Below, one piece after another: positions 1 through 64,000 of a stretch of DNA of 64,000 nucleotides; position 1 is the stretch's first letter, and each line of letters begins with the position of its first letter. A program made the translations under genes and the position numbers. The notes beneath the pieces were generated by a model. The model was not told the origin of the DNA. It saw nothing but the letters and a program-made list of their open reading frames with translations, and made no database searches. Origin of the DNA: Natrinema versiforme JCM 10478 (lineage in GTDB: Archaea; Halobacteriota; Halobacteria; Halobacteriales; Natrialbaceae); the NCBI RefSeq assembly GCF_000337195.1, contig NZ_AOID01000029.1, positions 62,001 through 126,000 of the forward strand, in the 5' to 3' direction.

Positions 1-108
1 AATCCATTGCTGACAATTCTGTCCCGGCCCACACGACAGCGAATCCCGGTCTTTCTGTGACGGAACTAAATACCAACCCTTAATCACGGCCAGCAGAAAG
101 AGACAGAC

Positions 109-183
109 AGCGGGATGGGATAGCCAGGAGATTCCGGCGGGCTCATAACCCGCAGACCGGTAGTTCAAATCTACCTCCCGCTA
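109..183 (+). tRNA. initiator tRNA-Met (CAT)
   Basis: Full cloverleaf: 7-bp acceptor stem (109-115 with 176-182), anticodon stem 137-141/149-153, CAT anticodon at 144-146, T-stem GGTAG/CTACC with TTCAAAT loop, discriminator A at 183. The A1:U72 end pair and three G:C pairs at the foot of the anticodon stem are the archaeal initiator marks, so this is the start tRNA rather than the elongator. No intron; CCA is not encoded. Confidence 0.95.
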
Positions 184-189
184 TACTTC

Positions 190-215
190 TGCCGCGAGCA
201 AATTCGCGAGCGGCA
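190..215 (+). terminator. hairpin just 3' of the initiator tRNA
   Basis: Outer arms TGCCGC (190-195) and GCGGCA (210-215) enclose an inner CGCGA/TCGCG pairing. The position directly after the tRNA suggests 3'-end formation or processing, but no clear T-run follows, so the terminator role is a guess. Confidence 0.3.
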
Positions 216-233
216 AATATAGCACGGTGGTCG

Positions 234-283
234 TTTGAACCAGACGGCACCCGAACGGAGTGAGGGTGACGGCGTGGTTCAAA
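234..283. repeat. nested inverted repeat downstream of tRNA-Met
   Basis: Outer arms TTTGAACCA (234-242) and TGGTTCAAA (275-283) enclose an inner CACCC/GGGTG pair (positions about 249-269) around the sequence GAACGGAGTGA. It resembles palindromic intergenic repeats common in haloarchaea. GGTTCAAAT also looks like a tRNA T-arm end, but no tRNA folds here. Confidence 0.45.
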
Positions 284-749
284 TCGTCAAATTGCGTCTA
301 CTTTCTTCTCAGGGCAGCCACGGACTCCCGTGCCTGGTCGGAAATTCCGGACTCGAGGCAGTAACTGTCTGAAATCGGATAGCGAAGATCTGGATGTGAT
401 TATCCTGTCCGCAAACGGGCGGCAGTTACGACACAGACACGGACCTGAAACGGTGAAGCGGTACCGTAGAAAGGGCGACGAGGAGCAGCCTGCTATCGTG
501 GCTGCAGGCAATCGCCACACCCTCCCCAACCGATTCGCTCGCTCCCGGGAGTCGCTCACTCATCCCTCGCGCAGTGGTGTCGACCGCCCTCGATAGCACT
601 CGGTCGGTCGACAGCGCGCGCCGCCGCGTATCGGTCGGTCAGTCGGAGCGACACGTCGACTACTGATACGAAACATGTAGTTCGAAGAGAATGATCCGGA
701 GGATCCACGATACGAACTGGCTGCCGGTGTCGACGGTTTAGTGTCGCGG
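284..749. other. gene-free stretch
   Basis: No convincing gene. Two short overlapping reading frames on opposite strands have Arg-rich, low-complexity translations typical of antisense GC-rich DNA. No integrase remnant or transposase is visible despite the tRNA-adjacent location, which is a usual integration site. Confidence 0.5.
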
Positions 750-1664
750 TCAGTCGAGATAGCCGAGTTCGCGCAGGCGCTCGGTCGGCATGTCGATGCC
801 CTCGTCGCTGCCAGATCCGGTGCCGGACTCCGCCGCGCGTTCTTCGACCCATCGGCGCACGTCGAAGACCGATTTCGGGTAGGTATCCGCCGTGGAACTC
901 GCGTACGCGCGCCAGGAGTGACTCGCCGGTTTCTCGCCGGCGTCGGGCGGGTAGAACTCGGTGCGCATCCCGTGGTCGCTGACGACGAGGAGGTCGTCGT
1001 CTTCGCCGAGGGCGGCGACGATTTCTTGGACGAACTCGCCGACGCGCTCGTAGGCGCGGCCCAGTGCGGCCTCGTCGTCGGCGTAGGCGTGGCCCGCCGC
1101 GTCCAGCGTGTGGACGTGGACGCCGGCGATCGAGACCGGGTGGGCGAGCATCTCACGGGCCCAGCTGAACTGCTGGGCGCAGAGCCCGAAGAGTTCGCGC
1201 TCGAACTCGCTGCGGGGCATCCCCTCGGCGACGGCGTTCATCAGATCCCACGCCCGCTGGAGGGGCTGCCCGTCGTGGACGCCCGGCCAGTTGTGGACGA
1301 CCGCGTCGTCGGCGTCGAACATCGACTCGCGGTCCGTCTCGCCGATGCGCTCGCGCTCGCCGGTCCGAGAGCGAACCAGTTTGCCGAGCGTCCCCCGCGT
1401 CGACTCGTCGAGGTGGCCGGTGACCGTCGAGGCGAGGTCAAGCGCGGGATTTTGCCACTCGCTCGTGCCGCCGCCGGTGATCCCGTGTTCGGCGGGCTCG
1501 AGCCCGGTCGCGACGGTCGCCCAGACCTCCGGCGTGTACGGAACCGCCTGCGTGTTCGCGAACGTCTCGATCTCGCCGCCCGACTCGAGGCGGAACGAGT
1601 CGAGGTCGAAGTGATCGATCAGTCCGGCGTCGAGCGCGTCGAGGGCGAGTACGACGACGGTCAT
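750..1664 (-). CDS. alkaline-phosphatase-superfamily phosphodiesterase-like protein
   Basis: 304 aa. Type I phosphodiesterase/sulfatase fold: metal-ligand Asp in the first strand (LALDALD, about residue 9), a candidate nucleophile T44 in TPEVWATVATG, and the closing DHGM motif at D230-H231. The nucleophile position carries Thr, as in nucleotide pyrophosphatase/phosphodiesterases, not the Cys/Ser of CxPxR sulfatases, so phosphoryl chemistry is more likely than desulfation. No signal peptide or membrane segment is visible, so it is probably cytoplasmic. The ATG overlaps the stop of the upstream gene (ATGA), and this is the last gene of a six-gene minus-strand operon. It ends LRELGYLD, a tail shared in form with the next two proteins. 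Substrate unknown. Confidence 0.8.
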   Translation of the reverse strand: MTVVVLALDALDAGLIDHFDLDSFRLESGGEIETFANTQAVPYTPEVWATVATGLEPAEHGITGGGTSEWQNPALDLASTVTGHLDESTRGTLGKLVRSRTGERERIGETDRESMFDADDAVVHNWPGVHDGQPLQRAWDLMNAVAEGMPRSEFERELFGLCAQQFSWAREMLAHPVSIAGVHVHTLDAAGHAYADDEAALGRAYERVGEFVQEIVAALGEDDDLLVVSDHGMRTEFYPPDAGEKPASHSWRAYASSTADTYPKSVFDVRRWVEERAAESGTGSGSDEGIDMPTERLRELGYLD

Positions 1665-2782
1665 GCGTATCCCAAGTCCTCCAGGTCTTCCTGCAGCGCC
1701 GCTTCCTTGACGACGTAGGCGGGATCGAATCGGTCGCGTTCTCGCTCGAGAGCAGGGTCGTCGACCGGTTCGCCGTCGTCGAGTCGATACGTGCCGTCGC
1801 CGGTCGCGATGTGGGCGGCCGTCATGGCGGCTTTCTGGTCCCCGTAGGCGGCGAAGGCGGTTTCGCGCTCGAGCGTGCCGACGCCGTGTTCGGTCCCCGT
1901 CAGGATCGTCGGAACGTCGACCAGCGAGACGACCTCGCCGAGGTCGGAGCCGTTCCGCGTGCCGAACGGGACGTTCAGGAGTTCCGGGCGCATCTCGCCG
2001 GGATGGCCCCATAAGCCGTCCTCGCCGAGCAGTTCGCCGTGGTCGCCACAGAAGACGACGCGCGTCTCGTCCGGGATCGCGTTCCAGAGAGTCTCGAGGG
2101 CCGCGTCGAGTTCGCTCACTTCCTGCCGGTAGAGGTCCCGAACGAGGGCCTCGTCTTCCTCGGAGCCGCGGTCCGAGAGGACGCGGCGGGTGACCCGCTG
2201 GGCCGTCGCTCGATCGATGGGCGCACCGTCGGGGTCGTAGGGATGGTGGGGTTCCATGAAGTGTAGCCAGCCGAACCACTCCTCGCGGTCGCCGGTCTCA
2301 GTCAGGAACTGGTCGATGACGTCGCCCGCGGGGCGGAACGACTTCTCGGTCTCCTCGACGTAGCTCCGGAGCTGTTGGTAGCGGTTGTAGCCCCAGCTGG
2401 CGATCTTGTAGGGAAGCGAGCCCCGCTCGAGCAGGATCGCGCCCTTGTCTTTCAGCGACTCGCCGCCGCCCTTCGGTGACGTGAACGAGTCGAAGCCGGC
2501 CGCGTAGCCGTATTCCACAGACAGCAGGTGGTTCGTCGTGATCCCGACGCAGTGGGACTCGAACTTGTGGGCGACGCTGGCCTCGGACTCGAGGCCGTTG
2601 CCGGCCGGATACTCCCCGCCGATAATCGCCGGGAAGCTGCCGGGCGTCGCGGTGCTCGTGGCGAAGGCAGCGTCGTGGGTCTCCTCCAGGAATTCCAAGG
2701 TTCGAGGCATGTACTGGACGTGGTCGGTTCTGAGCGAGTCGACCGTGACTAACAGGGTCGTCTCCGTCGTGTGGTCTGTCAT
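1661..2782 (-). CDS. sulfatase-like alkaline-phosphatase-superfamily protein
   Basis: 373 aa. TVDSLRTDH near residues 13-21 supplies the first metal site. The TPGSFPAIIGG stretch occupies the sulfatase active-site position with T46 where Cys/Ser would be and no Arg at +4. GDHGELLGEDGLWGHPG is the C-terminal metal motif. These features support the superfamily but argue against a classical formylglycine sulfatase. No export signal is seen. Its stop overlaps the next gene start by 4 nt and its own ATG overlaps the upstream gene, so it should be co-translated with both neighbours. It ends LEDLGYA. The likely job is trimming or transferring a phosphate or sulfate group on the glycan made by the upstream glycosyltransferases; this is inference. 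Confidence 0.8.
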   Translation of the reverse strand: MTDHTTETTLLVTVDSLRTDHVQYMPRTLEFLEETHDAAFATSTATPGSFPAIIGGEYPAGNGLESEASVAHKFESHCVGITTNHLLSVEYGYAAGFDSFTSPKGGGESLKDKGAILLERGSLPYKIASWGYNRYQQLRSYVEETEKSFRPAGDVIDQFLTETGDREEWFGWLHFMEPHHPYDPDGAPIDRATAQRVTRRVLSDRGSEEDEALVRDLYRQEVSELDAALETLWNAIPDETRVVFCGDHGELLGEDGLWGHPGEMRPELLNVPFGTRNGSDLGEVVSLVDVPTILTGTEHGVGTLERETAFAAYGDQKAAMTAAHIATGDGTYRLDDGEPVDDPALERERDRFDPAYVVKEAALQEDLEDLGYA

Positions 2783-4269
2783 AGGTATCCCAGGTCCTCC
2801 AGTCGCGCGCGGCTCGCCGCGTCTACTTCCTCGCCGAACGCCCGCTCGTCGTGGTCGTCGTCAGTGACCCAGTCGCCGAAGGCGGACTCGAAGAGACCGT
2901 TCGGGACCGTCTCGTCCGGGCGTTCGACCTGCTTTGACGGCGGGCCGGACACGTCGTACACCGCCTCGGTGCCGAGCTGGTCGCGGTAGTATTTCCGATC
3001 GTCTTCGTAGACGACTCGCTGTCCCCGGTCCCAGTAGGATTCGTCGCCGCCCTCGGGGATCCCGGAGCCGGAGCCGACGATCTCGGCGCGAGCGCGCTCG
3101 CGCTCGAAGGCGAACGGATCGAAGGGATCCTCGCCCGCGAGGGATCGAATCACGTCGACGAGATCGGTGTGAGAACTGAGCCCGTCGACGGCGACCGGAC
3201 TGGAAGTGTCGCCAGGGACCGCGCCCTGTTCGTCGGCTCGAGTCTCGTCGACCGCGAGATCGAGGTCCCCATCGCCGGTCGTAATGATGTCGAATGGGAC
3301 GTGCAACAGCGCCTCCGAGAGGCTGCTCATGTGATTCATGAGGTGGCCGTCCGACTCGTAGCCGAGGTTCTCGCCGTGGTCCGCCGTCACGATCACGACG
3401 GTGTCGCGGTCGTCACCGGCCGCCAGTTCGGTCACGAGGTCGGCGACAATCCGGTCGAGATAGTCGACCGTCGCCGCGTACAGCCGGCGGACGCGCTCGA
3501 TATCCGCGCCGAACTCGCCGAGGCCGTCCGCGGCGTTTACGTCCGAATCGCGGAACCGACTCGAGTGGAAGTCGGCGGAGACGCCGTGGATCGAGTCGTC
3601 TAACCCGCGAAACGGCGTGTGCGGGCCGTGGGCGTCCATGAGGTTGGCGAAGGCGAGCACCGGGCCGTCGGGCTCGGTGACCTCCCGCTCGAGGGTCCGC
3701 GCGATCGCGCGGCCGCCGAAGTCGGTCGGTTTCTCGACCGGCAGCTTCCGACTCACGTCGTCCAGTTTGAGGAGGACGCCGTTGGCCAGCGACCGCAGCG
3801 GATGGTCGTGTGCGAGCGCTTGCCGGACGAAATCGGCGTAGGCTTCCACGCCGTCGGTCGAGCGATCGGAGATGTGGCGCTGGACATCCATGCCCGCGGG
3901 CAGCCTGCGGCTCGGCGAGATGGGGACCGTGCGATCGAAAAAGCGATCGAACCCGAAGACGGGGCTGGCGTAGATGTTCGACGAGACGCAGACGGACTCG
4001 TAGCCCGACCGCGAGAGGGGCGCGATCCAGGTGTCCGCGACGTCGATCGGGTCGAACCGGCGCTGGTGGGTGTGGACGCCCGTTTCCGACGGAACGGCTC
4101 CCGTCAGCATCCCGGCGTGGCTCGGGACGCTCCAGCCGCCGAGCGCCCGCATTCCCTCGAAGCGGACGGTCGCCATCTCTCGGAGGCGAGTGGCGTACTG
4201 GTCGTAGATGTCTTTCCTGACGGTATCTAGACAGAGGACGACGACGTTCGGGCGGGCGTCTCCGGTCAT
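2779..4269 (-). CDS. sulfatase family protein
   Basis: 496 aa, the closest of the three to true sulfatases. LCLDTVRKD near residues 13-20 is the N-terminal metal site. WSVPSHAGMLTGAVPSETGVH aligns with the CxPSRxxxLTG motif, with Ser47 in place of Cys and His in place of Arg. TADHGENLGYESDGH is the C-terminal metal motif. A Ser-type sulfatase would need an anSME maturase, and the missing Arg makes activity uncertain. Ends RLEDLGYL. Start ATG overlaps the TGA of the upstream glycosyltransferase (ATGA). Probably acts with the two following superfamily members on the same product. Confidence 0.85.
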   Translation of the reverse strand: MTGDARPNVVVLCLDTVRKDIYDQYATRLREMATVRFEGMRALGGWSVPSHAGMLTGAVPSETGVHTHQRRFDPIDVADTWIAPLSRSGYESVCVSSNIYASPVFGFDRFFDRTVPISPSRRLPAGMDVQRHISDRSTDGVEAYADFVRQALAHDHPLRSLANGVLLKLDDVSRKLPVEKPTDFGGRAIARTLEREVTEPDGPVLAFANLMDAHGPHTPFRGLDDSIHGVSADFHSSRFRDSDVNAADGLGEFGADIERVRRLYAATVDYLDRIVADLVTELAAGDDRDTVVIVTADHGENLGYESDGHLMNHMSSLSEALLHVPFDIITTGDGDLDLAVDETRADEQGAVPGDTSSPVAVDGLSSHTDLVDVIRSLAGEDPFDPFAFERERARAEIVGSGSGIPEGGDESYWDRGQRVVYEDDRKYYRDQLGTEAVYDVSGPPSKQVERPDETVPNGLFESAFGDWVTDDDHDERAFGEEVDAASRARLEDLGYL

Positions 4270-5360
4270 GTGAATCGCTCGAGTGCGGCGCTGAAGCGGT
4301 CTCGTTGGTTCGATTCGGTCAGGTTGGTGACGAGGTCCCGCTGGTCGCTCGCGACGGACCGCCGCTCCGCGGGCGACAGGTCGGCGAACGTCGCCAGTCC
4401 GTCGAACAGGCCCGCCTCGGTCGGCGGAACGACCTGTCGGGCGGGCAGTAGCCCCCGGACGCCGGTCGCCGCGGTGACGATCGTCGGCGTTCCCGAGAGG
4501 ATCCCCTCGAGCGCGGCGACGGGAAACGCGTCGCCCCGCGAGGACTGGACGTAGACGCTCGCGCGGCCGAACCAGTCGGCGAAGGTATCGAGGTCGACGA
4601 AGCCGGGCGTGACGACGCGGGATTCCTCCGCGTACGCTTCGGCCTCGTGGCCTTCCCCGAGGATGACCAATCGAACGTCGGCGTCGACGGTCCCGGCGAA
4701 CCGGTCGACGGCTCGAGCCAGTCGATCGTAGCCGTTCGCGGGTTTGGCCTCGCCCGCCGTGAGGATCGTGAACGGATCAGCGGGCGAGTTCGGGGAGAGC
4801 GCGGCGAGGCGCTCGTACTTCTCGTCGCCGATCGGCGGCCGGACGTACGCGACCGGAACGTCGCCGAGGTACGGCCGCCCCCAGCGGTAGGCGTCCCTGC
4901 CGACCGCGATCACGCCGTCGAGCAGCCGGCTCGAGAGCGGCTTCAGTCCGCGCCAGAAGAATCGCGTCGGGCGCTCGGACAGGGTGTAGAAGGTCTCGTC
5001 GGCGGCGAGGTAGACGAGGGTCGTTCCCGGATGGCGAAGCTTGTAGGCGAGACCGGTCTGGAGCGGCGCGCTTCCCTCCGCGATGACGGTATCGTACGCG
5101 GGCAGCGTCCCGGCGGTCCGGAGCCGATCGACGGTCCGCTCGGTGTTGCCGTCCGGTTCGGGCGGCCGACTACCGGTTTCGAAGTGACGGCGGTCGGCGC
5201 TCACGGCGTCGGCGAAGACCCGGTGAGCGGGGTGTGCGTCGCTGTTCTGATAGAGCAGACACCGATCGCTCGTCGCCGCCCGCCGCGTTCGCGAGATCTC
5301 GGTCGCTGTCGGCGTCCTCGAGTCGCCGTCTCGATCGCGTTGAGTCGTCCTCGCCGTCAC
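4266..5360 (-). CDS. glycosyltransferase family 4 (GT-B) protein
   Basis: 364 aa. Lacks a clear conserved N-terminal domain but has the GT4 C-terminal half: LTAGEAKPANGYDRLARA, RLVILGEGHEAEAY, and a donor-binding region around FPVAALEGILSGTPTIVT with the retaining-enzyme Glu. The reading frame is open far upstream, but the start chosen is the GTG whose last bases overlap the TGA of the preceding gene (GTGA), matching the 4-nt coupling seen across the operon. It would transfer a sugar from an activated donor at the cytoplasmic face. Sugar and acceptor cannot be told from sequence. Confidence 0.82.
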   Translation of the reverse strand: MTARTTQRDRDGDSRTPTATEISRTRRAATSDRCLLYQNSDAHPAHRVFADAVSADRRHFETGSRPPEPDGNTERTVDRLRTAGTLPAYDTVIAEGSAPLQTGLAYKLRHPGTTLVYLAADETFYTLSERPTRFFWRGLKPLSSRLLDGVIAVGRDAYRWGRPYLGDVPVAYVRPPIGDEKYERLAALSPNSPADPFTILTAGEAKPANGYDRLARAVDRFAGTVDADVRLVILGEGHEAEAYAEESRVVTPGFVDLDTFADWFGRASVYVQSSRGDAFPVAALEGILSGTPTIVTAATGVRGLLPARQVVPPTEAGLFDGLATFADLSPAERRSVASDQRDLVTNLTESNQRDRFSAALERFT

Positions 5361-6574
5361 TGATCGAGCACCCCCTCGGCGCGCCGTCGTCCGGGTTCCC
5401 GATCGTCGTTCGTTCCGTGGCTCGGACGCTCTCCCCGTCGCGGACCCACGTCGGCGGCCGCCGTCTGCTCGACGACCTCGCGCAGGCCCGCGGCGAAGCG
5501 ATCGTACTCGTAGCGCCGGGCCTCCTCGCGGATCTCGGCGGCGTCGAAGTCGTCGGGATCGAACCGGCGGACCGTCTCCCGGATCGAGGCAACGGTGGGC
5601 TCGAAGCACAGGCCCGTCCGCCCGCCCTGCACCTGATACCGCGTGAATCCCTCGTTCACCCCGAGCAGGGGTTTGCCGGCCATCATGGCCTCGGCCCCGA
5701 CGAGGCCGAAGTCCTCCTGTTTCGGCGCGTAGACGACCGCGGTGGACCGTGCGACCAGCGATTCGATGTCCTCGACGTAACCTCGGACCTCGATGTTGTC
5801 GTAGTTCGCGGCGAATTCCTCGAGTCGCTCGCGCTGCTGGCCGTCGCCCGCGATGACGAGGCGCTCGTCGAGCCCCGCGAAGGCCTTCGCGATCAGGTCG
5901 ATCCGCTTTTCGGGGGCCAGCCGGGACCACGTCACGAAGTAGCCGTCGTCGCCCTCGGTGCGCCAGTCGCCGGTCACCGGCGGATAGACGACCGTGGCGT
6001 CGCGGTCGTAGAACCGCCGAATGCGATCGCGCACTAACTCGCTGTTCGCGACGAACCGATCGACGTAGTCGTTGGCCTCCTTGTCCAGCGCCCGCCATCC
6101 CTTCGCGTAGGCCTTGAGCCCGGTCTCGACGAGCGGTAGGTCGAACGACGAGAGCCGATCGCGGTAGAGGTCGTACAGCCACCGCGGCGGGCTGTGGGGG
6201 TAGTGGACGATCCGCTGATCGACCGCGGGCACGTAGTACTTCGACAGCGGCGCGCTCTCGAGGACAACGTCGTAGTCGACGAGGTCGGGGTGGGCGTCGG
6301 TCATATCGAGCGCCACGTTCAGCGTCTCGAGCGGGTTCATCCCCTCGTTTTTCCACTCGAGGAACGGCCGCCACGGCAGCGAGGTGTACTTCGCCTGCCG
6401 GAACGGAATCACCTCGACGTCGTCGGGGAGTTCGGTCCCGTCGGCGACGTAGGCGGTGTAGATCGGTGCGTCGAGCACCCGCGCGGCCTCGAGCGCGAAC
6501 TCCTCGCCGCCGCCGATGCCGGGAAAGCGGTCGTGGAGGACGGCGACGTTCGCGTCGGTATCGGCGTCGGTCAC
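5357..6574 (-). CDS. glycosyltransferase family 4 protein
   Basis: 405 aa. Complete GT-B architecture: N-terminal Gly loop (FPGIGGGEEFALEAARVL), central VVYPPVTGDW linker, TWSRLAPEKRIDLIAKAF and the E-x7-E region EDFGLVGAEAMMAGKPLLG. It starts at a GTG overlapping the TGA of the upstream GT2 gene (GTGA); the longer open frame upstream is antisense read-through. Retaining glycosyltransferase, likely adding a sugar in the same glycan or glycolipid as its neighbours. The region around residues 120-160 is rich in Tyr/Pro, as in mannosyltransferase-like members; donor specificity is not assignable. Confidence 0.87.
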   Translation of the reverse strand: MTDADTDANVAVLHDRFPGIGGGEEFALEAARVLDAPIYTAYVADGTELPDDVEVIPFRQAKYTSLPWRPFLEWKNEGMNPLETLNVALDMTDAHPDLVDYDVVLESAPLSKYYVPAVDQRIVHYPHSPPRWLYDLYRDRLSSFDLPLVETGLKAYAKGWRALDKEANDYVDRFVANSELVRDRIRRFYDRDATVVYPPVTGDWRTEGDDGYFVTWSRLAPEKRIDLIAKAFAGLDERLVIAGDGQQRERLEEFAANYDNIEVRGYVEDIESLVARSTAVVYAPKQEDFGLVGAEAMMAGKPLLGVNEGFTRYQVQGGRTGLCFEPTVASIRETVRRFDPDDFDAAEIREEARRYEYDRFAAGLREVVEQTAAADVGPRRGERPSHGTNDDREPGRRRAEGVLDQ

Positions 6575-7734
6575 TGTAACACCTCCCGGAGTTCGTCGTC
6601 GGTCGACCACGTGCCGTCGTGGGTCTCGTCGTCCCCGTCGGCTCGAGCCCGGAGCAGCGAGACGCTCGCGCGGAGCAGCGAGATCTGGGTATCGAACAGC
6701 GAGTAGAACGGCTGGAGCGGGCCGAGCGCGTCGCGGGAGCCAAGCGCCGTGAACGCGAAGACGCCGGCCGGCGTGAGCAGTCCCGCGGGGCCGAGCGCGG
6801 CCAGTGAACCGACCGTGGCCACCGCAATTCCCGCCCCAACGAGCCACGGTGAGACCACCATGAACCACCAGTTGAAGGGGAGGACGACGCGGCCGTAGGC
6901 CCCGTGGCTGCCGAGCGCGTCGCGCTGTCGCCAGAGGAGTCGGAGCAGCCCCATCGCGCGCCGGTCTTTCTGCTCGCGGCGCTTGCCGAAGGCCGAGTGG
7001 GCGGCCTCCTTGTAGTGGATGTCGGGATCGAAGACGACGCGATCCCCGTTGCGCCGGATCTTCAGCGCGAGTTCGGTGTCGTCGGCGATCGAGTCCTCGT
7101 CGATCGGGACGATCGCGTCGCGTTCGAACGCCGAGAACGGCCCGTGGAAGATCAGCGTCGAGTCGATGTGGGACTCGAGGATCTGGATCATCGTCTGGAT
7201 GTCCCGGTAGCCCCGCTCGACGCCGCTGTCACCGAGGACGTCCGCGTTACGGCCGGTCACCGCCGCGACGGCGGGATCGGCGAGGTTCGCGGCCGCCTTC
7301 CGGACCGCGTCGGGCGCGAGCCGCGAGTCGCAGTCGGTCTTGACGACGACCTCGTTCGTCGCGGCGGCGTAGGCCTCGTTCAGCGCGACCGCGAGCCCCT
7401 GGCGCTCGTCCTCACGGATGAGCGTCAGGTCCGGTGCCGATCGTCCGGCGAAGAACGTCTCGACCAACTCCGCCGTCCCGTCGTCGCTCGAGTCGACGAC
7501 GACGATCTCGACCTTCTCCGTCGGGTAGTCGAGTTCGACGAGTTCCTCGAGTTTCGATTCGACGATCGCCGCCTCGTTGTACGTGGGTAAGACGATACTC
7601 ACCGACGGCTCTCGGGGCCACGTGTCGGCGGGCGTCCCCGACGGCCGTCGGAGGTAGTACACGCCGAGGTAGATCAGATAGGGGAGGCCGGTCAGTGCGA
7701 CTAACCCGAACAGGGCCTCGAGGAAGCGCTTCAT
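6571..7734 (-). CDS. membrane glycosyltransferase family 2 protein
   Basis: 387 aa, first gene of the operon. An N-terminal membrane segment (about 5-27) is followed by a GT-A domain: VSIVLPTYNEAAIVESKL, VVVDSSDDGT, the metal-binding VKTDCDSRL and the DDTELALKIRRNG acid motif. Two or three more hydrophobic segments lie near residues 283-335. The Gln/Arg-rich region before them (KRREQKDRRAMGLLRLLWR) recalls the QxxRW motif of processive GT2 enzymes, so it may polymerise or extrude a polysaccharide. Palindromes lie 25-60 nt upstream. Lies divergently from ribK. Confidence 0.87.
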   Translation of the reverse strand: MKRFLEALFGLVALTGLPYLIYLGVYYLRRPSGTPADTWPREPSVSIVLPTYNEAAIVESKLEELVELDYPTEKVEIVVVDSSDDGTAELVETFFAGRSAPDLTLIREDERQGLAVALNEAYAAATNEVVVKTDCDSRLAPDAVRKAAANLADPAVAAVTGRNADVLGDSGVERGYRDIQTMIQILESHIDSTLIFHGPFSAFERDAIVPIDEDSIADDTELALKIRRNGDRVVFDPDIHYKEAAHSAFGKRREQKDRRAMGLLRLLWRQRDALGSHGAYGRVVLPFNWWFMVVSPWLVGAGIAVATVGSLAALGPAGLLTPAGVFAFTALGSRDALGPLQPFYSLFDTQISLLRASVSLLRARADGDDETHDGTWSTDDELREVLQ

Positions 7735-7758
7735 GCAGGTACGGCTAAACGCTCAACG

Positions 7759-7777
7759 GACCGGCTGAAAGCCGGTC
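7759..7777. repeat. hairpin upstream of the glycan operon
   Basis: Perfect arms GACCGGC and GCCGGTC with a 5-nt TGAAA loop. On the minus strand the loop region (GCTTTCAGC) sits at box-A distance from the operon start, so it may overlap the promoter or form in a short leader. Confidence 0.4.
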
Positions 7778-7778
7778 T

Positions 7779-7795
7779 CCTTGCATTGTGCAAGG
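7779..7795. promoter_or_regulatory. palindromic candidate operator of the glycan operon
   Basis: CCTTGCA-TTG-TGCAAGG, a perfect 7-bp inverted repeat with a 3-nt spacer, centred about 53 nt upstream of the GT2 start codon. This is where an activator or repressor would sit just upstream of the promoter. The binding protein is unknown. Confidence 0.4.
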
Positions 7796-7963
7796 GGCGA
7801 CGGCCGTTACTGTCGTCGAGCTTGAGAGGTCCGTGATCGCCTCGCGGATCGATTCGGCCGGACTGCTGTCGATCGACGGCGGGGAGAACGCGGCATCCGC
7901 CTGGACCGGTGGCTTTTTCCACCCGCTCGCCAACCGTCGAGTACGCGATAAACGTTCGTGAAC

Positions 7964-7985
7964 TGCGTCACAGTTCCGTGACGCA
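7964..7985. promoter_or_regulatory. candidate RbkR operator upstream of ribK
   Basis: Perfect inverted repeat TGCGTCAC-AGTTCC-GTGACGCA. It lies 15 nt upstream of a box-A-like GCTTTTAC (8001-8008), which is itself about 25-30 nt from the ribK start. Archaeal riboflavin kinases with an N-terminal winged helix (RbkR type) bind palindromes at their own promoter, and ribK here has that domain, so autoregulation is likely. Confidence 0.6.
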
Positions 7986-8031
7986 TACCACATCCGATAT
8001 GCTTTTACGGGGCTACGGTATAGCTTCGTGT

Positions 8032-8739
8032 ATGTCAGTACTAACCGAGTCCGCCGTCGGGCACGACGAACTCGCCGTGCTCAAACTCCTCGCACTCGAG
8101 GGCGGACTCGAGGGCGACGTCAAGATTTCCTGTTCTCGCCTCGCGGAACGCCTCGACGCGTCGAACCAGACCGCCTCGCGCCGACTGCAACGGCTCGAGA
8201 GCGCCGACCTGCTCGAACGCGACACGGTCAGCGACGGCCAGTGGGTCGCGATCACCGAGACCGGCGAGCAGACGCTCCACGCCGAGTACGAGGACTACCG
8301 CCGCATCTTCGAGACGGACTCCCGGATCTCCCTCGAGGGGACCGTCACCAGCGGCATGGGCGAGGGTCGCCACTACATCTCCCTGCCGGGCTATCAGCGC
8401 CAGTTCGAGGAGCGGCTGGGCTACGAGCCGTTCCCCGGCACGCTGAACGTCGACCTGCGCGAGGACAGCGTCCGCCGGCGCAGCGCCATGGCCTCGCTCG
8501 AGCCCGTCCCCATCGACGGCTGGGAGTCCGACGATCGGACCTACGGCCCCGCCGTCTGCTACCCGGCGACGATCGAGACGGCCGAGGGCGACACCTACGA
8601 CAACGCCTACACCATCGCCCCCGAACGAACCCACCACGACGACGACCAGCTCGAGGTCATCGCCCCCGACAAGCTCCGCGAGGAACTCGGCCTCGAGGAC
8701 GGCGATCACATCACCGTCTCGGTCGGTGATCGGGAATGA
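8032..8739 (+). CDS. ribK: CTP-dependent riboflavin kinase / transcriptional regulator (RbkR type)
   Basis: 235 aa. Residues 1-90 are a winged helix-turn-helix ([22 protein letters not shown]). Residues 95-235 are the archaeal CTP-dependent kinase, with [19 protein letters not shown], the [14 protein letters not shown] signature and a C-terminal [17 protein letters not shown]. It makes FMN from riboflavin. Start chosen at MSVLTES, about 25-30 nt after a TATA element, so the transcript is essentially leaderless; the upstream in-frame extension is not coding-like. A palindromic operator precedes the promoter. Overlaps ribB by 4 nt (ATGA), so FMN formation and precursor supply are coupled. Confidence 0.95.
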
Positions 8740-9446
8740 CTGGTCACCACGCCGGCCCCCAGTCGAACGCCGAGGGGAGCGCCGCGGGATCGACGAACGC
8801 CGCGGGGGCGTTCGAGCACGCCCTCGAGTCGCTTCGCGCGGGCGAACCGATCCTCGTCCACGACGCGGCCGACCGCGAGGGGGAGACGGACCTGATCTAC
8901 CACGCCGACGCCGTCACGCCCGAGGCCGTTGCCCGACTTCGCAACGACGCCGGCGGACTGGTCTGTGTCGCGCTCGGCCACGACATCGCGGACGCGTTCG
9001 AGCTCCCGTTCTATTCGGAGGCCGTCGACCACCCCGCGACGGCCGATCACGAACTCGGCTATGACGACCGCTCGTCGTTCTCGCTGACGGTCAACCACCG
9101 CGACACCTACACCGGGATCACCGACGACGATCGGTCGACCACCATCCGAGCGCTCGGCGAAGCCGCCGCCACGCCCGAGACGACCGAGTTCGCCTCGGCG
9201 TTTCGGGTCCCCGGCCACGTCCACCTGCTCAAGGGCGCGCCAGACCTGCTGGCCCAGCGCGAGGGCCACACCGAACTCGGCCTCGCGCTGGCCGACGCCG
9301 CCGAACTCGCCCCCGCCGTCGTCGTCTGCGAAATGCTCGACGACGCCACCGGCGCGGCGCTCTCGCCGGCCGACGCCCGCGCCTACGCCGACCGCCATGG
9401 CTTCGCCTACCTCGAGGGCAGCGAGGTCCTCGAGCGGCTCGGCTAA
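8736..9446 (+). CDS. ribB: 3,4-dihydroxy-2-butanone-4-phosphate synthase
   Basis: 236 aa. Converts ribulose 5-phosphate to the four-carbon riboflavin precursor plus formate. [20 protein letters not shown] corresponds to the acidic metal/substrate loop. [25 protein letters not shown] is the conserved core that reads SVTVDHVxxxTGISAxDR in bacterial RibB, and [34 protein letters not shown] carries the catalytic His and HTE region. It is a stand-alone enzyme without a RibA domain. The N-terminal 25 residues are low-complexity Ala/Ser/Asn. Translationally coupled to ribK. Confidence 0.95.
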
Positions 9447-9549
9447 CGATTTCTGCTGCCGTTGGGTTTTGGCCAGACCACCTGCGCTCATCGATCGACT
9501 CGAGTGGAACCGCGAACACTTAGTACAGTGGCTTGCAACAGTCCTGATC

Positions 9550-10485
9550 ATGGGATTCGACGAGATGGACGTCGACACGATCTGGATGGACGGCGAGTTC
9601 GTCGACTGGGACGACGCGGAGATTCACGTGTTGACCCACGGACTCCACTACGGATCGGGCGTCTTCGAGGGCGCGCGCTGTTACGACACCGACAACGGGC
9701 CGGCGCTGTTCCGCTGGGAGGAGCATCTGGACCGGCTCTTCCAGTCCGCCAAGCCCTACGAGATGGACATCGACTTCACGAAAGAAGAGCTCACTGCAGC
9801 GACCAAAGCGCTCATTCAGCGCCAAGAGCTTCCCTCCTGTTATATCCGCCCGATCGCCTACTACGGCTACAACTCGCTGGGCGTCAGTCCCAAAGACTGT
9901 CCCACTCGCACCGCCATCGCCGTCTGGCCGTGGGGTGCCTACCTCGGCGAGGATGCACTGGAAAACGGCATCGACGTGATGATCTCCTCGTGGCGGAAAC
10001 ACGCCTCGAGCCAGATCCCCACGAACGCGAAGACCTCCGGGCTCTACGTCAACAGCATGCTCGCGGGCGAGGAGGCCCGCCGGAACGGCTACGCGGAAGC
10101 GATCGTCCTCAACAAGGAGGGTAACGTCGCGGAAGGCCCCGGCGAGAACATCTTCCTCGTGCGCGACGGCGAACTCTTCACGCCCGGGCTCTCGGAGTCG
10201 ATTCTCGACGGCATCACCCGTGATTCCGTGATCCAGATCGCGGAGGATCTCGGCTACACCGTCCACGACAATGTCTCCATCTCGCGGGGCGAACTCAACA
10301 CGGCCGACGAACTGTTCTTTACCGGCTCCGCGGCCGAAGTCACGCCCATCCGCAAAGTCGACAACGTCGTCATCGGGAACGGCTCTCGCGGCCCCATCAC
10401 GGAAGAGATCCAGCAGAAATTCTTCGAAATTGTCGAGGAGGCCCCCGACGAATACGACGACTGGTTCGAGTACGTCGATATCTAA
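9550..10485 (+). CDS. ilvE: branched-chain amino acid aminotransferase
   Basis: 311 aa, fold-type IV PLP enzyme catalysing the last step of Leu, Ile and Val synthesis. VLTHGLHYGSGVFEGARCY is the family N-terminal signature. The PLP lysine lies in NAKTSGLYVNSMLA. NKEGNVAEGPGENIFLV and PGLSESILDGITRDSV are the phosphate-binding and substrate loops. FFTGSAAEVTPI is the C-terminal signature. The start is MGFDEMDVDTIWMDGEFV; a weak box A (CACTTAGTAC, about 30 nt upstream) supports a leaderless mRNA, whereas the longer open frame overlaps ribB. Length and motifs are normal. Confidence 0.96.
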   Translation: MGFDEMDVDTIWMDGEFVDWDDAEIHVLTHGLHYGSGVFEGARCYDTDNGPALFRWEEHLDRLFQSAKPYEMDIDFTKEELTAATKALIQRQELPSCYIRPIAYYGYNSLGVSPKDCPTRTAIAVWPWGAYLGEDALENGIDVMISSWRKHASSQIPTNAKTSGLYVNSMLAGEEARRNGYAEAIVLNKEGNVAEGPGENIFLVRDGELFTPGLSESILDGITRDSVIQIAEDLGYTVHDNVSISRGELNTADELFFTGSAAEVTPIRKVDNVVIGNGSRGPITEEIQQKFFEIVEEAPDEYDDWFEYVDI

Positions 10486-10592
10486 CCCCGCGGTCCCGAC
10501 AGCGACTCGATTTCGGACTCGCTCTCTGAACGGCCACGCGAGCCGCGTTGCTCTGTTCTTTCGTTTCTCGAGAAACTGCCGTTTGGCCGGGA

Positions 10593-10621
10593 GCGCGGTT
10601 CGCCTAAGCGGCGAACCGCGC
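10593..10621. repeat. 12-bp inverted repeat
   Basis: Arms GCGCGGTTCGCC and GGCGAACCGCGC flank a TAAGC loop, perfectly paired. It lies about 110 nt past the ilvE stop. Confidence 0.7.
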
Positions 10622-10709
10622 GACTCGGGGGAGGGCAGGCGGTTACCCACGTTTGCTGTTCCGCGAGCGAAGCCGCAGGCTGAGTGAGCGGGCCGATGAC
10701 TGATGTGGA

Positions 10710-10724
10710 GAGCGCGAAGCGCTC
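10710..10724. repeat. short palindrome GAGCGC-GAA-GCGCTC
   Basis: Perfect 6-bp arms with a GAA loop. The reverse complement of this 15-mer recurs inside the hairpin at 10785-10809, so the two are one repeat type in opposite orientation. Confidence 0.6.
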
Positions 10725-10759
10725 GGAACGGAAGGAAGAGTGCTTTTGATCGAAACTGA

Positions 10760-10778
10760 GCGGGATCAAAGATCCCGC
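10760..10778. repeat. 8-bp inverted repeat with AAA loop
   Basis: GCGGGATC-AAA-GATCCCGC, perfect pairing; directly precedes the next hairpin. Confidence 0.65.
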
Positions 10779-10784
10779 GAGGTC

Positions 10785-10809
10785 CAAAAGAGCGCTTCGC
10801 GCTCTTTTG
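10785..10809. terminator. 11-bp hairpin flanked by A4/T4
   Basis: Left arm CAAAAGAGCGC, loop TTC, right arm GCGCTCTTTTG. The arms end in A and T runs, so either strand would give a stem followed by four U residues, a bidirectional terminator-like shape between convergent genes. Confidence 0.5.
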
Positions 10810-10830
10810 AAGATTTTACCGAGGGACAGC

Positions 10831-10861
10831 GCGCTCGCGACAGGAATCCTGTCGCGAGCGC
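10831..10861. repeat. 31-bp near-continuous palindrome
   Basis: Arms GCGCTCGCGACAGGA and TCCTGTCGCGAGCGC are separated by a single A, a perfect 15-bp inverted repeat with virtually no loop. It lies 28 nt beyond the stop of the minus-strand DUF502 gene. Confidence 0.7.
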
Positions 10862-10888
10862 GCCAGACCGCAGCGTAAAATTTCGTCC

Positions 10889-11578
10889 TTAGTCGTCGTC
10901 CGACCCCGTCGTCTTCGCCTCGTCGATCACGTCGATCGAAACGCCGGCGTCCATGCCCCGGCGGTTGGCGTCGCCGAAGCCGGCACTGAGGACGCGGGTC
11001 AGCGCGTCTTCGACGTCTTCGTCGAGTTCCGTGATCCGGTCGGACTCGACCTCGATGACGTAGCCGGTGGTGATGTTCGGCGACGTGGGCAGGAAGAGCA
11101 CCTCGCGGCCGTCGCTGGTCACTTTGCCCGTTTTGAACGCCGTCATCCGGAGGCCTTGCCACGTCTCGAGTTTGACCGGCTTCTGGAGCGATTCCTGCTC
11201 GCCGAAGGCGGTCTCGGCGGCCATTTTCGAGGCGTTGTAGACGACGCGGATGACGGGAACGCGGTTCGCGACGTTGTCGACGAGGCGTTCGACGAGCCCG
11301 CCGACGGTCGTCCGCATGAGGTAGCCGACCGAGAACGTGAGAATGATGAAGACGGTCAGGGCGACGATCACCCGCAGAAACTGGGCGACTTGCTCGCGCG
11401 TCTGGACGGCTTGCTCGCTTTGGCCGCCGATAAACGCCGTCAGCGCTTCCGGCTTGAGAATGAGGCCGGGCGTGAGACCGGCGACGAGGCCGTAGAGCCA
11501 GTAGATCGCGTAGAGCGTGATGAGGATCGGGACCAGAACGATGAGCCCACTCGCGAAATCCCGCTTCCACGAAGCCAT
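10889..11578 (-). CDS. DUF502 family membrane protein
   Basis: 229 aa. Two membrane helices (about 10-35 and 65-92) are followed by a soluble half containing NRVPVIRVVYNASKMAAETAF and KTGKVTSDGREVLFLPTSPNITTGYVIEV, the signature layout of DUF502 proteins, whose function is unknown. The C-terminus is acidic (GSDDD). It stands alone, convergent with ilvE and divergent from the MFS gene, with about 145 bp of shared upstream DNA. The start MASWKRDFASG is the usual family N-terminus. Confidence 0.9.
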   Translation of the reverse strand: MASWKRDFASGLIVLVPILITLYAIYWLYGLVAGLTPGLILKPEALTAFIGGQSEQAVQTREQVAQFLRVIVALTVFIILTFSVGYLMRTTVGGLVERLVDNVANRVPVIRVVYNASKMAAETAFGEQESLQKPVKLETWQGLRMTAFKTGKVTSDGREVLFLPTSPNITTGYVIEVESDRITELDEDVEDALTRVLSAGFGDANRRGMDAGVSIDVIDEAKTTGSDDD

Positions 11579-11722
11579 GTCCTGGACCTCACACTACTGG
11601 CTAATGAGCGCTTCCCTTTGTCGTATCCGTCCGGGAGTCGCCCGCGGACTCGAGGCGCGGCGGTCCGGCTGCGACGCTCCGACAGACCAAATTTCAAGTC
11701 GATTCGGTGTGGACAGCGGTGT

Positions 11723-13099
11723 ATGAGCCTCGAGCAGGACCGATCGGGCGAGTCGGCCGATCCGCTGGACCCGTTCCGGCAGTTCGTCGCGCTCGAGCGC
11801 GACGTGCTCGTCCTCTCGGCGGCGATGTTCGCGTTCAGTCTCGGCTTTCAGATGACCAATCGGTACATGGCCGAGTACATGTCGGCGCTGGGCGCGTCGG
11901 CGGTCGTCATCGGCCTGTTCGGTTCCTTTGGGAACATCATCAGCGCCGTCTACCCCTATCCCGGCGGGGCGATTTCGGATCGAATCGGGTCGCGGTACGC
12001 GCTGACCGCCTTCGGTCTCTGCTCGACGGTCGGCTTCGGGATCTGGCTGGTCGCCCCCGCGTTCGCGGATGTCTCGATCGGGTCGACGTCGCTCGCGGTC
12101 GTCTTGCTCTTCGTCGGCCTGCTCCTCGCGCAGGCGTGGAAATCCTTCGGCCTCGGGGCGACCTTCGCGATCGTCAAGCAGGCAGTGGCCCCCTCGCAAC
12201 TGGCGGCCGGCTTTGCGAGCACCGAGACGTTCCGCCGGACCGCCTTTCTCATCGGTCCGCTGTTGGCCGCCGCGCTCTTCTATCCGTTCGGCTCGAGCGA
12301 CGGGGATATTCTCACCGCCTTTCAGCTAATTCTGCTCGTCGCCGTCGTCTTCGGCGTTCTCGGCACGCTCGTCCAGCACGTTCTCTACAGGCCGGACGAG
12401 GACGGCGTCGGCAAGGAGTTCGAGGGCGTCTCGCAGTTGGTCGCCGATCTCCGGGCGATGCCCGCGGAACTCCGCCCGCTGCTCGTGGGCGATACCCTCG
12501 TCCGCTTTGCCAACGGGATGGTCTACGTCTTCTTCGTCATCGTCGTCACCCGGTTTCTCGAGGTGGGACTCACGCTGTCCGTGCCGGCGATCGGGACCGT
12601 CGATCTCTCGCCGCAGTCGTACTTCGGCGTGTTGCTGGGGATCGAGATGCTCGTCGCCCTGCTGACGATGATCCCGGTCGCCAAGGCCGCCGAGCGGGTC
12701 GGGCTCAAACCGGTCGTCGCGCTCGGCTTTGCGGTCTACGCGATCTTTCCGATCCTCCTGATCAACGCGCCGGACAATGCGGCCGTCCTCGCGGCCCTCT
12801 TTGCCTTCTCCGGGCTCCGGTTCGCGGGGTTGCCCGCCCACAAGGCGTTGATCGTCGGTCCGGCCGAGCAGGGTGCCGGCGGTCGCGTGACCGGCGCGTA
12901 CTACCTCCTGCGAAACCTGATCGTCATCCCGAGTGCCGCCCTCGGCGGTCTCCTCTGGGACGGCGTGTCGAACCCGCTGACCGGCACCGAGGTGTTCGCC
13001 GGCGATCCGATCGTCGCGTTCAGTCTCGCGACCGGGATCGGACTGCTCGGCACGGCCTACTTCCTGCTGTTCGGCAAGGAGTTCGCGGCGTATCAGTAA
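11723..13099 (+). CDS. MFS family transporter
   Basis: 458 aa with about 12 predicted membrane helices. The motif-A region AVYPYPGGAISDRIGSRYALTAFG follows helix 2, and a second-half repeat AKAAERVGLKPVVALGF follows helix 8, typical of the major facilitator superfamily. The cytoplasmic N-terminus is short and acidic. Start chosen at MSLEQDRSG; the longer open frame overlaps the divergent DUF502 gene and is not coding. No neighbouring catabolic genes point to a substrate. A drug/efflux-type permease is as likely as a nutrient porter. Confidence 0.88.
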   Translation: MSLEQDRSGESADPLDPFRQFVALERDVLVLSAAMFAFSLGFQMTNRYMAEYMSALGASAVVIGLFGSFGNIISAVYPYPGGAISDRIGSRYALTAFGLCSTVGFGIWLVAPAFADVSIGSTSLAVVLLFVGLLLAQAWKSFGLGATFAIVKQAVAPSQLAAGFASTETFRRTAFLIGPLLAAALFYPFGSSDGDILTAFQLILLVAVVFGVLGTLVQHVLYRPDEDGVGKEFEGVSQLVADLRAMPAELRPLLVGDTLVRFANGMVYVFFVIVVTRFLEVGLTLSVPAIGTVDLSPQSYFGVLLGIEMLVALLTMIPVAKAAERVGLKPVVALGFAVYAIFPILLINAPDNAAVLAALFAFSGLRFAGLPAHKALIVGPAEQGAGGRVTGAYYLLRNLIVIPSAALGGLLWDGVSNPLTGTEVFAGDPIVAFSLATGIGLLGTAYFLLFGKEFAAYQ

Positions 13100-13126
13100 C
13101 CGCCGAATTCGTCTCGATCGGCGTGA

Positions 13127-14659
13127 TTACGGGAGGAACAGCCGGTAGTAGTACGGACTCACGAACCCCTCGATCAGGGCCGCGATCGCCAGCAGAATCC
13201 CGATGCCGACGAGCACCCAGAACGCCCGCTCGAGCGCGTCCGCGAAGTCCGTTCGTCCCGCGCGACCGCGCCACGTCCGCCACGCGGTGACGCCGACGGA
13301 GATCCCGAGCGCGCTGGCGATGAGGATCGCCGGAATCTCGATGATGCCGTGGGGGACGACGAAGGCGGCGAGTTCGGCCGGATCGACCTCGAGGCGGGCG
13401 GTGATTCCCAGCGCGATGCCGTTGAACAGCACGGAAACGATCGCCGGGAGCACGAACGCGACGCCGCCGTAGGCCGTCGTGATCGCGACCAGCCAGTTGT
13501 TGCCGAACAACTCGAGTGCGAATGTCGGAGGAAATATTCCCTCGAGCCGGGTTGTGATCGACGCGCTGAACGTGCCGGCAAAGGGGTCGGCGGCCGCCCA
13601 GCCCATCCAGAAGCCGAAGAGCCCGATGGCGAGGACGAGCGCGTGGGTCGCCGGGGTGGCCCGGACATACGAGCCAAGTTCGGCCCAGCCGCGCCGGAGT
13701 CCGGCCCGGAACTGAGCGCGAAGGGAGCGGGCCGGCGGCTCCGGCGGTGTCAATCGATCCCGGTAGCCGCAGTAGACGGCCGTCTTCAGCAGGTCCAGCG
13801 CCGGGAAGACGAGTAGGGCCGAGAGCAGTGACCCGAGCGTGACGACGTCGACGAGCGAGAGCAACCCGGTGACCGTCGACAGGGCGATCATCGCGAGGAT
13901 CGCCATGGCGTAGTAAAAGACGGCCTCGACCGGCTGTGCGCGAACGAAGCCGGCGGCGCTGCGCAGGGAGCCGAAGACGCCCGCGTCGTCGACGACGATC
14001 GCGACCGGTGCGAACGCGAACACCGCTCGGATACCGAGAAGGAGAACGATCGTGAGAAGGCCCGCAAACAGGACGACCGGAACGGAGAGGAGCGCCGAGC
14101 CGGTTCCCAGCGAGATCGCGCCGGCGAGCAGCGCCGCCCCGATACCGACGGTGACGAGGACGACGGTCCAACACAGCAACTCGAGGACGAAGAGACCGAG
14201 AAACCGCAGCCAGTAGCGTCGCGCCCCATCGAACGCGGCGAGGAGTCCGCGATTGTCACGCAGCCGGCTGTAACAGGCCGAGAGCTGTCCCGCGGCGACG
14301 GCGGCCGAAAGCAACGCGAACAGCACCACGCTCGCGCCAATCGTGACCACAGCGAGGATACCGAGCGGGAGCGTCAGGAGTTGATCGAAGACCGGTTCGA
14401 GGCCGCTGGCCCACGATTCGACCGCTTCGGGGTCGGCGTTCGGATCGGTCGGGGGCGACTCGAGGTCGGCCAGCGCCGTCCGGATCGTGTCCAGACGGCC
14501 GGTCGCCGCCAGAAAGAGGTAGGCGACGGCGATCCCGGCGAACGGGACGACGCGAACGATCGCGGTGATCGCGACGCCGAGGGCGTACACGGGCAGGAGG
14601 TCGCCGGGTCGGCGGCGAAGGACGGCGACCACGGCGGCGACGAAATCGGAGAGAGCCAT
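13127..14659 (-). CDS. SpoIIM-like stage II sporulation protein M family membrane protein
   Basis: 510 aa with about 10-11 membrane segments. The N-terminal half (1-300) is a polytopic region with AFAPVAIVVDDAGVFGSLRSAAGFVR, a conserved haloarchaeal membrane module. The C-terminal part from about residue 320 has the SpoIIM (DUF95) pattern, with NNWLVAITTAYGGVAFVLPAIVSVLFNGIALG and FVVPHGIIEIPAILIASALG. Archaea do not sporulate; related proteins may act in membrane remodelling or as channel-like proteins. Convergent with the MFS gene, with a 27-nt gap. Confidence 0.8.
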   Translation of the reverse strand: MALSDFVAAVVAVLRRRPGDLLPVYALGVAITAIVRVVPFAGIAVAYLFLAATGRLDTIRTALADLESPPTDPNADPEAVESWASGLEPVFDQLLTLPLGILAVVTIGASVVLFALLSAAVAAGQLSACYSRLRDNRGLLAAFDGARRYWLRFLGLFVLELLCWTVVLVTVGIGAALLAGAISLGTGSALLSVPVVLFAGLLTIVLLLGIRAVFAFAPVAIVVDDAGVFGSLRSAAGFVRAQPVEAVFYYAMAILAMIALSTVTGLLSLVDVVTLGSLLSALLVFPALDLLKTAVYCGYRDRLTPPEPPARSLRAQFRAGLRRGWAELGSYVRATPATHALVLAIGLFGFWMGWAAADPFAGTFSASITTRLEGIFPPTFALELFGNNWLVAITTAYGGVAFVLPAIVSVLFNGIALGITARLEVDPAELAAFVVPHGIIEIPAILIASALGISVGVTAWRTWRGRAGRTDFADALERAFWVLVGIGILLAIAALIEGFVSPYYYRLFLP

Positions 14660-14788
14660 ACCGACCGTTGGATCGCCTGTAAGTTAAATGAACGCTCTTC
14701 GCACACGTAACATCGACCGAGAGCATCCGGCGGTCCGCGTCTAATTGACGGCTCGAGACTTACGTCGATCGGCGGCGTAGGGCCGCGT

Positions 14789-15931
14789 ATGGTCACTACG
14801 ATCGACGCTGACCGGCTCGCGGAATTGCAAGACGACGACGCGGACTTCGTCCTCGTCGACACCCGCCCCGCGGACAGCTACGAGTCGTGGCACATCTCCG
14901 GGGCGGTCCATTTCCCCTTCGGCCCCGAGGAGGAACTCGACGGTCGCCTCGCGGACCTTCGGGAGACCGTCGGCGACGCCGACCGCGTGATCACCGTCTG
15001 TGCGAAGGGTCTCTCCTCGGGCAACCTCGCGACGCGCCTTGAGTCGGCGACCGACGAGTACGACGTCGGGACCGTCGACGGCGGGATGAAAGGCTGGAGC
15101 GGGGTCTACGACTGCGTCGAGATCAACCTCGGGGACGGGCTGACGATCATCCAGATCCAGCGCCGCGCGAAGGGCTGTCTGGGGTACGTCGTCGGCTGTG
15201 AATCCACGGGCGAAGCCGTCGTCGTCGATCCCACCGCGGACACCGATGAATACGCGATTGCGGCCGAGGCGGCTGGCCTCACTGTCACGGGCATCATCGA
15301 CACGCACGTCCACGCCGACCACGTCTCCGGCGGTCGCCAGTTGGCCGACGACCTCGAGGTGCCGTACTACCTCGGCGAACGCGCGAGCGAGCGCGGTGTC
15401 GAGTACGAGTACACGCCCCTCGAGCGCAACGAGGTGCTGGCGGTCGGCGAGCGCGAACTCAAGGCGCTGTTCGCGCCGGGTCACACGACCGAGATGCTCG
15501 CCCTCTTGGTAGACGATCGGGCGGTACTAACCGCCGACACGCTGCACGTCGATTCGACGGGGCGAACGGAACTCGAGTTTAGCCACGACGAGGGCGAAGA
15601 AGGAGCCAGACTACTCTACGAGACGCTCCACCGAACGATTCTTACCGAGCCCGAGAGCGTCGCGGTGTTGCCGGGTCACGTGACGGTCACCGCCGACGGC
15701 GAGTTTGAACACGGCGCGCCCGGCGAGCCGATTCGAACGACGATCCGCGAGGCCCGGACCGGGATCGATCTGCTCGGGCTCGCGGAAGACGAGTTCGTCG
15801 ACCGCATGGCCGACGCCGGCGAGACGCCCTCGAACTACGAGGCGATCATCGACTACAACCGCGGCGTCCGCCAACTGCCGCCCGAGGAACGCGTCGAACT
15901 CGAGTTGGGCCCGAACAACTGTTCGGCGTGA
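14789..15931 (+). CDS. rhodanese - persulfide dioxygenase-like MBL fusion
   Basis: 380 aa. Residues 1-105 are a rhodanese domain (DFVLVDTRPADSYESWHISGA) with active-site Cys in ITVCAKGLSSG. Residues 115-380 are a metallo-beta-lactamase fold with the THVHADHVSGG metal motif, LFAPGHTTEML, TADTLHVD and VLPGH, as in ETHE1/glyoxalase-II-like persulfide dioxygenases. It probably oxidises glutathione-like or protein persulfide and moves sulfane sulfur. The rhodanese sits at the N-terminus, whereas many bacterial fusions carry it at the C-terminus. Monocistronic, divergent from the SpoIIM-like gene. Substrate thiol in this organism unknown. Confidence 0.88.
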   Translation: MVTTIDADRLAELQDDDADFVLVDTRPADSYESWHISGAVHFPFGPEEELDGRLADLRETVGDADRVITVCAKGLSSGNLATRLESATDEYDVGTVDGGMKGWSGVYDCVEINLGDGLTIIQIQRRAKGCLGYVVGCESTGEAVVVDPTADTDEYAIAAEAAGLTVTGIIDTHVHADHVSGGRQLADDLEVPYYLGERASERGVEYEYTPLERNEVLAVGERELKALFAPGHTTEMLALLVDDRAVLTADTLHVDSTGRTELEFSHDEGEEGARLLYETLHRTILTEPESVAVLPGHVTVTADGEFEHGAPGEPIRTTIREARTGIDLLGLAEDEFVDRMADAGETPSNYEAIIDYNRGVRQLPPEERVELELGPNNCSA

Positions 15932-15975
15932 GGTAACCGGGTTCAGAGCAGCCCACTGGCAGGACTCGCGTCAGC

Positions 15976-16146
15976 CTACCGCTTCGCGCCGGCGACGCCG
16001 CTGCCGATCGCCGCGCCGCAGTCGTTGCACGCGACGAGATAGAACCGCTTCGACGCCGCAAAGAAGCCGGTCGTGGCGTCCATTTCGACGAACTCGACGT
16101 CGGTCTTCTCCGAGAGGGTCGCGTCGCATTCGGGGCAGTGGACCAT
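15976..16146 (-). CDS. small CxxC zinc-finger protein (twin A)
   Basis: 56 aa. Four cysteines in two CxxC knuckles (C4, C7, C40, C43) should bind one zinc. KRFY precedes the second knuckle and the protein ends IGSGVAGAKR. It is a paralogue of the gene immediately upstream: the cysteine spacing is identical and the ASKRFY and GSGVAGAK blocks are shared, so the pair arose by tandem duplication. ATG chosen at MVHCPEC. Function unknown; mini zinc-finger proteins are numerous in haloarchaea. Confidence 0.8.
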   Translation of the reverse strand: MVHCPECDATLSEKTDVEFVEMDATTGFFAASKRFYLVACNDCGAAIGSGVAGAKR

Positions 16147-16183
16147 ACGCGCAGTTATGATAGCGGTACTATATTTCTTGTCC

Positions 16184-16378
16184 TCACACTGCGCCGCCTC
16201 CGGCCCCACCGGCTTTCGCGCCGGCGACGCCGCTGCCGATCGTCGTGCCACACGCGGCACACGACGCCGTATAGAAGCGTTTGGACGCCGCGATGAACCC
16301 CATCTCCGCGTCGGTTTCTGTGAAGTCGATGTCGGCGGCCTCGGTGAGGGTCGTTCCGCAGTCAGGGCAGTGGACCAT
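16184..16378 (-). CDS. small CxxC zinc-finger protein (twin B)
   Basis: 64 aa, paralogue of the downstream 56-aa protein with cysteines at the same places (C4, C7, C40, C43) and the same ASKRFY and IGSGVAGAK blocks. It differs by a Gly/Ala-rich tail (AGGAGGGAV). The two genes are 37 nt apart and may share a transcript. A zinc ribbon role in nucleic-acid or protein binding is plausible but unproven. Confidence 0.8.
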   Translation of the reverse strand: MVHCPDCGTTLTEAADIDFTETDAEMGFIAASKRFYTASCAACGTTIGSGVAGAKAGGAGGGAV

Positions 16379-16451
16379 AGCGATCGAATGTGGTGCCTGC
16401 CTGAAATTTGTTGTCCACGTTCCACATCCGAACCGACTGCCTCGGAATCGA

Positions 16452-16775
16452 TCACCGCGAGTACGTCTCGAGACGGCGGATCTCCCCCGCCGACAGGTCG
16501 AAGAAGTCAGCAAACTCGAATAACGCCGCTCCGTCATCGATCACGCGGCCGCGAACCGCGACCCGGTCGGCCTCGGCGATCACCGACTCGAGGTCGTGGT
16601 CCGTGTCCGGGTTCGGCCGTTCCGTTCGCATGAAATCGATGAACGCCGCGCGGTCCTCGAACGTCCGGTCGGGTCGATGCTGGACGAACTCGGGCGAGAG
16701 GAGCGCCTCGAGCGTCTCGTAATCGTGATCGTCGAGCGCGTCGTAGTATCGCCGGACAAGAGCGGCCGAATCCAT
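16452..16775 (-). CDS. SnoaL/NTF2-like domain protein
   Basis: 107 aa. The pattern ALVRRYYDALDDHDYETLEALLSPEFVQHRPDRTFEDRAAFIDFM is the helix-helix-strand opening of the SnoaL/NTF2-like cone fold, and later strands follow (RVAVRGRVIDDGAALFEFADFFDLSAGEIRRLETYSR). Members are small isomerases, cyclases or ligand-binding proteins; the sequence does not say which. The start MDSAALV is the only good ATG. Lies upstream of the twin zinc-finger genes on the same strand. Confidence 0.78.
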   Translation of the reverse strand: MDSAALVRRYYDALDDHDYETLEALLSPEFVQHRPDRTFEDRAAFIDFMRTERPNPDTDHDLESVIAEADRVAVRGRVIDDGAALFEFADFFDLSAGEIRRLETYSR

Positions 16776-17173
16776 ACCTGACGTTTCGGTGCGACCGACA
16801 AAAGTGTGCGACTCTATGGGCGGCTGAGCCGAGGCGAACGTGTGACGTGACCACCGGACCCCGATCGCTGTCGCTCGGGACATTCGTGACAATGAGTAAA
16901 AGCGCGACTCGAACGACGGGTGCGGTCCAGTCTCGTCTCGCTGATCGACCGTGTGTTACTCGCAGCCGATGCCGCGCTCCGGCCCGATGGGCTCGTTTTG
17001 CTGGGTCCCGCTTTGCTCTGTTTCGTCGGCGGTCTCGCGTGGCACCTCCTGACAGACGGCTGGTGTTCCGACGGGGGCCAGCCTGATAGGGCGCGGAAAA
17101 CGCTACCCGGACAGTCGGCGGTACTGACTCGCGTTCCGGGGTTCTTTTCTCTCGGCCGGCCGTATCGCCTCGC
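16776..17173. other. gap without a confident gene
   Basis: A plus-strand GTG frame from 16920 would encode one membrane-like segment (VLLGPALLCFVGGLAWHLL), but it then runs out of frame into tsr3 and lacks a good promoter. I do not call it. It could be a decayed small membrane-protein gene. Confidence 0.4.
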
Positions 17174-17677
17174 GTGGAGTGTCACGTCTACTACGAGGGC
17201 GACGACGACCCCGAGAAGTGTACCGCGCGTCGCCTCGAGAAGTTCGATAAAGCGATCCTCCATCGATCGATGGGGCAGGTGCCCTACGGGGTCGTGTTGA
17301 ACCCCCACGCCGAGCAGGCGCTCTCGCCGGCCGATCTCGAGGAGGGGCTGGGGACGCTGGTCGCCCTCGATTGCTCCTGGGAGTCCGCCGAGGAAGCGTC
17401 ATTTCAGATGCGCGGGGTCCACCGCGCGCTTCCGTTTCTCGTCGCCGCGAATCCGATCAACTACGGTCGCCCGTTCCGGCTGACCACCGTCGAGGCACTC
17501 GCCGCCGCGGCCTGTATCTTCGACGAGGAAGAACTGGCCGAGGACCTGCTCGAGCCGTTCCGCTGGGGCGAGACCTTCCTCACACTTAATGAGGAACCGC
17601 TCCGGCGGTACAGCGAGTGTACTGACTCGAGCGAGATCGTCGCGGTTCAAGAAGACTATCTGGCCGACGAAGAATAG
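17174..17677 (+). CDS. tsr3: 16S rRNA aminocarboxypropyltransferase Tsr3
   Basis: 167 aa, GTG start. Tsr3 (formerly DUF367) transfers the 3-amino-3-carboxypropyl group of SAM to a modified uridine in small-subunit rRNA. Visible family blocks are [22 protein letters not shown] near the N-terminus, [16 protein letters not shown], and the very conserved [33 protein letters not shown]. The length is typical of archaeal members. It is followed after 114 nt by the L40e gene, a ribosome-linked neighbourhood. Confidence 0.93.
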
Positions 17678-17762
17678 CCGCGAGCCAGCGGCGACGCGGT
17701 CTATTGACGCCCGCTTCCGGCTGGTTCGGATGCGATTCGTTCGTGGCCGTCGGATCACAGCG

Positions 17763-17770
17763 ATTAAATG
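17763..17770 (+). promoter_or_regulatory. box A (TATA) of the L40e gene
   Basis: ATTAAATG-type element, about 25 nt before the ATG of the ribosomal protein gene, which implies a leaderless transcript. Confidence 0.5.
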
Positions 17771-17791
17771 CCCCACGAGCGAAAGCCGGGT

Positions 17792-17941
17792 ATGGCCAGT
17801 TTCGACGCCGCTGAGAAACGGATGCTCGAGAAGATGATCTGCATGCGCTGTAACGCTCGCAACTCCAAGCGAGCCACCCGCTGTCGCAAGTGCGGTTACA
17901 AGAAGCTTCGCCCCAAGGCGAAGGAAGCCCGCGCCGCATAA
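17792..17941 (+). CDS. rpl40e: 50S ribosomal protein L40e
   Basis: 49 aa. Short basic ribosomal protein with a four-cysteine zinc site: C17 and C20 (MICMRCNAR) and C31 and C34 ([17 protein letters not shown]). The N-terminal [11 protein letters not shown] and the terminal KEARAA match archaeal L40e. A box A about 25 nt upstream suggests leaderless translation. Its length is normal for archaea, where the ubiquitin fusion of eukaryotes is absent. Follows tsr3. Confidence 0.95.
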
Positions 17942-18112
17942 TCGACCGCGACGGATCGCTCGATCCGGTTTCTGTCGTTTCTGCCACCATAGTGACGACG
18001 TTGGTAGTTTCTACTCCCGCTGGCGACGCCGTCGTCTCGAGAGACGACGCATACCAGTAGTCGGTGACACGGTTTCGTTTTCAGAAGGACGACCGAAAAT
18101 GGGTCAGAGTCG

Positions 18113-18316
18113 CTACGCAGAACGCGCTTCGCTAACGAGCAGGTCCCAGGGTGGCGGGATTATTCCGATACTGGTGAGGGCAACAGCAGGAAACCAGTAG
18201 AGCGCGACGATTTCGATTGTCAGTCGATCGTGAGTGGACAGGAAGCCGACGAGGACACAGAACGGGAGAACGAAAACGGCCCAAACTGCGACAGTTCGGT
18301 ATGTGTCCCCCTCCAT
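18113..18316 (-). CDS. small two-helix membrane protein, unknown
   Basis: 67 aa. Two hydrophobic segments (about 8-25, VAVWAVFVLPFCVLVGFL, and 34-53, IEIVALYWFPAVALTSIGII) are joined by a short polar loop. No recognised family. Coding potential is supported only by the membrane pattern and a clean ATG after a purine-rich stretch. Neighbours give no functional clue. It may be a lineage-specific protein or a chance frame. Confidence 0.42.
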   Translation of the reverse strand: MEGDTYRTVAVWAVFVLPFCVLVGFLSTHDRLTIEIVALYWFPAVALTSIGIIPPPWDLLVSEARSA

Positions 18317-18440
18317 GAGGATTCGTTCCCCGTCTCAGTTGATGAGTTTTTCCCTCTTTCTTAGCACGTGTTTCAGACTCCGTTCCGAACAACGAAACGG
18401 TGCTGCTAGCTACTGGGACCGGCGATCCAACGGTCCGGTC

Positions 18441-19058
18441 CTACTCGTCGGGATATTTCGGCTCCCGCTTCTCCGCCCGCTCGAGTGCCGTTTCCACGAC
18501 ATCGAGTACGTCGCCGTGGAAGGCCCCACCGTGGCCCGCGTACATGTGTTCGACCCCCTCGGGCATGCGCTCGAGCAGGTCCTCGATGCTCTCGATGAGT
18601 CGCTCGCGGGACTGGCCGGCCATATCGGTGCGGCCGAAGCTGCCGTAGTCGAAGGCCCCGTCGTCGTGGACGACCACGTCGCCGGAGAATAGCGATGACT
18701 TCGAGACGAATGAGACGTGGTCGTCGGCGTGGCCCGGTGTGTAGACGATGTCGAACTCCTCGTCGCCGATCCGGACCGTGTCGCCGTCGTCGATCGCCTG
18801 CGTCCGGGCTGGATGCTCGGCGTAGGCGTACACCTCGGGATCGAAGGCGTCGCGGACGGCCTCGAGTTGGGCGACGTGATCGCCGTGTTGGTGGGTCATC
18901 ACGACGGCCTCGAGGTCGTCGACGTGGTCGCGGATCTCGTCGACGACGCCGTCCCACGCGCCGGCGTCGACCAGCGTCGCCGTGCCGTCCTCGCCGACGG
19001 CGAGGAATGCGTTACACGTGAACGTTTCCGCGTCCTCGGTGACGTGGTGGACTTCCAT
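18441..19058 (-). CDS. MBL-fold metallo-hydrolase
   Basis: 205 aa. Glyoxalase-II-like metallo-beta-lactamase: VVMTHQHGDHVAQL is the HxHxDH metal motif, YTPGHADDHVSFV supplies the next His, LFSGDVVVHDDG the bridging Asp and MYAGHGG the last His. It probably hydrolyses a thioester or phosphodiester; the short length suggests a stand-alone catalytic domain. Start chosen at MEVHHVTEDAETFTCNAFL, the usual N-terminus, 27 nt inside the longest frame. Confidence 0.88.
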   Translation of the reverse strand: MEVHHVTEDAETFTCNAFLAVGEDGTATLVDAGAWDGVVDEIRDHVDDLEAVVMTHQHGDHVAQLEAVRDAFDPEVYAYAEHPARTQAIDDGDTVRIGDEEFDIVYTPGHADDHVSFVSKSSLFSGDVVVHDDGAFDYGSFGRTDMAGQSRERLIESIEDLLERMPEGVEHMYAGHGGAFHGDVLDVVETALERAEKREPKYPDE

Positions 19059-19275
19059 ACCACGACAGTCGACGGCCGGCGGCAAAAACGGTGCTATCGC
19101 GGAACTCGACGCTGATCACGTCCCTGCTGTCACCGTCTGACACCTGGCGGATATTTTATGTAGGATTGCCGGACAGTCCGTAGAGCGGCGCTCCCGAACG
19201 TGTTGGTCACTTGGGAACCCCTCATAGCTCGGTGACCACGGAATTTTTCAATCGGTATCCCGTAGACGATACTGT

Positions 19276-19452
19276 ATGGGATTCGGGAGCTACGACGAAT
19301 CCGAGCAACAGGAAGTCGACGCTGATTTTGATGACGACGACGCGGTCAAGTCGGGAGAGAACAGTCACGAGGGAACCATCGAGTTCGAGAACGGCGCGTC
19401 TAGCGACGAATTGCTCGATCGACTCAAGGAAATCAAAGACGAGAGCGACTGA
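19276..19452 (+). CDS. small acidic haloarchaeal protein (DUF5786-like)
   Basis: 58 aa. Begins MGFGSYDESEQQ, very acidic centre (DADFDDDDAV), then GTIEFENGASSDELLDRLKEIKDE, a probable amphipathic helix. I recognise the pattern as the conserved haloarchaeal DUF5786 family, function unknown. Only 3 nt separate its stop from the DUF99 start, so the two are almost certainly co-transcribed. Confidence 0.82.
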   Translation: MGFGSYDESEQQEVDADFDDDDAVKSGENSHEGTIEFENGASSDELLDRLKEIKDESD

Positions 19453-19455
19453 CGG

Positions 19456-20034
19456 ATGAAGCCCGGGGTGCGGGCGCTGGGTGTCGCCGAATCGTACCGC
19501 GGCGATCGCGATCGGGGCCAGACAGAGAGCACGCTCGCCGGTGCCGTCGTCCGGGCCGATCGCGTCTGTGACGGCCTCGCGTACGCCGCCTGTCGCGTCG
19601 GCGGCACCGACGGGACCGACGCCGTTATCGGGCTGCTCGAGGACCTCGACCGGCCGGATATTCGGTACGTCCTCCTCGGCGCTATCGCCCCCGCGTGGTA
19701 CAACATTCTTGACCTCTCGCGAATTCGTGAGGCAGTCGGCCGGCCAGTGATCGCCGTCACCTTCGAGGCCAGCGACGGCCTCGAGACCGGCCTCCGAGAC
19801 GCGTTTTCCGGCCCCGATCTCGAGGCCCGCCTCGCGACCTACCGAGCGCTGCCGGAGCGACGCGAACTGTCGGTTAACGACGAGACCGTCTACGTGAGAC
19901 AGGTCGGCCTCGAGGCCGACGAGGCGGCGGCCATCGTCCGGGAATTCATCCCCGAGGGCGGCCGTCCGGAGCCGATTCGGGTCGCCCGACAGGCGGCTCG
20001 GGCGGCGGATTCGTACGCACGGTCGCTCGAGTAA
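19456..20034 (+). CDS. DUF99 family protein (endonuclease V-like fold)
   Basis: 192 aa. KPGVRALGVAESYRGDR, GAVVRADRVCDGLAYAACRVGGTDGTDAVIGLLEDLDRPDIRYVLLGAIAPAWYNILDL and GRPVIAVTFEASDGLE are the DUF99 (UPF0215) blocks, related to endonuclease V. The biochemical role is unknown; a nuclease or RNA-binding function is inferred only from the fold. Follows the DUF5786 gene with a 3-nt gap. The length matches other archaeal members. Confidence 0.9.
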   Translation: MKPGVRALGVAESYRGDRDRGQTESTLAGAVVRADRVCDGLAYAACRVGGTDGTDAVIGLLEDLDRPDIRYVLLGAIAPAWYNILDLSRIREAVGRPVIAVTFEASDGLETGLRDAFSGPDLEARLATYRALPERRELSVNDETVYVRQVGLEADEAAAIVREFIPEGGRPEPIRVARQAARAADSYARSLE

Positions 20035-20140
20035 TGGATCTGCGGCAGGTCCACCGAACCAGCACACCGATAGCAGCCCGTCTCGAAACTCGACGGCCCC
20101 GTCCCGAAAGACGTAGGAGGCGACCCGCTGACTCCCACGT

Positions 20141-20737
20141 ATGGGAGAGATGGAGGACCTCTGTGTCACGGAGTGTACGCGCTGTCCGGCGCTCGTCGAC
20201 TCGCGGAGCCGGATCGTCAACGGTGCCGGTCCCGACGACGCCGACCTCCTCTTCGTCGGCGAGGGGCCCGGAGCCAACGAAGACGAGCAGGGCGAGCCGT
20301 TCGTCGGCCGCAGCGGCACCGTCTTAGACGACGGCCTCCGGAACGTTGGCCTCGAGCGCGGTGATATCCGCATCACTAACTGCGTGCGCTGTCGTCCCCC
20401 CGAAAACCGCGATCCGAAGAAGGACGAACTCGCGAACTGTCGGGGCTACCTCGAGCGAGAGATCGCCGCGCTCAATCCCGAGGTGATCGTCACGCTGGGG
20501 AAGGTGCCGAGCGAACACCTGCTCGAGCGGTCGGTCGCTGTCACGAAGGAGGCGGGCGATCTCGCCGAGATCCGGATCGACGGCGCGCCGCGGCGGCTGC
20601 TGATCTGTGTCCACCCGGCGGCGACGCTGTACGATCGCAGTCAGGAGGAGACGTTCGAGAACGCCTTACAGCGAGCGGCCGATCTCGCGGGCGTCGCAGA
20701 CAGCGAGGGCGGACAGTCCCGCCTCGACGGGTTTTGA
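20141..20737 (+). CDS. uracil-DNA glycosylase, family 4 (Fe-S)
   Basis: 198 aa. Removes uracil from DNA. Motif 1 is GEGPGANEDEQGEPFVGRSG, and motif 2 is HPAATLYDRS near the C-terminus. Cysteines of CTRCPAL, CVRCRPPENRDP and the later ANCRGYL supply the [4Fe-4S] cluster expected of family 4. An alternative ATG three codons in (MEDLCV) is possible. Stop lies 85 nt before hisH. Confidence 0.92.
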   Translation: MGEMEDLCVTECTRCPALVDSRSRIVNGAGPDDADLLFVGEGPGANEDEQGEPFVGRSGTVLDDGLRNVGLERGDIRITNCVRCRPPENRDPKKDELANCRGYLEREIAALNPEVIVTLGKVPSEHLLERSVAVTKEAGDLAEIRIDGAPRRLLICVHPAATLYDRSQEETFENALQRAADLAGVADSEGGQSRLDGF

Positions 20738-20822
20738 ACCTGGACATAGCCGGAGCCGACGCGGAGTCACGACGGGTTGCGCGAAGGGTAATTCACTTTA
20801 CCACGCCCCACCGAGTACGCGT

Positions 20823-21485
20823 ATGAGCACTGTTTCGTCTCCGCAGGAGGAATCCCTCGCGTCCGTCGTCATCGTCGACTACGGGCTGGGGAACCTCCGC
20901 AGCGTCACGCGCGGCTTAGAGCGCGCGGGTGCCGACGTCGAAATCACGGACGACCCCGCGGCGTTCGCCGCGGCCGACGGCGTCGTCCTGCCAGGCGTCG
21001 GCGCGTTCCGCGAGGGCGTCGAAAACGCCGACCCGCTCCGCGAGGACCTCCTCGAGGTCGCCGAAAACGGCACCCCACTCTTCGGCATCTGTCTCGGAAT
21101 GCAGATGCTGCTCACGACGAGCGAAGAGGGTGACAACGACGGCGAGTCGGCCGTGCAGGGACTCGACCTGATCCCGGGAACCAACGTCCGGTTCGCGGAG
21201 GGGCAGAAGGTCCCCCACATGGGCTGGAACGAACTCCACGTCGAGCGCGAGCACCCCCTGGTCGAGGGCGTCGATGGGAACTACGCCTATTTCGTTCACT
21301 CCTACTACGCGGTTCCCGACGATCAGAACGCGACGGTCGCGATGACGGACTACGAACTCGAGTTCCCCTCGATCGTGGCCAACGAGGCAGGCAACGTCTT
21401 CGGCACCCAGTTCCACCCCGAGAAGAGCGGCGAGACGGGGCTGCAGATCCTGCGGAATTTCGTCGAAATCTGCGCCGAGGAGTAG
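20823..21485 (+). CDS. hisH: imidazole glycerol phosphate synthase glutaminase subunit HisH
   Basis: 220 aa. Class I glutamine amidotransferase that feeds ammonia to HisF in histidine synthesis. VVIVDYGLGNLRSVTRGLERAGA opens the domain. The nucleophile Cys is in FGICLGMQMLL, and His/Glu are in GTQFHPEKSGETG. PHMGWNELHVE and YFVHSYYAVP are HisH-specific. Start at MSTVSSPQEE; the upstream extension of the frame overlaps the UDG gene. No other his gene lies in the window, the usual scattered arrangement in haloarchaea. Confidence 0.96.
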   Translation: MSTVSSPQEESLASVVIVDYGLGNLRSVTRGLERAGADVEITDDPAAFAAADGVVLPGVGAFREGVENADPLREDLLEVAENGTPLFGICLGMQMLLTTSEEGDNDGESAVQGLDLIPGTNVRFAEGQKVPHMGWNELHVEREHPLVEGVDGNYAYFVHSYYAVPDDQNATVAMTDYELEFPSIVANEAGNVFGTQFHPEKSGETGLQILRNFVEICAEE

Positions 21486-21668
21486 TCGAGCGGAGCCGAC
21501 TGCAAACGACTATCGGAACGTCCGGCCTTTTGTCCCGATTGTGTGCGAGTGAAAACCGGCGATTCATCCGAAGAAAAAGCAGAGTGCTGACGGACTGTGG
21601 GTCCTGTAGAGGTCGTCAGAGCGTAACGGATGTTCATAGAGCGGCGAATCGAGGGGATTCTCCGGCCG

Positions 21669-22325
21669 TCACTCCATCGAGAGCGACCACGTCCCGGCGG
21701 CTTCGACCGTCACGAAACCGACGCCGTCGATATCGAACGTCGTCTCGCCCTCGAACTGATCGAGTTCGTTGAACACGAGTTCCGAAAAGAGGTCCTCTTG
21801 GGGAAGGATTTCGACGATGAAGTTCCCTTGGCCCTCGTGGCTTCCGTTCGCTTGGCCGAGTCCGTCGAACAGAAACGGGCCGTCCCATGTCGACCCCTCC
21901 CCCTCGAGTTCGACCGGTAACGAATCGGCTTCGTCCGCAGTCGACCGCGGTTGTCGGATCTCGATTTCCCATTCCCCGTCAGCGTCGATATCCAGTAGAT
22001 ACGTCCCCTGTTCCGCGAGCACGCCCGACGCGCCGTCGTACTCCCCGATCGCGTTGATCAGCAATTCCTCGTAGCCGTTATCCGTCGGAATCAATTCGAC
22101 GATGAAGTTCACCTCGCCGTCGTGAACGGCCTCGGCGATGGTCACACCGCCCTCGAGTTCGAACTCGTCGGTGACGGTCGCACCCGTTCCGCCGACTGTG
22201 AGCGGATCTGGTTCGTCTTCCGACTGGGTGTTGGCCGTTCGTCTCGTGGTTGCGGCTGTTCCGGACGAACCAACGATCGGAACGGTCAATCCGAGACTAG
22301 CGGTGAGGTAGCGTCGTCTTTTCAT
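21669..22325 (-). CDS. Tat-exported protein with a duplicated domain, unknown
   Basis: 218 aa. N-terminal KRRRYLTASLGLTVPIVGSSG is a twin-arginine signal (RRxYLT), cleaved probably near residue 25. The mature part consists of two related units, about 55-123 and 150-218, joined by an acidic linker. Unit 1 has HDGEVNFIVELIP (from H68) and unit 2 HEGQGNFIVEILP (from H163), each followed by an acidic helix and a strand ending in GEWEIEI or GTWSLSM. No known family recognised. It is probably a folded extracellular beta-rich protein; no lipobox or C-terminal anchor. Confidence 0.75.
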   Translation of the reverse strand: MKRRRYLTASLGLTVPIVGSSGTAATTRRTANTQSEDEPDPLTVGGTGATVTDEFELEGGVTIAEAVHDGEVNFIVELIPTDNGYEELLINAIGEYDGASGVLAEQGTYLLDIDADGEWEIEIRQPRSTADEADSLPVELEGEGSTWDGPFLFDGLGQANGSHEGQGNFIVEILPQEDLFSELVFNELDQFEGETTFDIDGVGFVTVEAAGTWSLSME

Positions 22326-22441
22326 GCGATAACAACCCACATGCAACGTCTTCAAATGCTACTCATATCGTTAGTGAGAGTCGTTCGTGTTGGGATGTAA
22401 GACCGTTCACCGACCGATTTCCGCAGCCGGCCGCAGAGACG

Positions 22442-22798
22442 TTATATGAGGTCGCGGACTTCCGAGTACCACATGTCGTGGTAGTCGACGTGGCCGACCC
22501 GGCGCGCGATCGCGACCGCCAAGGAGTGCCAGCAGCGCTCGGTCGGGTCGTCGGCATCGAGGTTGTACTCGCTGTCCTTGCAGGTACAGCCGCCATCCTC
22601 GACGATGTACTCGTCGTCGTAGCCGACGACGATCGTGAAGTCGCGGTAGGCTTTCACGCGGTTTTCGCCGACGGCTTCGATGGCGCGAACCCCGCGATCG
22701 CCGTGGATCTCCGAGATCTCGCCGACGATCTCCGGCGTCAGCTCGCCGGCTTCCTCGAGAGCAGCCTGCCATCGCTCGACGGGGTTGGCCTTCGGCAC
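22442..22798 (-). CDS. SWIM zinc-finger protein
   Basis: 118 aa. Helical N-terminus (ERWQAALEEAGELTPEIVGEISEIHG), then a strand-rich part and a SWIM motif, C71-x-C73-x15-C89-x-H91 (CTCKD...RCWHSLA). SWIM domains bind zinc and mediate DNA or protein contacts; in haloarchaea small SWIM proteins are widespread and uncharacterised. A link to Rad51-paralogue complexes is known for other SWIM proteins, but there is no such neighbour here. Start MPKANPVERW is clear. Confidence 0.82.
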   Translation of the reverse strand: MPKANPVERWQAALEEAGELTPEIVGEISEIHGDRGVRAIEAVGENRVKAYRDFTIVVGYDDEYIVEDGGCTCKDSEYNLDADDPTERCWHSLAVAIARRVGHVDYHDMWYSEVRDLI

Positions 22799-23181
22799 GT
22801 CCGTGACTGTGCACCGAACTGTAAAATCGGTTTGGTTGTGTCGCCGCGGCGGCGGGACGACCGACGCGCCCTGTATGCAATCGGCCGCCGATGCGGGAGT
22901 CGCGCTTGGATCGATCGCCCGCTCTCCGCTCGCTCGAGACGGCGACGTGGCAGAGCGGTGGACTGTCGGGCGAACTGTCCGGCAGAATCCAAAAACCGGC
23001 TCGCTGGGAAATGGGAATACTGGTCGCGCAGCGACGAATACCGTCTCGAGTCAGCGGACTCGGATCGATCACGGCCCTCGACGCGCTCTACGTTGCGCTC
23101 GTCTCGGGTTTCATCGGCGTCCCGGGTCTCGTATCCGTCCGAGACCACACCGTTTTTCGCCCGGTACCGACGAGACGTGGT
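22799..23181. other. gene-free stretch before trm1
   Basis: Only shadow frames are open here. A T-rich CGTTTTTCGC around 23150-23159, about 25-30 nt before the trm1 ATG, is the probable box A. Confidence 0.45.
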
Positions 23182-24300
23182 ATGCGCGTCACCGAGGGCG
23201 GGGTCGAACTCGAGGTCCCCGGCGAGCAGACGGAGGGCATCGAGGAGGCGGTCTTCTACAACCCGCGACAGGAGTTGAACCGGGATCTGACGATCGCGAC
23301 GCTGCGGGCCTACCGCGAGCGCGAGGACCGCGCCACCTCCTATCTGGACGCGATGACCGCGAGCGGCGTCCGCGGGGTGCGAGCCGCTGCGGACGGCTGG
23401 GACGTGACCTGCTGTGATGTCGACGAGGAAGCGGTCGACCTCGCGCGCGAGAACCTCGAGCGGAACGACTGCGAGGCGGCGACCGTCGAACACTGGAACG
23501 TCAACGCTCTCATGCACGACTCGACGTTCGACGTGATCGATCTCGATCCCTTCGGGACGCCGATGCCCTTCGCCGACGCCGCGTTCGCGAACTGCCGCGA
23601 CCTGCTCTGCGTGACTGCGACCGACACCGCACCGCTGTGTGGCGCACACTTCAACAGCGGCGTCCGCTCGTACTCCGCGGTACCCCGAAACACGGACTAT
23701 CACGCCGAAATGGGCGTTCGAATCCTCATCTCGGCGCTCGCGCGCAGCGGCGCGCGCTTCGACGTCGGCGTCGAGCCGATCCTGACCCACGCGACCAGCC
23801 ACTACGTCCGGACCTACCTCGAGCTGACCCACAAGCCCACGGCGGCCGACGCCGCGATCGACGAGTTAGGCCAGCTCTATCACTGTGAAGACTGCCTCTA
23901 CCGCGAGGCCGACCCCGGACTGATCGCGGACCCGCTCGAGACGTGTCCCCACTGCGGCGGCAATCGGATGCTCACCGCCGGGCCGGTCTGGCTCGGGGCC
24001 GTCCAGGATTCCGAGTTCATCGCCGCGGTTCGCGACGAGATCCCGTACACGTTCGATACCGCACCGGCGGCGCGGGAACTCTGTGACACGCTCGCGGCGG
24101 AACTCGACGAGCCGACCCACTACGACCAGCACAAACTCTGTCGGAACTGGGGGCTGCCCGCGAACGCGATGGACGACTTCTTGGCCGATCTGCGCGAGGC
24201 GGGCTATGCGGCCTCTCGAGCCCACTACGGCGGGACGACGTTCAAGACGGACGCGAGCGTCGGCGAGATCCGCGCGGCCACCGAAGGGAACCTCGACTGA
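23182..24300 (+). CDS. trm1: tRNA (guanine(26)-N2)-dimethyltransferase
   Basis: 372 aa. SAM-dependent enzyme that dimethylates G26 of many tRNAs. [35 protein letters not shown] (SAM loop) and the catalytic [12 protein letters not shown] are present. A C-terminal zinc-binding part has CEDCLYRE...CPHCGGNRM, then [18 protein letters not shown]. The start [14 protein letters not shown] is the family N-terminus; the 97-codon upstream extension is not conserved-looking and is rejected. Confidence 0.95.
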
Positions 24301-24337
24301 ACGGCCGGGGCCGAATCCCGGTGTCGCCTCGCGTCCG

Positions 24338-24538
24338 CTACTCGAGGTCAGCGTAGAGGCGAACGAGTCCGCACTCGGGACAGCAGACGCCCTGGAGTTC
24401 CGCCCTGTTCTCCAGCCCGATCGTTCCCAGCAGCCCGTCGCGTTTCCCGGTGGTAATCAATAGTCGACTCGACTCGGTGTCGCGGACCTTCGTTTCCTCC
24501 ATCGTCACGCCGCAGTCGGGACAGCGTCGTTGCTCCAT
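24338..24538 (-). CDS. small zinc-ribbon protein
   Basis: 66 aa. Two CxxC knuckles (C6/C9 in RRCPDCGVTM and C53/C56 in CCPECGLVRLYADLE) with about 44 residues between. The LLITTGKRDGLLGTIGLENRAEL centre resembles haloarchaeal nucleic-acid-binding zinc-ribbon proteins that also end GLVRLYAD. Convergent with trm1. Function unknown. Confidence 0.78.
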   Translation of the reverse strand: MEQRRCPDCGVTMEETKVRDTESSRLLITTGKRDGLLGTIGLENRAELQGVCCPECGLVRLYADLE

Positions 24539-24767
24539 GCGGTGTTATTAGACGGTCGACATAATGAAGCTCATCGTTTGCGTGATCGTCACGAAATCAC
24601 GGAGACGACCGATAGCGAGACGCCGTCTCCGGACCGCTCGAAACCGACCGCTACAGGTCGCCGGGCCACACTGGATCGAGAGTACGGACGGTCCATTCCG
24701 ACGTAACGTCCCGTTAGGGGCCTGTGCGCTGTGATTACATATTGGGCGGTACCTCGAACGGCGGGTC

Positions 24768-26072
24768 GTGATCGATCGGGGACGAGGGGTGGACCTGACA
24801 AGACGAGTCCTTCGGCTCGCGAAGGACCAGCAGCTGACGCTGCTGGCGGCCGGGGTTGCCTTCTACGGCTTCCTCTCGTTGGTACCGCTCATGTTGCTTG
24901 CGCTCGGTCTCGCGGCGTCGATCGGCGGCGAGGCCCTCGCGGACCGCCTCTCCGCCGCCGCGACTGACATCCTCACCGTCCAAGCACAGACGCTGCTGGC
25001 CGACGCCGTCACCGACGAGACCGGGCGGCGCGGGGCGACCGTCGTCGGCATCCTCGGCCTGCTGTGGGGCTCGAGCCGCGTCCTCTGGGGGCTCGATCGG
25101 GCCTTCTCGCAGGTCTACGGGACGGTCGGCGAGAAGTCGCTGCTGGATTCGATCTGGGACGCGATGATCGTCTCAATCGTCATCGCGGTCGGTCTCGCGC
25201 TACTGGGAGCACTCGAGTTGGTCGTTCGGGTCCTCCCGGGGCTCGAGGTGACGATCGCGGTCGTGGGACAGCTGTTCGTCGTCTTGGGGCTGTTCGTCAC
25301 CTTTCTCCCGCTGTACGTGATCTTCCCGGATGCAAACGTCAGGATCCGCGAGGCCGCCCCGGGGACGGTCATCGCCGCGGTCGGCTGGTTCGTCCTGAGC
25401 CGGACGTTCTCGCTGTATGCCGGCCTGCTGTCGGAGTACGCGGTCTACGGCGCGCTCGGGGCCGTGTTCCTCGTCCTCGTCTGGCTGTACGTCGGCGCGA
25501 TCATCCTCGTCTTCGGCGCGGTCCTCAACGCGGCCCTCGCCGACCGTGAAGTGGATCGGCAGCTACAAAGTCCCGGACATCGACAGATTTCGACAGAAGC
25601 GATGACCGACGACGCTACGGGTGCCGACGAGGGAGCCACGGAGGACCGCGCGAGCGACCGTGCGACCGCGAGGAGCGCCAGCGCCCGAACGCGCGATCGT
25701 TCGGACGACCCCGAGGTGCTCCGCGAGGAGATCGAGCGGCTGCGCGACCGCGTGGACGCCTTCGAAGACGATGTCGAGAACAGGACCGTCCGAAAGGAGT
25801 CCCTCGAGGGCGAACTCAAGCGCTACGTTCGACGACGGGTACGACGCGGCCACGCCCACGACTGGGGACCCTACCTCGTCTTGCTGTACGGGACGGCGAT
25901 GTCGATCGCCGCGTTCTACTTCCTCGCGGGGCTCTGGGCGATCCTCGCGATGATCGTCGTCTGGACCTCGACGCTCGGCGTCTACGTCCTGATGGTCCTG
26001 TTCGGCTTCGGTATCTCCCTGCTCGGGATTCCCGGCCGCGTTCGGAATATGATCGGCGACCGCCGCTCCTGA
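24768..26072 (+). CDS. YihY/BrkB family membrane protein with an extra C-terminal coiled-coil/TM module
   Basis: 434 aa, GTG start (an internal GTG seven codons later is an alternative). Residues 1-265 are the YihY/BrkB core with six membrane helices (LAAGVAFYGFLSLVPLMLLAL, LGLLWGSSRVLWGLDRAFSQVYG, EYAVYGALGAVFLVLVWLYVGAIILVFGA). An acidic Ala/Thr/Asp-rich linker follows, then a coiled coil (about 318-350, LREEIERLRDRVDAFEDDV) and two more helices. The C-terminal module looks like a separate small coiled-coil membrane protein joined in frame, and it has its own internal Met (EAMTDD). Not an established RNase despite old RNase BN labels. Transport substrate unknown. Confidence 0.82.
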   Translation: MIDRGRGVDLTRRVLRLAKDQQLTLLAAGVAFYGFLSLVPLMLLALGLAASIGGEALADRLSAAATDILTVQAQTLLADAVTDETGRRGATVVGILGLLWGSSRVLWGLDRAFSQVYGTVGEKSLLDSIWDAMIVSIVIAVGLALLGALELVVRVLPGLEVTIAVVGQLFVVLGLFVTFLPLYVIFPDANVRIREAAPGTVIAAVGWFVLSRTFSLYAGLLSEYAVYGALGAVFLVLVWLYVGAIILVFGAVLNAALADREVDRQLQSPGHRQISTEAMTDDATGADEGATEDRASDRATARSASARTRDRSDDPEVLREEIERLRDRVDAFEDDVENRTVRKESLEGELKRYVRRRVRRGHAHDWGPYLVLLYGTAMSIAAFYFLAGLWAILAMIVVWTSTLGVYVLMVLFGFGISLLGIPGRVRNMIGDRRS

Positions 26073-26278
26073 TCGCGCGCACGTAGCCTTCGCATCCTGC
26101 CGGCTCCCGTCCCACGCGCGGATCTTCGATTTCGTCCTCGAGTCCGCACAGTTCGACCGCCCCATAGCGACTCGACCACTGCTTCATCGCGACTCGAATC
26201 GACAGTCTTGCCGCTCGAGCGGGGTCGTCATCGAGTCGCTCGCTGCGTAGCGTCGCCGAGTACCGTTACCAGCGCCGA

Positions 26279-27076
26279 TCACTGCCGCGTGGGGACGGCC
26301 TGCCGGACGAACCGTCGCACTCGGTCCGTGTAGGTCGCCGGACGGTGGAGGTTACAGATGTGACCGGCACCGGCCAGCACTTCGACGCGGCCGTCTCGGG
26401 CCGCGCCGGCGTGGGCCTGCTCGCCGCGGCGCATGAGCTTGTCGTTTTCCCCGTTAAGAATCAGCGTCGAGCCGGGATAGCTCGAGAGCTTCGCCCGGAA
26501 ATCGACGCCCGCGATGTCCGGGCCCGCGTCGCCGAACTGCTTCGGATAGAAGCCCGAGTCGATGATCTCCCGCTCGATGTCCGGCGGGAGATTCCGGTTT
26601 CGGACCCAGCGTGCCGCGAGTTTCTCGCCGGCGCGTTTCCCGAGGTCGGGTTTGGTCAGGAGTCGCGTCACGCCGCCGGTCAGTCGCGTGCCGAGCGCCA
26701 TCGTGTTCACCGGGTTGACGCTGCTACCCGACAGCACCAGCGCGTCGACATCCCCGGGGTTGCGGTAGGCGTACTCGGTCGCCGCGTACCCGCCCAGCGA
26801 GAGCCCGACGAGCACCGCCGAGCCGTCGACGTGGGCCTCGAACACGTCCTCGAGAACGTCGATCGCCGGGGCCATTCGGAACGGCTTGCCCGCGCGGGTC
26901 CCGTGACCCGGCAAATCGGGCGCGACGATGTGGTACTCCTCGGAGAGTTCCCGTTGCTGGGGCAGCCACATTTTCCGCGTGAACATCGCGCCGTGGACGA
27001 ACACGATCGACTGTGCGTTCGACGGACCGGCGACGTCGACGCCCTCGACGCCGTCGCCCTCGCCTCTCCAGTTCAT
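26279..27076 (-). CDS. alpha/beta hydrolase
   Basis: 265 aa. Lipase/peptidase-like alpha/beta fold: HGAMFTRKMW (oxyanion region), nucleophile Ser in VGLSLGGYAATEYA, acid in LILNGENDKLM and catalytic His in GAGHICNLHRP. Cytoplasmic, probably an esterase or thioesterase-like enzyme acting on small acyl substrates. The ATG at MNWRGEGD is preferred over an in-frame GTG six codons upstream. The lid region (residues 130-190) is Arg-rich and diverged, so specificity cannot be read. Confidence 0.85.
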   Translation of the reverse strand: MNWRGEGDGVEGVDVAGPSNAQSIVFVHGAMFTRKMWLPQQRELSEEYHIVAPDLPGHGTRAGKPFRMAPAIDVLEDVFEAHVDGSAVLVGLSLGGYAATEYAYRNPGDVDALVLSGSSVNPVNTMALGTRLTGGVTRLLTKPDLGKRAGEKLAARWVRNRNLPPDIEREIIDSGFYPKQFGDAGPDIAGVDFRAKLSSYPGSTLILNGENDKLMRRGEQAHAGAARDGRVEVLAGAGHICNLHRPATYTDRVRRFVRQAVPTRQ

Positions 27077-27173
27077 AGCTGGTGTGCGTATCACGAGGAG
27101 CGGCTTAGTAGGCCGCCCGGCGAATCACGGCGAAGCGCGGAACCGAATCCGGTGTCGACGCGAGTTTTGAACG

Positions 27174-27917
27174 CTACTCGTCCCCGCTCTCGTCAGAACC
27201 GGATGCGGACCCGGATTCGGGGTCCGTCAGCGACTCCGTTTCGGGCTCGTCCTCGAGTCCCCGCGCGCCGTCCTCGGTCGTCGGGCCTCGATCGGTCGCC
27301 TCCGTCTCGCGGAGCGTGTCTGGATCGACTGCGGCGTCAGTACGATCCGACTTGTCCTCGGGGTCGACGCTCGCGTCGGTCCGTCGCGGGTTCTCGTCGA
27401 TCTCCGCCGCTGTACTGGCTTGCCCGTCGTCGGCGGACCCCGACGAGAACTGCGGATCGCGGTCGGCCAGTTCGGTCGGGTCGGCCTCCATCCCGCGGCT
27501 CCGCTTCTCGATCGCATCTAACTCCTCGGTGGGAGGGTGACCGTCATCGTCGGCCATGTCCTCCGCGATGTCGGTCTCGTCGATCCCGCTCATACTGCCC
27601 GCGGGTTCCGTCTCCGGTCCGTCGGACGCCGAGCCGTCGTGCTCGAGACCGGAATCGGTCGGCGAGTCGTCCTGAATCGGCAGTTCGCCCTCGAGTCGGA
27701 CCGCGTCGTCGGTGATCTCCCGAACCGATTCCCGGTCGAGCATGATTGTTGTCTCGGCTCCCTCCCAGCCGAGCGAGGATTTGATCGACTCGACGGCCGA
27801 CGGGTCCGGCCTGACGCGGGCAACGTCCCCCTCGGCGGCCGCGACGACCCCGACCGCCTCGCCGGCAGCGTTCTCGACGGGCTTGTCGATGTCGTCGTCC
27901 GAAAACGTGGCGCACAT
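27174..27917 (-). CDS. PRC-barrel-like protein with long acidic tail
   Basis: 247 aa. Residues 1-85 (CATFSDDDIDKPVENAAGEAVGVVAA through SIKSSLGWEG to ITDDAVRL) match the complete 79-aa protein at the far end of the window almost block for block, and have a PRC-barrel pattern. Residues 90-247 are low-complexity Asp/Glu/Ser/Thr sequence. PRC-barrels bind RNA, reaction-centre proteins or cell-division partners; no specific role is visible here. Start at MCATFSDDD, nine codons inside the longest frame. Confidence 0.78.
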   Translation of the reverse strand: MCATFSDDDIDKPVENAAGEAVGVVAAAEGDVARVRPDPSAVESIKSSLGWEGAETTIMLDRESVREITDDAVRLEGELPIQDDSPTDSGLEHDGSASDGPETEPAGSMSGIDETDIAEDMADDDGHPPTEELDAIEKRSRGMEADPTELADRDPQFSSGSADDGQASTAAEIDENPRRTDASVDPEDKSDRTDAAVDPDTLRETEATDRGPTTEDGARGLEDEPETESLTDPESGSASGSDESGDE

Positions 27918-28008
27918 ACCGTCGGCTACCGCGGCTCGAGGCAAGCCGGTGGTGCCTGCAACGGCCAGTCAAAAGCGGGGATCGCAGCCGGTCCGGACCG
28001 GCCGTCGG

Positions 28009-28611
28009 TCAGTCCTCGCGCTCGAGTTGGTCGCCGCCGAACTCGTCGTCGCTCTGGATGCGGGAGGCCTGCGGGCCGTCCTGGTCCTGGTACTTCGAGC
28101 CGCGCTCGCTGCCGTAGGGTCGCTCCGCGGGCGACTTGAGTTCGGTGAAGGTGAGCTGCGAGATTCGCATGCCGGGCGTGAGCGCGACCGGTGCAGAGCC
28201 CAGGTTCGAGAGTTCGAGCGTGATCTGGCCCCGATAGCCGGGATCGCAGAGGCCCGCGGTGGCGTGGACGACGACGGCCAGTCGGCCGAGCGATGAGCGC
28301 CCTTCGACGTGGGCGATTAGGTCTGCCGGAATTTCGACGCGCTCGTGGGTCGTCCCGAGCACGAAATCACCGGGATGGAGGATGAAATCGTCGTCCTCGT
28401 CGACGATCGTCTCGGTGACGTACTCGTCGACCTCCCCTTCGGCGTTGGGGTGGATACAGGGGATGTTCGTCCGCTGGAACTCGAGGAACTCCCGACCCAG
28501 CCGGAGATCGACACTCGCGGGCTGGATCTGCAGTTCCGGATCGTCTAACGGCTCGACGACGAGATCGCCGGCCTCGAGGCGCTCGAGGATGTCCGCGTCG
28601 GAGAGGATCAT
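28009..28611 (-). CDS. dcd: dCTP deaminase
   Basis: 200 aa. Produces dUTP (or dUMP if bifunctional) for thymidylate synthesis. [35 protein letters not shown], the substrate-binding [33 protein letters not shown] and the [13 protein letters not shown] tail are the complete Dcd set. The extra charged C-terminus ([18 protein letters not shown]) is normal. Whether it also has dUTPase activity cannot be read from the motifs here. Confidence 0.95.
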
Positions 28612-28769
28612 ACCGAGTAGGAGCGAGCACGGGGCCCTAAATTCCTCGGTCCGACGCGACGGTCGTCGGCTGGATCGACCGACCGCGGAGATCCCATCTC
28701 GTGTTACCGGACTGAAGTTCTCGCTCGGCAGCCTAACCGATTATAACGCTGTGTCACGAACCCCGTCGC

Positions 28770-29585
28770 ATGGATGGGGAGCAGGACCGATTCAACGGCG
28801 ACACGAAGGTTCTGCATCAGCGAGCTGTCAGAATACCGCTTCCGGATCGGGAGGCCGAGCGCGTATTCCACGAGAACATGATGAACGTGGCAGCCGCTCG
28901 AGAGCAGAAAGCAGCGCTGTTCGCCAACTCGGACGTGTCGGTGTTAGACGCCTACGAAGCGGAACGCGATCGCATCGAGGGGTGCTTCGAGCGACGGCTT
29001 CGGCGGATCGTCGGGGAGAACTACGAGGAGGTCGCGATGGCGTATCACCGCGGCGAGCGCGACGATCGGATCGGCGCACTGGCCGCGTACTACTTCGAGG
29101 GGGCATGGCGGGCACAACAGCAGGCTACGATTACGGACATGCTGTATTCCCCGCTGATACTCCGTTATCCCGACAGTTTCACCCTCAATATGCGCTTTGC
29201 CAGCGGGTATACGACGGCGAAATCGATCCGCTACGAATCACCGGCCCACTGCTCGGAGGACTTCGGCGACGAGTACACCGAGACCTACTACGAGGAGAGC
29301 CTGTACTCCCAGAAGCAGGCCGCCGACTACCTCAGCGAGACCGCCGAGATCATCCGCGAGGAGTTTCCCGACCCCGACGAGACGCCCTTCGCAGAGCGCA
29401 AGTACGGCGGCGTCGTCTCGGCGGGCGGCCGCCGCGGGTCGGTCTTCTCGACGCTGCTCGAGCGCGTCGAGCCCGACCCCGATCGGTTTTCGGAATCGAT
29501 CGACGAGCCGACCCTCGTCGAGGCTGGTCCGGAGGCGAGGCGGACGGAACGGGAATTCCTTCGGGACTGCGAGGTCGTCCACTGA
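28770..29585 (+). CDS. conserved-looking protein of unknown function
   Basis: 271 aa, soluble, mostly helical. Notable stretches are ENMMNVAAAREQKAALFANSDVSVLDAYEAERDRIEGCFERRL (amphipathic), MAYHRGERDDRIGALAAYYFEGAWRAQQQATITDMLYS and YTETYYEESLYSQKQAADYLSETAEIIREEF. No motif I recognise, and no signal or membrane segment. The translation has normal haloarchaeal acidity, so it is probably real. The start ATG has a purine-poor context. Stands between dcd (divergent) and pth2. Confidence 0.65.
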   Translation: MDGEQDRFNGDTKVLHQRAVRIPLPDREAERVFHENMMNVAAAREQKAALFANSDVSVLDAYEAERDRIEGCFERRLRRIVGENYEEVAMAYHRGERDDRIGALAAYYFEGAWRAQQQATITDMLYSPLILRYPDSFTLNMRFASGYTTAKSIRYESPAHCSEDFGDEYTETYYEESLYSQKQAADYLSETAEIIREEFPDPDETPFAERKYGGVVSAGGRRGSVFSTLLERVEPDPDRFSESIDEPTLVEAGPEARRTEREFLRDCEVVH

Positions 29586-29748
29586 CTCGCGGCTCGGTCA
29601 CGCGTGAGTGCGGCGAAAGCGCTCGTCGCACAGGGAGAACGGCTGCCCGGCAGCCGACCCGTCACTACACGCGGGTGCTCACCGGGTCGTCGCCGCTTGC
29701 GCCGCGGAGATAGTCACGGCTAAAGGTATCCCCGTCCTCGAGTCGGCC

Positions 29749-30087
29749 ATGAAACAGGCCATCGTCGCCCGCACGGACATCGGGATGGGGCAGGGAAAGC
29801 TCGCCGTACAGGTCGCTCACGCGTCGCTGTCGGCCTACGAGAAGGCGGACAAGGGGTTACAGGATCAGTGGAAACAGGGCGGACAGAAGAAAGTCGTCCT
29901 GAAAGGGCAGAGCGAACGGCAACTCCACGAACTCTCCGAAATCGCCAAGCGCGAGGGAATCCCCAGCGCCGTGATTCGGGACGCCGGCCACACCCAACTC
30001 GAGCCCGGAACCGTCACCGCGCTGGCGGTCGGCCCGGCGGCGGACGACCGGGTCGATAGCGTGACCGGCGAACTGTCGCTGTTCTAA
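29749..30087 (+). CDS. pth2: peptidyl-tRNA hydrolase, Pth2 type
   Basis: 112 aa. Releases peptides from prematurely dropped peptidyl-tRNA. [33 protein letters not shown] holds the catalytic region (GKLxxQxxHA), followed by [45 protein letters not shown] and a terminal LSLF. The length is typical of archaeal enzymes. The start at MKQAIVA is unambiguous; the upstream extension is shadow sequence. Converges with the EamA transporter gene after 5 nt. Confidence 0.95.
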
Positions 30088-30092
30088 CCCCG

Positions 30093-31073
30093 TCAGTCCG
30101 AGCGGTAGCCCCGCGGTTCCTCCCTGACCGCCGAGTCGTCGTCCGGAAGCGGCGGGTCGGCGGGAACGTTCGGGAGCAGCGAGCGGACGTCGATCGACTT
30201 GCTGCCGAGCACCGCGAAGCCGGCGAAGATCGTCAGGAAGCCGACGACGGCCGTCGCGTCGATGGTCTCGTCGAGCAGCGCCCAGCCGCCGAGCGTCGAG
30301 ACGACGGGCACGACGTAGAAGATCAGGTTCGCGCGGATCGCGCCGGCCGTGTCGATGAGGCCGAAGTAGGCGATGTAGGCGAGGACGCCGGCGAAGATGC
30401 TGACGTAGCCGAGCGCCAGAATCGCTTCGGTGTTCCACGTGATCGCAGCCATCGACTCGCCACCGGACCAGGCCAGCAGGTGACACAGCGCGGCGGCGAA
30501 GGGCAGGCCCCACGCGACGCGGACCGTACTCGAGAGGTCGCTGTCGGCCCGGCGGATGAGGACGGCCCCGAGCGCGGCGGCGATCGCTCCGGCGAAGAGG
30601 ATGCCCTTGCCGACGGCACCGCCGAGTAGGTTCGCGGGATCGGGGTTGACCACGAGGGCGACGCCGAGCAGGCCCAGTCCCATGCCGGCCGCGCCGCGGG
30701 CGGAGAGGCGCTCGTCGGAGAGCAGGAACGCGGCGAACACCGGCGTCATGATCGGGTTGAGACTGTACATGATCGAGGCGACGGCGCTCGTAACGTACTG
30801 CTGGCCGACGAACAGCAGGGCGTTCGTCAGGCCGATGGCGAGGACGCCGGTCGCGAGGATCGCGCCGATATCGCCGCGAGTCCGCGGGACCAGTTCCGAC
30901 CGCGACGACGTCAGCCCGACGTAGGCGAGCATGACGACCGCGGCGATGTCGAATCGGAAGGCGACGAACAGCAGCGGCGGAAAGTACGCCAGGCCGGCCT
31001 TCGCGGCGACGAAGGTGCCGCCGAAGAACAGACTCGAGAGGGCGAAGAAAACGGCGATACGGCGGGATACCAT
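30093..31073 (-). CDS. EamA/DMT-family transporter
   Basis: 326 aa with ten hydrophobic segments in two EamA repeats: repeat 1 has FALSSLFFGGTFVAAKAGL and SIMYSLNPIMTPVFAAFLLSDE, repeat 2 FVVPVVSTLGGWALLDETI. Drug/metabolite-type exporter of amino acids, metabolites or nucleotide sugars. The C-terminal tail is acidic and cytoplasmic. It is divergent from a FilR1-type regulator, and two related palindromic boxes lie in the shared 238-bp region, which suggests direct control by that regulator. Confidence 0.88.
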   Translation of the reverse strand: MVSRRIAVFFALSSLFFGGTFVAAKAGLAYFPPLLFVAFRFDIAAVVMLAYVGLTSSRSELVPRTRGDIGAILATGVLAIGLTNALLFVGQQYVTSAVASIMYSLNPIMTPVFAAFLLSDERLSARGAAGMGLGLLGVALVVNPDPANLLGGAVGKGILFAGAIAAALGAVLIRRADSDLSSTVRVAWGLPFAAALCHLLAWSGGESMAAITWNTEAILALGYVSIFAGVLAYIAYFGLIDTAGAIRANLIFYVVPVVSTLGGWALLDETIDATAVVGFLTIFAGFAVLGSKSIDVRSLLPNVPADPPLPDDDSAVREEPRGYRSD

Positions 31074-31184
31074 CTACGCCGTCACCCCCGTTCGAACCGT
31101 CTGCGCCGGACCGAAACCGGCCGACGCGTGGATAGCGAAAATCATCGTACTACACCGTATGAGCTACGGGGTTATAGTTTCGTT

Positions 31185-31199
31185 CAGAAAATATTTCAC
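31185..31199 (-). promoter_or_regulatory. operator-like box 2 (regulator/EamA intergenic)
   Basis: Minus-strand GTGAAATATTTTCTG matches 12 of 15 positions of the perfect palindrome at 31257-31271. Centres are 72 bp apart. Lies nearer the transporter side. Confidence 0.45.
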
Positions 31200-31256
31200 G
31201 ATAAGAAAGGTCGGCGGGCCGGGAAACTACTGGGAGCCGCGATACCGCTGCAGACC

Positions 31257-31271
31257 GTGAAATAATTTCAC
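31257..31271. promoter_or_regulatory. operator-like box 1 upstream of FilR1-type regulator
   Basis: Perfect palindrome GTGAAATAATTTCAC, immediately upstream of the box A (ATTTACC, about 31283-31289) of a leaderless regulator gene that begins at 31312. A protein bound here would overlap or abut the TFB recognition site. Confidence 0.55.
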
Positions 31272-31311
31272 ACTGCGAAAGCGATTTACCACAGCGGCGA
31301 CGACTGTCCGT

Positions 31312-32106
31312 ATGGAATCGGCGCTCGAGGAGATCGAGTTCCTCGCACTCTCGTCGAACCGGGTCGAGGTGCTCAGGTTGCTCGCCGAGGGGCGACGGAC
31401 GCGGACCGACCTCGCGAACGAGACCGGTGCCTCGCAGGCGACGCTGGGGCGGATTCTCGGCGATTTCGAGGACCGCTCGTGGATCAGACGCGACGGCGGC
31501 GAGTACGTCGCGACCGCGACCGGACGGCTCGTCGCGGAGGGGTTTACCGACTTACAGGAGATCCTCGAGACCGAGGGCAAGCTCCGGGATATCGTGGACT
31601 ACCTGCCCACGCACGCGATGGACTTCGACCTCCGTCGGCTCGCGGACGCGACGATCACCGTCCCCAGCGGGACGCGGCCGAACGCGCCGCTGGCGCGGTT
31701 GCTCGAGTTCCTTCGGGAAGGCGACGAGGTCCGGACGTTTTCGCACACGTTCAACGAACAGACGCTGCGCGTCGTTCGAGAGCGCGTGACCGCGGGCGAG
31801 CAGCGCTTTCGGGGCGTCTTCGGCCGCAGCGCGATCGACGCCCTCGCCGACGACTCGGCGCTCCGCGGACAACTCGAGGCCCTGCTCGCAGCCGAGGACG
31901 CCGAAATCCGGGTCCGTGAGGAGGGAGTGCCGATCGCAATCATGATCGTCGACGAGGTCGTCTACCTCCTTTTGCGCGACGAGAACGGCATTCTCCGCGC
32001 CTCCGTCGACACTGACGACGATGCCGTGCGCTCGTGGGCCGAGGACTCGCTTGACCACTACTGGCGGACCGCGACGCCGCTCGAGTCTGAGACGCTATCC
32101 GACTGA
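31312..32106 (+). CDS. HTH transcriptional regulator with FilR1 middle domain
   Basis: 264 aa. Winged helix at residues 1-75 (RVEVLRLLAEGRRTRTDLANETGASQATLGRILGDFEDRSWI) and a FilR1/DUF1724-type ligand or interaction domain at about 120-255 (RTFSHTFNEQTLRVVRERVTAGEQRFRGVFGRSAIDAL...VDEVVYLLLRDENGIL). Such archaeal regulators control methanogenesis and transport genes; the ligand is unknown. Probable target is the divergent EamA gene and itself, via the two GTGAAAT boxes. Leaderless: box A is about 25-30 nt before the ATG. Confidence 0.88.
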   Translation: MESALEEIEFLALSSNRVEVLRLLAEGRRTRTDLANETGASQATLGRILGDFEDRSWIRRDGGEYVATATGRLVAEGFTDLQEILETEGKLRDIVDYLPTHAMDFDLRRLADATITVPSGTRPNAPLARLLEFLREGDEVRTFSHTFNEQTLRVVRERVTAGEQRFRGVFGRSAIDALADDSALRGQLEALLAAEDAEIRVREEGVPIAIMIVDEVVYLLLRDENGILRASVDTDDDAVRSWAEDSLDHYWRTATPLESETLSD

Positions 32107-32174
32107 GAATCGAGCGACGCGCCGAGTCCGCGTCGCGCGGCTCCGTTGCTCCGTCGCTGCGCCCCTGTGGCTGG

Positions 32175-33875
32175 CTACGTCGACGCCGGCTCCGCTGCCG
32201 CCGGGCCGACGGCCGCCGGATCGGGTGCGACTGACTCGAGTCCCGTTCCCGGTCCGCCCGGCTCCGGCGCGGGTCGTGCGAGTGCGGGTGCGGAGCCGGC
32301 CGCGATCGACGCGGGTTCTGGGCTCGTCTCCTCGTCGCCCGTCTGCTCGATGACGTACTCCTGTCCGACGGTCGACGCCTGCAGGCTGTCGACGGGTGCG
32401 TGGTCTTCGGTCAGTACCGGCACGTCGTCGGTCTCGGGCTCGGAGAGAGAGGCGTTGACCTCGCCGCTCAGGTCGATCCCGAGGTCGCGGTTCTCGTTTC
32501 GCTGGGCGAGTTCGGCCTCGGTGAAGTCGGTCTCGGCTTTCGTCGCGACGACCTCGATGTTCTGGACCGAGTCCCAGTTCGACGTTCGGTAGCTGTAGGT
32601 CGACGCGAACGCCTCGTCGATGGTCTTGTACTGCGCGCGGTAGAACTCCGAGCCGGCACCGCTGGGTGCGGCGATGACGTTCGCGAGGAAGACCCCGTCC
32701 TCGGTCAGTCGATCCTCGGCCAGTTCCATGAACCCGAGTTGGGTCAGGTGAATCGGAACCTGATCCTTCTGGTAGGCGTCGAGGACGATCACGTCGTATT
32801 TCTCGTTGGTGTCTCGGAGGAACTGCCGCCCGTCTTCCGTGTGGACGGTCATGTTCTCGCCTTCCTCGAGATCGAAGTAGTCCTTGGCCGCCTGCGAGAC
32901 TTCGGGGTCGAGTTCGGCGACGTCGACGTCGACGTCGTATTTGCGCTCGAAGTCCTTCGGGCCGGTGTACCCGCCCCCGCCGATGAACAACACGTCTTCG
33001 ACCTCGTCGGGGTCGTCGACCATCAGCATCGGCAGGTGGAAGAACCGCGTGTACTCGAAGACGTGTCGGTCGGGCTCCTCGAGATCCATCGCGCTGTGGC
33101 GGGCCCCGTCGAGATACAGCGTCCGGGTATCGCCGTCGTCGATGACCTCGAGTTCCTGATAGGCCGTCTGGGTCTGGTAGACGACGTCGCCGCGGTGGTC
33201 AAAGGCGACCGGGCCGAGGCCGGCCGCAACGACGAGCAACACGGCGACGGCGACGCTGGCCGCCGCCGGTTTCGGCGTGAGGGCGGGAAGCGTAAGCGCG
33301 AACGCAGTCCCGACGAGGATGATTCCGAACAGGAGGCCGATCATGTCGATGCCGAGCACCGGGATGAGGAGGTAGGTCGTCGCGCCCGCGCCGACGATGC
33401 TCCCGATCGTCCCGAGGGCGTAGACGTGACCCGACGCCTCGCCGGTGCCCTCCTTCATCGAGAGTTCGGCCGAGTAGGGGCTGATGAACCCGAGCAGATA
33501 GGTCGGGGGACCGAAGAGGATGAGGACCGCGGGCAGCGACGCGTACCGGGCCGGCAGCGGCAGCGCCGAGGCCGAGAGCAGGAGTTGATCGCTCGCGTAG
33601 ACGACGATCGCGACGTAGCCCGCCGTTCCTAGCAGGATCCAACTCATGCGACGGTTCGACGCCGTCTCGGCCCGCTTGCCGCCCTGCCAGTAGCCTAGAC
33701 TCAACGCGGTGAGGAAGACGGTAATGATGCTTCCCCACGTGTAGATGCTGCTGCCGAACTGGGGGGCGATGATCCGGCCCGCGAGAATCTCCAGCCCCAT
33801 GCTGGTCACGCCGGAGACGAACACTGCGACGTCGGGTTTGGTCGGCCGGTAGGCGGACAGCTGCCGCATGCTCAT
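32175..33875 (-). CDS. membrane-bound spermidine-synthase-like protein
   Basis: 566 aa. Residues 1-225 contain about seven or eight membrane helices (SGVTSMGLEILAGRIIAPQFGSSIYTWGSII...). Residues 240-480 are a spermidine-synthase fold with VLFIGGGGYTGPKDFERKYDVDVDVAELDPEV (nucleotide loop) and YDVIVLDAYQKDQVPIHLTQLGFM. Known members are fused MFS/polyamine-synthase proteins; the Gly-rich loop is intact but the classical polyamine acid pairs cannot be confirmed. From about residue 510 the tail is Ala/Pro/Ser/Glu-rich and looks disordered. Substrate unassigned. Confidence 0.85.
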   Translation of the reverse strand: MSMRQLSAYRPTKPDVAVFVSGVTSMGLEILAGRIIAPQFGSSIYTWGSIITVFLTALSLGYWQGGKRAETASNRRMSWILLGTAGYVAIVVYASDQLLLSASALPLPARYASLPAVLILFGPPTYLLGFISPYSAELSMKEGTGEASGHVYALGTIGSIVGAGATTYLLIPVLGIDMIGLLFGIILVGTAFALTLPALTPKPAAASVAVAVLLVVAAGLGPVAFDHRGDVVYQTQTAYQELEVIDDGDTRTLYLDGARHSAMDLEEPDRHVFEYTRFFHLPMLMVDDPDEVEDVLFIGGGGYTGPKDFERKYDVDVDVAELDPEVSQAAKDYFDLEEGENMTVHTEDGRQFLRDTNEKYDVIVLDAYQKDQVPIHLTQLGFMELAEDRLTEDGVFLANVIAAPSGAGSEFYRAQYKTIDEAFASTYSYRTSNWDSVQNIEVVATKAETDFTEAELAQRNENRDLGIDLSGEVNASLSEPETDDVPVLTEDHAPVDSLQASTVGQEYVIEQTGDEETSPEPASIAAGSAPALARPAPEPGGPGTGLESVAPDPAAVGPAAAEPAST

Positions 33876-33961
33876 TATCGGACAGTGGCGGGCCCGCGAT
33901 GAGAACTTGTCGCCTCACCCCGACAGTCGCCGGTACTCCGAATCGCGTCCCGGTCAGCTCC

Positions 33962-34189
33962 TCAGGGGCGGGAAACGACGTGCGTGAGCAAAAAGACGAC
34001 GAGCGCGACCGTCGCGACGCTCGTGGGCGTGAACACGAGAATGTCGATGCGGCTCGCCCCCCAGACGAACAACAGCGCGAACAGCGTCGAGAGGACGGCG
34101 TTCAGGAGGAGCAAGACGCGCGGATTACCCTGCGAGGACTCGAGGCCCTCCTGTAGTCCGTCGTCCGGTTCGCCGTCGGGTTCGGCCAT
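33962..34189 (-). CDS. small membrane protein with acidic N-terminus
   Basis: 75 aa. Acidic, polar first 22 residues, then two hydrophobic segments (VLLLLNAVLSTLFALLFVWG and IDILVFTPTSVATVALVVFLLTHVV). Pattern and length resemble uncharacterised small haloarchaeal membrane proteins. Function unknown; lies between the spermidine-synthase-like gene and an SRPBCC gene of opposite strand. Confidence 0.68.
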   Translation of the reverse strand: MAEPDGEPDDGLQEGLESSQGNPRVLLLLNAVLSTLFALLFVWGASRIDILVFTPTSVATVALVVFLLTHVVSRP

Positions 34190-34324
34190 GCCAAGAGAGG
34201 GGAACGTGGGTCACTTAGTGGTTTCCGTGCGCGATACCGGCGACCGGTGGCGCGGATCACGTCTCGGCGACGAGAGACCGCCGTCCCAGCGGTTTTTATA
34301 GTGGTTCGGCGGCACGGGGTCACT

Positions 34325-34735
34325 ATGCGCGAGGTGACGGCGTCGCGAGTGCTCGACGTGACCGCGGCCGACCTCTCGGCGTGGCTCGAGCCGGCGGCGA
34401 TCGTCGAAGCTGAAGGGAGCTTTACGGTCGAGAGCGTCGAGGCGGAAGCCGACGCGACGATCGTCGTCGCCAGCGGCCCCGGAATCCGACTCCCGCTGCG
34501 GTTCGAGGACCGTAACGGCGTGATTTACTACACGCAGGAGGGCGAACACGGCCCCTTCTCCCACATGGAGACGTGGCTCGAGTACGAGCCCGTCGACGAC
34601 GGGCGGACTCGAGTGACGATCCGGTCGGCGGTCGAACTCGCCGCGCCGCTGCCGTTCGGCGATCGGATCGCCGCGTGGAAGCGAAACGGCGAACTCGAGG
34701 GAGCGCTCGAGACGATCGAAACCGAACTTGGCTGA
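34325..34735 (+). CDS. SRPBCC (START-like) family protein
   Basis: 136 aa. N-terminal ASRVLDVTAADLSAWLEPAAIVEAEGSFTVESVEAEADATIVVA, a central RFEDRNGVIYYTQEG and YEPVDDGRTRVTIRSAVELAAPLPFGDRIAAWKRNGELEGALETIETEL give the helix-grip pattern with the long C-terminal helix. Members bind hydrophobic ligands or act as cyclases. A TATA-like TTTTTATAG about 25-30 nt before the ATG supports a leaderless start at MREVTAS. Confidence 0.78.
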   Translation: MREVTASRVLDVTAADLSAWLEPAAIVEAEGSFTVESVEAEADATIVVASGPGIRLPLRFEDRNGVIYYTQEGEHGPFSHMETWLEYEPVDDGRTRVTIRSAVELAAPLPFGDRIAAWKRNGELEGALETIETELG

Positions 34736-34802
34736 GGGTGTGGTGGAGCGGGCGAAAGGAGGAGTGAGACCAAGTAGCGGTGAGCGCGGGCAGCGGCAGC
34801 GA

Positions 34803-36044
34803 TCAGGGCTCGCGAAGCACGACGTCCTCGTCGGCCTCGCTCGGGAATGGGTTCGACAGTTCGGCGGCTCGTTCCCACTCGTCGTCGGTGACCAGACAGT
34901 CCGCGAGCCGCGAGCGAAGCGTCGGTTCGTGGGCGGCGAGATCGGTGCCGATGAAGACCAGTTCCGTCCGGCGGTCGCCGTGGTCGTCGTGCCACTCGAG
35001 GTCGGGTCGATTGGAGCGGTACAGCTCCCGCTGGACCTCGGGGAGGGCGGCGATCCACGGCCCGCGGACGGTCGCGCAAACCGAGGGGCCGGCCTGAGCG
35101 ATGTCGATCTTCACGTCGCGGCCGGCGATCCACGCCGTCCCCTTCGAGCGGACGATATCGTCGGGGAGGTCCCGGAGGAACGACGCGAAGCGCTCGGGAT
35201 GGAACGGGCGGCGCTCCCGGACGACGAACGAGTCGACGCCATAGACCTCGTCCGGATGGCGATGGTCGTCGTGTCCGTGGTCGTGATGGTCGTCGTGGTC
35301 GTTCGGTTCGTCTCCGTGTGCAGCGTCGCCGTCGTCGGCCAGCGCCCGTTGCCAGCCCGCTAACTCGCCCATCCGCCCGGGGTCGAACAGGTCGACGCCC
35401 AGTATGGGGTCCGGGTCGACCTCGCTGAACGTCGTGCGGATCGTCTCGGCCGTCGGCTGGAGCGCGCGGACGAGGTCCTCCGCCCGCTCGAGTTCCGCGT
35501 CGGTACAGAGATCCGTCTTGTTGAGCAGGACCAGATTCGCCACCTCGAGTTGCTCGATCACCAGATCCGAGAGCGGGCGATCGGTATCCCCGTCCTCCCC
35601 GCGGCGCTCGGGGACCTCGTCGCCGTCGAAGGCGTCCAGAAACAGCCGCGTGTCGAGGACGGTCACCAGCGCGTCGAGGTCGTAGCTGGCGGCCACGCGC
35701 GAGGACGTGGTAAAAAGCCGGGCGACCGGTGCGGGCTCCGAGATGCCGGAGGACTCGACGAGCAAGTGATCGAACTCCCGCTCGCGGGCCAACCGGACGA
35801 CCGCCGTCTCGAGGTCGTCCTGCAGTTCACAGCAGATACAGCCGTTCGAGAGTTCGGCGACCCCGCCCTCGACATCGAGATCGGAACCCTCGGCGACGAG
35901 TTCGGCATCGACGTTGACCGAGCCCATGTCGTTTACCAGTACCGCGAGGTCGCGGTCGGCCGTTCGCAAGAGATGATTGAGCAGCGTCGTCTTTCCCGCC
36001 CCGAGACTCCCCGAGAGGACGGTCACCGGAATCGGCGATTGCAT
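34803..36044 (-). CDS. COG0523 (CobW/ZNG1-like) GTP-binding metallochaperone
   Basis: 413 aa. G1 loop GSLGAGKT (12-19), the metal-binding CxCC motif in NGCICCEL (C69, C71, C72), LVESSGISEP, NKTD, and a CobW C-terminal domain. A His/Asp-rich insertion (about 250-275, DHDDHHDHGHDDHRH) between domains suggests zinc or nickel storage. Known relatives deliver zinc to client enzymes under zinc limitation; no Zur site or ABC zinc porter is visible near it. The start MQSPIPVTVLSG is preferred; the 27-codon longer version is shadow. Confidence 0.88.
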   Translation of the reverse strand: MQSPIPVTVLSGSLGAGKTTLLNHLLRTADRDLAVLVNDMGSVNVDAELVAEGSDLDVEGGVAELSNGCICCELQDDLETAVVRLAREREFDHLLVESSGISEPAPVARLFTTSSRVAASYDLDALVTVLDTRLFLDAFDGDEVPERRGEDGDTDRPLSDLVIEQLEVANLVLLNKTDLCTDAELERAEDLVRALQPTAETIRTTFSEVDPDPILGVDLFDPGRMGELAGWQRALADDGDAAHGDEPNDHDDHHDHGHDDHRHPDEVYGVDSFVVRERRPFHPERFASFLRDLPDDIVRSKGTAWIAGRDVKIDIAQAGPSVCATVRGPWIAALPEVQRELYRSNRPDLEWHDDHGDRRTELVFIGTDLAAHEPTLRSRLADCLVTDDEWERAAELSNPFPSEADEDVVLREP

Positions 36045-36200
36045 AGGAATGCGTTGTGACTCGAGGGGCAAGAAGCGTCGCCTCGAGGTGGGGCCGTCGA
36101 CTTGCAGGACGGAAATCGTCGCCACATTCTCGCCGGAGAAGTTACTGAACGAGAAAGTAATGAAAACCTACTTGTGTCGATGGGAAGAAAAACGGCTCGC

Positions 36201-38150
36201 ATGAAGCAGTGTCCCCGCCGCACCCTCCTCGGTGGCATCGGCACGACGATCACCGCCGCGATGGCAGGCAGCGCCGTCGGCGCGACGACTGTACAGTCGG
36301 GTAGCGACGCCGATTCGCCGGCAGTCGATAATCTCCTCGACTACCTTCCGGCGTCGGTCGCGTCGGACTCGATGATGGTCACGGCAACCGACTACGAGCG
36401 CCGTCGGGAAGCCAACGAACCCTACGAGCCCACCCCGGCCACCGGCCGCTTCCAGATCGATCCCGAATCCGTCTCGAAACAGGCCCTCGTCTACGACACG
36501 GGAGACGACGGGTTTTCGATGCCGATCACCGTCCTCGCCGGTGAGTTCGACCTCGAGGGCGAGGCCGAGTCTCGCGAGACCGACGGCGGCGTCGAGTACG
36601 ACTATCACGAAAACGAGGACACGGTCGCCGCCGCGACCGAGACCCTCGCCGTCATCGCCGACGCCGACGACACGGTCGACGACGCGTTCGCGGCGAAGGC
36701 GGGCGAGACCGAGCGCCTGCTGGCCGCCGAACCCGTCCTCGAGGACGGGTTCGAACTCTTCGACGGCGGTCGCGCCGGCTACACCGTCCAGACGGCCGAT
36801 AACTCGCAACTCCCCGATTCCATGGGCGACGTGACGGTCGAATACATCGCCCGAGCGATGACCGTGCTCGGTCCGGACACCCTCGAGATGAATATCGGGG
36901 TCGAACTCGAGGACGCCTCTGCGGTCACCGACGAACTGATCGAGACGCTCAAAGGCGACCTGGCCTACACCGCGACGACGGGCGAGCCGACGGTCGAAAC
37001 CGACGGCGCTCTCGTCACCATCTCCGTCGAGCGCGACCTCGCGGCCGAACGGGCGGTCAGGGAACACGACAGCCCCGGGTTCCTTCAGGCCGAACGCGAT
37101 TTCGATCTCGAGGACGACTACCTCGAAATCGAAGTCGGGCGCGGCGACCCGACCCCGATCGAGGACCTCACGCTCGAGGTCGGCGGCGAGGAGTACGACC
37201 GCGACATCTGGGCCGACGGCCACGGCACCCTCGAGGAGGGCGATACGATCGTCATCGACACGGACGACGTCGAACCGAACCTCTCTGTCACGCTCAAGCA
37301 CGATCACCAACTCGGCGGGAGCTCGAGCGGAACGACGATTCTCAGCCGGTTCGAGTTCGCGTTCGACTACGATATCGACACCGAGACCCTCGCAGTCGAG
37401 TACGAAGACGAGTTCCCGCTCGATGGCGATAAGGTTTCGCTCGTCGCCTACGACGAACGGCCGCGGTACCGACCCCGCGAATCGGAGGACACCATCGAGC
37501 CGAAAGCGACGACTCAGCCGTGGAGCGGGACGATGAGCACGGGCGACGAGGCGACGCTCGAGGACGTCCAGCCCGGCGATACCGTCCTCGTCTGTTGGGA
37601 GGGAACCGGACAGCAGGACAGCATCGCTCGCAGCCGTATCCGACCGCCGGGCCACGTACGCTTCGAGTACGACTACGAGAACGAGACGCTCTCGGCGACT
37701 ATCGAGTTCGAAGACGAGACCGAGCGGTCGGCCGCGGAGTACGAACTACTGATCGACGACGAGCCGGCGGCCACGCAGTGGGCCGACGAGTACGACACCG
37801 TCAGTTCGGGGACGACGATCGAACTCGAGGACGTGGCGGTCGGCACCGACGCCACCGCCGTTTGGGGCGACGAGGACATTCGCATCGGCGGCACGCGAGC
37901 GCAGCCGTCGATCCAGCTGGCGTTCGACGAGGAGACGGTCACGCACGAGGGCGGCGATGCCCTCCCCGCGTCGAAACTCGAGGCTCGCGTCTGGACGACC
38001 GACGGCCGCACCAAGATCGATATCGCCGACGAGGTCGACGGCGACTTCGAGGAAGGCGATTCGTTCACCGTCGACACTGAGGAAGCCCGCAGCATTATGC
38101 TCCGATACGACGGCGAGCATTCGGTCGGCTACGCGCATCCGCCGCGGTAA
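36201..38150 (+). CDS. large Tat-exported acidic protein, unknown
   Basis: 649 aa. Signal peptide PRRTLLGGIGTTITAAMAGSAVGA fits a twin-arginine export signal; an earlier ATG (36180, adding MGRKTAR) is possible. The mature protein is strongly acidic, with an N-terminal part (30-310) rich in Asp/Glu (LLDYLPASVASDSMMVTATDYE) and a C-terminal part of repeated beta modules: YDRDIWADGHGTLEEGDTIVIDTDD, TMSTGDEATLEDVQPGDTVLV, DTVSSGTTIELEDVAVGTDATAVW and DEVDGDFEEGDSFTVDTEEARSIMLRY. These look like three or four related 90-100-residue units. No anchor seen, so likely secreted or wall-associated. Confidence 0.8.
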   Translation: MKQCPRRTLLGGIGTTITAAMAGSAVGATTVQSGSDADSPAVDNLLDYLPASVASDSMMVTATDYERRREANEPYEPTPATGRFQIDPESVSKQALVYDTGDDGFSMPITVLAGEFDLEGEAESRETDGGVEYDYHENEDTVAAATETLAVIADADDTVDDAFAAKAGETERLLAAEPVLEDGFELFDGGRAGYTVQTADNSQLPDSMGDVTVEYIARAMTVLGPDTLEMNIGVELEDASAVTDELIETLKGDLAYTATTGEPTVETDGALVTISVERDLAAERAVREHDSPGFLQAERDFDLEDDYLEIEVGRGDPTPIEDLTLEVGGEEYDRDIWADGHGTLEEGDTIVIDTDDVEPNLSVTLKHDHQLGGSSSGTTILSRFEFAFDYDIDTETLAVEYEDEFPLDGDKVSLVAYDERPRYRPRESEDTIEPKATTQPWSGTMSTGDEATLEDVQPGDTVLVCWEGTGQQDSIARSRIRPPGHVRFEYDYENETLSATIEFEDETERSAAEYELLIDDEPAATQWADEYDTVSSGTTIELEDVAVGTDATAVWGDEDIRIGGTRAQPSIQLAFDEETVTHEGGDALPASKLEARVWTTDGRTKIDIADEVDGDFEEGDSFTVDTEEARSIMLRYDGEHSVGYAHPPR

Positions 38151-38279
38151 CCGAGTCGAAAACAGCGGTCACCGGAAGTGCGGTTTTTGGCTCTTAGGGT
38201 TCGATATTCCGAGCGACGGTGAGTCGGCCACCGCCGGGACGCGACATATTTTTGTCTCCGGCCCTGAGCATGATTGACG

Positions 38280-38576
38280 ATGACATTGGCCGATCGGATC
38301 GCGACGTTCCGGGCCACACTCGAGGAGTGGCTCCGCGGGCTCTATCACGGGATGATCGCCCACCCAGCCTACGAGAAGATCGAGGCCGAAGCGGAGGACC
38401 TCGAGGACGCGTTCATGCTGGCGTGTTTCCCCGACGCCTTCGGCATCCCGTCGCCGGTTTCGTACTACACGGCCGAACTCCTCCCGTTCCTCGAAGACGA
38501 GTATCAAGCGTGGGAGCGCCGGATGTGGGACCGGCAGTCGATTATCGAACGCAAAGGCCACCAGTACCACTTCTGA
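38280..38576 (+). CDS. small protein coupled to ArsA/Get3-type ATPase
   Basis: 98 aa, soluble and helical (RIATFRATLEEWLRGLYHGMIAHPAYEKIEAEAEDLEDAFMLACFPDAFGIPSPVSYYTAELLPFLEDEYQAWERRMW). Ends HQYHF. No family recognised with certainty, though it resembles a small conserved haloarchaeal protein. Its stop overlaps the ATPase start (TGATG), so the two are co-translated and probably work together. An upstream in-frame TTG (38274) is less likely than the ATG. A TATA-like ACATATTTTTG lies about 30 nt upstream. Confidence 0.78.
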   Translation: MTLADRIATFRATLEEWLRGLYHGMIAHPAYEKIEAEAEDLEDAFMLACFPDAFGIPSPVSYYTAELLPFLEDEYQAWERRMWDRQSIIERKGHQYHF

Positions 38577-39553
38577 TGACGGAATTTACCTTCTTCGGCG
38601 GCAAGGGCGGCGTCGGCAAGACGACCGTCTCGAGCGCCTACGCCCTCGAGTGCGTCGATGCGGGCCTCGAGACGCTGGTGGTCTCGACGGACCCGGCCCA
38701 CAGCACCGCCGACGTGTTCGATCAGGAGTTCGGCGACGAGCCGCGGCCGGTCGAGGGCTATGACGGGCTCTCGGCGATGGAGATCGACCCCGACCGGGAG
38801 GTACAGGACCACCTCTCGGAGCTCAAACAACAGTTCGGCTCGCAGCTCTCGGCGACGATGGTCAACGAGGTCGACATCCAACTCGAGATGGCCCATCAGA
38901 CGCCGGGTGCCTACGAGGCCGCCCTGTTCGACCGATTCGTCGAAGTGATGCGCACCGCGGACGACTACGATCGGGTCATATTCGACACCTCGCCGACCGG
39001 GTCGACACTGCGATTGCTCGCGCTCCCGGAGCTGCTCGAGCGCTGGATCGACCGGCTGATGGACAAACGCGAGCGCAGCATCGACCTCTTCGAGAAGGCC
39101 GCGATCGGCAACAACGAACCGCGCCGCGTGATGGAGGGCGATCCGATCCTCGCGCGCTTACAGGAGCGCAAGGAGCGATTCGAGTTCGCCGGCGAGGTGC
39201 TCCGCGAGGACGCCGCGTTCTACCTCGTCTTGAACCCCGACGAGCTCTCGATCCGCGAGACGCGCCGCTCGGTCGAAACGCTCGCCGAGGCCGACCTACC
39301 GGTCCGGGGGCTCGTGGTCAACCGCCTCTCGCCCGAGCCCGATCCCGACGAAAACGGCCGGGGCGCGCGCTATCTCCGCCAACGAGTCGCAACCGAACGC
39401 GACCGCCTCGAGCGGATCGAACGCGAGTTCGACGTGCCGATCGCCGCGACGATTGAGACCCGCGTCGAGGAAGTCCGCGGCAGCATTCTCGAGGACGTCG
39501 CCGCGGACCTCGCGATCGAGGTCGGAGACGGCGATCGGGCACCGACGACGTAA
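38576..39553 (+). CDS. ArsA/Get3 family ATPase
   Basis: 325 aa, single-domain. Deviant Walker A FFGGKGGVGKTTVSSAYA, switch-I STDPAHSTADVF, switch-II FDTSPTGSTLRLLALPELL and a late NPDELSIRETRRSVETL. Eukaryotic and archaeal Get3 proteins escort tail-anchored membrane proteins; ArsA drives arsenite pumps. No ars genes are nearby and the Cys residues of ArsA metal sites are not evident, so a Get3-like targeting role is favoured. Coupled to the small upstream gene by a 1-nt overlap. Confidence 0.9.
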   Translation: MTEFTFFGGKGGVGKTTVSSAYALECVDAGLETLVVSTDPAHSTADVFDQEFGDEPRPVEGYDGLSAMEIDPDREVQDHLSELKQQFGSQLSATMVNEVDIQLEMAHQTPGAYEAALFDRFVEVMRTADDYDRVIFDTSPTGSTLRLLALPELLERWIDRLMDKRERSIDLFEKAAIGNNEPRRVMEGDPILARLQERKERFEFAGEVLREDAAFYLVLNPDELSIRETRRSVETLAEADLPVRGLVVNRLSPEPDPDENGRGARYLRQRVATERDRLERIEREFDVPIAATIETRVEEVRGSILEDVAADLAIEVGDGDRAPTT

Positions 39554-39769
39554 CGGAGCCAGTCGTCGCGGTCGGCTACGGAGAAACGTGGTGTCTCGCC
39601 ACGACCCGGTGTCGCTGGGAACCGACGGTAGATTTCGGGTGTTCGTGCTGTGTCTCTTATATTCTCAAATAAATAAGGGTAAACCAAAAAATCGCTTGGC
39701 GCTAGTCCGAAATACAATGAATTATATTTATATTCCTCCCGTGCAACCACCTGCTAGGGAGTTAGTAAC
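39554..39769. other. AT-rich intergenic region before cstA
   Basis: Unusually low GC from about 39650 to 39735 (runs such as CAAATAAATAAGGGTAAACC) in otherwise GC-rich DNA; contains the cstA promoter. No gene seen. Confidence 0.6.
39722..39732 (+). promoter_or_regulatory. box A of cstA
   Basis: TTATATTTATA lies 38-48 nt before the cstA ATG, so a short leader of about 15-20 nt is expected; TAGGGAG in that leader could act as a weak ribosome-binding site. Confidence 0.6.
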
Positions 39770-41599
39770 ATGGCAGGTGTAATTTGGATCGTCGCACTGG
39801 TGCTCGTGTTGTTCTCGGTCGCGTACGTGGGGTACGGCCGGTACCTCCAACAGTTCGTCAATCTCGACGACAGCCGAGAGACGCCAGCACACAAGTATCA
39901 AGACGGTCAGGAATACGTCCCGGCGAAGAAGCCGGTGCTATTGGGGCATCACTACTCGAGTATCGCGGGCGGCGCGCCGATCGTCGGCCCGATTACGGCC
40001 GCACTGGTCTGGGGTTGGGTCCCGGCCGTACTGTGGGTCGCCATCGGCAACCCGCTGTTGGGCGCGGTCCACGACTTCGTCTCGCTGTCGAGCAGCCTGC
40101 GACACGAGGGGAAGTCCATCGGTTACATCATCGGGGAGTACGTCGGTGAACGGGGCAAGAACATGCTGCTGTGGTTCGCGTTCCTGCTGACGATCCTTGT
40201 CGTGGCCGTGTTCGCACTGGTCATCGGGATCGTCTTCAACGGCTACCCGCAGGCCGCCACCGCGAGCCTGCTGTACGTCGGGCTCGCGTTCGTCTTCGGA
40301 TTCTGGCTGTACCAACTGAACCTCCCGTTTTCGGTCGGGACGGTCATCTTCGTCGCCGGAATCTTCGCGACGGTCTGGGTCGGGATCCAGTATCCGATCG
40401 CGCTGTTCGGCTCGGAGTTCCCGAATGCACCGGACACGATCGTTCTCTTCGGCGAGACCGCACCCGGGTTCGTGCCCGAACTGGGATTCAACGCGAACGT
40501 GGGTGCGTGGGTCCTCGTGATGCTCGTCTACGGGGGCCTCGCCAGCGTCCTGCCGGTCTGGATGCTGCTGCAACCCCGTGACTACCTCTCGTCGTTCCTG
40601 CTGTACACCGGTGTCGGCGGGGCGTTACTCGCCGTCATCGTGGGGACGTTCATCACGTCCACCAGCGAGCCGCTGACCTTCCAGATCGACGCGTGGTACG
40701 GCATACTCGGCAGCGACAACGCGTCGTACGAACTGATGCCGCTGTTCCCGCTGCTGTTCATTACGATCGCCTGCGGGACGATCAGCGGGTTCCACTCGCT
40801 GGTCTCCTCGGGTACCACGGCGAAACAGCTCGATAAGGAGACCGACGCGCGGCTGATCGGTTACGGCGGGATGCTCGGTGAAGGACTCCTCGCCACCGTC
40901 GCGCTCTGTACGATCGGCGTCGCGGGGATCGCCGGTGCCGGCGGCATCGGCACGGCGCTGCCGAACTTCGCGACCGGCGGCGGCGTGATCCTCACCGCGT
41001 TCGGTCTTCCGGAAAGCTACGGTGCGCCGTTCATGGCGCTGGTACTCGCCAGTTTCCTCCTGACGAGCATGGACACCGCGGTCCGTCTCAGTCGGTACAT
41101 GGTCGAGGAACTCGTCGGGACGCCACAGACATCGATCGAGGAATACGGTGCGAATCGGTACGTCAACACGAGTGTCGTCGTCATCGCCGCCTTCCTGCTC
41201 CTCGGAACGGGCAGCTGGGAGGACCTCTGGCTGCTGTTCGGCGGTGCAAACCAGTTGCTCGCCGGGCTGGCGCTGCTGACGGGCACGGTCTGGCTCGCCA
41301 ACTGGGACCGGAGCAAGCAACTGATCAGCACGGGCGTCCCGCTGGCACTGATGTCGGTCGTGACGATCATCGGGCTGTTGTGGGTCGCCTTCTATCAGGT
41401 CCTGTACAGCCGGCTCCTCATGGGTGATCCGACCATCTGGACGTGGATCGCCGGCGGCGGCCAAATCCTGATCAACCTGACACTGATCGGATTGGCGCTG
41501 TCGCTGCTGCGCATGGGCTACGGAAACATCAAGTCCAGTCGCGGCCTCGGCGGCGACGCGGTCGCCGCGGACGGCGGCGAGCCGACAGAAGACGACTAA
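39770..41599 (+). CDS. cstA: carbon starvation protein A (CstA) family transporter
   Basis: 609 aa with about 16 membrane helices. GHHYSSIAGGAPIVGPITAALVWGWVPAVLWVAIGNPLLGAVHDF is the family N-terminal signature; CGTISGFHSLVSSGTTAKQL and MDTAVRLSRYMVEEL are later conserved blocks, and GGANQLLAGLAL is near the C-terminus. CstA and its paralogue take up peptides or pyruvate in bacteria; the substrate here is untested. A strong AT-rich promoter suggests regulated expression. Its stop codon overlaps the stop of the convergent neighbour by 3 nt. Confidence 0.93.
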   Translation: MAGVIWIVALVLVLFSVAYVGYGRYLQQFVNLDDSRETPAHKYQDGQEYVPAKKPVLLGHHYSSIAGGAPIVGPITAALVWGWVPAVLWVAIGNPLLGAVHDFVSLSSSLRHEGKSIGYIIGEYVGERGKNMLLWFAFLLTILVVAVFALVIGIVFNGYPQAATASLLYVGLAFVFGFWLYQLNLPFSVGTVIFVAGIFATVWVGIQYPIALFGSEFPNAPDTIVLFGETAPGFVPELGFNANVGAWVLVMLVYGGLASVLPVWMLLQPRDYLSSFLLYTGVGGALLAVIVGTFITSTSEPLTFQIDAWYGILGSDNASYELMPLFPLLFITIACGTISGFHSLVSSGTTAKQLDKETDARLIGYGGMLGEGLLATVALCTIGVAGIAGAGGIGTALPNFATGGGVILTAFGLPESYGAPFMALVLASFLLTSMDTAVRLSRYMVEELVGTPQTSIEEYGANRYVNTSVVVIAAFLLLGTGSWEDLWLLFGGANQLLAGLALLTGTVWLANWDRSKQLISTGVPLALMSVVTIIGLLWVAFYQVLYSRLLMGDPTIWTWIAGGGQILINLTLIGLALSLLRMGYGNIKSSRGLGGDAVAADGGEPTEDD

Positions 41600-42225
41600 A
41601 GCTGTAGCCGTCGGGCGATCAGCCCGAGCAGACCGACTTCTTTCCGCTCGATCTCCTCCCAGAGCCGGAAGGCCGTCGCGATATCGGCGTTCTCGCTGGC
41701 GACCAGGTCCTCCGGCTCGGGCGCGACGACGGCCAGATTGATCTCGTAGTGGCCGTTGTAGCCGTACTTCAACAGCGTCCGGTCGGAAAAGCCCGCGACG
41801 TGACTGCGGACGTCGTCGGGGATCGACGGTGCGACCGCGACGAACGTGAACTCGGTACTGTAGTGTTCCTCGTCGGGCTCGATCCAGTCGTCGGCCAGCC
41901 GATGGCCGAGATCGACGTACCGATCGAGCAGCCGGTCGTCGACGCTGTCGACCCGATCGACGAATAGGTGTTCGGTCGACTCGTGCTCGGCGATCGAGAT
42001 CGACGGATGGAGGAAGTGCTTCTGACTCGCGAGGTCCATCTGCCCGTACAGCGTGAACCGCTCGCCGTCGACCGCCCGATCCTTCTCTAGGTCGTAGTTG
42101 TGCAGCAGCCGGTCGCTCACCCGATCGACGTACTCGTCGTCCCAGTCGGGAACGGCCGTTGTTTCGGTTCCCGTACTCGAGTCCGTCCCACGGGACTCTT
42201 CGGATGCGGGCTCCCGGTCAGACAT
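41596..42225 (-). CDS. conserved haloarchaeal protein, unknown
   Basis: 209 aa, soluble and acidic. The first 30 residues are low-complexity Ser/Thr/Glu. The core has RVSDRLLHNYDLEKDRAVDGERFTLYGQMDLASQKHFLHPSISIAEHESTEHLFVDRV and YGYNGHYEINLAVVAPEPEDLV, then ENADIATAFRLWEEIERKEVGLLGLIARRLQ, probably an alpha/beta domain. I do not recognise a function. Position tail-to-tail with cstA may reflect shared regulation or chance. Confidence 0.78.
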   Translation of the reverse strand: MSDREPASEESRGTDSSTGTETTAVPDWDDEYVDRVSDRLLHNYDLEKDRAVDGERFTLYGQMDLASQKHFLHPSISIAEHESTEHLFVDRVDSVDDRLLDRYVDLGHRLADDWIEPDEEHYSTEFTFVAVAPSIPDDVRSHVAGFSDRTLLKYGYNGHYEINLAVVAPEPEDLVASENADIATAFRLWEEIERKEVGLLGLIARRLQL

Positions 42226-42390
42226 AGGTGGCGAGTCCTCCGTGGTCTCGAGCGGGTGCCGTTCGTGGGGCCGCTCGTCGGGGACAGCGAGTCGCAGTAG
42301 TGACCGTCTCCATGTGGGTAGATGCCACGTCGCGGGCAAAAGTCCGTCGGCACGGGGCCGGCCCGTTGCGAGCAGATTTAAGTGCGACTG

Positions 42391-42405
42391 GGGCATATCA
42401 TGCCC
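42391..42405. promoter_or_regulatory. palindromic candidate operator GGGCAT-ATC-ATGCCC
   Basis: Perfect 6-bp arms with a 3-nt spacer, placed between a box-A-like AGATTTAAGT (42373-42382) and the ATG at 42415, overlapping the expected transcription start. Such placement would give repression. Confidence 0.45.
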
Positions 42406-42414
42406 TAAATTCAC

Positions 42415-42639
42415 ATGGGGAAAGACCGCGAAGCCTGCGGGCGCTGTTCGATGTCGGTCGCCGTCGACGTCGCGAACGCCGGCACCGACGAGGAGGGACA
42501 GAACGACCGCGAGCCCTACGGCGAGGCGCGGATCGAGGTCGAGGAGGACGAACTGCGGACCGTCTCGCCCGGCGCGTGGCTCTCCGGGCTCGCGGGACGA
42601 CTCGACGACGCCGCTCAGCGGTTCGTCTGGGGACAGTAG
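42415..42639 (+). CDS. small CxxC protein, unknown
   Basis: 74 aa. One CxxC pair at the N-terminus (ACGRCSMS, C8/C11), then a very acidic stretch (GTDEEGQNDREPYGEARIEVEEDEL) and a C-terminal SPGAWLSGLAGRLDDAAQRFVWGQ, probably amphipathic. With only two cysteines it may be redox-active or bind metal as a dimer. A palindrome lies over its likely transcription start. No functional neighbour. Confidence 0.68.
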   Translation: MGKDREACGRCSMSVAVDVANAGTDEEGQNDREPYGEARIEVEEDELRTVSPGAWLSGLAGRLDDAAQRFVWGQ

Positions 42640-42717
42640 CAGTACCTTCGGGGCGGTCGGATCGAATATCCCGGTTCGCTCGCAAATTCTCGCGATCAGT
42701 GCGTCGGTGCCGTCGCC

Positions 42718-43917
42718 TCAGTTGGTCGTGATGACCTCGATCACGTCTCGAGATTCGACCTCGTAATCGCTGCCCAGTTGGCGGTTCGTCCGGCAGTCGA
42801 TCGCGTGCAGGAAGCCGTCGCCGATGTCGGAGTGGAGGCTGTAGGCGAAGTCCTCCGCGGTCGAGTTCGGCGGGATCAGGTAGCAGTCGGGCAGCACCTC
42901 GCCGCGTTCGTTCCCCAGTCCGTTCGCGCCGCCGGGGAAGACGGGGGTGACCCCGAGGACGTCGAAGAGCGCGGTTTCCAGCGCCGCCTGGACGCCCGTC
43001 GCGCCGAACTCGGAGAGGAAGTCCCGGATCTGCTCGAGTCCCTGTTCCTGATCGCCGGAGATGTCGCCCGTGATCTCGAAGTCGTCGTCGCCGGGTCGGT
43101 AGTCGACGACGCCGGCTCCGTCGGCGGATTTGAGGGCCTTCTCCGCGTGGGCGCTGCAGGGAACGATCGTCAGGTGATCGTAGTCGGGGTCGTTCGTGAT
43201 CTCCTCGTAGTTTGCCTGCGCCTCGGGGGTGTCCATCTTGTTCGCCGCGATGACCATCGGCTTGGTCTCCTTGCGGATCTCGCGGGCCAACTCGAGTTGG
43301 TCGTCCTCGTCCCACTCGTCGGGATCGAAGCCGACGTCGACGCGCCGAATGAGGCGTTTGATCTCGTCTTCGGTCGTCTTGAACGCGCTCATCTGTTCGG
43401 CGAGTTCCTCCTCGATGGCGTCGTCCTCGGTGGTGTAGCCCGTCTCGTATCGATTGATCCCCTTCTCCAAGACGCCGAGGTACCACTGGTCGAGTTCCTC
43501 TTCCAGGAACGCGATGTCGTCCCGCGGGTCGTGGCCCTCGGTGGGTTCGCCCTCGGCGTCCGTCTGCCCGGAGAAGTCGACGACGTGGACGAGCACGTCG
43601 GTCTCGTTCAGATCGGAGAGGAACTGGTTGCCCAGCCCGTTGCCCTCGTGTGCGCCGGGGATCAGCCCGGCCACGTCGACGAGTTTCGTCGGGACGAAGC
43701 GGGTCCCGTGGTCGCAGTACCCCACGTTCGGGGTACACTCCTCGTCGAATTCGGGTGCCGCACAGTCGACGCGGACATAGGCCTCGCCCACGCTGGGGTC
43801 GATGGTCGTGAACGGGTAGGCCCCTTCGGGAACGTCGTTCATCGTCGCCGCATTGAAGAAGGAGGACTTGCCGACGGAGGGTTTGCCGACGAGTCCGATC
43901 CGGTAACTCGTACTCAT
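42718..43917 (-). CDS. YchF/OBG-type GTPase with TGS domain (archaeal)
   Basis: 399 aa. G1 loop GKPSVGKSSFFNAATM (residues 11-26), G3 DVAGLIPGAHEGNGLGNQFL, G4 NKMD, and a C-terminal TGS domain (LPDCYLIPPNSTAEDFAYSLHSDIGDGFLHAIDCRTNRQLG). An insert CTPNVGYCDHGTRFVPTKL follows the switch region, as in archaeal MJ1332-like proteins. Binds the ribosome in known homologues; its exact role in archaea is open. The promoter box (CTAAACGGGTTT, 43941-43952, read on the minus strand) makes it nearly leaderless. A damaged copy of its 5' end lies 267 bp upstream. Confidence 0.93.
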   Translation of the reverse strand: MSTSYRIGLVGKPSVGKSSFFNAATMNDVPEGAYPFTTIDPSVGEAYVRVDCAAPEFDEECTPNVGYCDHGTRFVPTKLVDVAGLIPGAHEGNGLGNQFLSDLNETDVLVHVVDFSGQTDAEGEPTEGHDPRDDIAFLEEELDQWYLGVLEKGINRYETGYTTEDDAIEEELAEQMSAFKTTEDEIKRLIRRVDVGFDPDEWDEDDQLELAREIRKETKPMVIAANKMDTPEAQANYEEITNDPDYDHLTIVPCSAHAEKALKSADGAGVVDYRPGDDDFEITGDISGDQEQGLEQIRDFLSEFGATGVQAALETALFDVLGVTPVFPGGANGLGNERGEVLPDCYLIPPNSTAEDFAYSLHSDIGDGFLHAIDCRTNRQLGSDYEVESRDVIEVITTN

Positions 43918-43940
43918 TATCCGTCCCTCGAGCGGCCAGA

Positions 43941-43952
43941 CTAAACGGGTTT
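43941..43952 (-). promoter_or_regulatory. box A of the GTPase gene
   Basis: Minus-strand AAACCCGTTTAG, 24-35 nt upstream of the ATG at 43917; also kept in the damaged upstream copy at 44206-44217. Confidence 0.55.
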
Positions 43953-44063
43953 TGTTCCGATTCCAGGGTGCTACGGGTACTCCTGCCACACAGTTGTTCG
44001 AACCGTTCGATCGTTCGACACCCCGTCATCCCGAACTCTCGGGCACGTCGTTCATCGTCGCCG

Positions 44064-44090
44064 TCGCAGAATCGTTGTGCGATTCTGCGA
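44064..44090. repeat. hairpin 1 of the insert in the GTPase duplication
   Basis: Arms TCGCAGAATCG and CGATTCTGCGA, perfect 11 bp, loop TTGTG. Part of about 53 bp absent from the functional copy. Confidence 0.75.
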
Positions 44091-44091
44091 T

Positions 44092-44114
44092 CCGTCAGTG
44101 CGGAGCGCTGACGG
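44092..44114. repeat. hairpin 2 of the insert in the GTPase duplication
   Basis: Arms CCGTCAGTGC and GCGCTGACGG with one G:T-type mismatch, loop GGA. It follows hairpin 1 by one base. Confidence 0.7.
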
Positions 44115-44319
44115 CGGCATTGAAGAAGGAGGACTTGCCGACGGAGGGGTTGCCGACGAGTCCGATCCGGTAACTCGTACTCAGTATCCCTTCTGGACGG
44201 GGGGCCTAAACGGGTTTCTGTCCGGTAGCCGCGTGGTATATCCATCCCTGCCACAGCGTCGTCGCCGCTCTCGCTGATCCGACGAACAGGTCAGACCCGC
44301 AGTCGCCCGCGACTCGAGC

Positions 44320-45387
44320 CTATTCGAGAACAGTAGCTAACGCGTCCATCGTCCGATCGACGCGGTCGACGCGCGCGTTGTGACCCATGTGACCGATGCG
44401 GAGGATATCGTCCTCGAGGTCGCCGAGTCCGGTCGCGAGGACGATATCGTGATTCTCGGCGAGCGTTCGCTGCAGGGCCGTCGCGCTCTCGCCGACCTCG
44501 AGCGCGGTCACGGTCGGCGACGGCGTCGCCTCGTCGGGGTACAGCGACAGGCCGAGATCCGCGGCCCGCTCGCGACAGCGCGCGGCGGCGTCCTCGTGGC
44601 GCTCGAAGACCGACTCGAGGCCCTCCTCGCACAGCAGGTCGGTCGCCGCGTCGAGCCCGTACAGGTTCGACGCGAGGTGCGTGTAGGGGAACCACTCGTC
44701 GGCGGCGGCGTCGCGCCACGGCTCGAGGTCGGTGTACAAACTGTCGGTCTCGAAGGACTCGATCTTCTCCCACGCGCGGTCGCTGATCGAACAGACCGTC
44801 AGTCCCGGCGGCGCGCTGAAACACTTCTGGGACGCGCCGAGGCAGACGTCGATCCGGTCGGTCGGCACCGGCGTCCCGCCGAGCGAGGAGACGGCGTCGA
44901 CGACGCTAATGACGCCGTGTTCCTCGAGCGCGTCGAGAATGGGCTCGATATCGTTCACCGTGCCCGTCGGCGTCTCGCAGTGGACCAGCGTTGCCACGTC
45001 GAACGACTCGTCGGCGAGCAGGGCCTCGACTCGCTCGCGATCGAGCGGGTCCCGCCACGGGGCGTCACAGACCACGGCCTCGCCGCCGGCCATGTCGACG
45101 AAGTCCGCAAACCCCTCGCCGTAGAGGCCGTTCGCGATGCACAGCACTCGATCGCCCGGTTCGACCAGCGAGGCGACGGCGGCCTCGAGACCGAGGATGC
45201 CCTCGCCGCCGAGGATCGCGATGTCGTCGTCGCCGTAGATCGCCTCGAGTTTGGCCGTCAGGTCGCGGTAGAACTCGAAGAACGCGGGTTCGACATCGGG
45301 ATTGGGCGTCGGCTCGCTCATCCGTTCGCGGACGGCTGCGGGCACTTCCGTCGGCCCGGGGGTCATGCGCAGTCGATCGTCGCTCAT
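44320..45387 (-). CDS. class V aminotransferase (serine/alanine-glyoxylate type)
   Basis: 355 aa PLP enzyme. RMTPGPTEVPAAVRERM opens the fold, GEGILGLEAAVASLVEPGDRVLCIANGLYGEGFADFV binds PLP phosphate, HCETPTGTVNDI and VVDAVSSLGGTPV supply the Asp, and the Schiff-base Lys is in LGASQKCFSAPPGL. It is close to serine-pyruvate or alanine-glyoxylate aminotransferases and (S)-phosphoserine-like members; exact amino donor is not clear. The start MSDDRLRMTPGP is chosen over a large upstream antisense extension. Confidence 0.9.
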   Translation of the reverse strand: MSDDRLRMTPGPTEVPAAVRERMSEPTPNPDVEPAFFEFYRDLTAKLEAIYGDDDIAILGGEGILGLEAAVASLVEPGDRVLCIANGLYGEGFADFVDMAGGEAVVCDAPWRDPLDRERVEALLADESFDVATLVHCETPTGTVNDIEPILDALEEHGVISVVDAVSSLGGTPVPTDRIDVCLGASQKCFSAPPGLTVCSISDRAWEKIESFETDSLYTDLEPWRDAAADEWFPYTHLASNLYGLDAATDLLCEEGLESVFERHEDAAARCRERAADLGLSLYPDEATPSPTVTALEVGESATALQRTLAENHDIVLATGLGDLEDDILRIGHMGHNARVDRVDRTMDALATVLE

Positions 45388-45504
45388 ACGCGGGACACCG
45401 GCGCGTTCGGCCATAAAACCACTCGAGACGACGGCCGGTCCCGTTCGAGCGGGCCCGGGAAAACGGGTATCAACCCGGCCGTCGTCGGGTACACCGAGTC
45501 CGCC

Positions 45505-46182
45505 ATGGCTGACCCTGACCCACGGTGCGCTGCGGGCGACCGGACGATCTCCCATCCCGCATTCGCCGCGCTGTACGATCGGTTGCTGCCGGATCGATTC
45601 CTGATCGGCCCGCACCGCGAGTACCTCGCGGCCGACCTCTCCGGGCGCGTCCTCGATCTGGGCGCGGGCAGCGGCCCGATGTTTCCCTACGCCGCCGACG
45701 CGGGCGGAGACGACCTCGCATACCACGCGGTCGAACCGGACCCGAACAGGCGACGCCGGGCCGCCCGCAAGGCAAAGCGCACGGACTTGTCGGTCACCCT
45801 CCGCGACGCTCGCGGCGAGTCGCTGCCCTACGCCGACGACAGCTTCGATGTCGTGCTCTCCGGGCTGGTCTTCTGTACCATCGGCGACCCCGACGCCGCG
45901 CTCGAGGAAGTCGCCCGCGTCCTGCGGCCGGGTGGGGAACTGCGCTTCCTCGAGCACGTCCGCAACGACGGCTGGCGCGCGCGGGCCCAAGACCGGCTGA
46001 CGCCGCTGTGGGAACGGGCCGCCGGCGGCTGTCAGTTGAACCGCGAGACGGTCGCACGCTTTGTCGGCCACGACGCGTTCGGCGTGCTCGAGATCGAGCG
46101 GACCGGCGTCGGAATCTTCCCGGTGACGCCGGTCGTCCGCGGGCGGCTCCGACGGCGGGACGGGGAGTTCTCGATCCGGTAG
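45505..46182 (+). CDS. SAM-dependent class I methyltransferase
   Basis: 225 aa. Motif I VLDLGAGSGPMFPYAADAG, motif II AVEPDPNRRRRAARKA, and the UbiE/COQ5-like SLPYADDSFDVVLSGLVFCTIGDPDAALEEVARVLRPGGELRFLEHVR. Residues 170-225 are a variable substrate cap (WERAAGGCQLNRETV). Probably methylates a small molecule or quinone/lipid. Divergent from the class V aminotransferase gene. Start ATG at MADPDPRC. Confidence 0.87.
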   Translation: MADPDPRCAAGDRTISHPAFAALYDRLLPDRFLIGPHREYLAADLSGRVLDLGAGSGPMFPYAADAGGDDLAYHAVEPDPNRRRRAARKAKRTDLSVTLRDARGESLPYADDSFDVVLSGLVFCTIGDPDAALEEVARVLRPGGELRFLEHVRNDGWRARAQDRLTPLWERAAGGCQLNRETVARFVGHDAFGVLEIERTGVGIFPVTPVVRGRLRRRDGEFSIR

Positions 46183-46398
46183 CGGTTCTCCGATCGGACC
46201 GCCACGGACCCGTGGGAGCCGATGAGCCGCTGCCAGTGGGACTGTCGGACATACTCGAGGAGATCTAGTGCCGATCGACGATTTTCCTGCGACCCGCTCG
46301 CGGCTGCCAGTTGCCAATCGCGACGCTGGGTCCGTCTTCGGGCTCGAGCGGCCGACGAGTTCCGCCGTGGTCGTCGAAGAAGAGGGTGATCCGCCCCG

Positions 46399-47175
46399 TT
46401 ACCGAACCGTATCCGGAATCCGCTCGATGACGTCCGTCGCGACGACACCCGAGCCGTACTCGGCCGTCGCGAGTTCGCCGCTCTTGCCGAGGATCCACGC
46501 GCCGAGTTCGGCGGCCTCGCGGCGGACCATCCCCTGACCGAGCAGCGACGCCACGATCCCGGCCAGCGTATCCCCGGTCCCGGCGACGGTCATCGCCGAC
46601 GTTCCGGTCTCGTTTTCGATCCGTTCGCCCTCGGCGACGATCTCGTCGACGTCTCCCGTGAGCGCGATGACCGCTCCCGTCTCCTCGGAGAACGCCTCGA
46701 GCGAGCCGTAGGCCTCGTAGATCGGATCGTCCTCGGAGCCACTGGGCGTCAGAATCGCGTTCGAGAGGTCGGCCTCGAGGGCGGGTTCGATCGCCAGCGC
46801 GTCGATGATGGTCGGCACCTCGATGCGCTCGACCGCCTCGCGAACCGCCTCTGGTTCGGCGTCGACGAGGCCGGGACCGATCACGACGGCGTCGGCCCAC
46901 TCGCTGACCTCGACGGTCCGTTCGACGGCACCGTCGGAAAACGCCTCGTCCCCGTAGTGGTCGACGAGTAGGTTCGGCGAGTGACCCGCGACGATCTCGT
47001 AGATCGGTTCGGCGACGAACGCCCGGACGTGATCCGAGCCCGTCCGGAGCGCCGCCCGCCCCACGAGTGCGGGCTGGTTCGGATACGCGACGCTCCCGGC
47101 GACGATCCCGACCCGGCCGTTGTCGTGTCCGGACTCCTCCGAGACGTTCGAGAGCGTTTGCTGGAGCCGTGCCAT
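46399..47175 (-). CDS. nnrD: ADP-dependent NAD(P)H-hydrate dehydratase
   Basis: 258 aa, stand-alone NnrD without the epimerase half. It repairs hydrated NADH/NADPH using ADP. GRVGIVAGSVAYPNQPALVGRAALRTGSDHVRAFV is the ribokinase-like start, VVIGPGLVDAE and the late TVAGTGDTLAGIVASLLGQGMVRREAAELGAWILG carry the phosphate-binding and catalytic motif. Start chosen at MARLQQTLSNVSE. Divergent from the phosphoribosyltransferase gene. Confidence 0.88.
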   Translation of the reverse strand: MARLQQTLSNVSEESGHDNGRVGIVAGSVAYPNQPALVGRAALRTGSDHVRAFVAEPIYEIVAGHSPNLLVDHYGDEAFSDGAVERTVEVSEWADAVVIGPGLVDAEPEAVREAVERIEVPTIIDALAIEPALEADLSNAILTPSGSEDDPIYEAYGSLEAFSEETGAVIALTGDVDEIVAEGERIENETGTSAMTVAGTGDTLAGIVASLLGQGMVRREAAELGAWILGKSGELATAEYGSGVVATDVIERIPDTVR

Positions 47176-47311
47176 ACGCACCGTCCCGAACGACGCCGTG
47201 TAGGCGTTCGGCAGGCGAATTCCGGTCCGCCATCGCTGCTCGATCCGGCTTGCGACCCCGGCGTGTGCGACGCAAGCCCATAGTGCGTTGCCGTCGTAGT
47301 TCCGACGGACC

Positions 47312-47938
47312 ATGTTCGACGACAGAACCGACGCCGGCGACCGCCTCGCAGCGGCCCTCGAGGCCCGCGGGCTCGAGGCCGACGTCGTCCTCGGGATTCC
47401 CCGCGGTGCCCTGCCCGTCGCGCGGCCGGTCGCCGACGCGCTCGGAGCCGACCTCGACGTGGTCGTGGCGCGCAAGCTGGGCGCGCCCCACAACCCGGAG
47501 GTGGCGCTGGGCGCGGTCGCCAGCGACGGCAGCGTCTGGTACAACGACGACCTGCTCGAGCGGGTGAGCCCCTCCGAGGAGGACCTCGCTGAGATCCGGG
47601 CTGAGGAGGCCAAAAACGCACGCGAGAAAGTGGATCGGTACCGCGACACGGACGGTCTGCCCGATCTGGAGGGACAGCGAGTCTTGATCGTTGACGACGG
47701 CGTCGCGACCGGCGCGACCGCAACTGCCTGTCTCCGACAGGTCCAGGAGAGCGGGGCCGACTGGGTCGGGCTGGCCGTCCCCGTCGGCTCCCCGCGGTCG
47801 ATGGACGCCCTCGAGCGGGAGGCCGACGATGTGATCGCGCTGGAGACGCCCGCCGACTTCCGCGCCGTCGGCCGGTACTACCGCGATTTCGGGCAGGTGA
47901 CCGACGAGGAGGCCCTCGAGTACCTCGATCGGGAGTAG
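47312..47938 (+). CDS. phosphoribosyltransferase family protein
   Basis: 208 aa. Type I PRTase: VVLGIPRGALPVARPVADALGADLDVVVARKLGAPHNPEVALGAV and the PRPP loop VLIVDDGVATGATATACLRQV. The extended N-terminal region and ending YYRDFGQVTDEEALEYLDRE match the ComF-unrelated PRTase proteins often next to dienelactone-hydrolase-like genes. Substrate base is not known. Start ATG just 136 nt from nnrD on the other strand, a shared promoter region. Confidence 0.9.
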   Translation: MFDDRTDAGDRLAAALEARGLEADVVLGIPRGALPVARPVADALGADLDVVVARKLGAPHNPEVALGAVASDGSVWYNDDLLERVSPSEEDLAEIRAEEAKNAREKVDRYRDTDGLPDLEGQRVLIVDDGVATGATATACLRQVQESGADWVGLAVPVGSPRSMDALEREADDVIALETPADFRAVGRYYRDFGQVTDEEALEYLDRE

Positions 47939-48085
47939 GGGGCCGCCTCGAGTGCCGACGGGGTGCCGCGCGCCGTCGAATGCTGCTGGCGAATCCAGTC
48001 GTTCCCGGTAGGGGCGTAGAAAGACCGCTCCGGTCGCGCCCGCTGCGACCGACACCCGTTCACCGCTCGAGTTCCTACGGGACCT

Positions 48086-48742
48086 ATGCGCGTTGCCGTC
48101 ACCGTCGACGACCGGGAGCCGGCCGGGCTCGTCGAGGCGGTTCGGTCCCACCCCGACGTGATCGAGGTCACCGTCGAACGGCTGGCGACCGGCGACCTCG
48201 CGATCGACTCGGTCGGTATCGAACGGAAAACGCCCCGCGACTACGTCACCAGCGCCATGGGTCGGGGCGGCTCGGACCTCGCGGATCAGGTCGAGCGGAT
48301 GGCCGCCGCCTACGACCACTCGTACGTCTTGCTCGAGGGGGATTTCGCCGACCTCGAGTCGCTCCGAACGAACGTGTCACCGGCGTCGATCCGGGGGTCG
48401 ATGGCATCGATCACCGCCCGGCAGGGAGTGCCGGTCATCCCCTGTACGGACCGCACGCACCTGATCGACTTCGCGATCCGCCTCGGGCGAAAGCACGCGG
48501 AGAACCCGACGAATCAGCAGCTTCCGGTTGGCTCCGTTCCCAGCCGGCGCGAACCGACGACCAAGCGGATGTACGGCTGTATCGAGGGGATCGGCCCCGA
48601 ACTCGCGGCGACGCTGTACGACCGGTATCCGACCGTCGAAGCGCTGCTCGAGGCGAGGATCGACGAACTCACGGGAATCGACGGGATCGGGCCGACCCGG
48701 GCGGAGACGATTCACGCCGCGTTCCGAGACGACGGCCCGTGA
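48086..48742 (+). CDS. ERCC4-domain (XPF-like) nuclease with HhH
   Basis: 218 aa. The nuclease domain (1-145) carries TVDDREPAGLVEAV and the V-G-I-E-R-K-TPRDY active-site motif (E/RK...D) with LLEGDFADLESLRTN. The helix-hairpin-helix part (160-218, GIGPELAATLYDRYPTVEALLEARIDELTGIDGIGPTRAETIHAAF) binds DNA. No helicase domain, so it resembles the short crenarchaeal XPF-like endonucleases for flap or 3' overhang DNA. The haloarchaeal Hef homologue is longer, so this is a separate paralogue. Confidence 0.88.
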   Translation: MRVAVTVDDREPAGLVEAVRSHPDVIEVTVERLATGDLAIDSVGIERKTPRDYVTSAMGRGGSDLADQVERMAAAYDHSYVLLEGDFADLESLRTNVSPASIRGSMASITARQGVPVIPCTDRTHLIDFAIRLGRKHAENPTNQQLPVGSVPSRREPTTKRMYGCIEGIGPELAATLYDRYPTVEALLEARIDELTGIDGIGPTRAETIHAAFRDDGP

Positions 48743-48775
48743 GAGAAAAGTGGGCGTTGGTACCTCCCGAAGCGT

Positions 48776-48949
48776 CTACCGGCAGTCCTCGAGCGAGACG
48801 GCGTCGGCCTCGCTCATGGCGATCCAGCTGTCGTCCCGAGCGATGTTCGCGACGACGAGATGCGGGTTTCCGTCGATCTCGTCGACGGCTGCGACGACAT
48901 CTCCTGCCTCGTCCGATCGGCTCCCGATCGACCCTACTTCGGGCATCAT
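48776..48949 (-). CDS. small conserved haloarchaeal protein, unknown
   Basis: 57 aa (two adjacent ATGs; first used). GDVVAAVDEIDGNPHLVVANIARDDSWIAMSEADAVSLEDCR has a regular strand-turn pattern seen in a family of haloarchaeal 55-65-residue proteins. No cysteines except one at the end. Function unknown. Lies convergent with the ERCC4 nuclease gene. Confidence 0.7.
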   Translation of the reverse strand: MMPEVGSIGSRSDEAGDVVAAVDEIDGNPHLVVANIARDDSWIAMSEADAVSLEDCR

Positions 48950-49185
48950 AGTCGGAAATAACACGCCACCGATCATGAATGTATCGATACGTGCCGGATA
49001 GGTGGTTGAATACTCGAGAAAATTCGATATACTTCTGTATATCCCAAATCAAATCGGAGAGAAGTTAGACGGGGGTGCGGCAGGAGCGAACTGCCCGTCC
49101 GAATCGTCGGGTCGTCAGGCGACCTTCGACCACACGTTTCGGAGCGGAAGCCACTCGTTCTCGGCTCGAGCGCTCCGAAGGAGCG

Positions 49186-49392
49186 TTACTCGTCAGCAAC
49201 GACCGACCGGACGTGCCCGACGGCACCGCTCTTGAGTTTGACGTGCGGTCCCTCGGGGTCGTCGCCGTGGATCGTTCCGATCTCGCCGATGATCGGCTCC
49301 GTGTCCTCGGATTTAGGGTCCGCGTCGTCCTGGACGATTTCGACGGTGATGCCCTGTCGGAGTTCCTCGGCGGTCGGTCGGTCGTTCGACAT
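49186..49392 (-). CDS. YwbE-like (DUF2196) protein
   Basis: 68 aa. Begins SNDRPTAEELRQGITVEIVQDDADPKSEDTEPIIGEIGTIHGDDPEGPHVKLKSGAVGHVRSVVADE, i.e. the YwbE pattern (an RNA-binding-looking KOW-like beta barrel: GxIG...HPHGIKVRL in bacteria). The PEGPHVKLKSGAVGHV block is the diagnostic part. Function unknown in bacteria and archaea. A dozen acidic residues reflect halophily. Confidence 0.85.
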   Translation of the reverse strand: MSNDRPTAEELRQGITVEIVQDDADPKSEDTEPIIGEIGTIHGDDPEGPHVKLKSGAVGHVRSVVADE

Positions 49393-49713
49393 AGATGGTG
49401 GTGGGCCGGGTATCTCGAAAAACGTAGTGCCTGCATTCGACCGTTCAGTTCGGGGCCCCTCTCGAGGCCGCGATCCGTCGCTTGCGAGCAGTTCTCGGCC
49501 GTCGAACCGGTCGCCGTATCGCCATTGTCCGAGCGTCTGAATCGTATCCCACCGGATGGCTTATCCGACTGTGTCCAGTCTCTGTTGGTAGCAACCGACG
49601 TGGGCTGAGCGACAATCTCACGCTCTCCCTGCCGTCCGACCCGCCATCTGACGGTCGCGCGACAACTGGGTGACAGCGGTGCCGAACGATCGACTGCGAC
49701 CCAACAATCTCAC
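49393..49713. other. intergenic region before the histidine kinase
   Basis: No gene. It holds a 10-bp direct repeat ACAATCTCAC at 49612-49621 and 49704-49713, the second copy touching the kinase ATG, and a weak box-A-like GGCTTATCC near 49557. Confidence 0.4.
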
Positions 49714-52116
49714 ATGAGTAAACCGATACAACCCGCCGAGGACGACGTTCTCGGACTCGAGACCGGCCTCGAGGCGCTGCAAGCGAGTCCGGAGTTTCGC
49801 GGTCCCGTCGAACCGGTCGACGAACACGACTCGTACGATCATCTCGCCCTGCTCTACGAGACGCAAGCCGAGCAGTTCGCGACGGTGATTCCGTACGTCA
49901 AACAGGGGCTCGAGCGCGGCGAGCGCTGTCTCTACATTGCCGACGAAAACGAGACCGGCGCGGTCCTCGCGGCGCTTCGCGACGCCGGTGTCGACGTCGA
50001 CGGCGCGCTCGAGTCGGGCGCGCTCACGATGCACACCGCACAGGACTCCTACCTCCGACACGGCGAATTCGATCCCGACGACATGATCGCGTTCCTCGCC
50101 GACGCGATCGAAGAGGCCGAACACGAGTACGCCGGACTCCGGATCGCCGGCGAGATGACGTGGGTGTTCGGCGACGACCCGCCACTCGAGGCGCTCATCG
50201 AGTACGAGGGAAAACTCAACCGCGTCCTCCCGGAGGAAAACGGGATCGCGCTCTGTCAGTACAACCGCGAGCAGTTTCCCGCGGAAACCGTCCGCGACGT
50301 GATCAAGACCCACCCCCACCTGATCTACGACCAGACGGTCTGTCAGAACTTCTATTACACGCCGCCAGAGGAGTTCTTCGGGCCCGATCAGCCGGCGCGC
50401 GAAATCGACCGGATGATGGGCACGCTGCTCGATCGCACCGAAGCCCGCGCCGAGTTACAGCACAACCAGCACCACCTCGAGCGGCAAAACGAGATCACGG
50501 CCGATCCAGACCGCTCGTTCGACGAGAAGCTACAGGCCCTCTTCGATCTCGGCTGTGATCGCTTCGACCTCGAGATCGGAGCGATGGCCCGCGTCGACGC
50601 CGACGAGGACCGGTTCGAACTCGAGTCCGTCAGCGACGAGTACGGGCAGTTCCGACCCGGAATCGAACTCCCGCTCTCGGAGACCTACTGTACCGCAGTC
50701 ACCGAAATCGAGAGCGCCGAGAGCGTAACGGAGCCGTGTGCGGACGGCTACGGCGACAGCACCGTTTACGACGAGTTCGGGCTGCAAGCGTACCTCGGCA
50801 CCTACGTCCCCGTCGAGGGCGGGGACGATCGGACGTTCTTCTTCGTCTCCCCGGAGCCGCGATCGGAGCCGTTTACGGACGACGAGCGGACCTTCCACCG
50901 TCTGCTGGGCCAGTGGGTCAAGTATCAACTCGAGCAGGAACAGCGGGAGTTCCACGAGCGGACGCTGTACGAGATCGCGGCCGACCCCGACCGCTCGTTC
51001 GACGAGAAGCTACAGGCCATGTTCGAACTGGGCTGCGAACGGTTCGACCTCGACCTCGGCGGGCTGGCGCGCATCGATCCGGCGACCGACTCGTTCGAAG
51101 TCGAGGCCGTCAGCGACAATCAAGCCCATTTCACGCCCGGCGCGCAGGCACCGCTCTCGGAGACCTACTGCCGGTTGACCGTCGGCGACGAGCCGACCGC
51201 CGGCGTAACCGACCCCGTCCGCGCCGGCTTCGGCGACGCGATCGCCTACGACGAGTTCGGCGTCGAAACGTACCTCGGATCGCGGATCGAACTCGAGAAC
51301 GAACCCGATCGGACGTTCTTCTTCGTCGCCTCGGACGCCCACGACCGAGCGTTTACCGACGCCGAGCGGACGTTCCACCACCTGATGTCCCAGTGGGTCC
51401 AATACGAACTCGAGCGAAAGCAGCGCGAACGAGCCCTCGAGGAGTCGAACGAGCGCTTAGAGCAGTTCGCCCACGCCGCTTCCCACGACCTCCAAGAGCC
51501 CCTGCGGATGGTCACGAGCTACCTCCAACTGCTCGAGGCCCGGTACGGCGACGCCTTCGACGAGGACGGCGAGGAGTTCCTCGAGTTCGCCGTCGACGGG
51601 GCCGAGCGCATGCGCGAGATGATCGATAGCCTTCTCGAGTACTCTCGCGTTTCGACGCGGGGCAATCCGTTCGAATCGGTCGAGTTAGAGGTGGTGCTCG
51701 AGGATGTCCGTGCGGATCTGCAGTTCCACATCGAGGAAAGCGACGCGAAAATCGAGACCGAACAGCTCCCTCGGGTCAAGGGCGACGCCAGCCAGTTGCG
51801 GCAGGTGTTCCAGAACCTGTTGTGTAACGCGATCACGTACTCGGGCGAGGAGCCGCCGCGGGTTCGGGTTAGCGCCAAACGGCGAAGTCGGGAGTGGGTG
51901 ATCTCGGTCCAGGACGAGGGGATCGGGATCGATTCCGAGGATCACGAGCGGGTGTTTACCGTCTTCGACCGACTCCACGGTCGCGAGGAGTACGAAGGGA
52001 CGGGGATCGGCCTCGCGCTTTGCCAGCGCATCGTCGAGCGCCACGGCGGCGACATCTGGGTCGACTCCGAGCCCGGCGAGGGTGCGACGTTTTCGTTTAC
52101 GCTTCCCGTCGCGTGA
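49714..52116 (+). CDS. MEDS-GAF-GAF sensor histidine kinase
   Basis: 800 aa, soluble. Residues 30-200 are a MEDS sensor (HLALLYETQAEQFATVIPYVKQGLERGERCLYIADENETGAVLAALRDAGVDV). Two GAF domains follow (about 270-410 and 430-575) that are tandem copies: each starts DPDRSFDEKLQA and has a LPLSETYC/APLSETYC core and DRTFFFV. Then HisKA with phospho-acceptor H591 (SHDLQEPLRMVTSYLQLLEA), and HATPase with FQNLLCNAITYSG, DEGIGID and GTGIGLALCQRIVERHGG. No receiver or membrane segment, so it senses an internal signal; redox or a small ligand is plausible for the conserved Cys. No response regulator lies beside it. Confidence 0.92.
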   Translation: MSKPIQPAEDDVLGLETGLEALQASPEFRGPVEPVDEHDSYDHLALLYETQAEQFATVIPYVKQGLERGERCLYIADENETGAVLAALRDAGVDVDGALESGALTMHTAQDSYLRHGEFDPDDMIAFLADAIEEAEHEYAGLRIAGEMTWVFGDDPPLEALIEYEGKLNRVLPEENGIALCQYNREQFPAETVRDVIKTHPHLIYDQTVCQNFYYTPPEEFFGPDQPAREIDRMMGTLLDRTEARAELQHNQHHLERQNEITADPDRSFDEKLQALFDLGCDRFDLEIGAMARVDADEDRFELESVSDEYGQFRPGIELPLSETYCTAVTEIESAESVTEPCADGYGDSTVYDEFGLQAYLGTYVPVEGGDDRTFFFVSPEPRSEPFTDDERTFHRLLGQWVKYQLEQEQREFHERTLYEIAADPDRSFDEKLQAMFELGCERFDLDLGGLARIDPATDSFEVEAVSDNQAHFTPGAQAPLSETYCRLTVGDEPTAGVTDPVRAGFGDAIAYDEFGVETYLGSRIELENEPDRTFFFVASDAHDRAFTDAERTFHHLMSQWVQYELERKQRERALEESNERLEQFAHAASHDLQEPLRMVTSYLQLLEARYGDAFDEDGEEFLEFAVDGAERMREMIDSLLEYSRVSTRGNPFESVELEVVLEDVRADLQFHIEESDAKIETEQLPRVKGDASQLRQVFQNLLCNAITYSGEEPPRVRVSAKRRSREWVISVQDEGIGIDSEDHERVFTVFDRLHGREEYEGTGIGLALCQRIVERHGGDIWVDSEPGEGATFSFTLPVA

Positions 52117-52137
52117 TCGCGGCCGCGACCGTCGCCG

Positions 52138-52539
52138 TTACTCGTCGTCGAACTCGAGGGCGACGGAGTTGATGCAGTAGCGCTTGCCGGTCGGTTCGGG
52201 GCCGTCCTCGAAGACGTGGCCGAGGTGGCCACCGCAGTTCGCACAGACCACCTCGGTCCGGCGCATGCCGTGGCTGGTGTCGGTCCGGGTTTCGACTCGA
52301 TCGTCGTCGACGTCGTAGAAACTCGGCCAGCCACAGTCGGATTCGAACTTCGTCCCGGATTCGAACAGTTCGGTGCCACAGCCGGCACACGCGTAGGAGC
52401 CGTCTTCTTTGTGGTCGACGTACTCGCCGCTGAACGGGGCTTCGGTGCCCGCCTCGCGGAGGATGCGGTACTCCTCGTCGCTCAGTCGCTCGCGCCACTC
52501 GTCGTCGCTCGTCGGGGCGTGATCTGACTCGTTGCTCAT
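52138..52539 (-). CDS. msrB: peptide-methionine (R)-S-oxide reductase
   Basis: 133 aa. Repairs oxidised methionine (R-form). Zinc CxxC pairs in [11 protein letters not shown] and [13 protein letters not shown], catalytic Cys in [11 protein letters not shown], and [13 protein letters not shown]. The usual MsrB layout is complete. Start [15 protein letters not shown]. Convergent with the histidine kinase gene, followed 22 nt later. Confidence 0.95.
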
Positions 52540-52634
52540 GAGTTTCGATAGGGTCGAGACACTCAAGAGTCTGTCTGCACGGACCCCCGTGCTCTGGCTG
52601 TATCGTCCCGTCGCTGTCGCCGCCGTCGTCGCTA

Positions 52635-52796
52635 TCACCGGCTGGTAATGATGTCTGTGCTCTCGCAGTTCGGACACTGGGTCATCCGGCCCAGTTTCGG
52701 GACCTCGATCCGCCGCCACTCGTCGTCCCCGCCCGGCGCTTCGAACCCGCAGTTCCGACACCGCGACCGTCCGTGGGTGATTTGATCGCTCACCAT
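52635..52796 (-). CDS. small four-cysteine zinc-finger protein (HVO_0649-like)
   Basis: 53 aa. Two CxxC knuckles (C13/C16 in [12 protein letters not shown] and C41/C44 in [14 protein letters not shown]) with a linker [14 protein letters not shown]. It resembles the HVO_0649-type mini zinc-finger proteins of haloarchaea, though that assignment is from memory. Start chosen at [10 protein letters not shown]. Function unknown. Confidence 0.72.
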
Positions 52797-53297
52797 GGCT
52801 CGAACTATGTTATAATCACACATAGGTATTTGTTCGGCTGCGGACGACCGTCGCCGATCCCAACGGGTTCCGCGACCGGTCGCTGCGAGACGACCGATCG
52901 CGAACACAACCACGGGTGACAGGGACGTGGACTGTGCGATCCGGTTTCGATCGGAGATCTCCTCGTCGAGTACCGCCGTCTCCGAGCGCCCGCCGCCGGC
53001 CGGATCGGTCTCGTTACCGCCGGAACCGGCGCTCGGATCGTCGCCGGAGCGGCTCAGTATCCCGGCACGCCTGATCTCCGTGGGGATGGTCCACGAAGGG
53101 CTATATAAATGTTTGCTGGCGTTATAGTTATATAGAACGACAGGTTCGCGATCGGCACCTGTGGCCGCTTCAGCGACGGTCACCGCGGTTGTCACCGCCG
53201 ATAGCGGCCGACTGAACATAGTGAGGGGATGTTATTTTATATGCGTCTGTCGTATGAGAGACATCCGGTCGCCATCGGCAGGGTCAACGAGGAGAGA
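52797..53297. other. intergenic region with several TATA-like elements before crtB
   Basis: No gene. Strong box-A-like sequences: CTATATAAAT near 53106, GTTATATAG near 53124, and GTTATTTTATATG near 53231-53244. The last is placed best for a crtB leader of about 30-35 nt; the others could add longer leaders. Earlier frames in the region are shadow sequence. Confidence 0.5.
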
Positions 53298-54248
53298 ATG
53301 CAACAGGAACACATCGACGCGGGCAAGGCGATACAGAAACGAACCGGGAAGACGTTCTATCTCGCAACGCGGTTTCTTCCCGAGCGAGTGCGACACGCAA
53401 CCCACGTCCTCTACGCGTTCTTCCGGATCGCGGACGAAGTCGTCGACGACGCCGACGACGTCTCGCCGGAGACACAGCGGGCCCAGCTCGAGGACCTCCG
53501 AGCACAGGCGCTCGGCGAGCGCGAGCCCGACGATCCGGTGCTCGAGGCGTTCCAAGAACTCCGGGAACAATACGGGATCGATGACGCAGAGATCGAGACG
53601 TTCATCGACGCGATGGCGACGGACATCGAGACGAGCCGGTATGACACCTACGGCGAGCTCGAGTCGTACATGCGGGGCTCGGCCGCTTCGGTCGGCGTGA
53701 TGATGACCGCGATCATGGAGCCGGAGGAAGCGGAGACCGCCCTGCCCCACGCGGTCAAACTCGGTGAAGCGTTCCAGATGACGAACTTCCTCCGGGACGT
53801 TCGCGAGGACGTCATCGAGCGCGATCGGATCTACGTTCCGCTGGAGACGCTCCGAGACCACGGGGTCGACCCCGCCCAGATCGAACGGCTCGAGCACTCC
53901 GAGTCGTTCGCGGCGGCGATGGCTGCCGAACTCCAGCGGACAGAGGAACTCTACCGCGAGGGCGTGGCCGGCATCCGGTATCTGCCCGAGGACTGCCAGC
54001 TCCCGGTCTTGCTGGCCGCGGTCCTCTACGCGGAACACCACGCCGTCATCCGCGCACAGGAGTACGACGTGCTCTCCCAGGAGCCGTCGTTATCGACGGC
54101 TCGGAAGCTGTGGTGTCTCGCCAAGACGCGCTGGCACTGGCACTGGAACCGCGACCCCGAGGCGGTGTTTCAGCGGGTCTCGGCGGTGCCGGCCGGCGAG
54201 CGCGATCGACTGGGTCCGGAACACGGCGACGGCGTTCCGACCCGGTAG
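53298..54248 (+). CDS. crtB: phytoene synthase
   Basis: 316 aa. Condenses two geranylgeranyl diphosphates to phytoene, the first carotenoid step. MQQEHIDAGKAIQKRTGKTFYLATRFLPERVRHATHVLYAFFRIADEVVDD holds the first DxxxD motif; LGEAFQMTNFLRDVREDVIERDRIYVPLETL is the second. Peripheral membrane enzyme. The start MQQEHIDAG follows the family; an earlier in-frame ATG (53244) would add 18 residues. Heads the carotenoid block whose other members lie on the opposite strand. Confidence 0.95.
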   Translation: MQQEHIDAGKAIQKRTGKTFYLATRFLPERVRHATHVLYAFFRIADEVVDDADDVSPETQRAQLEDLRAQALGEREPDDPVLEAFQELREQYGIDDAEIETFIDAMATDIETSRYDTYGELESYMRGSAASVGVMMTAIMEPEEAETALPHAVKLGEAFQMTNFLRDVREDVIERDRIYVPLETLRDHGVDPAQIERLEHSESFAAAMAAELQRTEELYREGVAGIRYLPEDCQLPVLLAAVLYAEHHAVIRAQEYDVLSQEPSLSTARKLWCLAKTRWHWHWNRDPEAVFQRVSAVPAGERDRLGPEHGDGVPTR

Positions 54249-54320
54249 CGATCGGCCGCATATCAATCCCCACGATATAGTGGCTATCCGTTCGTTGTCC
54301 CCGCGACCGAACGTCGAGCT

Positions 54321-54473
54321 ATGTCCACGAAAGCGAACTCCGACGCACTCGACGAGGAACGACAGATGGCGAAAACGACGGCAGTCGGCCTCGGCGTGTG
54401 GCTCGCGCTGACGGTCGCCGCCGTGGTGTTGTTGCTCCTCTTCGGCGACGTCATCTCGAGTCTGTTCGTCTGA
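54321..54473 (+). CDS. small single-helix membrane protein, unknown
   Basis: 50 aa. Polar N-terminus (STKANSDALDEERQMAKT) and one clear membrane helix (AVGLGVWLALTVAAVVLLLLFG), ending VISSLFV. Too short for usual gene calls. A TATA-like ATATCAATC/GATATAGTG pair lies 25-50 nt upstream. Located between crtB and the zinc-finger gene; a role in membrane protein complexes or carotenoid assembly is only speculative. Confidence 0.62.
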   Translation: MSTKANSDALDEERQMAKTTAVGLGVWLALTVAAVVLLLLFGDVISSLFV

Positions 54474-54525
54474 TCGACCGTCGATCCCCGCCCGCGGCCC
54501 AGACCGTGCGGGTCGCCGCCGCGGG

Positions 54526-54687
54526 CTACTCGGAGATGTCGTCGGTGGTCAGCGCAGTCGTCTCGGCGACGATGAACTTCGCCAGTTTGCGCTTTGAGTG
54601 GTCGGCGAACAGGTGCTCCTCGAGTTGCTGATCGGCGGCCGGCGGTTCCCGGCAGACCGGGCACTCGATCGGTTCTCTGGTAGCCAT
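54526..54687 (-). CDS. small C2H2-type zinc-finger protein
   Basis: 53 aa. C9-x2-C12 (IECPVCREPP) and H25-x4-H30 (EEHLFADHSKRKL) give a classical C2H2 spacing C-x2-C-x12-H-x4-H, followed by LAKFIVAETTALTTDD. C2H2 fingers of this shape in haloarchaea are small and uncharacterised, unlike the four-Cys type seen elsewhere in this window. Start at MATREPIEC. Convergent with the small membrane protein gene and directly downstream of the cruF operon. Confidence 0.72.
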   Translation of the reverse strand: MATREPIECPVCREPPAADQQLEEHLFADHSKRKLAKFIVAETTALTTDDISE

Positions 54688-54802
54688 AGGTTGATAACAC
54701 GCCTTGAGTGGAAAAACGGACCGCCGGCATGTTCCTCCCGTCAGTTTCCGAGACCTTCGGCGTCGCGCTTGTCCCTCCCGAGCGCGACCGACTCGACTCC
54801 CC

Positions 54803-55723
54803 TCACCGCCGGGACCGTCCCGTCGGCAGCGCCGTCCGAATCGCCTCGAGATCGTACCGCTCGGTCCGGAGGAGGCCGAGACAGAACAGGCCGGCGACGC
54901 CGGCGGGCAGCCAGTTGCCGTAGAGGGCGTTGATCGCGCCCCAAAGCAGGACGAAACTCACCAGATCGTCCAGCGCGAACTCGCAGGTCCGAACGCGCTC
55001 GAGCAACGGGGCGCGGTCGAACGCCAGCTCGACGAGGACGACGGCGACGGTTCCCGAGAGGAGCCAGCCCCAGTAGTTCGAGGCGGGAACGCCGTAGTAG
55101 CCCCCCGGCGGGACGTACGTCCAGAACCCGATCGCGACGGCCGCGGGATCGAGCACCAGGTCGACTGCGATGACAGTAGCGATAGCGGCGAGCAATCGAG
55201 GGACGACGTGTCCGACCCGCTCGCGGAGGACCAGCAGCGTGAGCAGGTAGGCGTTCAACACCAGCGGGACGAAAAACAGCGGCAGCGCGAGGGGCACGTC
55301 GCCGCCGACCATCGGCCCGAGCCGGATTCCGTACTCGAACACGCCGTAGGGCCAGCCCGTCTGCACGCCCACGAATTCGATGGCGTAGGTGTAGCCGGTC
55401 AAGACGGCGAGAACGGCGACCGCCCGGCGGTCGATCCGCGGCAGCAGGGCGACCACGAGCGGCGAGCGCATCACCAGCGTCCCGAACAGGATCAACAGCG
55501 GGTTGTACGCCAGCGGGTCGGGGAGCCATCCCTCGGCGCTCCCGACCAGCGTCACCGCGCCGACGATCGGGAAGACGACCGCGATCGTGAATCGGTTCTC
55601 GCGGACGAGCGCCTCGAGTCGACGCTGCACCGCGGCTCGGGTGCCGTCTGCGTCGAGATCGTCCCCCTCGAGTCCCCGATTTGAATTCGTACTCGAGGAC
55701 GAGCGATCCGGCTCTCTAGCCAT
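54803..55723 (-). CDS. cruF: bisanhydrobacterioruberin hydratase
   Basis: 306 aa, about seven or eight membrane helices. Last step of bacterioruberin synthesis: adds water to the terminal double bonds. Visible blocks are GYTYAIEFVGVQTGWPYGVFEYG, PLALPLFFVPLVLNAYLL, VDLVLDPAAVAIGFWTYVPPGGYYGVPASNYWGWLLSG and the C-terminal NALYGNWLP. Overlaps the upstream prenyltransferase gene, fixing the order crtD-lyeJ-cruF of the bacterioruberin cluster. Confidence 0.92.
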   Translation of the reverse strand: MAREPDRSSSSTNSNRGLEGDDLDADGTRAAVQRRLEALVRENRFTIAVVFPIVGAVTLVGSAEGWLPDPLAYNPLLILFGTLVMRSPLVVALLPRIDRRAVAVLAVLTGYTYAIEFVGVQTGWPYGVFEYGIRLGPMVGGDVPLALPLFFVPLVLNAYLLTLLVLRERVGHVVPRLLAAIATVIAVDLVLDPAAVAIGFWTYVPPGGYYGVPASNYWGWLLSGTVAVVLVELAFDRAPLLERVRTCEFALDDLVSFVLLWGAINALYGNWLPAGVAGLFCLGLLRTERYDLEAIRTALPTGRSRR

Positions 55724-56588
55724 AGAACAGCCTCCAGAGGCCGCCCATCGTCAGGAACGCCCCCACGACGGTATTGATCGCGGGGAACCACCAGTAGGCG
55801 CGGTCGACGGCGACGCTCGCGGTGGCGATCGCGGCCACGAGCGCGGGGTATACGAGCATGAGCGCGCCCAGCCGGACATCAAGCGCGCCGAAGGCAGCCG
55901 CACTCGCGAGCCAGCACGCACCGCAGTAGGCGTAGGTTCGTCGCTCGCCGAGCACCGTCGCGGTCGTTCGAATCCCCGTCTCGCGGTCGGGTGCGATATC
56001 AGGGATCGCCGAGAAGGTGTGCATCCCCATGGCCCACAGCCAGCCGCCTGCGAGGGTCAGAACCGGCGGCTGCGCGCCGGTGACGGCGGCGTAGGCGGCC
56101 GCGCCCGGCGTGATGTAGAGCCCGTTCGACACCGAGTCCAGCAGCGGCGTCGTCTTGAACCGGACCGGCGGGGCGCTGTAGGCCGCCCCGAGGACGAGGA
56201 AGGCGACGAGCCACGGGATCGCGGCCGTTCCGACGAGGGGGGCAAAGAGCAACGGAAGCGCGGCACAGAGCCCGACGGCCGCAGGAACGTATCGCTGTCC
56301 CCGATAGCGCGCCTCCCGATCCTCTTTCTTCGGATTCGCCGCGTCGATCTCCTGGTCGTAGATATCGTTGATGCCATAGAGGAAGACGTTCGCCGGCAGG
56401 AGGAAGTAGGCGAACAGCGCGATCGCGGCGGGCGCGAGCAGGTCGCCGACCGTCGTCGCGGCGTAGGCCGCCCCCACGAGAACGGGGCCCGCGAGGTACA
56501 GCCAGAATCGCGGCCGCGAGAGCGTCAGCAGGTACGACAGTCGCCCGCCGACGCTCGCCTCCCCCTCGGTTGGCGGCGACGGGGTCAT
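55716..56588 (-). CDS. lyeJ: lycopene elongase / UbiA-family prenyltransferase
   Basis: 290 aa. Adds C5 units to lycopene ends to make the C50 skeleton. UbiA motifs NDIYDQEIDAANPKKEDREARYRG and DIAPDRETGIRTT hold the two Asp-rich metal sites, and nine hydrophobic segments span the sequence. Start chosen at MTPSPPTEGE; an earlier ATG (56645) would lengthen the polar N-terminus and overlaps the crtD end less cleanly. Coupled by overlap to cruF. Confidence 0.92.
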   Translation of the reverse strand: MTPSPPTEGEASVGGRLSYLLTLSRPRFWLYLAGPVLVGAAYAATTVGDLLAPAAIALFAYFLLPANVFLYGINDIYDQEIDAANPKKEDREARYRGQRYVPAAVGLCAALPLLFAPLVGTAAIPWLVAFLVLGAAYSAPPVRFKTTPLLDSVSNGLYITPGAAAYAAVTGAQPPVLTLAGGWLWAMGMHTFSAIPDIAPDRETGIRTTATVLGERRTYAYCGACWLASAAAFGALDVRLGALMLVYPALVAAIATASVAVDRAYWWFPAINTVVGAFLTMGGLWRLFYG

Positions 56589-56673
56589 CGATGGGGGCTC
56601 GAGCGTACGGTGCGGTCGGTTCGATGGGCCGGTCGATCGGTCCATTCGTCCCGACCGTCCCGTCGCAGCTCAG

Positions 56674-58170
56674 TCACGGTCGGCTCCCGTCCCCGTGGTC
56701 CGCGAGCACTTTCTCGGCGGTCAGTTCGCCGCTGATGAGACACATCGGGACGCCGATCCCGGGCGTGGTGTCGCCGCCCGCGAAGTAGAGCCCGTCGACC
56801 TCCGTCGATCGATGCGGCGGCCGGAAGAGGGAGGTCTGGCGGAGAGTGTGGGCCAGTCCCAGCGCCGTGCCGCCGTAGCTGTTGTACCGATCGGCGAAGT
56901 CCGCGACGGAGAACCGCTCCTCGAGGACGATCCGGTCCCGCAGATCGGTCCCGGTGTTTGCGGCGATGTCGGCGAGGACGCGGTCGCGGTACTCGTCGCG
57001 GATTTCGGGCGTGTCCTCGAGGCCGGGCGCGATCGGCACGAGGACGAACAGGGCGCTGTGGCCGTCGGGCGCGACGTCGTCGTCGGTTTCGGAGGGGACA
57101 CAGCAGTAGTAGGCGGGATCGTCGGGCCACTGCGGGTCCTCGAAGATCTGGTCGAAGTGGGCTTCCCAGTCGGTCGGCAGGACGAGCGTGTGGTGGGCGA
57201 GGTCGTCGATGTCGCCCTCGACGCCCAGATAGAGCAGGAACGCGGAGGGGGCGTAGGTCCGCTCGTCCCAGTAGTCGGCGTCGTAGCCGCGCCGTTCGGG
57301 GGTCAGCAGTTCCTGCTCGGTGTGGGCGTAATCGGCGTTGCTGACGACCAGATCGGCCTGCACGGGCCCCGTTGCGGTCTCGACTTCGAACCCGCCCGTG
57401 CGGCCCTTGATTTCCGTCGCCGGGCGATCGGTGTCGTACTCGACGCCGAGTTCGCCCCCTAACTCCGAGATACCGTCGATGACCGCACCGATGCCGCCGT
57501 CGGGATACCAGACGCCGAGGTTGAAATCGACGTGGCTCATCAGGTTGTACAGCGCCGGCGTGTTCGTCGGCGAGCCGCCCAGAAACACCAGCGTGTACTG
57601 CATGATCTGCTGGAGTTTCGGATGGTCGAAGTAACCCTCGACGTGGCCCTGCATCGACCCCAGAAGCGAGAGGCCGCGGACCTGTCGGGCCACGTCGAGG
57701 TCGATGTAGTCCCGCAGGCGCTCGCGGTCCTCGTAGACGAAGTGTTCCATCCCCACCTCGTAGTTCTCCTTTGACTTCTCGAGGTAGCGCTCTAAGGCGT
57801 CGCCCGCGCCGTCCTCGTACTCCTCGAAGACGGCTTTCGTGCGCTCGAGGTCCGGCGTCACGTCTACCTGATCCCCGTCTTTGAAGAAGATCCGATAGTG
57901 TGGATCGAGGTGCTCGAGGTCGTAGTACTCGCTCGGCGTCCGGCCGAAATCGGCGAAAAACCGCTCGAAGACATCGGGCATCAGATACCACGAGGGCCCC
58001 ATGTCGAACCGAAAACCGTCCTTCTCGAGGCGGCTCGCCCGGCCGCCGACCTGTTCGTTCTTCTCGATGACGCGCACGTCGGCACCCGCGTCCGCGAGAT
58101 AACAGGCCGTCGAGAGCCCACCGATGCCGCCACCGATTACGACGACCGACTCACCGGCCAGCGATTCCAT
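56674..58170 (-). CDS. crtD: phytoene desaturase family protein, probably carotenoid 3,4-desaturase
   Basis: 498 aa FAD enzyme. SVVVIGGGIGGLSTACYLADAGADVRVIEKNEQVGGRASR is the N-terminal dinucleotide-binding motif and VDGLYFAGGDTTPGIGVPMCLISGELTAEKVL the C-terminal CrtI-type signature. In characterised haloarchaea the gene heading this exact trio is CrtD; CrtI proper is often elsewhere, so CrtI remains the alternative. It forms the extra double bonds of bisanhydrobacterioruberin. Start MESLAGESVVVIGG. Confidence 0.88.
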   Translation of the reverse strand: MESLAGESVVVIGGGIGGLSTACYLADAGADVRVIEKNEQVGGRASRLEKDGFRFDMGPSWYLMPDVFERFFADFGRTPSEYYDLEHLDPHYRIFFKDGDQVDVTPDLERTKAVFEEYEDGAGDALERYLEKSKENYEVGMEHFVYEDRERLRDYIDLDVARQVRGLSLLGSMQGHVEGYFDHPKLQQIMQYTLVFLGGSPTNTPALYNLMSHVDFNLGVWYPDGGIGAVIDGISELGGELGVEYDTDRPATEIKGRTGGFEVETATGPVQADLVVSNADYAHTEQELLTPERRGYDADYWDERTYAPSAFLLYLGVEGDIDDLAHHTLVLPTDWEAHFDQIFEDPQWPDDPAYYCCVPSETDDDVAPDGHSALFVLVPIAPGLEDTPEIRDEYRDRVLADIAANTGTDLRDRIVLEERFSVADFADRYNSYGGTALGLAHTLRQTSLFRPPHRSTEVDGLYFAGGDTTPGIGVPMCLISGELTAEKVLADHGDGSRP

Positions 58171-58362
58171 GGTCGACCGTGAGTATCGGGCCGCTGTTAA
58201 ACATGTCTCATACATAGGTAGGGGATCCGACCGGTTATCGGGGAGGGTCACGGCGTCGGCTCGGCTGCCGTCCGTGGGGCGATCGAAGCGGCGGTTCGTC
58301 GGTCGGAGTCGAAGCCCCGCCATCCCCGGTGGCTTCCTGTAGCTCGGACCCGTAGGGCTCCT

Positions 58363-59061
58363 ATGGACGAAACGACAGTCGTCGTGACCGGCGGCACACG
58401 CGGCATCGGCCGCGCCGTCGCCGAGGCGTTCGCGACCGAAGGTGCTACCGTCGTCGTCGGCGCTCGAGACGCCGACGCGGTCGCAACGACCGTCGATGCC
58501 CTCGAGCACGCGGGCGGAACGGCGGGCGGCCATCGGACCGATGTACGGGACGAGTACGACGTGGAACGGCTGACCGAGACCGCCTCGCGGGCGGGACCCG
58601 AGTCCGGTATCGACGTCGTCGTCCCCGCAGCGGGTATCTACCACGGCGAGCCGGGGCAGACCCCGACCGACGGCGAATCGTATTCGGCCTTCGACGACCA
58701 CTGGCGGACGAACGGCCGCGGCGTGTACGCGACGATCAGGGAATCCCTGCCGCACCTGACCGACGACGCGCGAGTGCTCGTGCCGACGGGCTCGGTCGCT
58801 CGAGACGGAACCGAGGGGTACGGCTCCTACGCGATCTCGAAGGCGACGGCGAAGGCGGTGGCTCGCGGATTCGCCGCGGACACCGAGTTCGTTGTGGGCT
58901 GTCTGGATCCCGGTACCGTCGCGACGGCGCTCTCGGGCGAGATCGGCCGCGGCCCGGACTCCGTCGCGCCGATGTTCGTCTGGGCGGCGACCGAGGCGGA
59001 CCCGACGACGCTCGACGGGGAAATCGTCGGACTTCGGGAGTGGAAGCAAGCGACCCGGTGA
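58363..59061 (+). CDS. short-chain dehydrogenase/reductase
   Basis: 232 aa. TVVVTGGTRGIGRAVAEAF (Rossmann TGxxxGIG), the catalytic Ser in VLVPTGSVARDGTEGYGSYAISKATAK with YxxxK, and VVPAAGIYHGEP. NAD(P)-dependent oxidoreductase of unknown substrate. Residues 80-150 are typical; near the C-terminus CLDPGTVATALSGEIGRG follows the substrate loop. Divergent from the carotenoid cluster, so a link to carotenoids is possible but not shown. Confidence 0.85.
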   Translation: MDETTVVVTGGTRGIGRAVAEAFATEGATVVVGARDADAVATTVDALEHAGGTAGGHRTDVRDEYDVERLTETASRAGPESGIDVVVPAAGIYHGEPGQTPTDGESYSAFDDHWRTNGRGVYATIRESLPHLTDDARVLVPTGSVARDGTEGYGSYAISKATAKAVARGFAADTEFVVGCLDPGTVATALSGEIGRGPDSVAPMFVWAATEADPTTLDGEIVGLREWKQATR

Positions 59062-59177
59062 TGCGAGGCGACTAGCAGCGGGGTTCAGTTAAGCGGACTC
59101 GAGGAGTCGACGAGCGTATCCACTACGCGAACAGTCTTGCGGAGAAATCTAGTTGGAAGCGAACCCGCTACCGGGGA

Positions 59178-59462
59178 TCAATCGATGTGGCCTTCGCGAC
59201 GCAGTTGATCTGCGTCCTGGCCGGTGTAGCGCCATTCGATGGTGGCCTTCTCGTCTTGCCAGTCCCACGGCTCGGCGACGACGATGTCGTCTTGCTCGAT
59301 CCAGGTCCGGTATTTCATGCGACCCGGAATGCGGCCGAGTCGCTCCTCGCCGTCCTCACAGCGGAGGCGAACGTGGTTGCCACCGAGGTGTTCGGTTACG
59401 ACGGCGAATACTTCATCGCTGTTGGGCATACGGAGGTTCCGTCGCCCGGAGTCTTCTGACAC
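59178..59462 (-). CDS. translation initiation factor aIF1A
   Basis: 94 aa, GTG start. OB-fold factor that helps load the initiator tRNA on the small ribosomal subunit. [85 protein letters not shown] is nearly the whole eIF1A pattern. A box-A-like TAGTAAACC right before the GTG is compatible with a leaderless mRNA. Its length is usual for haloarchaea. Confidence 0.96.
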
Positions 59463-59597
59463 AGGTTTACTACGTGCGGCAGCCCTTTAAACGCTTGGAG
59501 AGACATGGTATCTCTCCCCACAGTGTTGTTTGTCTATGTATCAGTCAGCGATCTCGACTGAACGGTCGCCAGCTCGTCTCGACCGCAGCCAGACCGA

Positions 59598-60110
59598 TTA
59601 GAGTTCCCGGTCCGAGTCCGGGTTCTCGAGTTCCCACAGTAATTCCGGCAGAAAGGCCTCGAGATTGTCGATAACGCTTCGCTCGCTGACGTTCAATCCC
59701 TCACAGTGCTCGTGGGCCGACTCTCGAATATCGACGTGGAGGTCGCCGTCCTCGAGCCAGACCCCCAGCGGGAAGACCGAACACCGGGTGGGTTTCCAGT
59801 CCTCCTCGAGATGCAGCGAACAGAGGCCGTCCTCCCGGAGGAACGCACAGGCCGACCCGTCCTCGGCGACGTGGTCGTCGCGGTCTTTCCCCTCGCGGGT
59901 GACGAACTTCTCACCGCGGAACTCCGTCGTCGTGTCGGCGAGGTTCGCCCGCTGGGCCAACTCGAGGAGATCCCGATCGTAGAGGAGCACGCCGTGGTGA
60001 CAACACCACGTGCAGTCGTCGACGCACTCGAACGTGAGTTCGGGATCGAACTCGACGACGACCTCGCGGTCGGGATAGACTTCGACGCGTCGCGTGGCGT
60101 CAGCGCTCAC
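59598..60110 (-). CDS. YkgJ-family cysteine-cluster protein
   Basis: 170 aa from a GTG start (SADATRRVEVYPDREVVVEFDP); the frame stays open 50 codons further into a repeat-like intergenic region, rejected. CVDDCTWCCHHGVLLYDRDL and the later ACAFLREDGLCSLH...KPTRCSVFPLGVW are the Cys/His clusters of the YkgJ (CxxCxxxCC) family, which binds Zn or Fe-S. Function unknown. Confidence 0.82.
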   Translation of the reverse strand: MSADATRRVEVYPDREVVVEFDPELTFECVDDCTWCCHHGVLLYDRDLLELAQRANLADTTTEFRGEKFVTREGKDRDDHVAEDGSACAFLREDGLCSLHLEEDWKPTRCSVFPLGVWLEDGDLHVDIRESAHEHCEGLNVSERSVIDNLEAFLPELLWELENPDSDREL

Positions 60111-60201
60111 GTGTCGTCGGTGGGTGGTCTCCGTGAAGTGCCTTTCTACCCGTCTCCACGAGTAGTGGCGCTGTTCACGAGGGGGTCTCGATAACCACTT
60201 C

Positions 60202-60323
60202 GAAAGCCCCTGACGCTCTCGAGTCGTGTCGCTCGCTGCGCCCTTCCCTCGGTCGCTCACACGTTCGCTCCCCCGGTCCAGTGCTTGCGTCGCGAACCCT
60301 CCTCGAGAGCGTCAGCCCCTTTC
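60202..60323. repeat. 22-bp inverted repeat with 78-bp centre
   Basis: Arms at 60202-60223 and 60302-60323; 19 of 22 positions pair, with the core CTGACGCTCTCGAG perfectly complementary. The interior is repetitive (GTCGCTCGCTGCGC, GGTCGCTCACACG). It looks like a MITE or REP-type element; no gene inside and no target duplication checked. Confidence 0.55.
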
Positions 60324-60379
60324 AGTCCCGCCCGGCGGTGGATCGGTCAGGATGCTGTTCCACGTCCCAGTTCGCTGTT

Positions 60380-61141
60380 CTACGTGCGAACCGTGTCGTC
60401 CTCGAGCGCCAGCCTGTCCCGCTCGCTCGAGTCGACGATCGTGTTCCGGAGCGTGCCGACCCTCTCGTAGGTAATTTCGACGGTGTCGCCGGGGTCGACG
60501 AGGCCGGGGTTGGCGGGGCTGCCGAAGGAGATCACGTCGCCGGGACGGAAGGTAAAGCGGCGGGAGAGGAAGGAAACGATCTCGGCGGGCTCGAACAGCA
60601 TCAGTTCGGTGTTCGCCTCTTGGCGGCGCTCGCCGGCTACGTCGGTGTACATCTCGATGTCGGTCGGATCCACGGCGGTTTCGATCCACGGGCCGAGCGG
60701 GCCGGAGGCGTCGAACGCCTTGCGGGCCGTGCGGCCGCCCTGGTCGAGCGCGTCCATATCGTTCAGGATCGTGTAGCCGCGGACGACGTCGGACACCTCG
60801 GCTTCCGAGACGTTTCGACAGGGCTCGTCGATGACGGCCGCGAGTTCGCCCGCGTAGGTCACTTCGTCGCTGAACCCGGGGTAGGGGACCGGGTCCTCGT
60901 GGCCGACGAGCGACGCGGGCGGCTTGATGAAGAAATCGGGTTCATCGGGTCGTTCGTACTCCATCTGGTCGAGGGTCTCGGCGAAGTTGCGCCCGACGCA
61001 GTACAGCGCCGAGGGCTCGCAGGGCGGTAAAAAGTCCGCGTCCGATTCGACCTCGTAGACGCCGTCGTCGGTGTGCACGACGCCGTCCTCGTACCGTCCG
61101 GCGACCGGTCCGTCGTCCGTCGCGATCCGCGCGAGTTTCAT
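60380..61141 (-). CDS. fumarylacetoacetate hydrolase family protein
   Basis: 253 aa. LYCVGRNFAETLDQMEYERPDEPDFFIKPPASLVGHEDPVPYP and the metal-binding GELAAVIDEPCRNVSEAEVSDVVRGYTILNDMDALDQGGRTARKAFDASGPLGPWIE are the FAH core; the usual ELxxVIG reads GELAAVI here. Acts on 2,4-diketo acids or related carboxylates. No pathway partners adjacent, so the substrate is unassigned. Confidence 0.9.
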   Translation of the reverse strand: MKLARIATDDGPVAGRYEDGVVHTDDGVYEVESDADFLPPCEPSALYCVGRNFAETLDQMEYERPDEPDFFIKPPASLVGHEDPVPYPGFSDEVTYAGELAAVIDEPCRNVSEAEVSDVVRGYTILNDMDALDQGGRTARKAFDASGPLGPWIETAVDPTDIEMYTDVAGERRQEANTELMLFEPAEIVSFLSRRFTFRPGDVISFGSPANPGLVDPGDTVEITYERVGTLRNTIVDSSERDRLALEDDTVRT

Positions 61142-61351
61142 TGTCGGCGGTCTCGGTTCCGGCGGATTAGTGGTACCGATTCCGTTCGAGACGACATCGA
61201 TGGGACCATCGCGGAGGAGGTCAGTCTGGGGCGGTTCCGATCCTCGAACGGGCCTCGAGCGGCGGCTAGCAGGGCCGTCGGGTTCGGATCGCGACCGCCG
61301 GGCAGGTGCAGGGACAGTCTATACCCGCCTGTCGGGCGGATCGGGAACTAC

Positions 61352-61591
61352 ATGTCCGCACACTTCACCGACGACGACGAGGGAAAACGAGTTGTCAACG
61401 CCAACGGCGACGAGATCGGCATCGTCCAGTCTGTCAGCGGCGGGACCGCCCACATCGATGCCGATCCCGGAATGACAGACACGATCAAATCGAAACTCGG
61501 CTGGGGCGACAGCGACGAGGATACCTATCCGCTCGAGGACGACCACGTCGAGTCGATCACCGACGACGAAGTCCACCTCCAGCGCCTCTAA
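61352..61591 (+). CDS. PRC-barrel domain protein, minimal
   Basis: 79 aa. AHFTDDDEGKRVVNANGDEIGIVQSVSGGTAHIDADPGMTDTIKSKLGWGDSDEDTYPLEDDHVESITDDEVHLQRL is nearly all PRC-barrel-like domain, and matches the N-terminal 80 residues of the 247-aa protein at 27174-27917. So the window contains a bare domain and a long-tailed paralogue. Start chosen at MSAHFTDDD. Role unknown. Confidence 0.85.
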   Translation: MSAHFTDDDEGKRVVNANGDEIGIVQSVSGGTAHIDADPGMTDTIKSKLGWGDSDEDTYPLEDDHVESITDDEVHLQRL

Positions 61592-61774
61592 GCGGCGGTG
61601 CCGACGAAAACACACGAGCCACCTCTTTTCGGACCGAACCGACGGAGAGCACTGCCACTGCCGGAACGGCCATCGAACGGGCGAGTTCGGGCCTGCTCGA
61701 GAGCGATCCGACGCCGTCGCTCCGCTCGCGCAATGGTCGACTCGAGTGGCCACACAACGGCGGGTACAGCGGGG

Positions 61775-62011
61775 TCAGTCCTCGATCAACAGGTACGTTC
61801 GGCCGCCGCGGTGTTCGAGCGAGACGTCGTCGGTGTCGACGTTCGAGCGCACGAATTCGTCGATTCCCGCCGCGTGTAGATCGGAGACGTCGATCCGCCG
61901 GCGCTCTCCCTGTCGATGGTCCGCGCGGTCGCCGGTCGACCGAGATGCGTGTCGGTTGCTCCCCTCATCGCGGTCGCGTCGTTCGTCGGTCCCCTCGACG
62001 GCCAGTTGCAT
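61775..62011 (-). CDS. small hydrophilic protein, unknown
   Basis: 78 aa. Very polar, Arg/Asp-rich N-terminus (GTDERRDRDEGSNRHASRSTGDRADHRQ), then IDVSDLHAAGIDEFVRSNVDTDDVSLEHRGGRTYLLIED, a short alpha-beta unit. It has the composition of small haloarchaeal orphan proteins. No motif. It may be real given the patterned C-terminal half, but this is not certain. Confidence 0.55.
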   Translation of the reverse strand: MQLAVEGTDERRDRDEGSNRHASRSTGDRADHRQGERRRIDVSDLHAAGIDEFVRSNVDTDDVSLEHRGGRTYLLIED

Positions 62012-62148
62012 ACCTCTCAGTTGGACTGATAGTACGTCAAACTGACCCGTCTGGAGTGAAAGTGAAAGTACGGGAGAGCGGATGCCTCGAGAAGTGACGC
62101 CGGTTGTCCGGATACGACCGATCGCGAGTCACGGACCCGTCGCCCGCG

Positions 62149-62601
62149 TTACCCGAGCGGTTTGAGTTCGACGCGGTGTGGGCCGTCGTCAGTCTCGAGC
62201 GCGACCGAGTCGACGATCGCCTCGCGGGCCCGCGCTTGCCACTCCTCGACGGCCTCGACGTGGCGGTCGCGGGCGCGATCGGTCGCGTCCGGATCGGCCG
62301 CATCCGCGTCGGCAAGCGCCGACTCGAGGTCGGGATAGTCCGCGACGACCTCGTCCGCGATGATCTCGGTCGGCGAGAGGTGGATCGCGCCGGTCAGTTC
62401 GGTGTCGTCGACGCGGTAGACGTGGATCCGGGCGCGCATCCGGCCGTGAAACGGCGGGGTTACCCGGAGGACGGCGTCACCGGGGTTCTCCCGGCCGTAG
62501 ACGAATGCGTCGACGGCGTCGTCCGGCGACAGCGCGATCGAGCGAATCGCTCCCGGGTCGTCCTCGCCCGACTGGTCGTCGGTGCCTGACGGATCTCCCA
62601 T
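62149..62601 (-). CDS. conserved-looking haloarchaeal protein, unknown
   Basis: 150 aa. Acidic low-complexity N-terminus, then AIRSIALSPDDAVDAFVYGRENPGDAVLRVTPPFHGRMRARIHVYRVDDTELTGAIHLSPTEIIADEV and a C-terminal helix EEWQARAREAIVDSVALETDDGPHRVELKPLG. No recognised family. Start chosen at MGDPSGTDDQ. No transmembrane segment or cysteine. Confidence 0.68.
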   Translation of the reverse strand: MGDPSGTDDQSGEDDPGAIRSIALSPDDAVDAFVYGRENPGDAVLRVTPPFHGRMRARIHVYRVDDTELTGAIHLSPTEIIADEVVADYPDLESALADADAADPDATDRARDRHVEAVEEWQARAREAIVDSVALETDDGPHRVELKPLG

Positions 62602-62729
62602 CGGCCGCCGGTTGGTCTCGAGGCGGGTTAACTGTCTGGTTCGAACCGCCGCCGTGTGACGGATGTGATCGATATTTCGCACTCGAACCTCGTCCGAAGA
62701 TTATTGTGACTAAAACGACATGCTGCCGT

Positions 62730-62840
62730 ATGGACTGGGCCCTCCGAATCCGGAAGGACGTTCCACCCTGGGTACTGAAACTCGTCTTGATCGTAGCTAT
62801 CCTGCTGATCGCAGGCCTGCAGTACGTCGGCGTTTTGTAG
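62730..62840 (+). CDS. 36-aa single-helix membrane peptide
   Basis: MDWALRIRKDVPPWVLKLVLIV is the start, followed by LLIAGLQYVGVL. One membrane helix (about 16-33) and a basic, Pro-containing N-terminus. A box-A-like TTATTGTG lies about 25-30 nt before the ATG, compatible with a leaderless mRNA. Function unknown; convergent with the cobalamin genes. Confidence 0.6.
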   Translation: MDWALRIRKDVPPWVLKLVLIVAILLIAGLQYVGVL

Positions 62841-62875
62841 CCGCCTCCGAACCGTCGCTATCCATCTCCCGCCGG

Positions 62876-63655
62876 TCACTCGAGCGGGGGCCGAAACACG
62901 TCGGCGCGCTCGGCCGTCGAAACCCCGTAGGGCGCGTCGACGACCGAGTCTGGAGCATCCGAGTCACGCTCGGCGTAGTGGGCCCGGAGCGACGCCCGAA
63001 CGGCGTCTCGCACGCAGGCCCGCGTCGCCGCACCGACCTCGGTGCCGCTCCCCGAAAATTCCGTCTGCGGTCCATCCGGGTCGTGGCCGACGATGACCGC
63101 GTCGGTGGTCGTGCCCGGAAACCCGGTTTCGGCGAGGAGCGTCGCCGCCTTCGCCTCCGCGGCGACCGCGATCAGGTTCGCCAGCGCGCCCGGCGCGAGC
63201 GCCCGCGTCGTCCCCACGATGACGTTGACGGTTCCTCGGCCCTGCTCGAGTCCGGATTCGTCGGCTTCGGGTCCGTCACCGCCAGACGCCGCGGAACGCG
63301 ACTCGACCGGTAACGCGGCGGGGTTCGACATCCCGGCGGTCGCGTAGGCCGTCACGGGACCGCGGCGAGCGCCGCGCGCATCGGCGACGTCGACGCCGGT
63401 CAAAAGTGCCGGGCTGGCCGTCTCCGAAGCGGGCGTCTCGAACCCCGCTCGCTCGAGGCGGTCGTCGACGTAGGCCTCGAGATCCGTGCGGTCCCAGCCC
63501 TCAGGAACCGAGATGTTGTACGCGCAGTCCGTGACGCGGCGGCCGCCGTTCCAGCCGGTCGAGAGCCATTCCGTGTTCGGCCGGCGAACGCGGAGCACGC
63601 CGTCCCGTCGGACAACATCGAACTCCGGGTCCCGATCCGTGTCCGCGTCGGTCAT
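62876..63655 (-). CDS. cbiZ: adenosylcobinamide amidohydrolase
   Basis: 259 aa. Salvages cobinamide by cutting the aminopropanol side chain, used by archaea for B12 remodelling. TVNVIVGTTRALAPGALANLIAVAAEAKAATLLAETGFPGTTTDAVIVG is the CbiZ signature, and GVDVADARGARRGPVTAYATAGMSNPA the earlier conserved block. An inserted acidic loop near residues 120-135 is a halophilic trait. The ATG overlaps the stop of the upstream cobD-like gene (TGATG), so the two form an operon. Confidence 0.92.
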   Translation of the reverse strand: MTDADTDRDPEFDVVRRDGVLRVRRPNTEWLSTGWNGGRRVTDCAYNISVPEGWDRTDLEAYVDDRLERAGFETPASETASPALLTGVDVADARGARRGPVTAYATAGMSNPAALPVESRSAASGGDGPEADESGLEQGRGTVNVIVGTTRALAPGALANLIAVAAEAKAATLLAETGFPGTTTDAVIVGHDPDGPQTEFSGSGTEVGAATRACVRDAVRASLRAHYAERDSDAPDSVVDAPYGVSTAERADVFRPPLE

Positions 63656-64000
63656 CACTCGGTCTCGCCGTTAGCGTCCTCGCGGTTGCGTACGCCAAGC
63701 GCCGCGAGCAGCCGGTCGTTCGCCCCGCGGTCCTTGACCGCGACCCGGACGTGGGAGTCGAGCGCCCGGAAGGTTGTCGCGTCGCGGATCGCGACGCCGG
63801 CCGCCCGCGCGTCATCGATCACCGTCGCCACGTCGCGGTCGCCGACGTCACAGAGGAGGTAGGGCGCGTCCGATTCATGGACATCGAATCGCTCGCCAAG
63901 CGCGTCGCGCATCCGCTCGCGCTCGAGCGCGACGCGAGCGCGCGTATCGCGAACGAACTCTGCTTGTCGCAGACAGTGGGCACCGACCCGCGCCGCGGGC
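63655..64000 (-). CDS. cobD: C-terminal part of CobD-like aminotransferase (window-truncated)
   Basis: Only the last 114 codons are in the window; the start is beyond its end. The frame ends FRALDSHVRVAVKDRGANDRLLAALGVRN, a fold-type I aminotransferase C-terminus like HisC/CobD. Coupling to cbiZ favours threonine-phosphate decarboxylase CobD, which makes the aminopropanol phosphate arm of cobalamin; HisC is the alternative. The part seen carries no catalytic Lys. Confidence 0.75.
   Translation of the reverse strand, partial: PAARVGAHCLRQAEFVRDTRARVALERERMRDALGERFDVHESDAPYLLCDVGDRDVATVIDDARAAGVAIRDATTFRALDSHVRVAVKDRGANDRLLAALGVRNREDANGETE

Follow-up and report, generated by a model that had tools for sequence, protein, structure and literature searches.

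Haloarchaeal ychF genes carrying a small two-hairpin palindrome: probable inactivation and restoration through a second 5′ end

An intact ychF gene in the haloarchaeal genome G000 is preceded by a damaged copy of its own 5′ end and promoter, split by a small two-hairpin insert. Which of the two 5′ ends is the original, and what became of the other? A sequence-only reading of the window (the whole stretch of DNA analyzed here, 64,000 nucleotides [nt]) had left a choice between a dead duplication and a structured alternative leader with an upstream open reading frame (ORF). Here, we report a comparison across haloarchaeal genomes, on which we regard it as probable that ychF was inactivated by the insertion and then restored through a second 5′ end, with a fossil left behind.

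Methods

The ychF product was compared with NCBIfam profile NF007171.0 and the insert region with Rfam. A covariance model of the ychF insert (R1) was used with upstream ychF regions from 108 family genomes; an order-wide search covered 392 genomes, evenly drawn. A second model (R2) represents a related class of palindromes; copies were counted across whole genomes by model searches.

Results

The ychF locus and the fragment upstream of it all lie on the minus strand, with the following features.

42718–43917, minus: intact ychF (PRK09602, YchF-related putative GTPase), 399 amino acids, single open frame (NF007171.0)
43918–44008, minus: working (most likely newcomer) ychF promoter region and its upstream spacer; box at 43941–43952; matched in G055
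44009–44059, minus: probable native ychF remnant 3′ of the insert (GACGATGAACGACGTGCCCGAG...), merging into unrelated spacer (25-nt repeat at 44039–44063, 96%)
44060–44118, minus: stretch matched by R1 (1.0e-18); two-hairpin palindromic insert, 54 nt inserted, with in-frame TGA
44065–44089, unstranded: hairpin B, 10-bp stem and 5-nt loop (fold; covariation table)
44092–44114, unstranded: hairpin A, 7 perfect pairs plus inner pairs (fold; compensatory C-G/A-U at one pair across genomes)
44119–44184, minus: probable fossil of the native ychF 5′ end, codons 1 to 22, with ATG changed to CTG and Lys to Asn (64/66 nt identical to the gene)
44185–44260, minus: probable native ychF promoter; box at 44206–44217; tail resembling the promoter of G023, where the left neighbor gene is the same
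44320–45387, minus: aminotransferase-like gene (PLP dependent; named from sequence motifs), the native left neighbor, 95% identical in sister genome G015

The product scored 542 bits against NF007171.0 (E value, 6.8e-163), above the curated cutoff of 387, which places it among YchF/OLA1-type GTPases. Much as the sequence-only reading had described, a second version of the first 66 coding bases lies 267 bp upstream, with two mismatches, one turning the ATG into CTG (44182–44184) and the other Lys into Asn (AAA to AAC), and the promoter box CTAAACGGGTTT occurs in both copies. The copies also resemble each other 5′ of the box (GTGGCAGG...). One repeat (43847–43922 and 44114–44189; 76 nt, 96% identity) has a spacing of 267 nt, and a second (43826–43850 and 44039–44063; 25 nt, 96% identity) has a spacing of 213 nt; the difference, 54 nt, is the insert. 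Homology downstream of the insert extends further in G016 and G013 than in G000. The two hairpins also proved to be as proposed, the insert and its flanks folding at −26.7 kcal/mol (z = −4.7; 0/200 shuffles equally stable). No Rfam family matched the insert region above its gathering score (best, sR17, 15.6 bits against 36; E value, 0.49). CUGA and GAUGA near the hairpins may invite a C/D-box reading. Two more close hairpin pairs lie outside obvious genes (window positions 7759–7795 and 10760–10809), with about 0.2 such pairs expected by chance per 64 kb.

The same fragment with the same insert was found in 4 of the 29 genomes of the genus (G000, G008, G013, and G016), and the family search added G053, G113, G117, and G125, from three other genera. 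Both are thus present in 8/108 inspected family genomes and both missing from the remaining 100. An assembly error, which the sequence-only reading had named as a possible refutation, is excluded by the presence of the arrangement in seven other family genomes; these are independent assemblies, several with very few contigs. The order-wide search added G272, G360, G303, and G408, from two other families, so that the search proposed earlier ended with 12 genomes of three haloarchaeal families in which one and the same ychF codon has this insert. A complete ychF follows downstream in 10 of these, with the insert about 95 to 235 nt from the ATG wherever ychF is intact. On a tree built from the ychF body, the carriers fall in separate places, with at least four changes forced, and a single duplication inherited in one clade was ruled out by this scatter. 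An exact pattern scan of named genomes gave one match, Natronolimnohabitans innermongolicus JCM 12255, which is probably G113. No viral contig contained an exact match to the hairpin pattern, and a viral origin was rejected on that basis.

The fragment reads in frame for 29 codons and, as had been noted, ends in the insert; its stop is a TGA within the first hairpin. In 10/12 carriers, the insert is 54 nt long, so that the downstream frame is kept, hairpin A brings the in-frame TGA, and the peptide read is NA-VV..xxL*RAAES..DSATA-TMN. We set aside a selenocysteine-type readthrough of this codon, as the fragments decay and no frame is conserved. Separately, at loci L255 (G272) and L256 (G360), a second palindrome (CCGTCGGAC..GTCCGACGAGGATCGCGAACC) lies in the P-loop of the ychF fragment; it is of a third palindrome class that also occurs at L185, L194, and L199.

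The two carriers without a complete ychF show the outcome when no second 5′ end is gained. In G408, the insert lies inside a continuous, unduplicated ychF with further frameshifts, a pseudogene; in G303, only the 5′ fragment and the insert are left of the gene. Both keep just the 44 to 45% identical paralogue, which other genomes also have. These unrescued genes weigh against a neutral tandem duplication whose redundant copy was entered by the palindrome later, as G408 and G303 have the insert in unduplicated ychF and 0/108 family genomes have a fragment without the insert. Such a duplication would yield the own-lineage promoters seen on both copies in G117, G272, and G360, and it would suit G113, where the insert looks younger than its surroundings: the insert is 51/53 nt identical to that of G125, and the fragment differs from its own gene by 13 substitutions and 12 gap positions. 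An insert so much better preserved than its surroundings seems odd for a passive fossil. On balance, we consider duplication before insertion unlikely.

As to which 5′ end is native, the promoters and the flanks are informative. In G008, the broken copy has a promoter 92% identical to those of sisters G019 and G022, and in G125, one 93% identical to that of congener G123; in both genomes, the working promoter is of another type. The left flank of G016 matches its sister G011. From the end of the left neighbor to the ychF ATG, there are 405 nt in G000 against 128 in G015 (aminotransferase end) and 374 nt in G016 against 95 in G011, so that G000 and G016 have gained about 267 to 280 bp. The 72 nt before the ATG of the working gene in G000 are 90% identical to the single-copy ychF promoter of G055, from a different genus, and are not of the type of G015. 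As the upstream promoter of G000 has no close match to that of G015 across its whole length, its nativeness there rests on the neighbor gene and the resemblance to G023. From the promoters in G008 and G125 and the left neighbor and enlarged distance in G000 and G016, it is most likely that ychF originally started in the broken piece and that the intact gene carries a newcomer promoter and 5′ end. The idea of a dead duplication holds as to the dead piece; its direction is most likely the reverse.

The source of the replacement 5′ end appears to vary. In G117, G272, and G360, both 5′ ends are of own-lineage type, which would fit local duplication or homogenization of the copies by gene conversion. 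G000, G008, and G016 have different promoters yet CTG and AAC in common, and this calls for short recombination tracts or for shared ancestry with losses. A conserved motif (TGCCACGT..CATACCAC) about 25 to 50 nt 5′ of the promoter box in most genomes of the genus (L008 to L028) is a possible regulator site.

The foreign-type working promoter downstream and the native one upstream in G008 and G125 resemble what target-rebuilding elements produce, as if a larger integrative element had used the ychF 5′ end as its attachment site, brought a replacement 5′ end, and later been deleted to remnants. We find this highly improbable, as nothing longer lies between fragment and gene at any locus read (96 to 232 nt from insert to ATG) and the insert belongs to a dispersed palindrome family in many unrelated genes.

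The course of events that we favor would begin with a small mobile two-hairpin palindrome that had AAYGCGGC as its target, inserted itself between codons 23 and 24 of ychF, and broke the gene by adding an in-frame stop codon. A second promoter and intact 5′ end would then have come to sit directly downstream of the broken start, by which ychF would have been restored in this lineage. We infer this order for G000, as well as the recombination route, which may have been tandem duplication in some lineages and, in others, homologous transfer by which related haloarchaea supplied the restored haplotype. The stretch 44009–44260 would remain as a fossil of the native start, without conserved leader function.

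A functional role of the fragment and hairpins, as a structured leader, terminator, or insulator controlling ychF, has some points in its favor. In the ychF inserts, pairing of the stems is retained from genome to genome (93% of cells, one compensated pair), the insert and GACGATGAACGAC have survived the decay of the remainder in G113 and G053, and the insert always lies about 95 to 235 nt 5′ of the ATG when ychF is intact. However, stem pairing is equally kept by family members inside unrelated genes, where they have no leader role, and the arrangement is missing from 100/108 inspected family genomes. Of the eight family carriers, just three (G000, G016, and G125) have an intact upstream promoter box; two (G008 and G117) have an altered one, and the other three (G013, G113, and G053) have lost it. 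The start codon of the fragment is CTG in three of the seven genomes where it was found (G000, G008, and G016) and ATG in the others (G125, G117, G272, and G360). The nine-codon upstream ORF that had been pointed out exists in G000 (MNDVPESSG), but the ORF behind the insert has 0, 7, 9, 13, 16, 17, 18, 20, 21, or 97 codons across 10 genomes. Since none of these three features (box, start codon, and nine-codon ORF) is conserved, a conserved leader or upstream ORF function appears unlikely, and the alternative leader proposed earlier was not supported; we would give any controlling role of the hairpins little credence.

The ychF insert belongs to a family of dispersed, structurally covarying palindromes of 45 to 65 bp. 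R1 also matched tnpB genes with an in-frame insert at the equivalent motif (DRDANA-VVRLRLTGSKIARDFATA-MN/WN), tnpB being a frequent host. Further R1 matches form a related class, with the peptide DVRKSxALSSQSESxSDSDD, in purK, thpR, an ABC transporter gene, and an acyl-CoA dehydrogenase gene. The model of this class, R2, covaried strongly, with four pairs changed on both sides (0/500 shuffles as good), also detected the ychF inserts, and found members in 117/125 family genomes, with argG and an ornithine-cyclodeaminase-like gene among the hosts; in a phylum sample, 28 of the 29 genomes with matches belong to this order. In thpR, the site is filled in G041, G016, and G023 and empty in sister G021; the insertion there (57 bp, in frame, at GACGTC) is flanked by GACGTY, a possible 4- to 6-bp duplication of GACG(TC). 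The preferred site is AAYGCGGC in ychF and tnpB and GACGTC in other hosts, and the edges are CGTC...GACG in ychF and IS6-type inserts and CGTT...GACG in class c.

Further palindromes were observed along the way. Those at L071, L072, L073, L174, L175, L191, L200, L207, L214, and L217 are in frame, with a recurrent Ser/Asp-rich peptide, and their hosts are purK, ABC transporter, thpR, acyl-CoA dehydrogenase, argG, and ornithine-cyclodeaminase-like genes. At L098 (G023), a 45-bp in-frame palindrome (SEARSASSNRTQSDD) lies near codon 280 of an otherwise intact ychF. Variant inserts of the form CGTC..hairpin..hairpin..GACG (L176, L178, L179, L181 to L184, L187, L192, L195, and L197) lie mostly in IS6-like transposase genes (ADVHESxALVRPIRTxxVLRTA). 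At L086 and L265, two-hairpin elements directly adjoin tRNA-like sequence.

Discussion

Three kinds of known element invite comparison. Rickettsia palindromic elements, which belong to alphaproteobacteria and measure about 150 bp (Ogata et al. 2000, cited in PMC10969869), are, by their description there, similar small mobile palindromes lying in frame within unrelated conserved genes, each encoding a recurrent peptide. The haloarchaeal copies in argG, purK, thpR, the ABC transporter gene, and the acyl-CoA dehydrogenase gene are likewise in frame, and the ychF insert (54 nt) is in frame yet closed by TGA. Unlike those elements as so described, the haloarchaeal family is only 45 to 65 bp long, with two separate hairpins and a site preference. 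CGTC-tagged REP sequences, a superfamily given for five bacterial phyla, none archaeal, form head-to-head dimers in which, as found here, a hairpin pair is bounded by CGTC (5′ edge) and GACG (3′ edge), and share 8- to 9-bp stems, intragenic copies, and the lack of a known transposase (PMC3733652). Their stems start with A-T, with a CCA tail and a loop of 4 to 5 nt (PMC3733652), whereas the haloarchaeal stems lack initial A-T pairs and a CCA tail and have 3-nt loops.

PMC3119063 describes two short, transposase-free repeats of the haloarchaeon Haloquadratum: small mobile repeats or SMR (80 to 110 bp, inverted terminal repeats, no target duplication) and PATEs (subterminal IS605 palindromes). 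Some of these prefer IS605-type elements, as tnpB is a common host here; the present palindromes differ from SMR, as characterized there, in length (51 to 57 bp) and in the possible 4- to 6-bp duplication GACG(TC). In-frame protein insertions were not found described for SMR or PATEs in the passages of PMC3119063 consulted. A search of freely accessible journal papers yielded no description of in-frame palindromes in haloarchaea and no archaeal report of Rickettsia palindromic elements or CGTC-tagged REPs.

We put forward, tentatively and as the less likely side of the question, that the two-hairpin palindromes of haloarchaea may be a protein-coding family, not described before and mobile to this day, whose insertion is directed by sequence. 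Its members would have struck the same ychF nucleotide in separate events in several families, and time after time ychF would have had to be rebuilt around another promoter and 5′ end. With such a family, selfish DNA within protein genes, until now mainly a matter of Rickettsia and some REP-rich bacteria, would have a counterpart in the archaea, and the defined target sequence would be a handle for finding the enzyme that mobilizes the palindromes. The ychF locus can be seen in four states among these genomes (intact, broken, lost, and restored) and suggests that a conserved gene can exchange its promoter through rescue after a small insertion.
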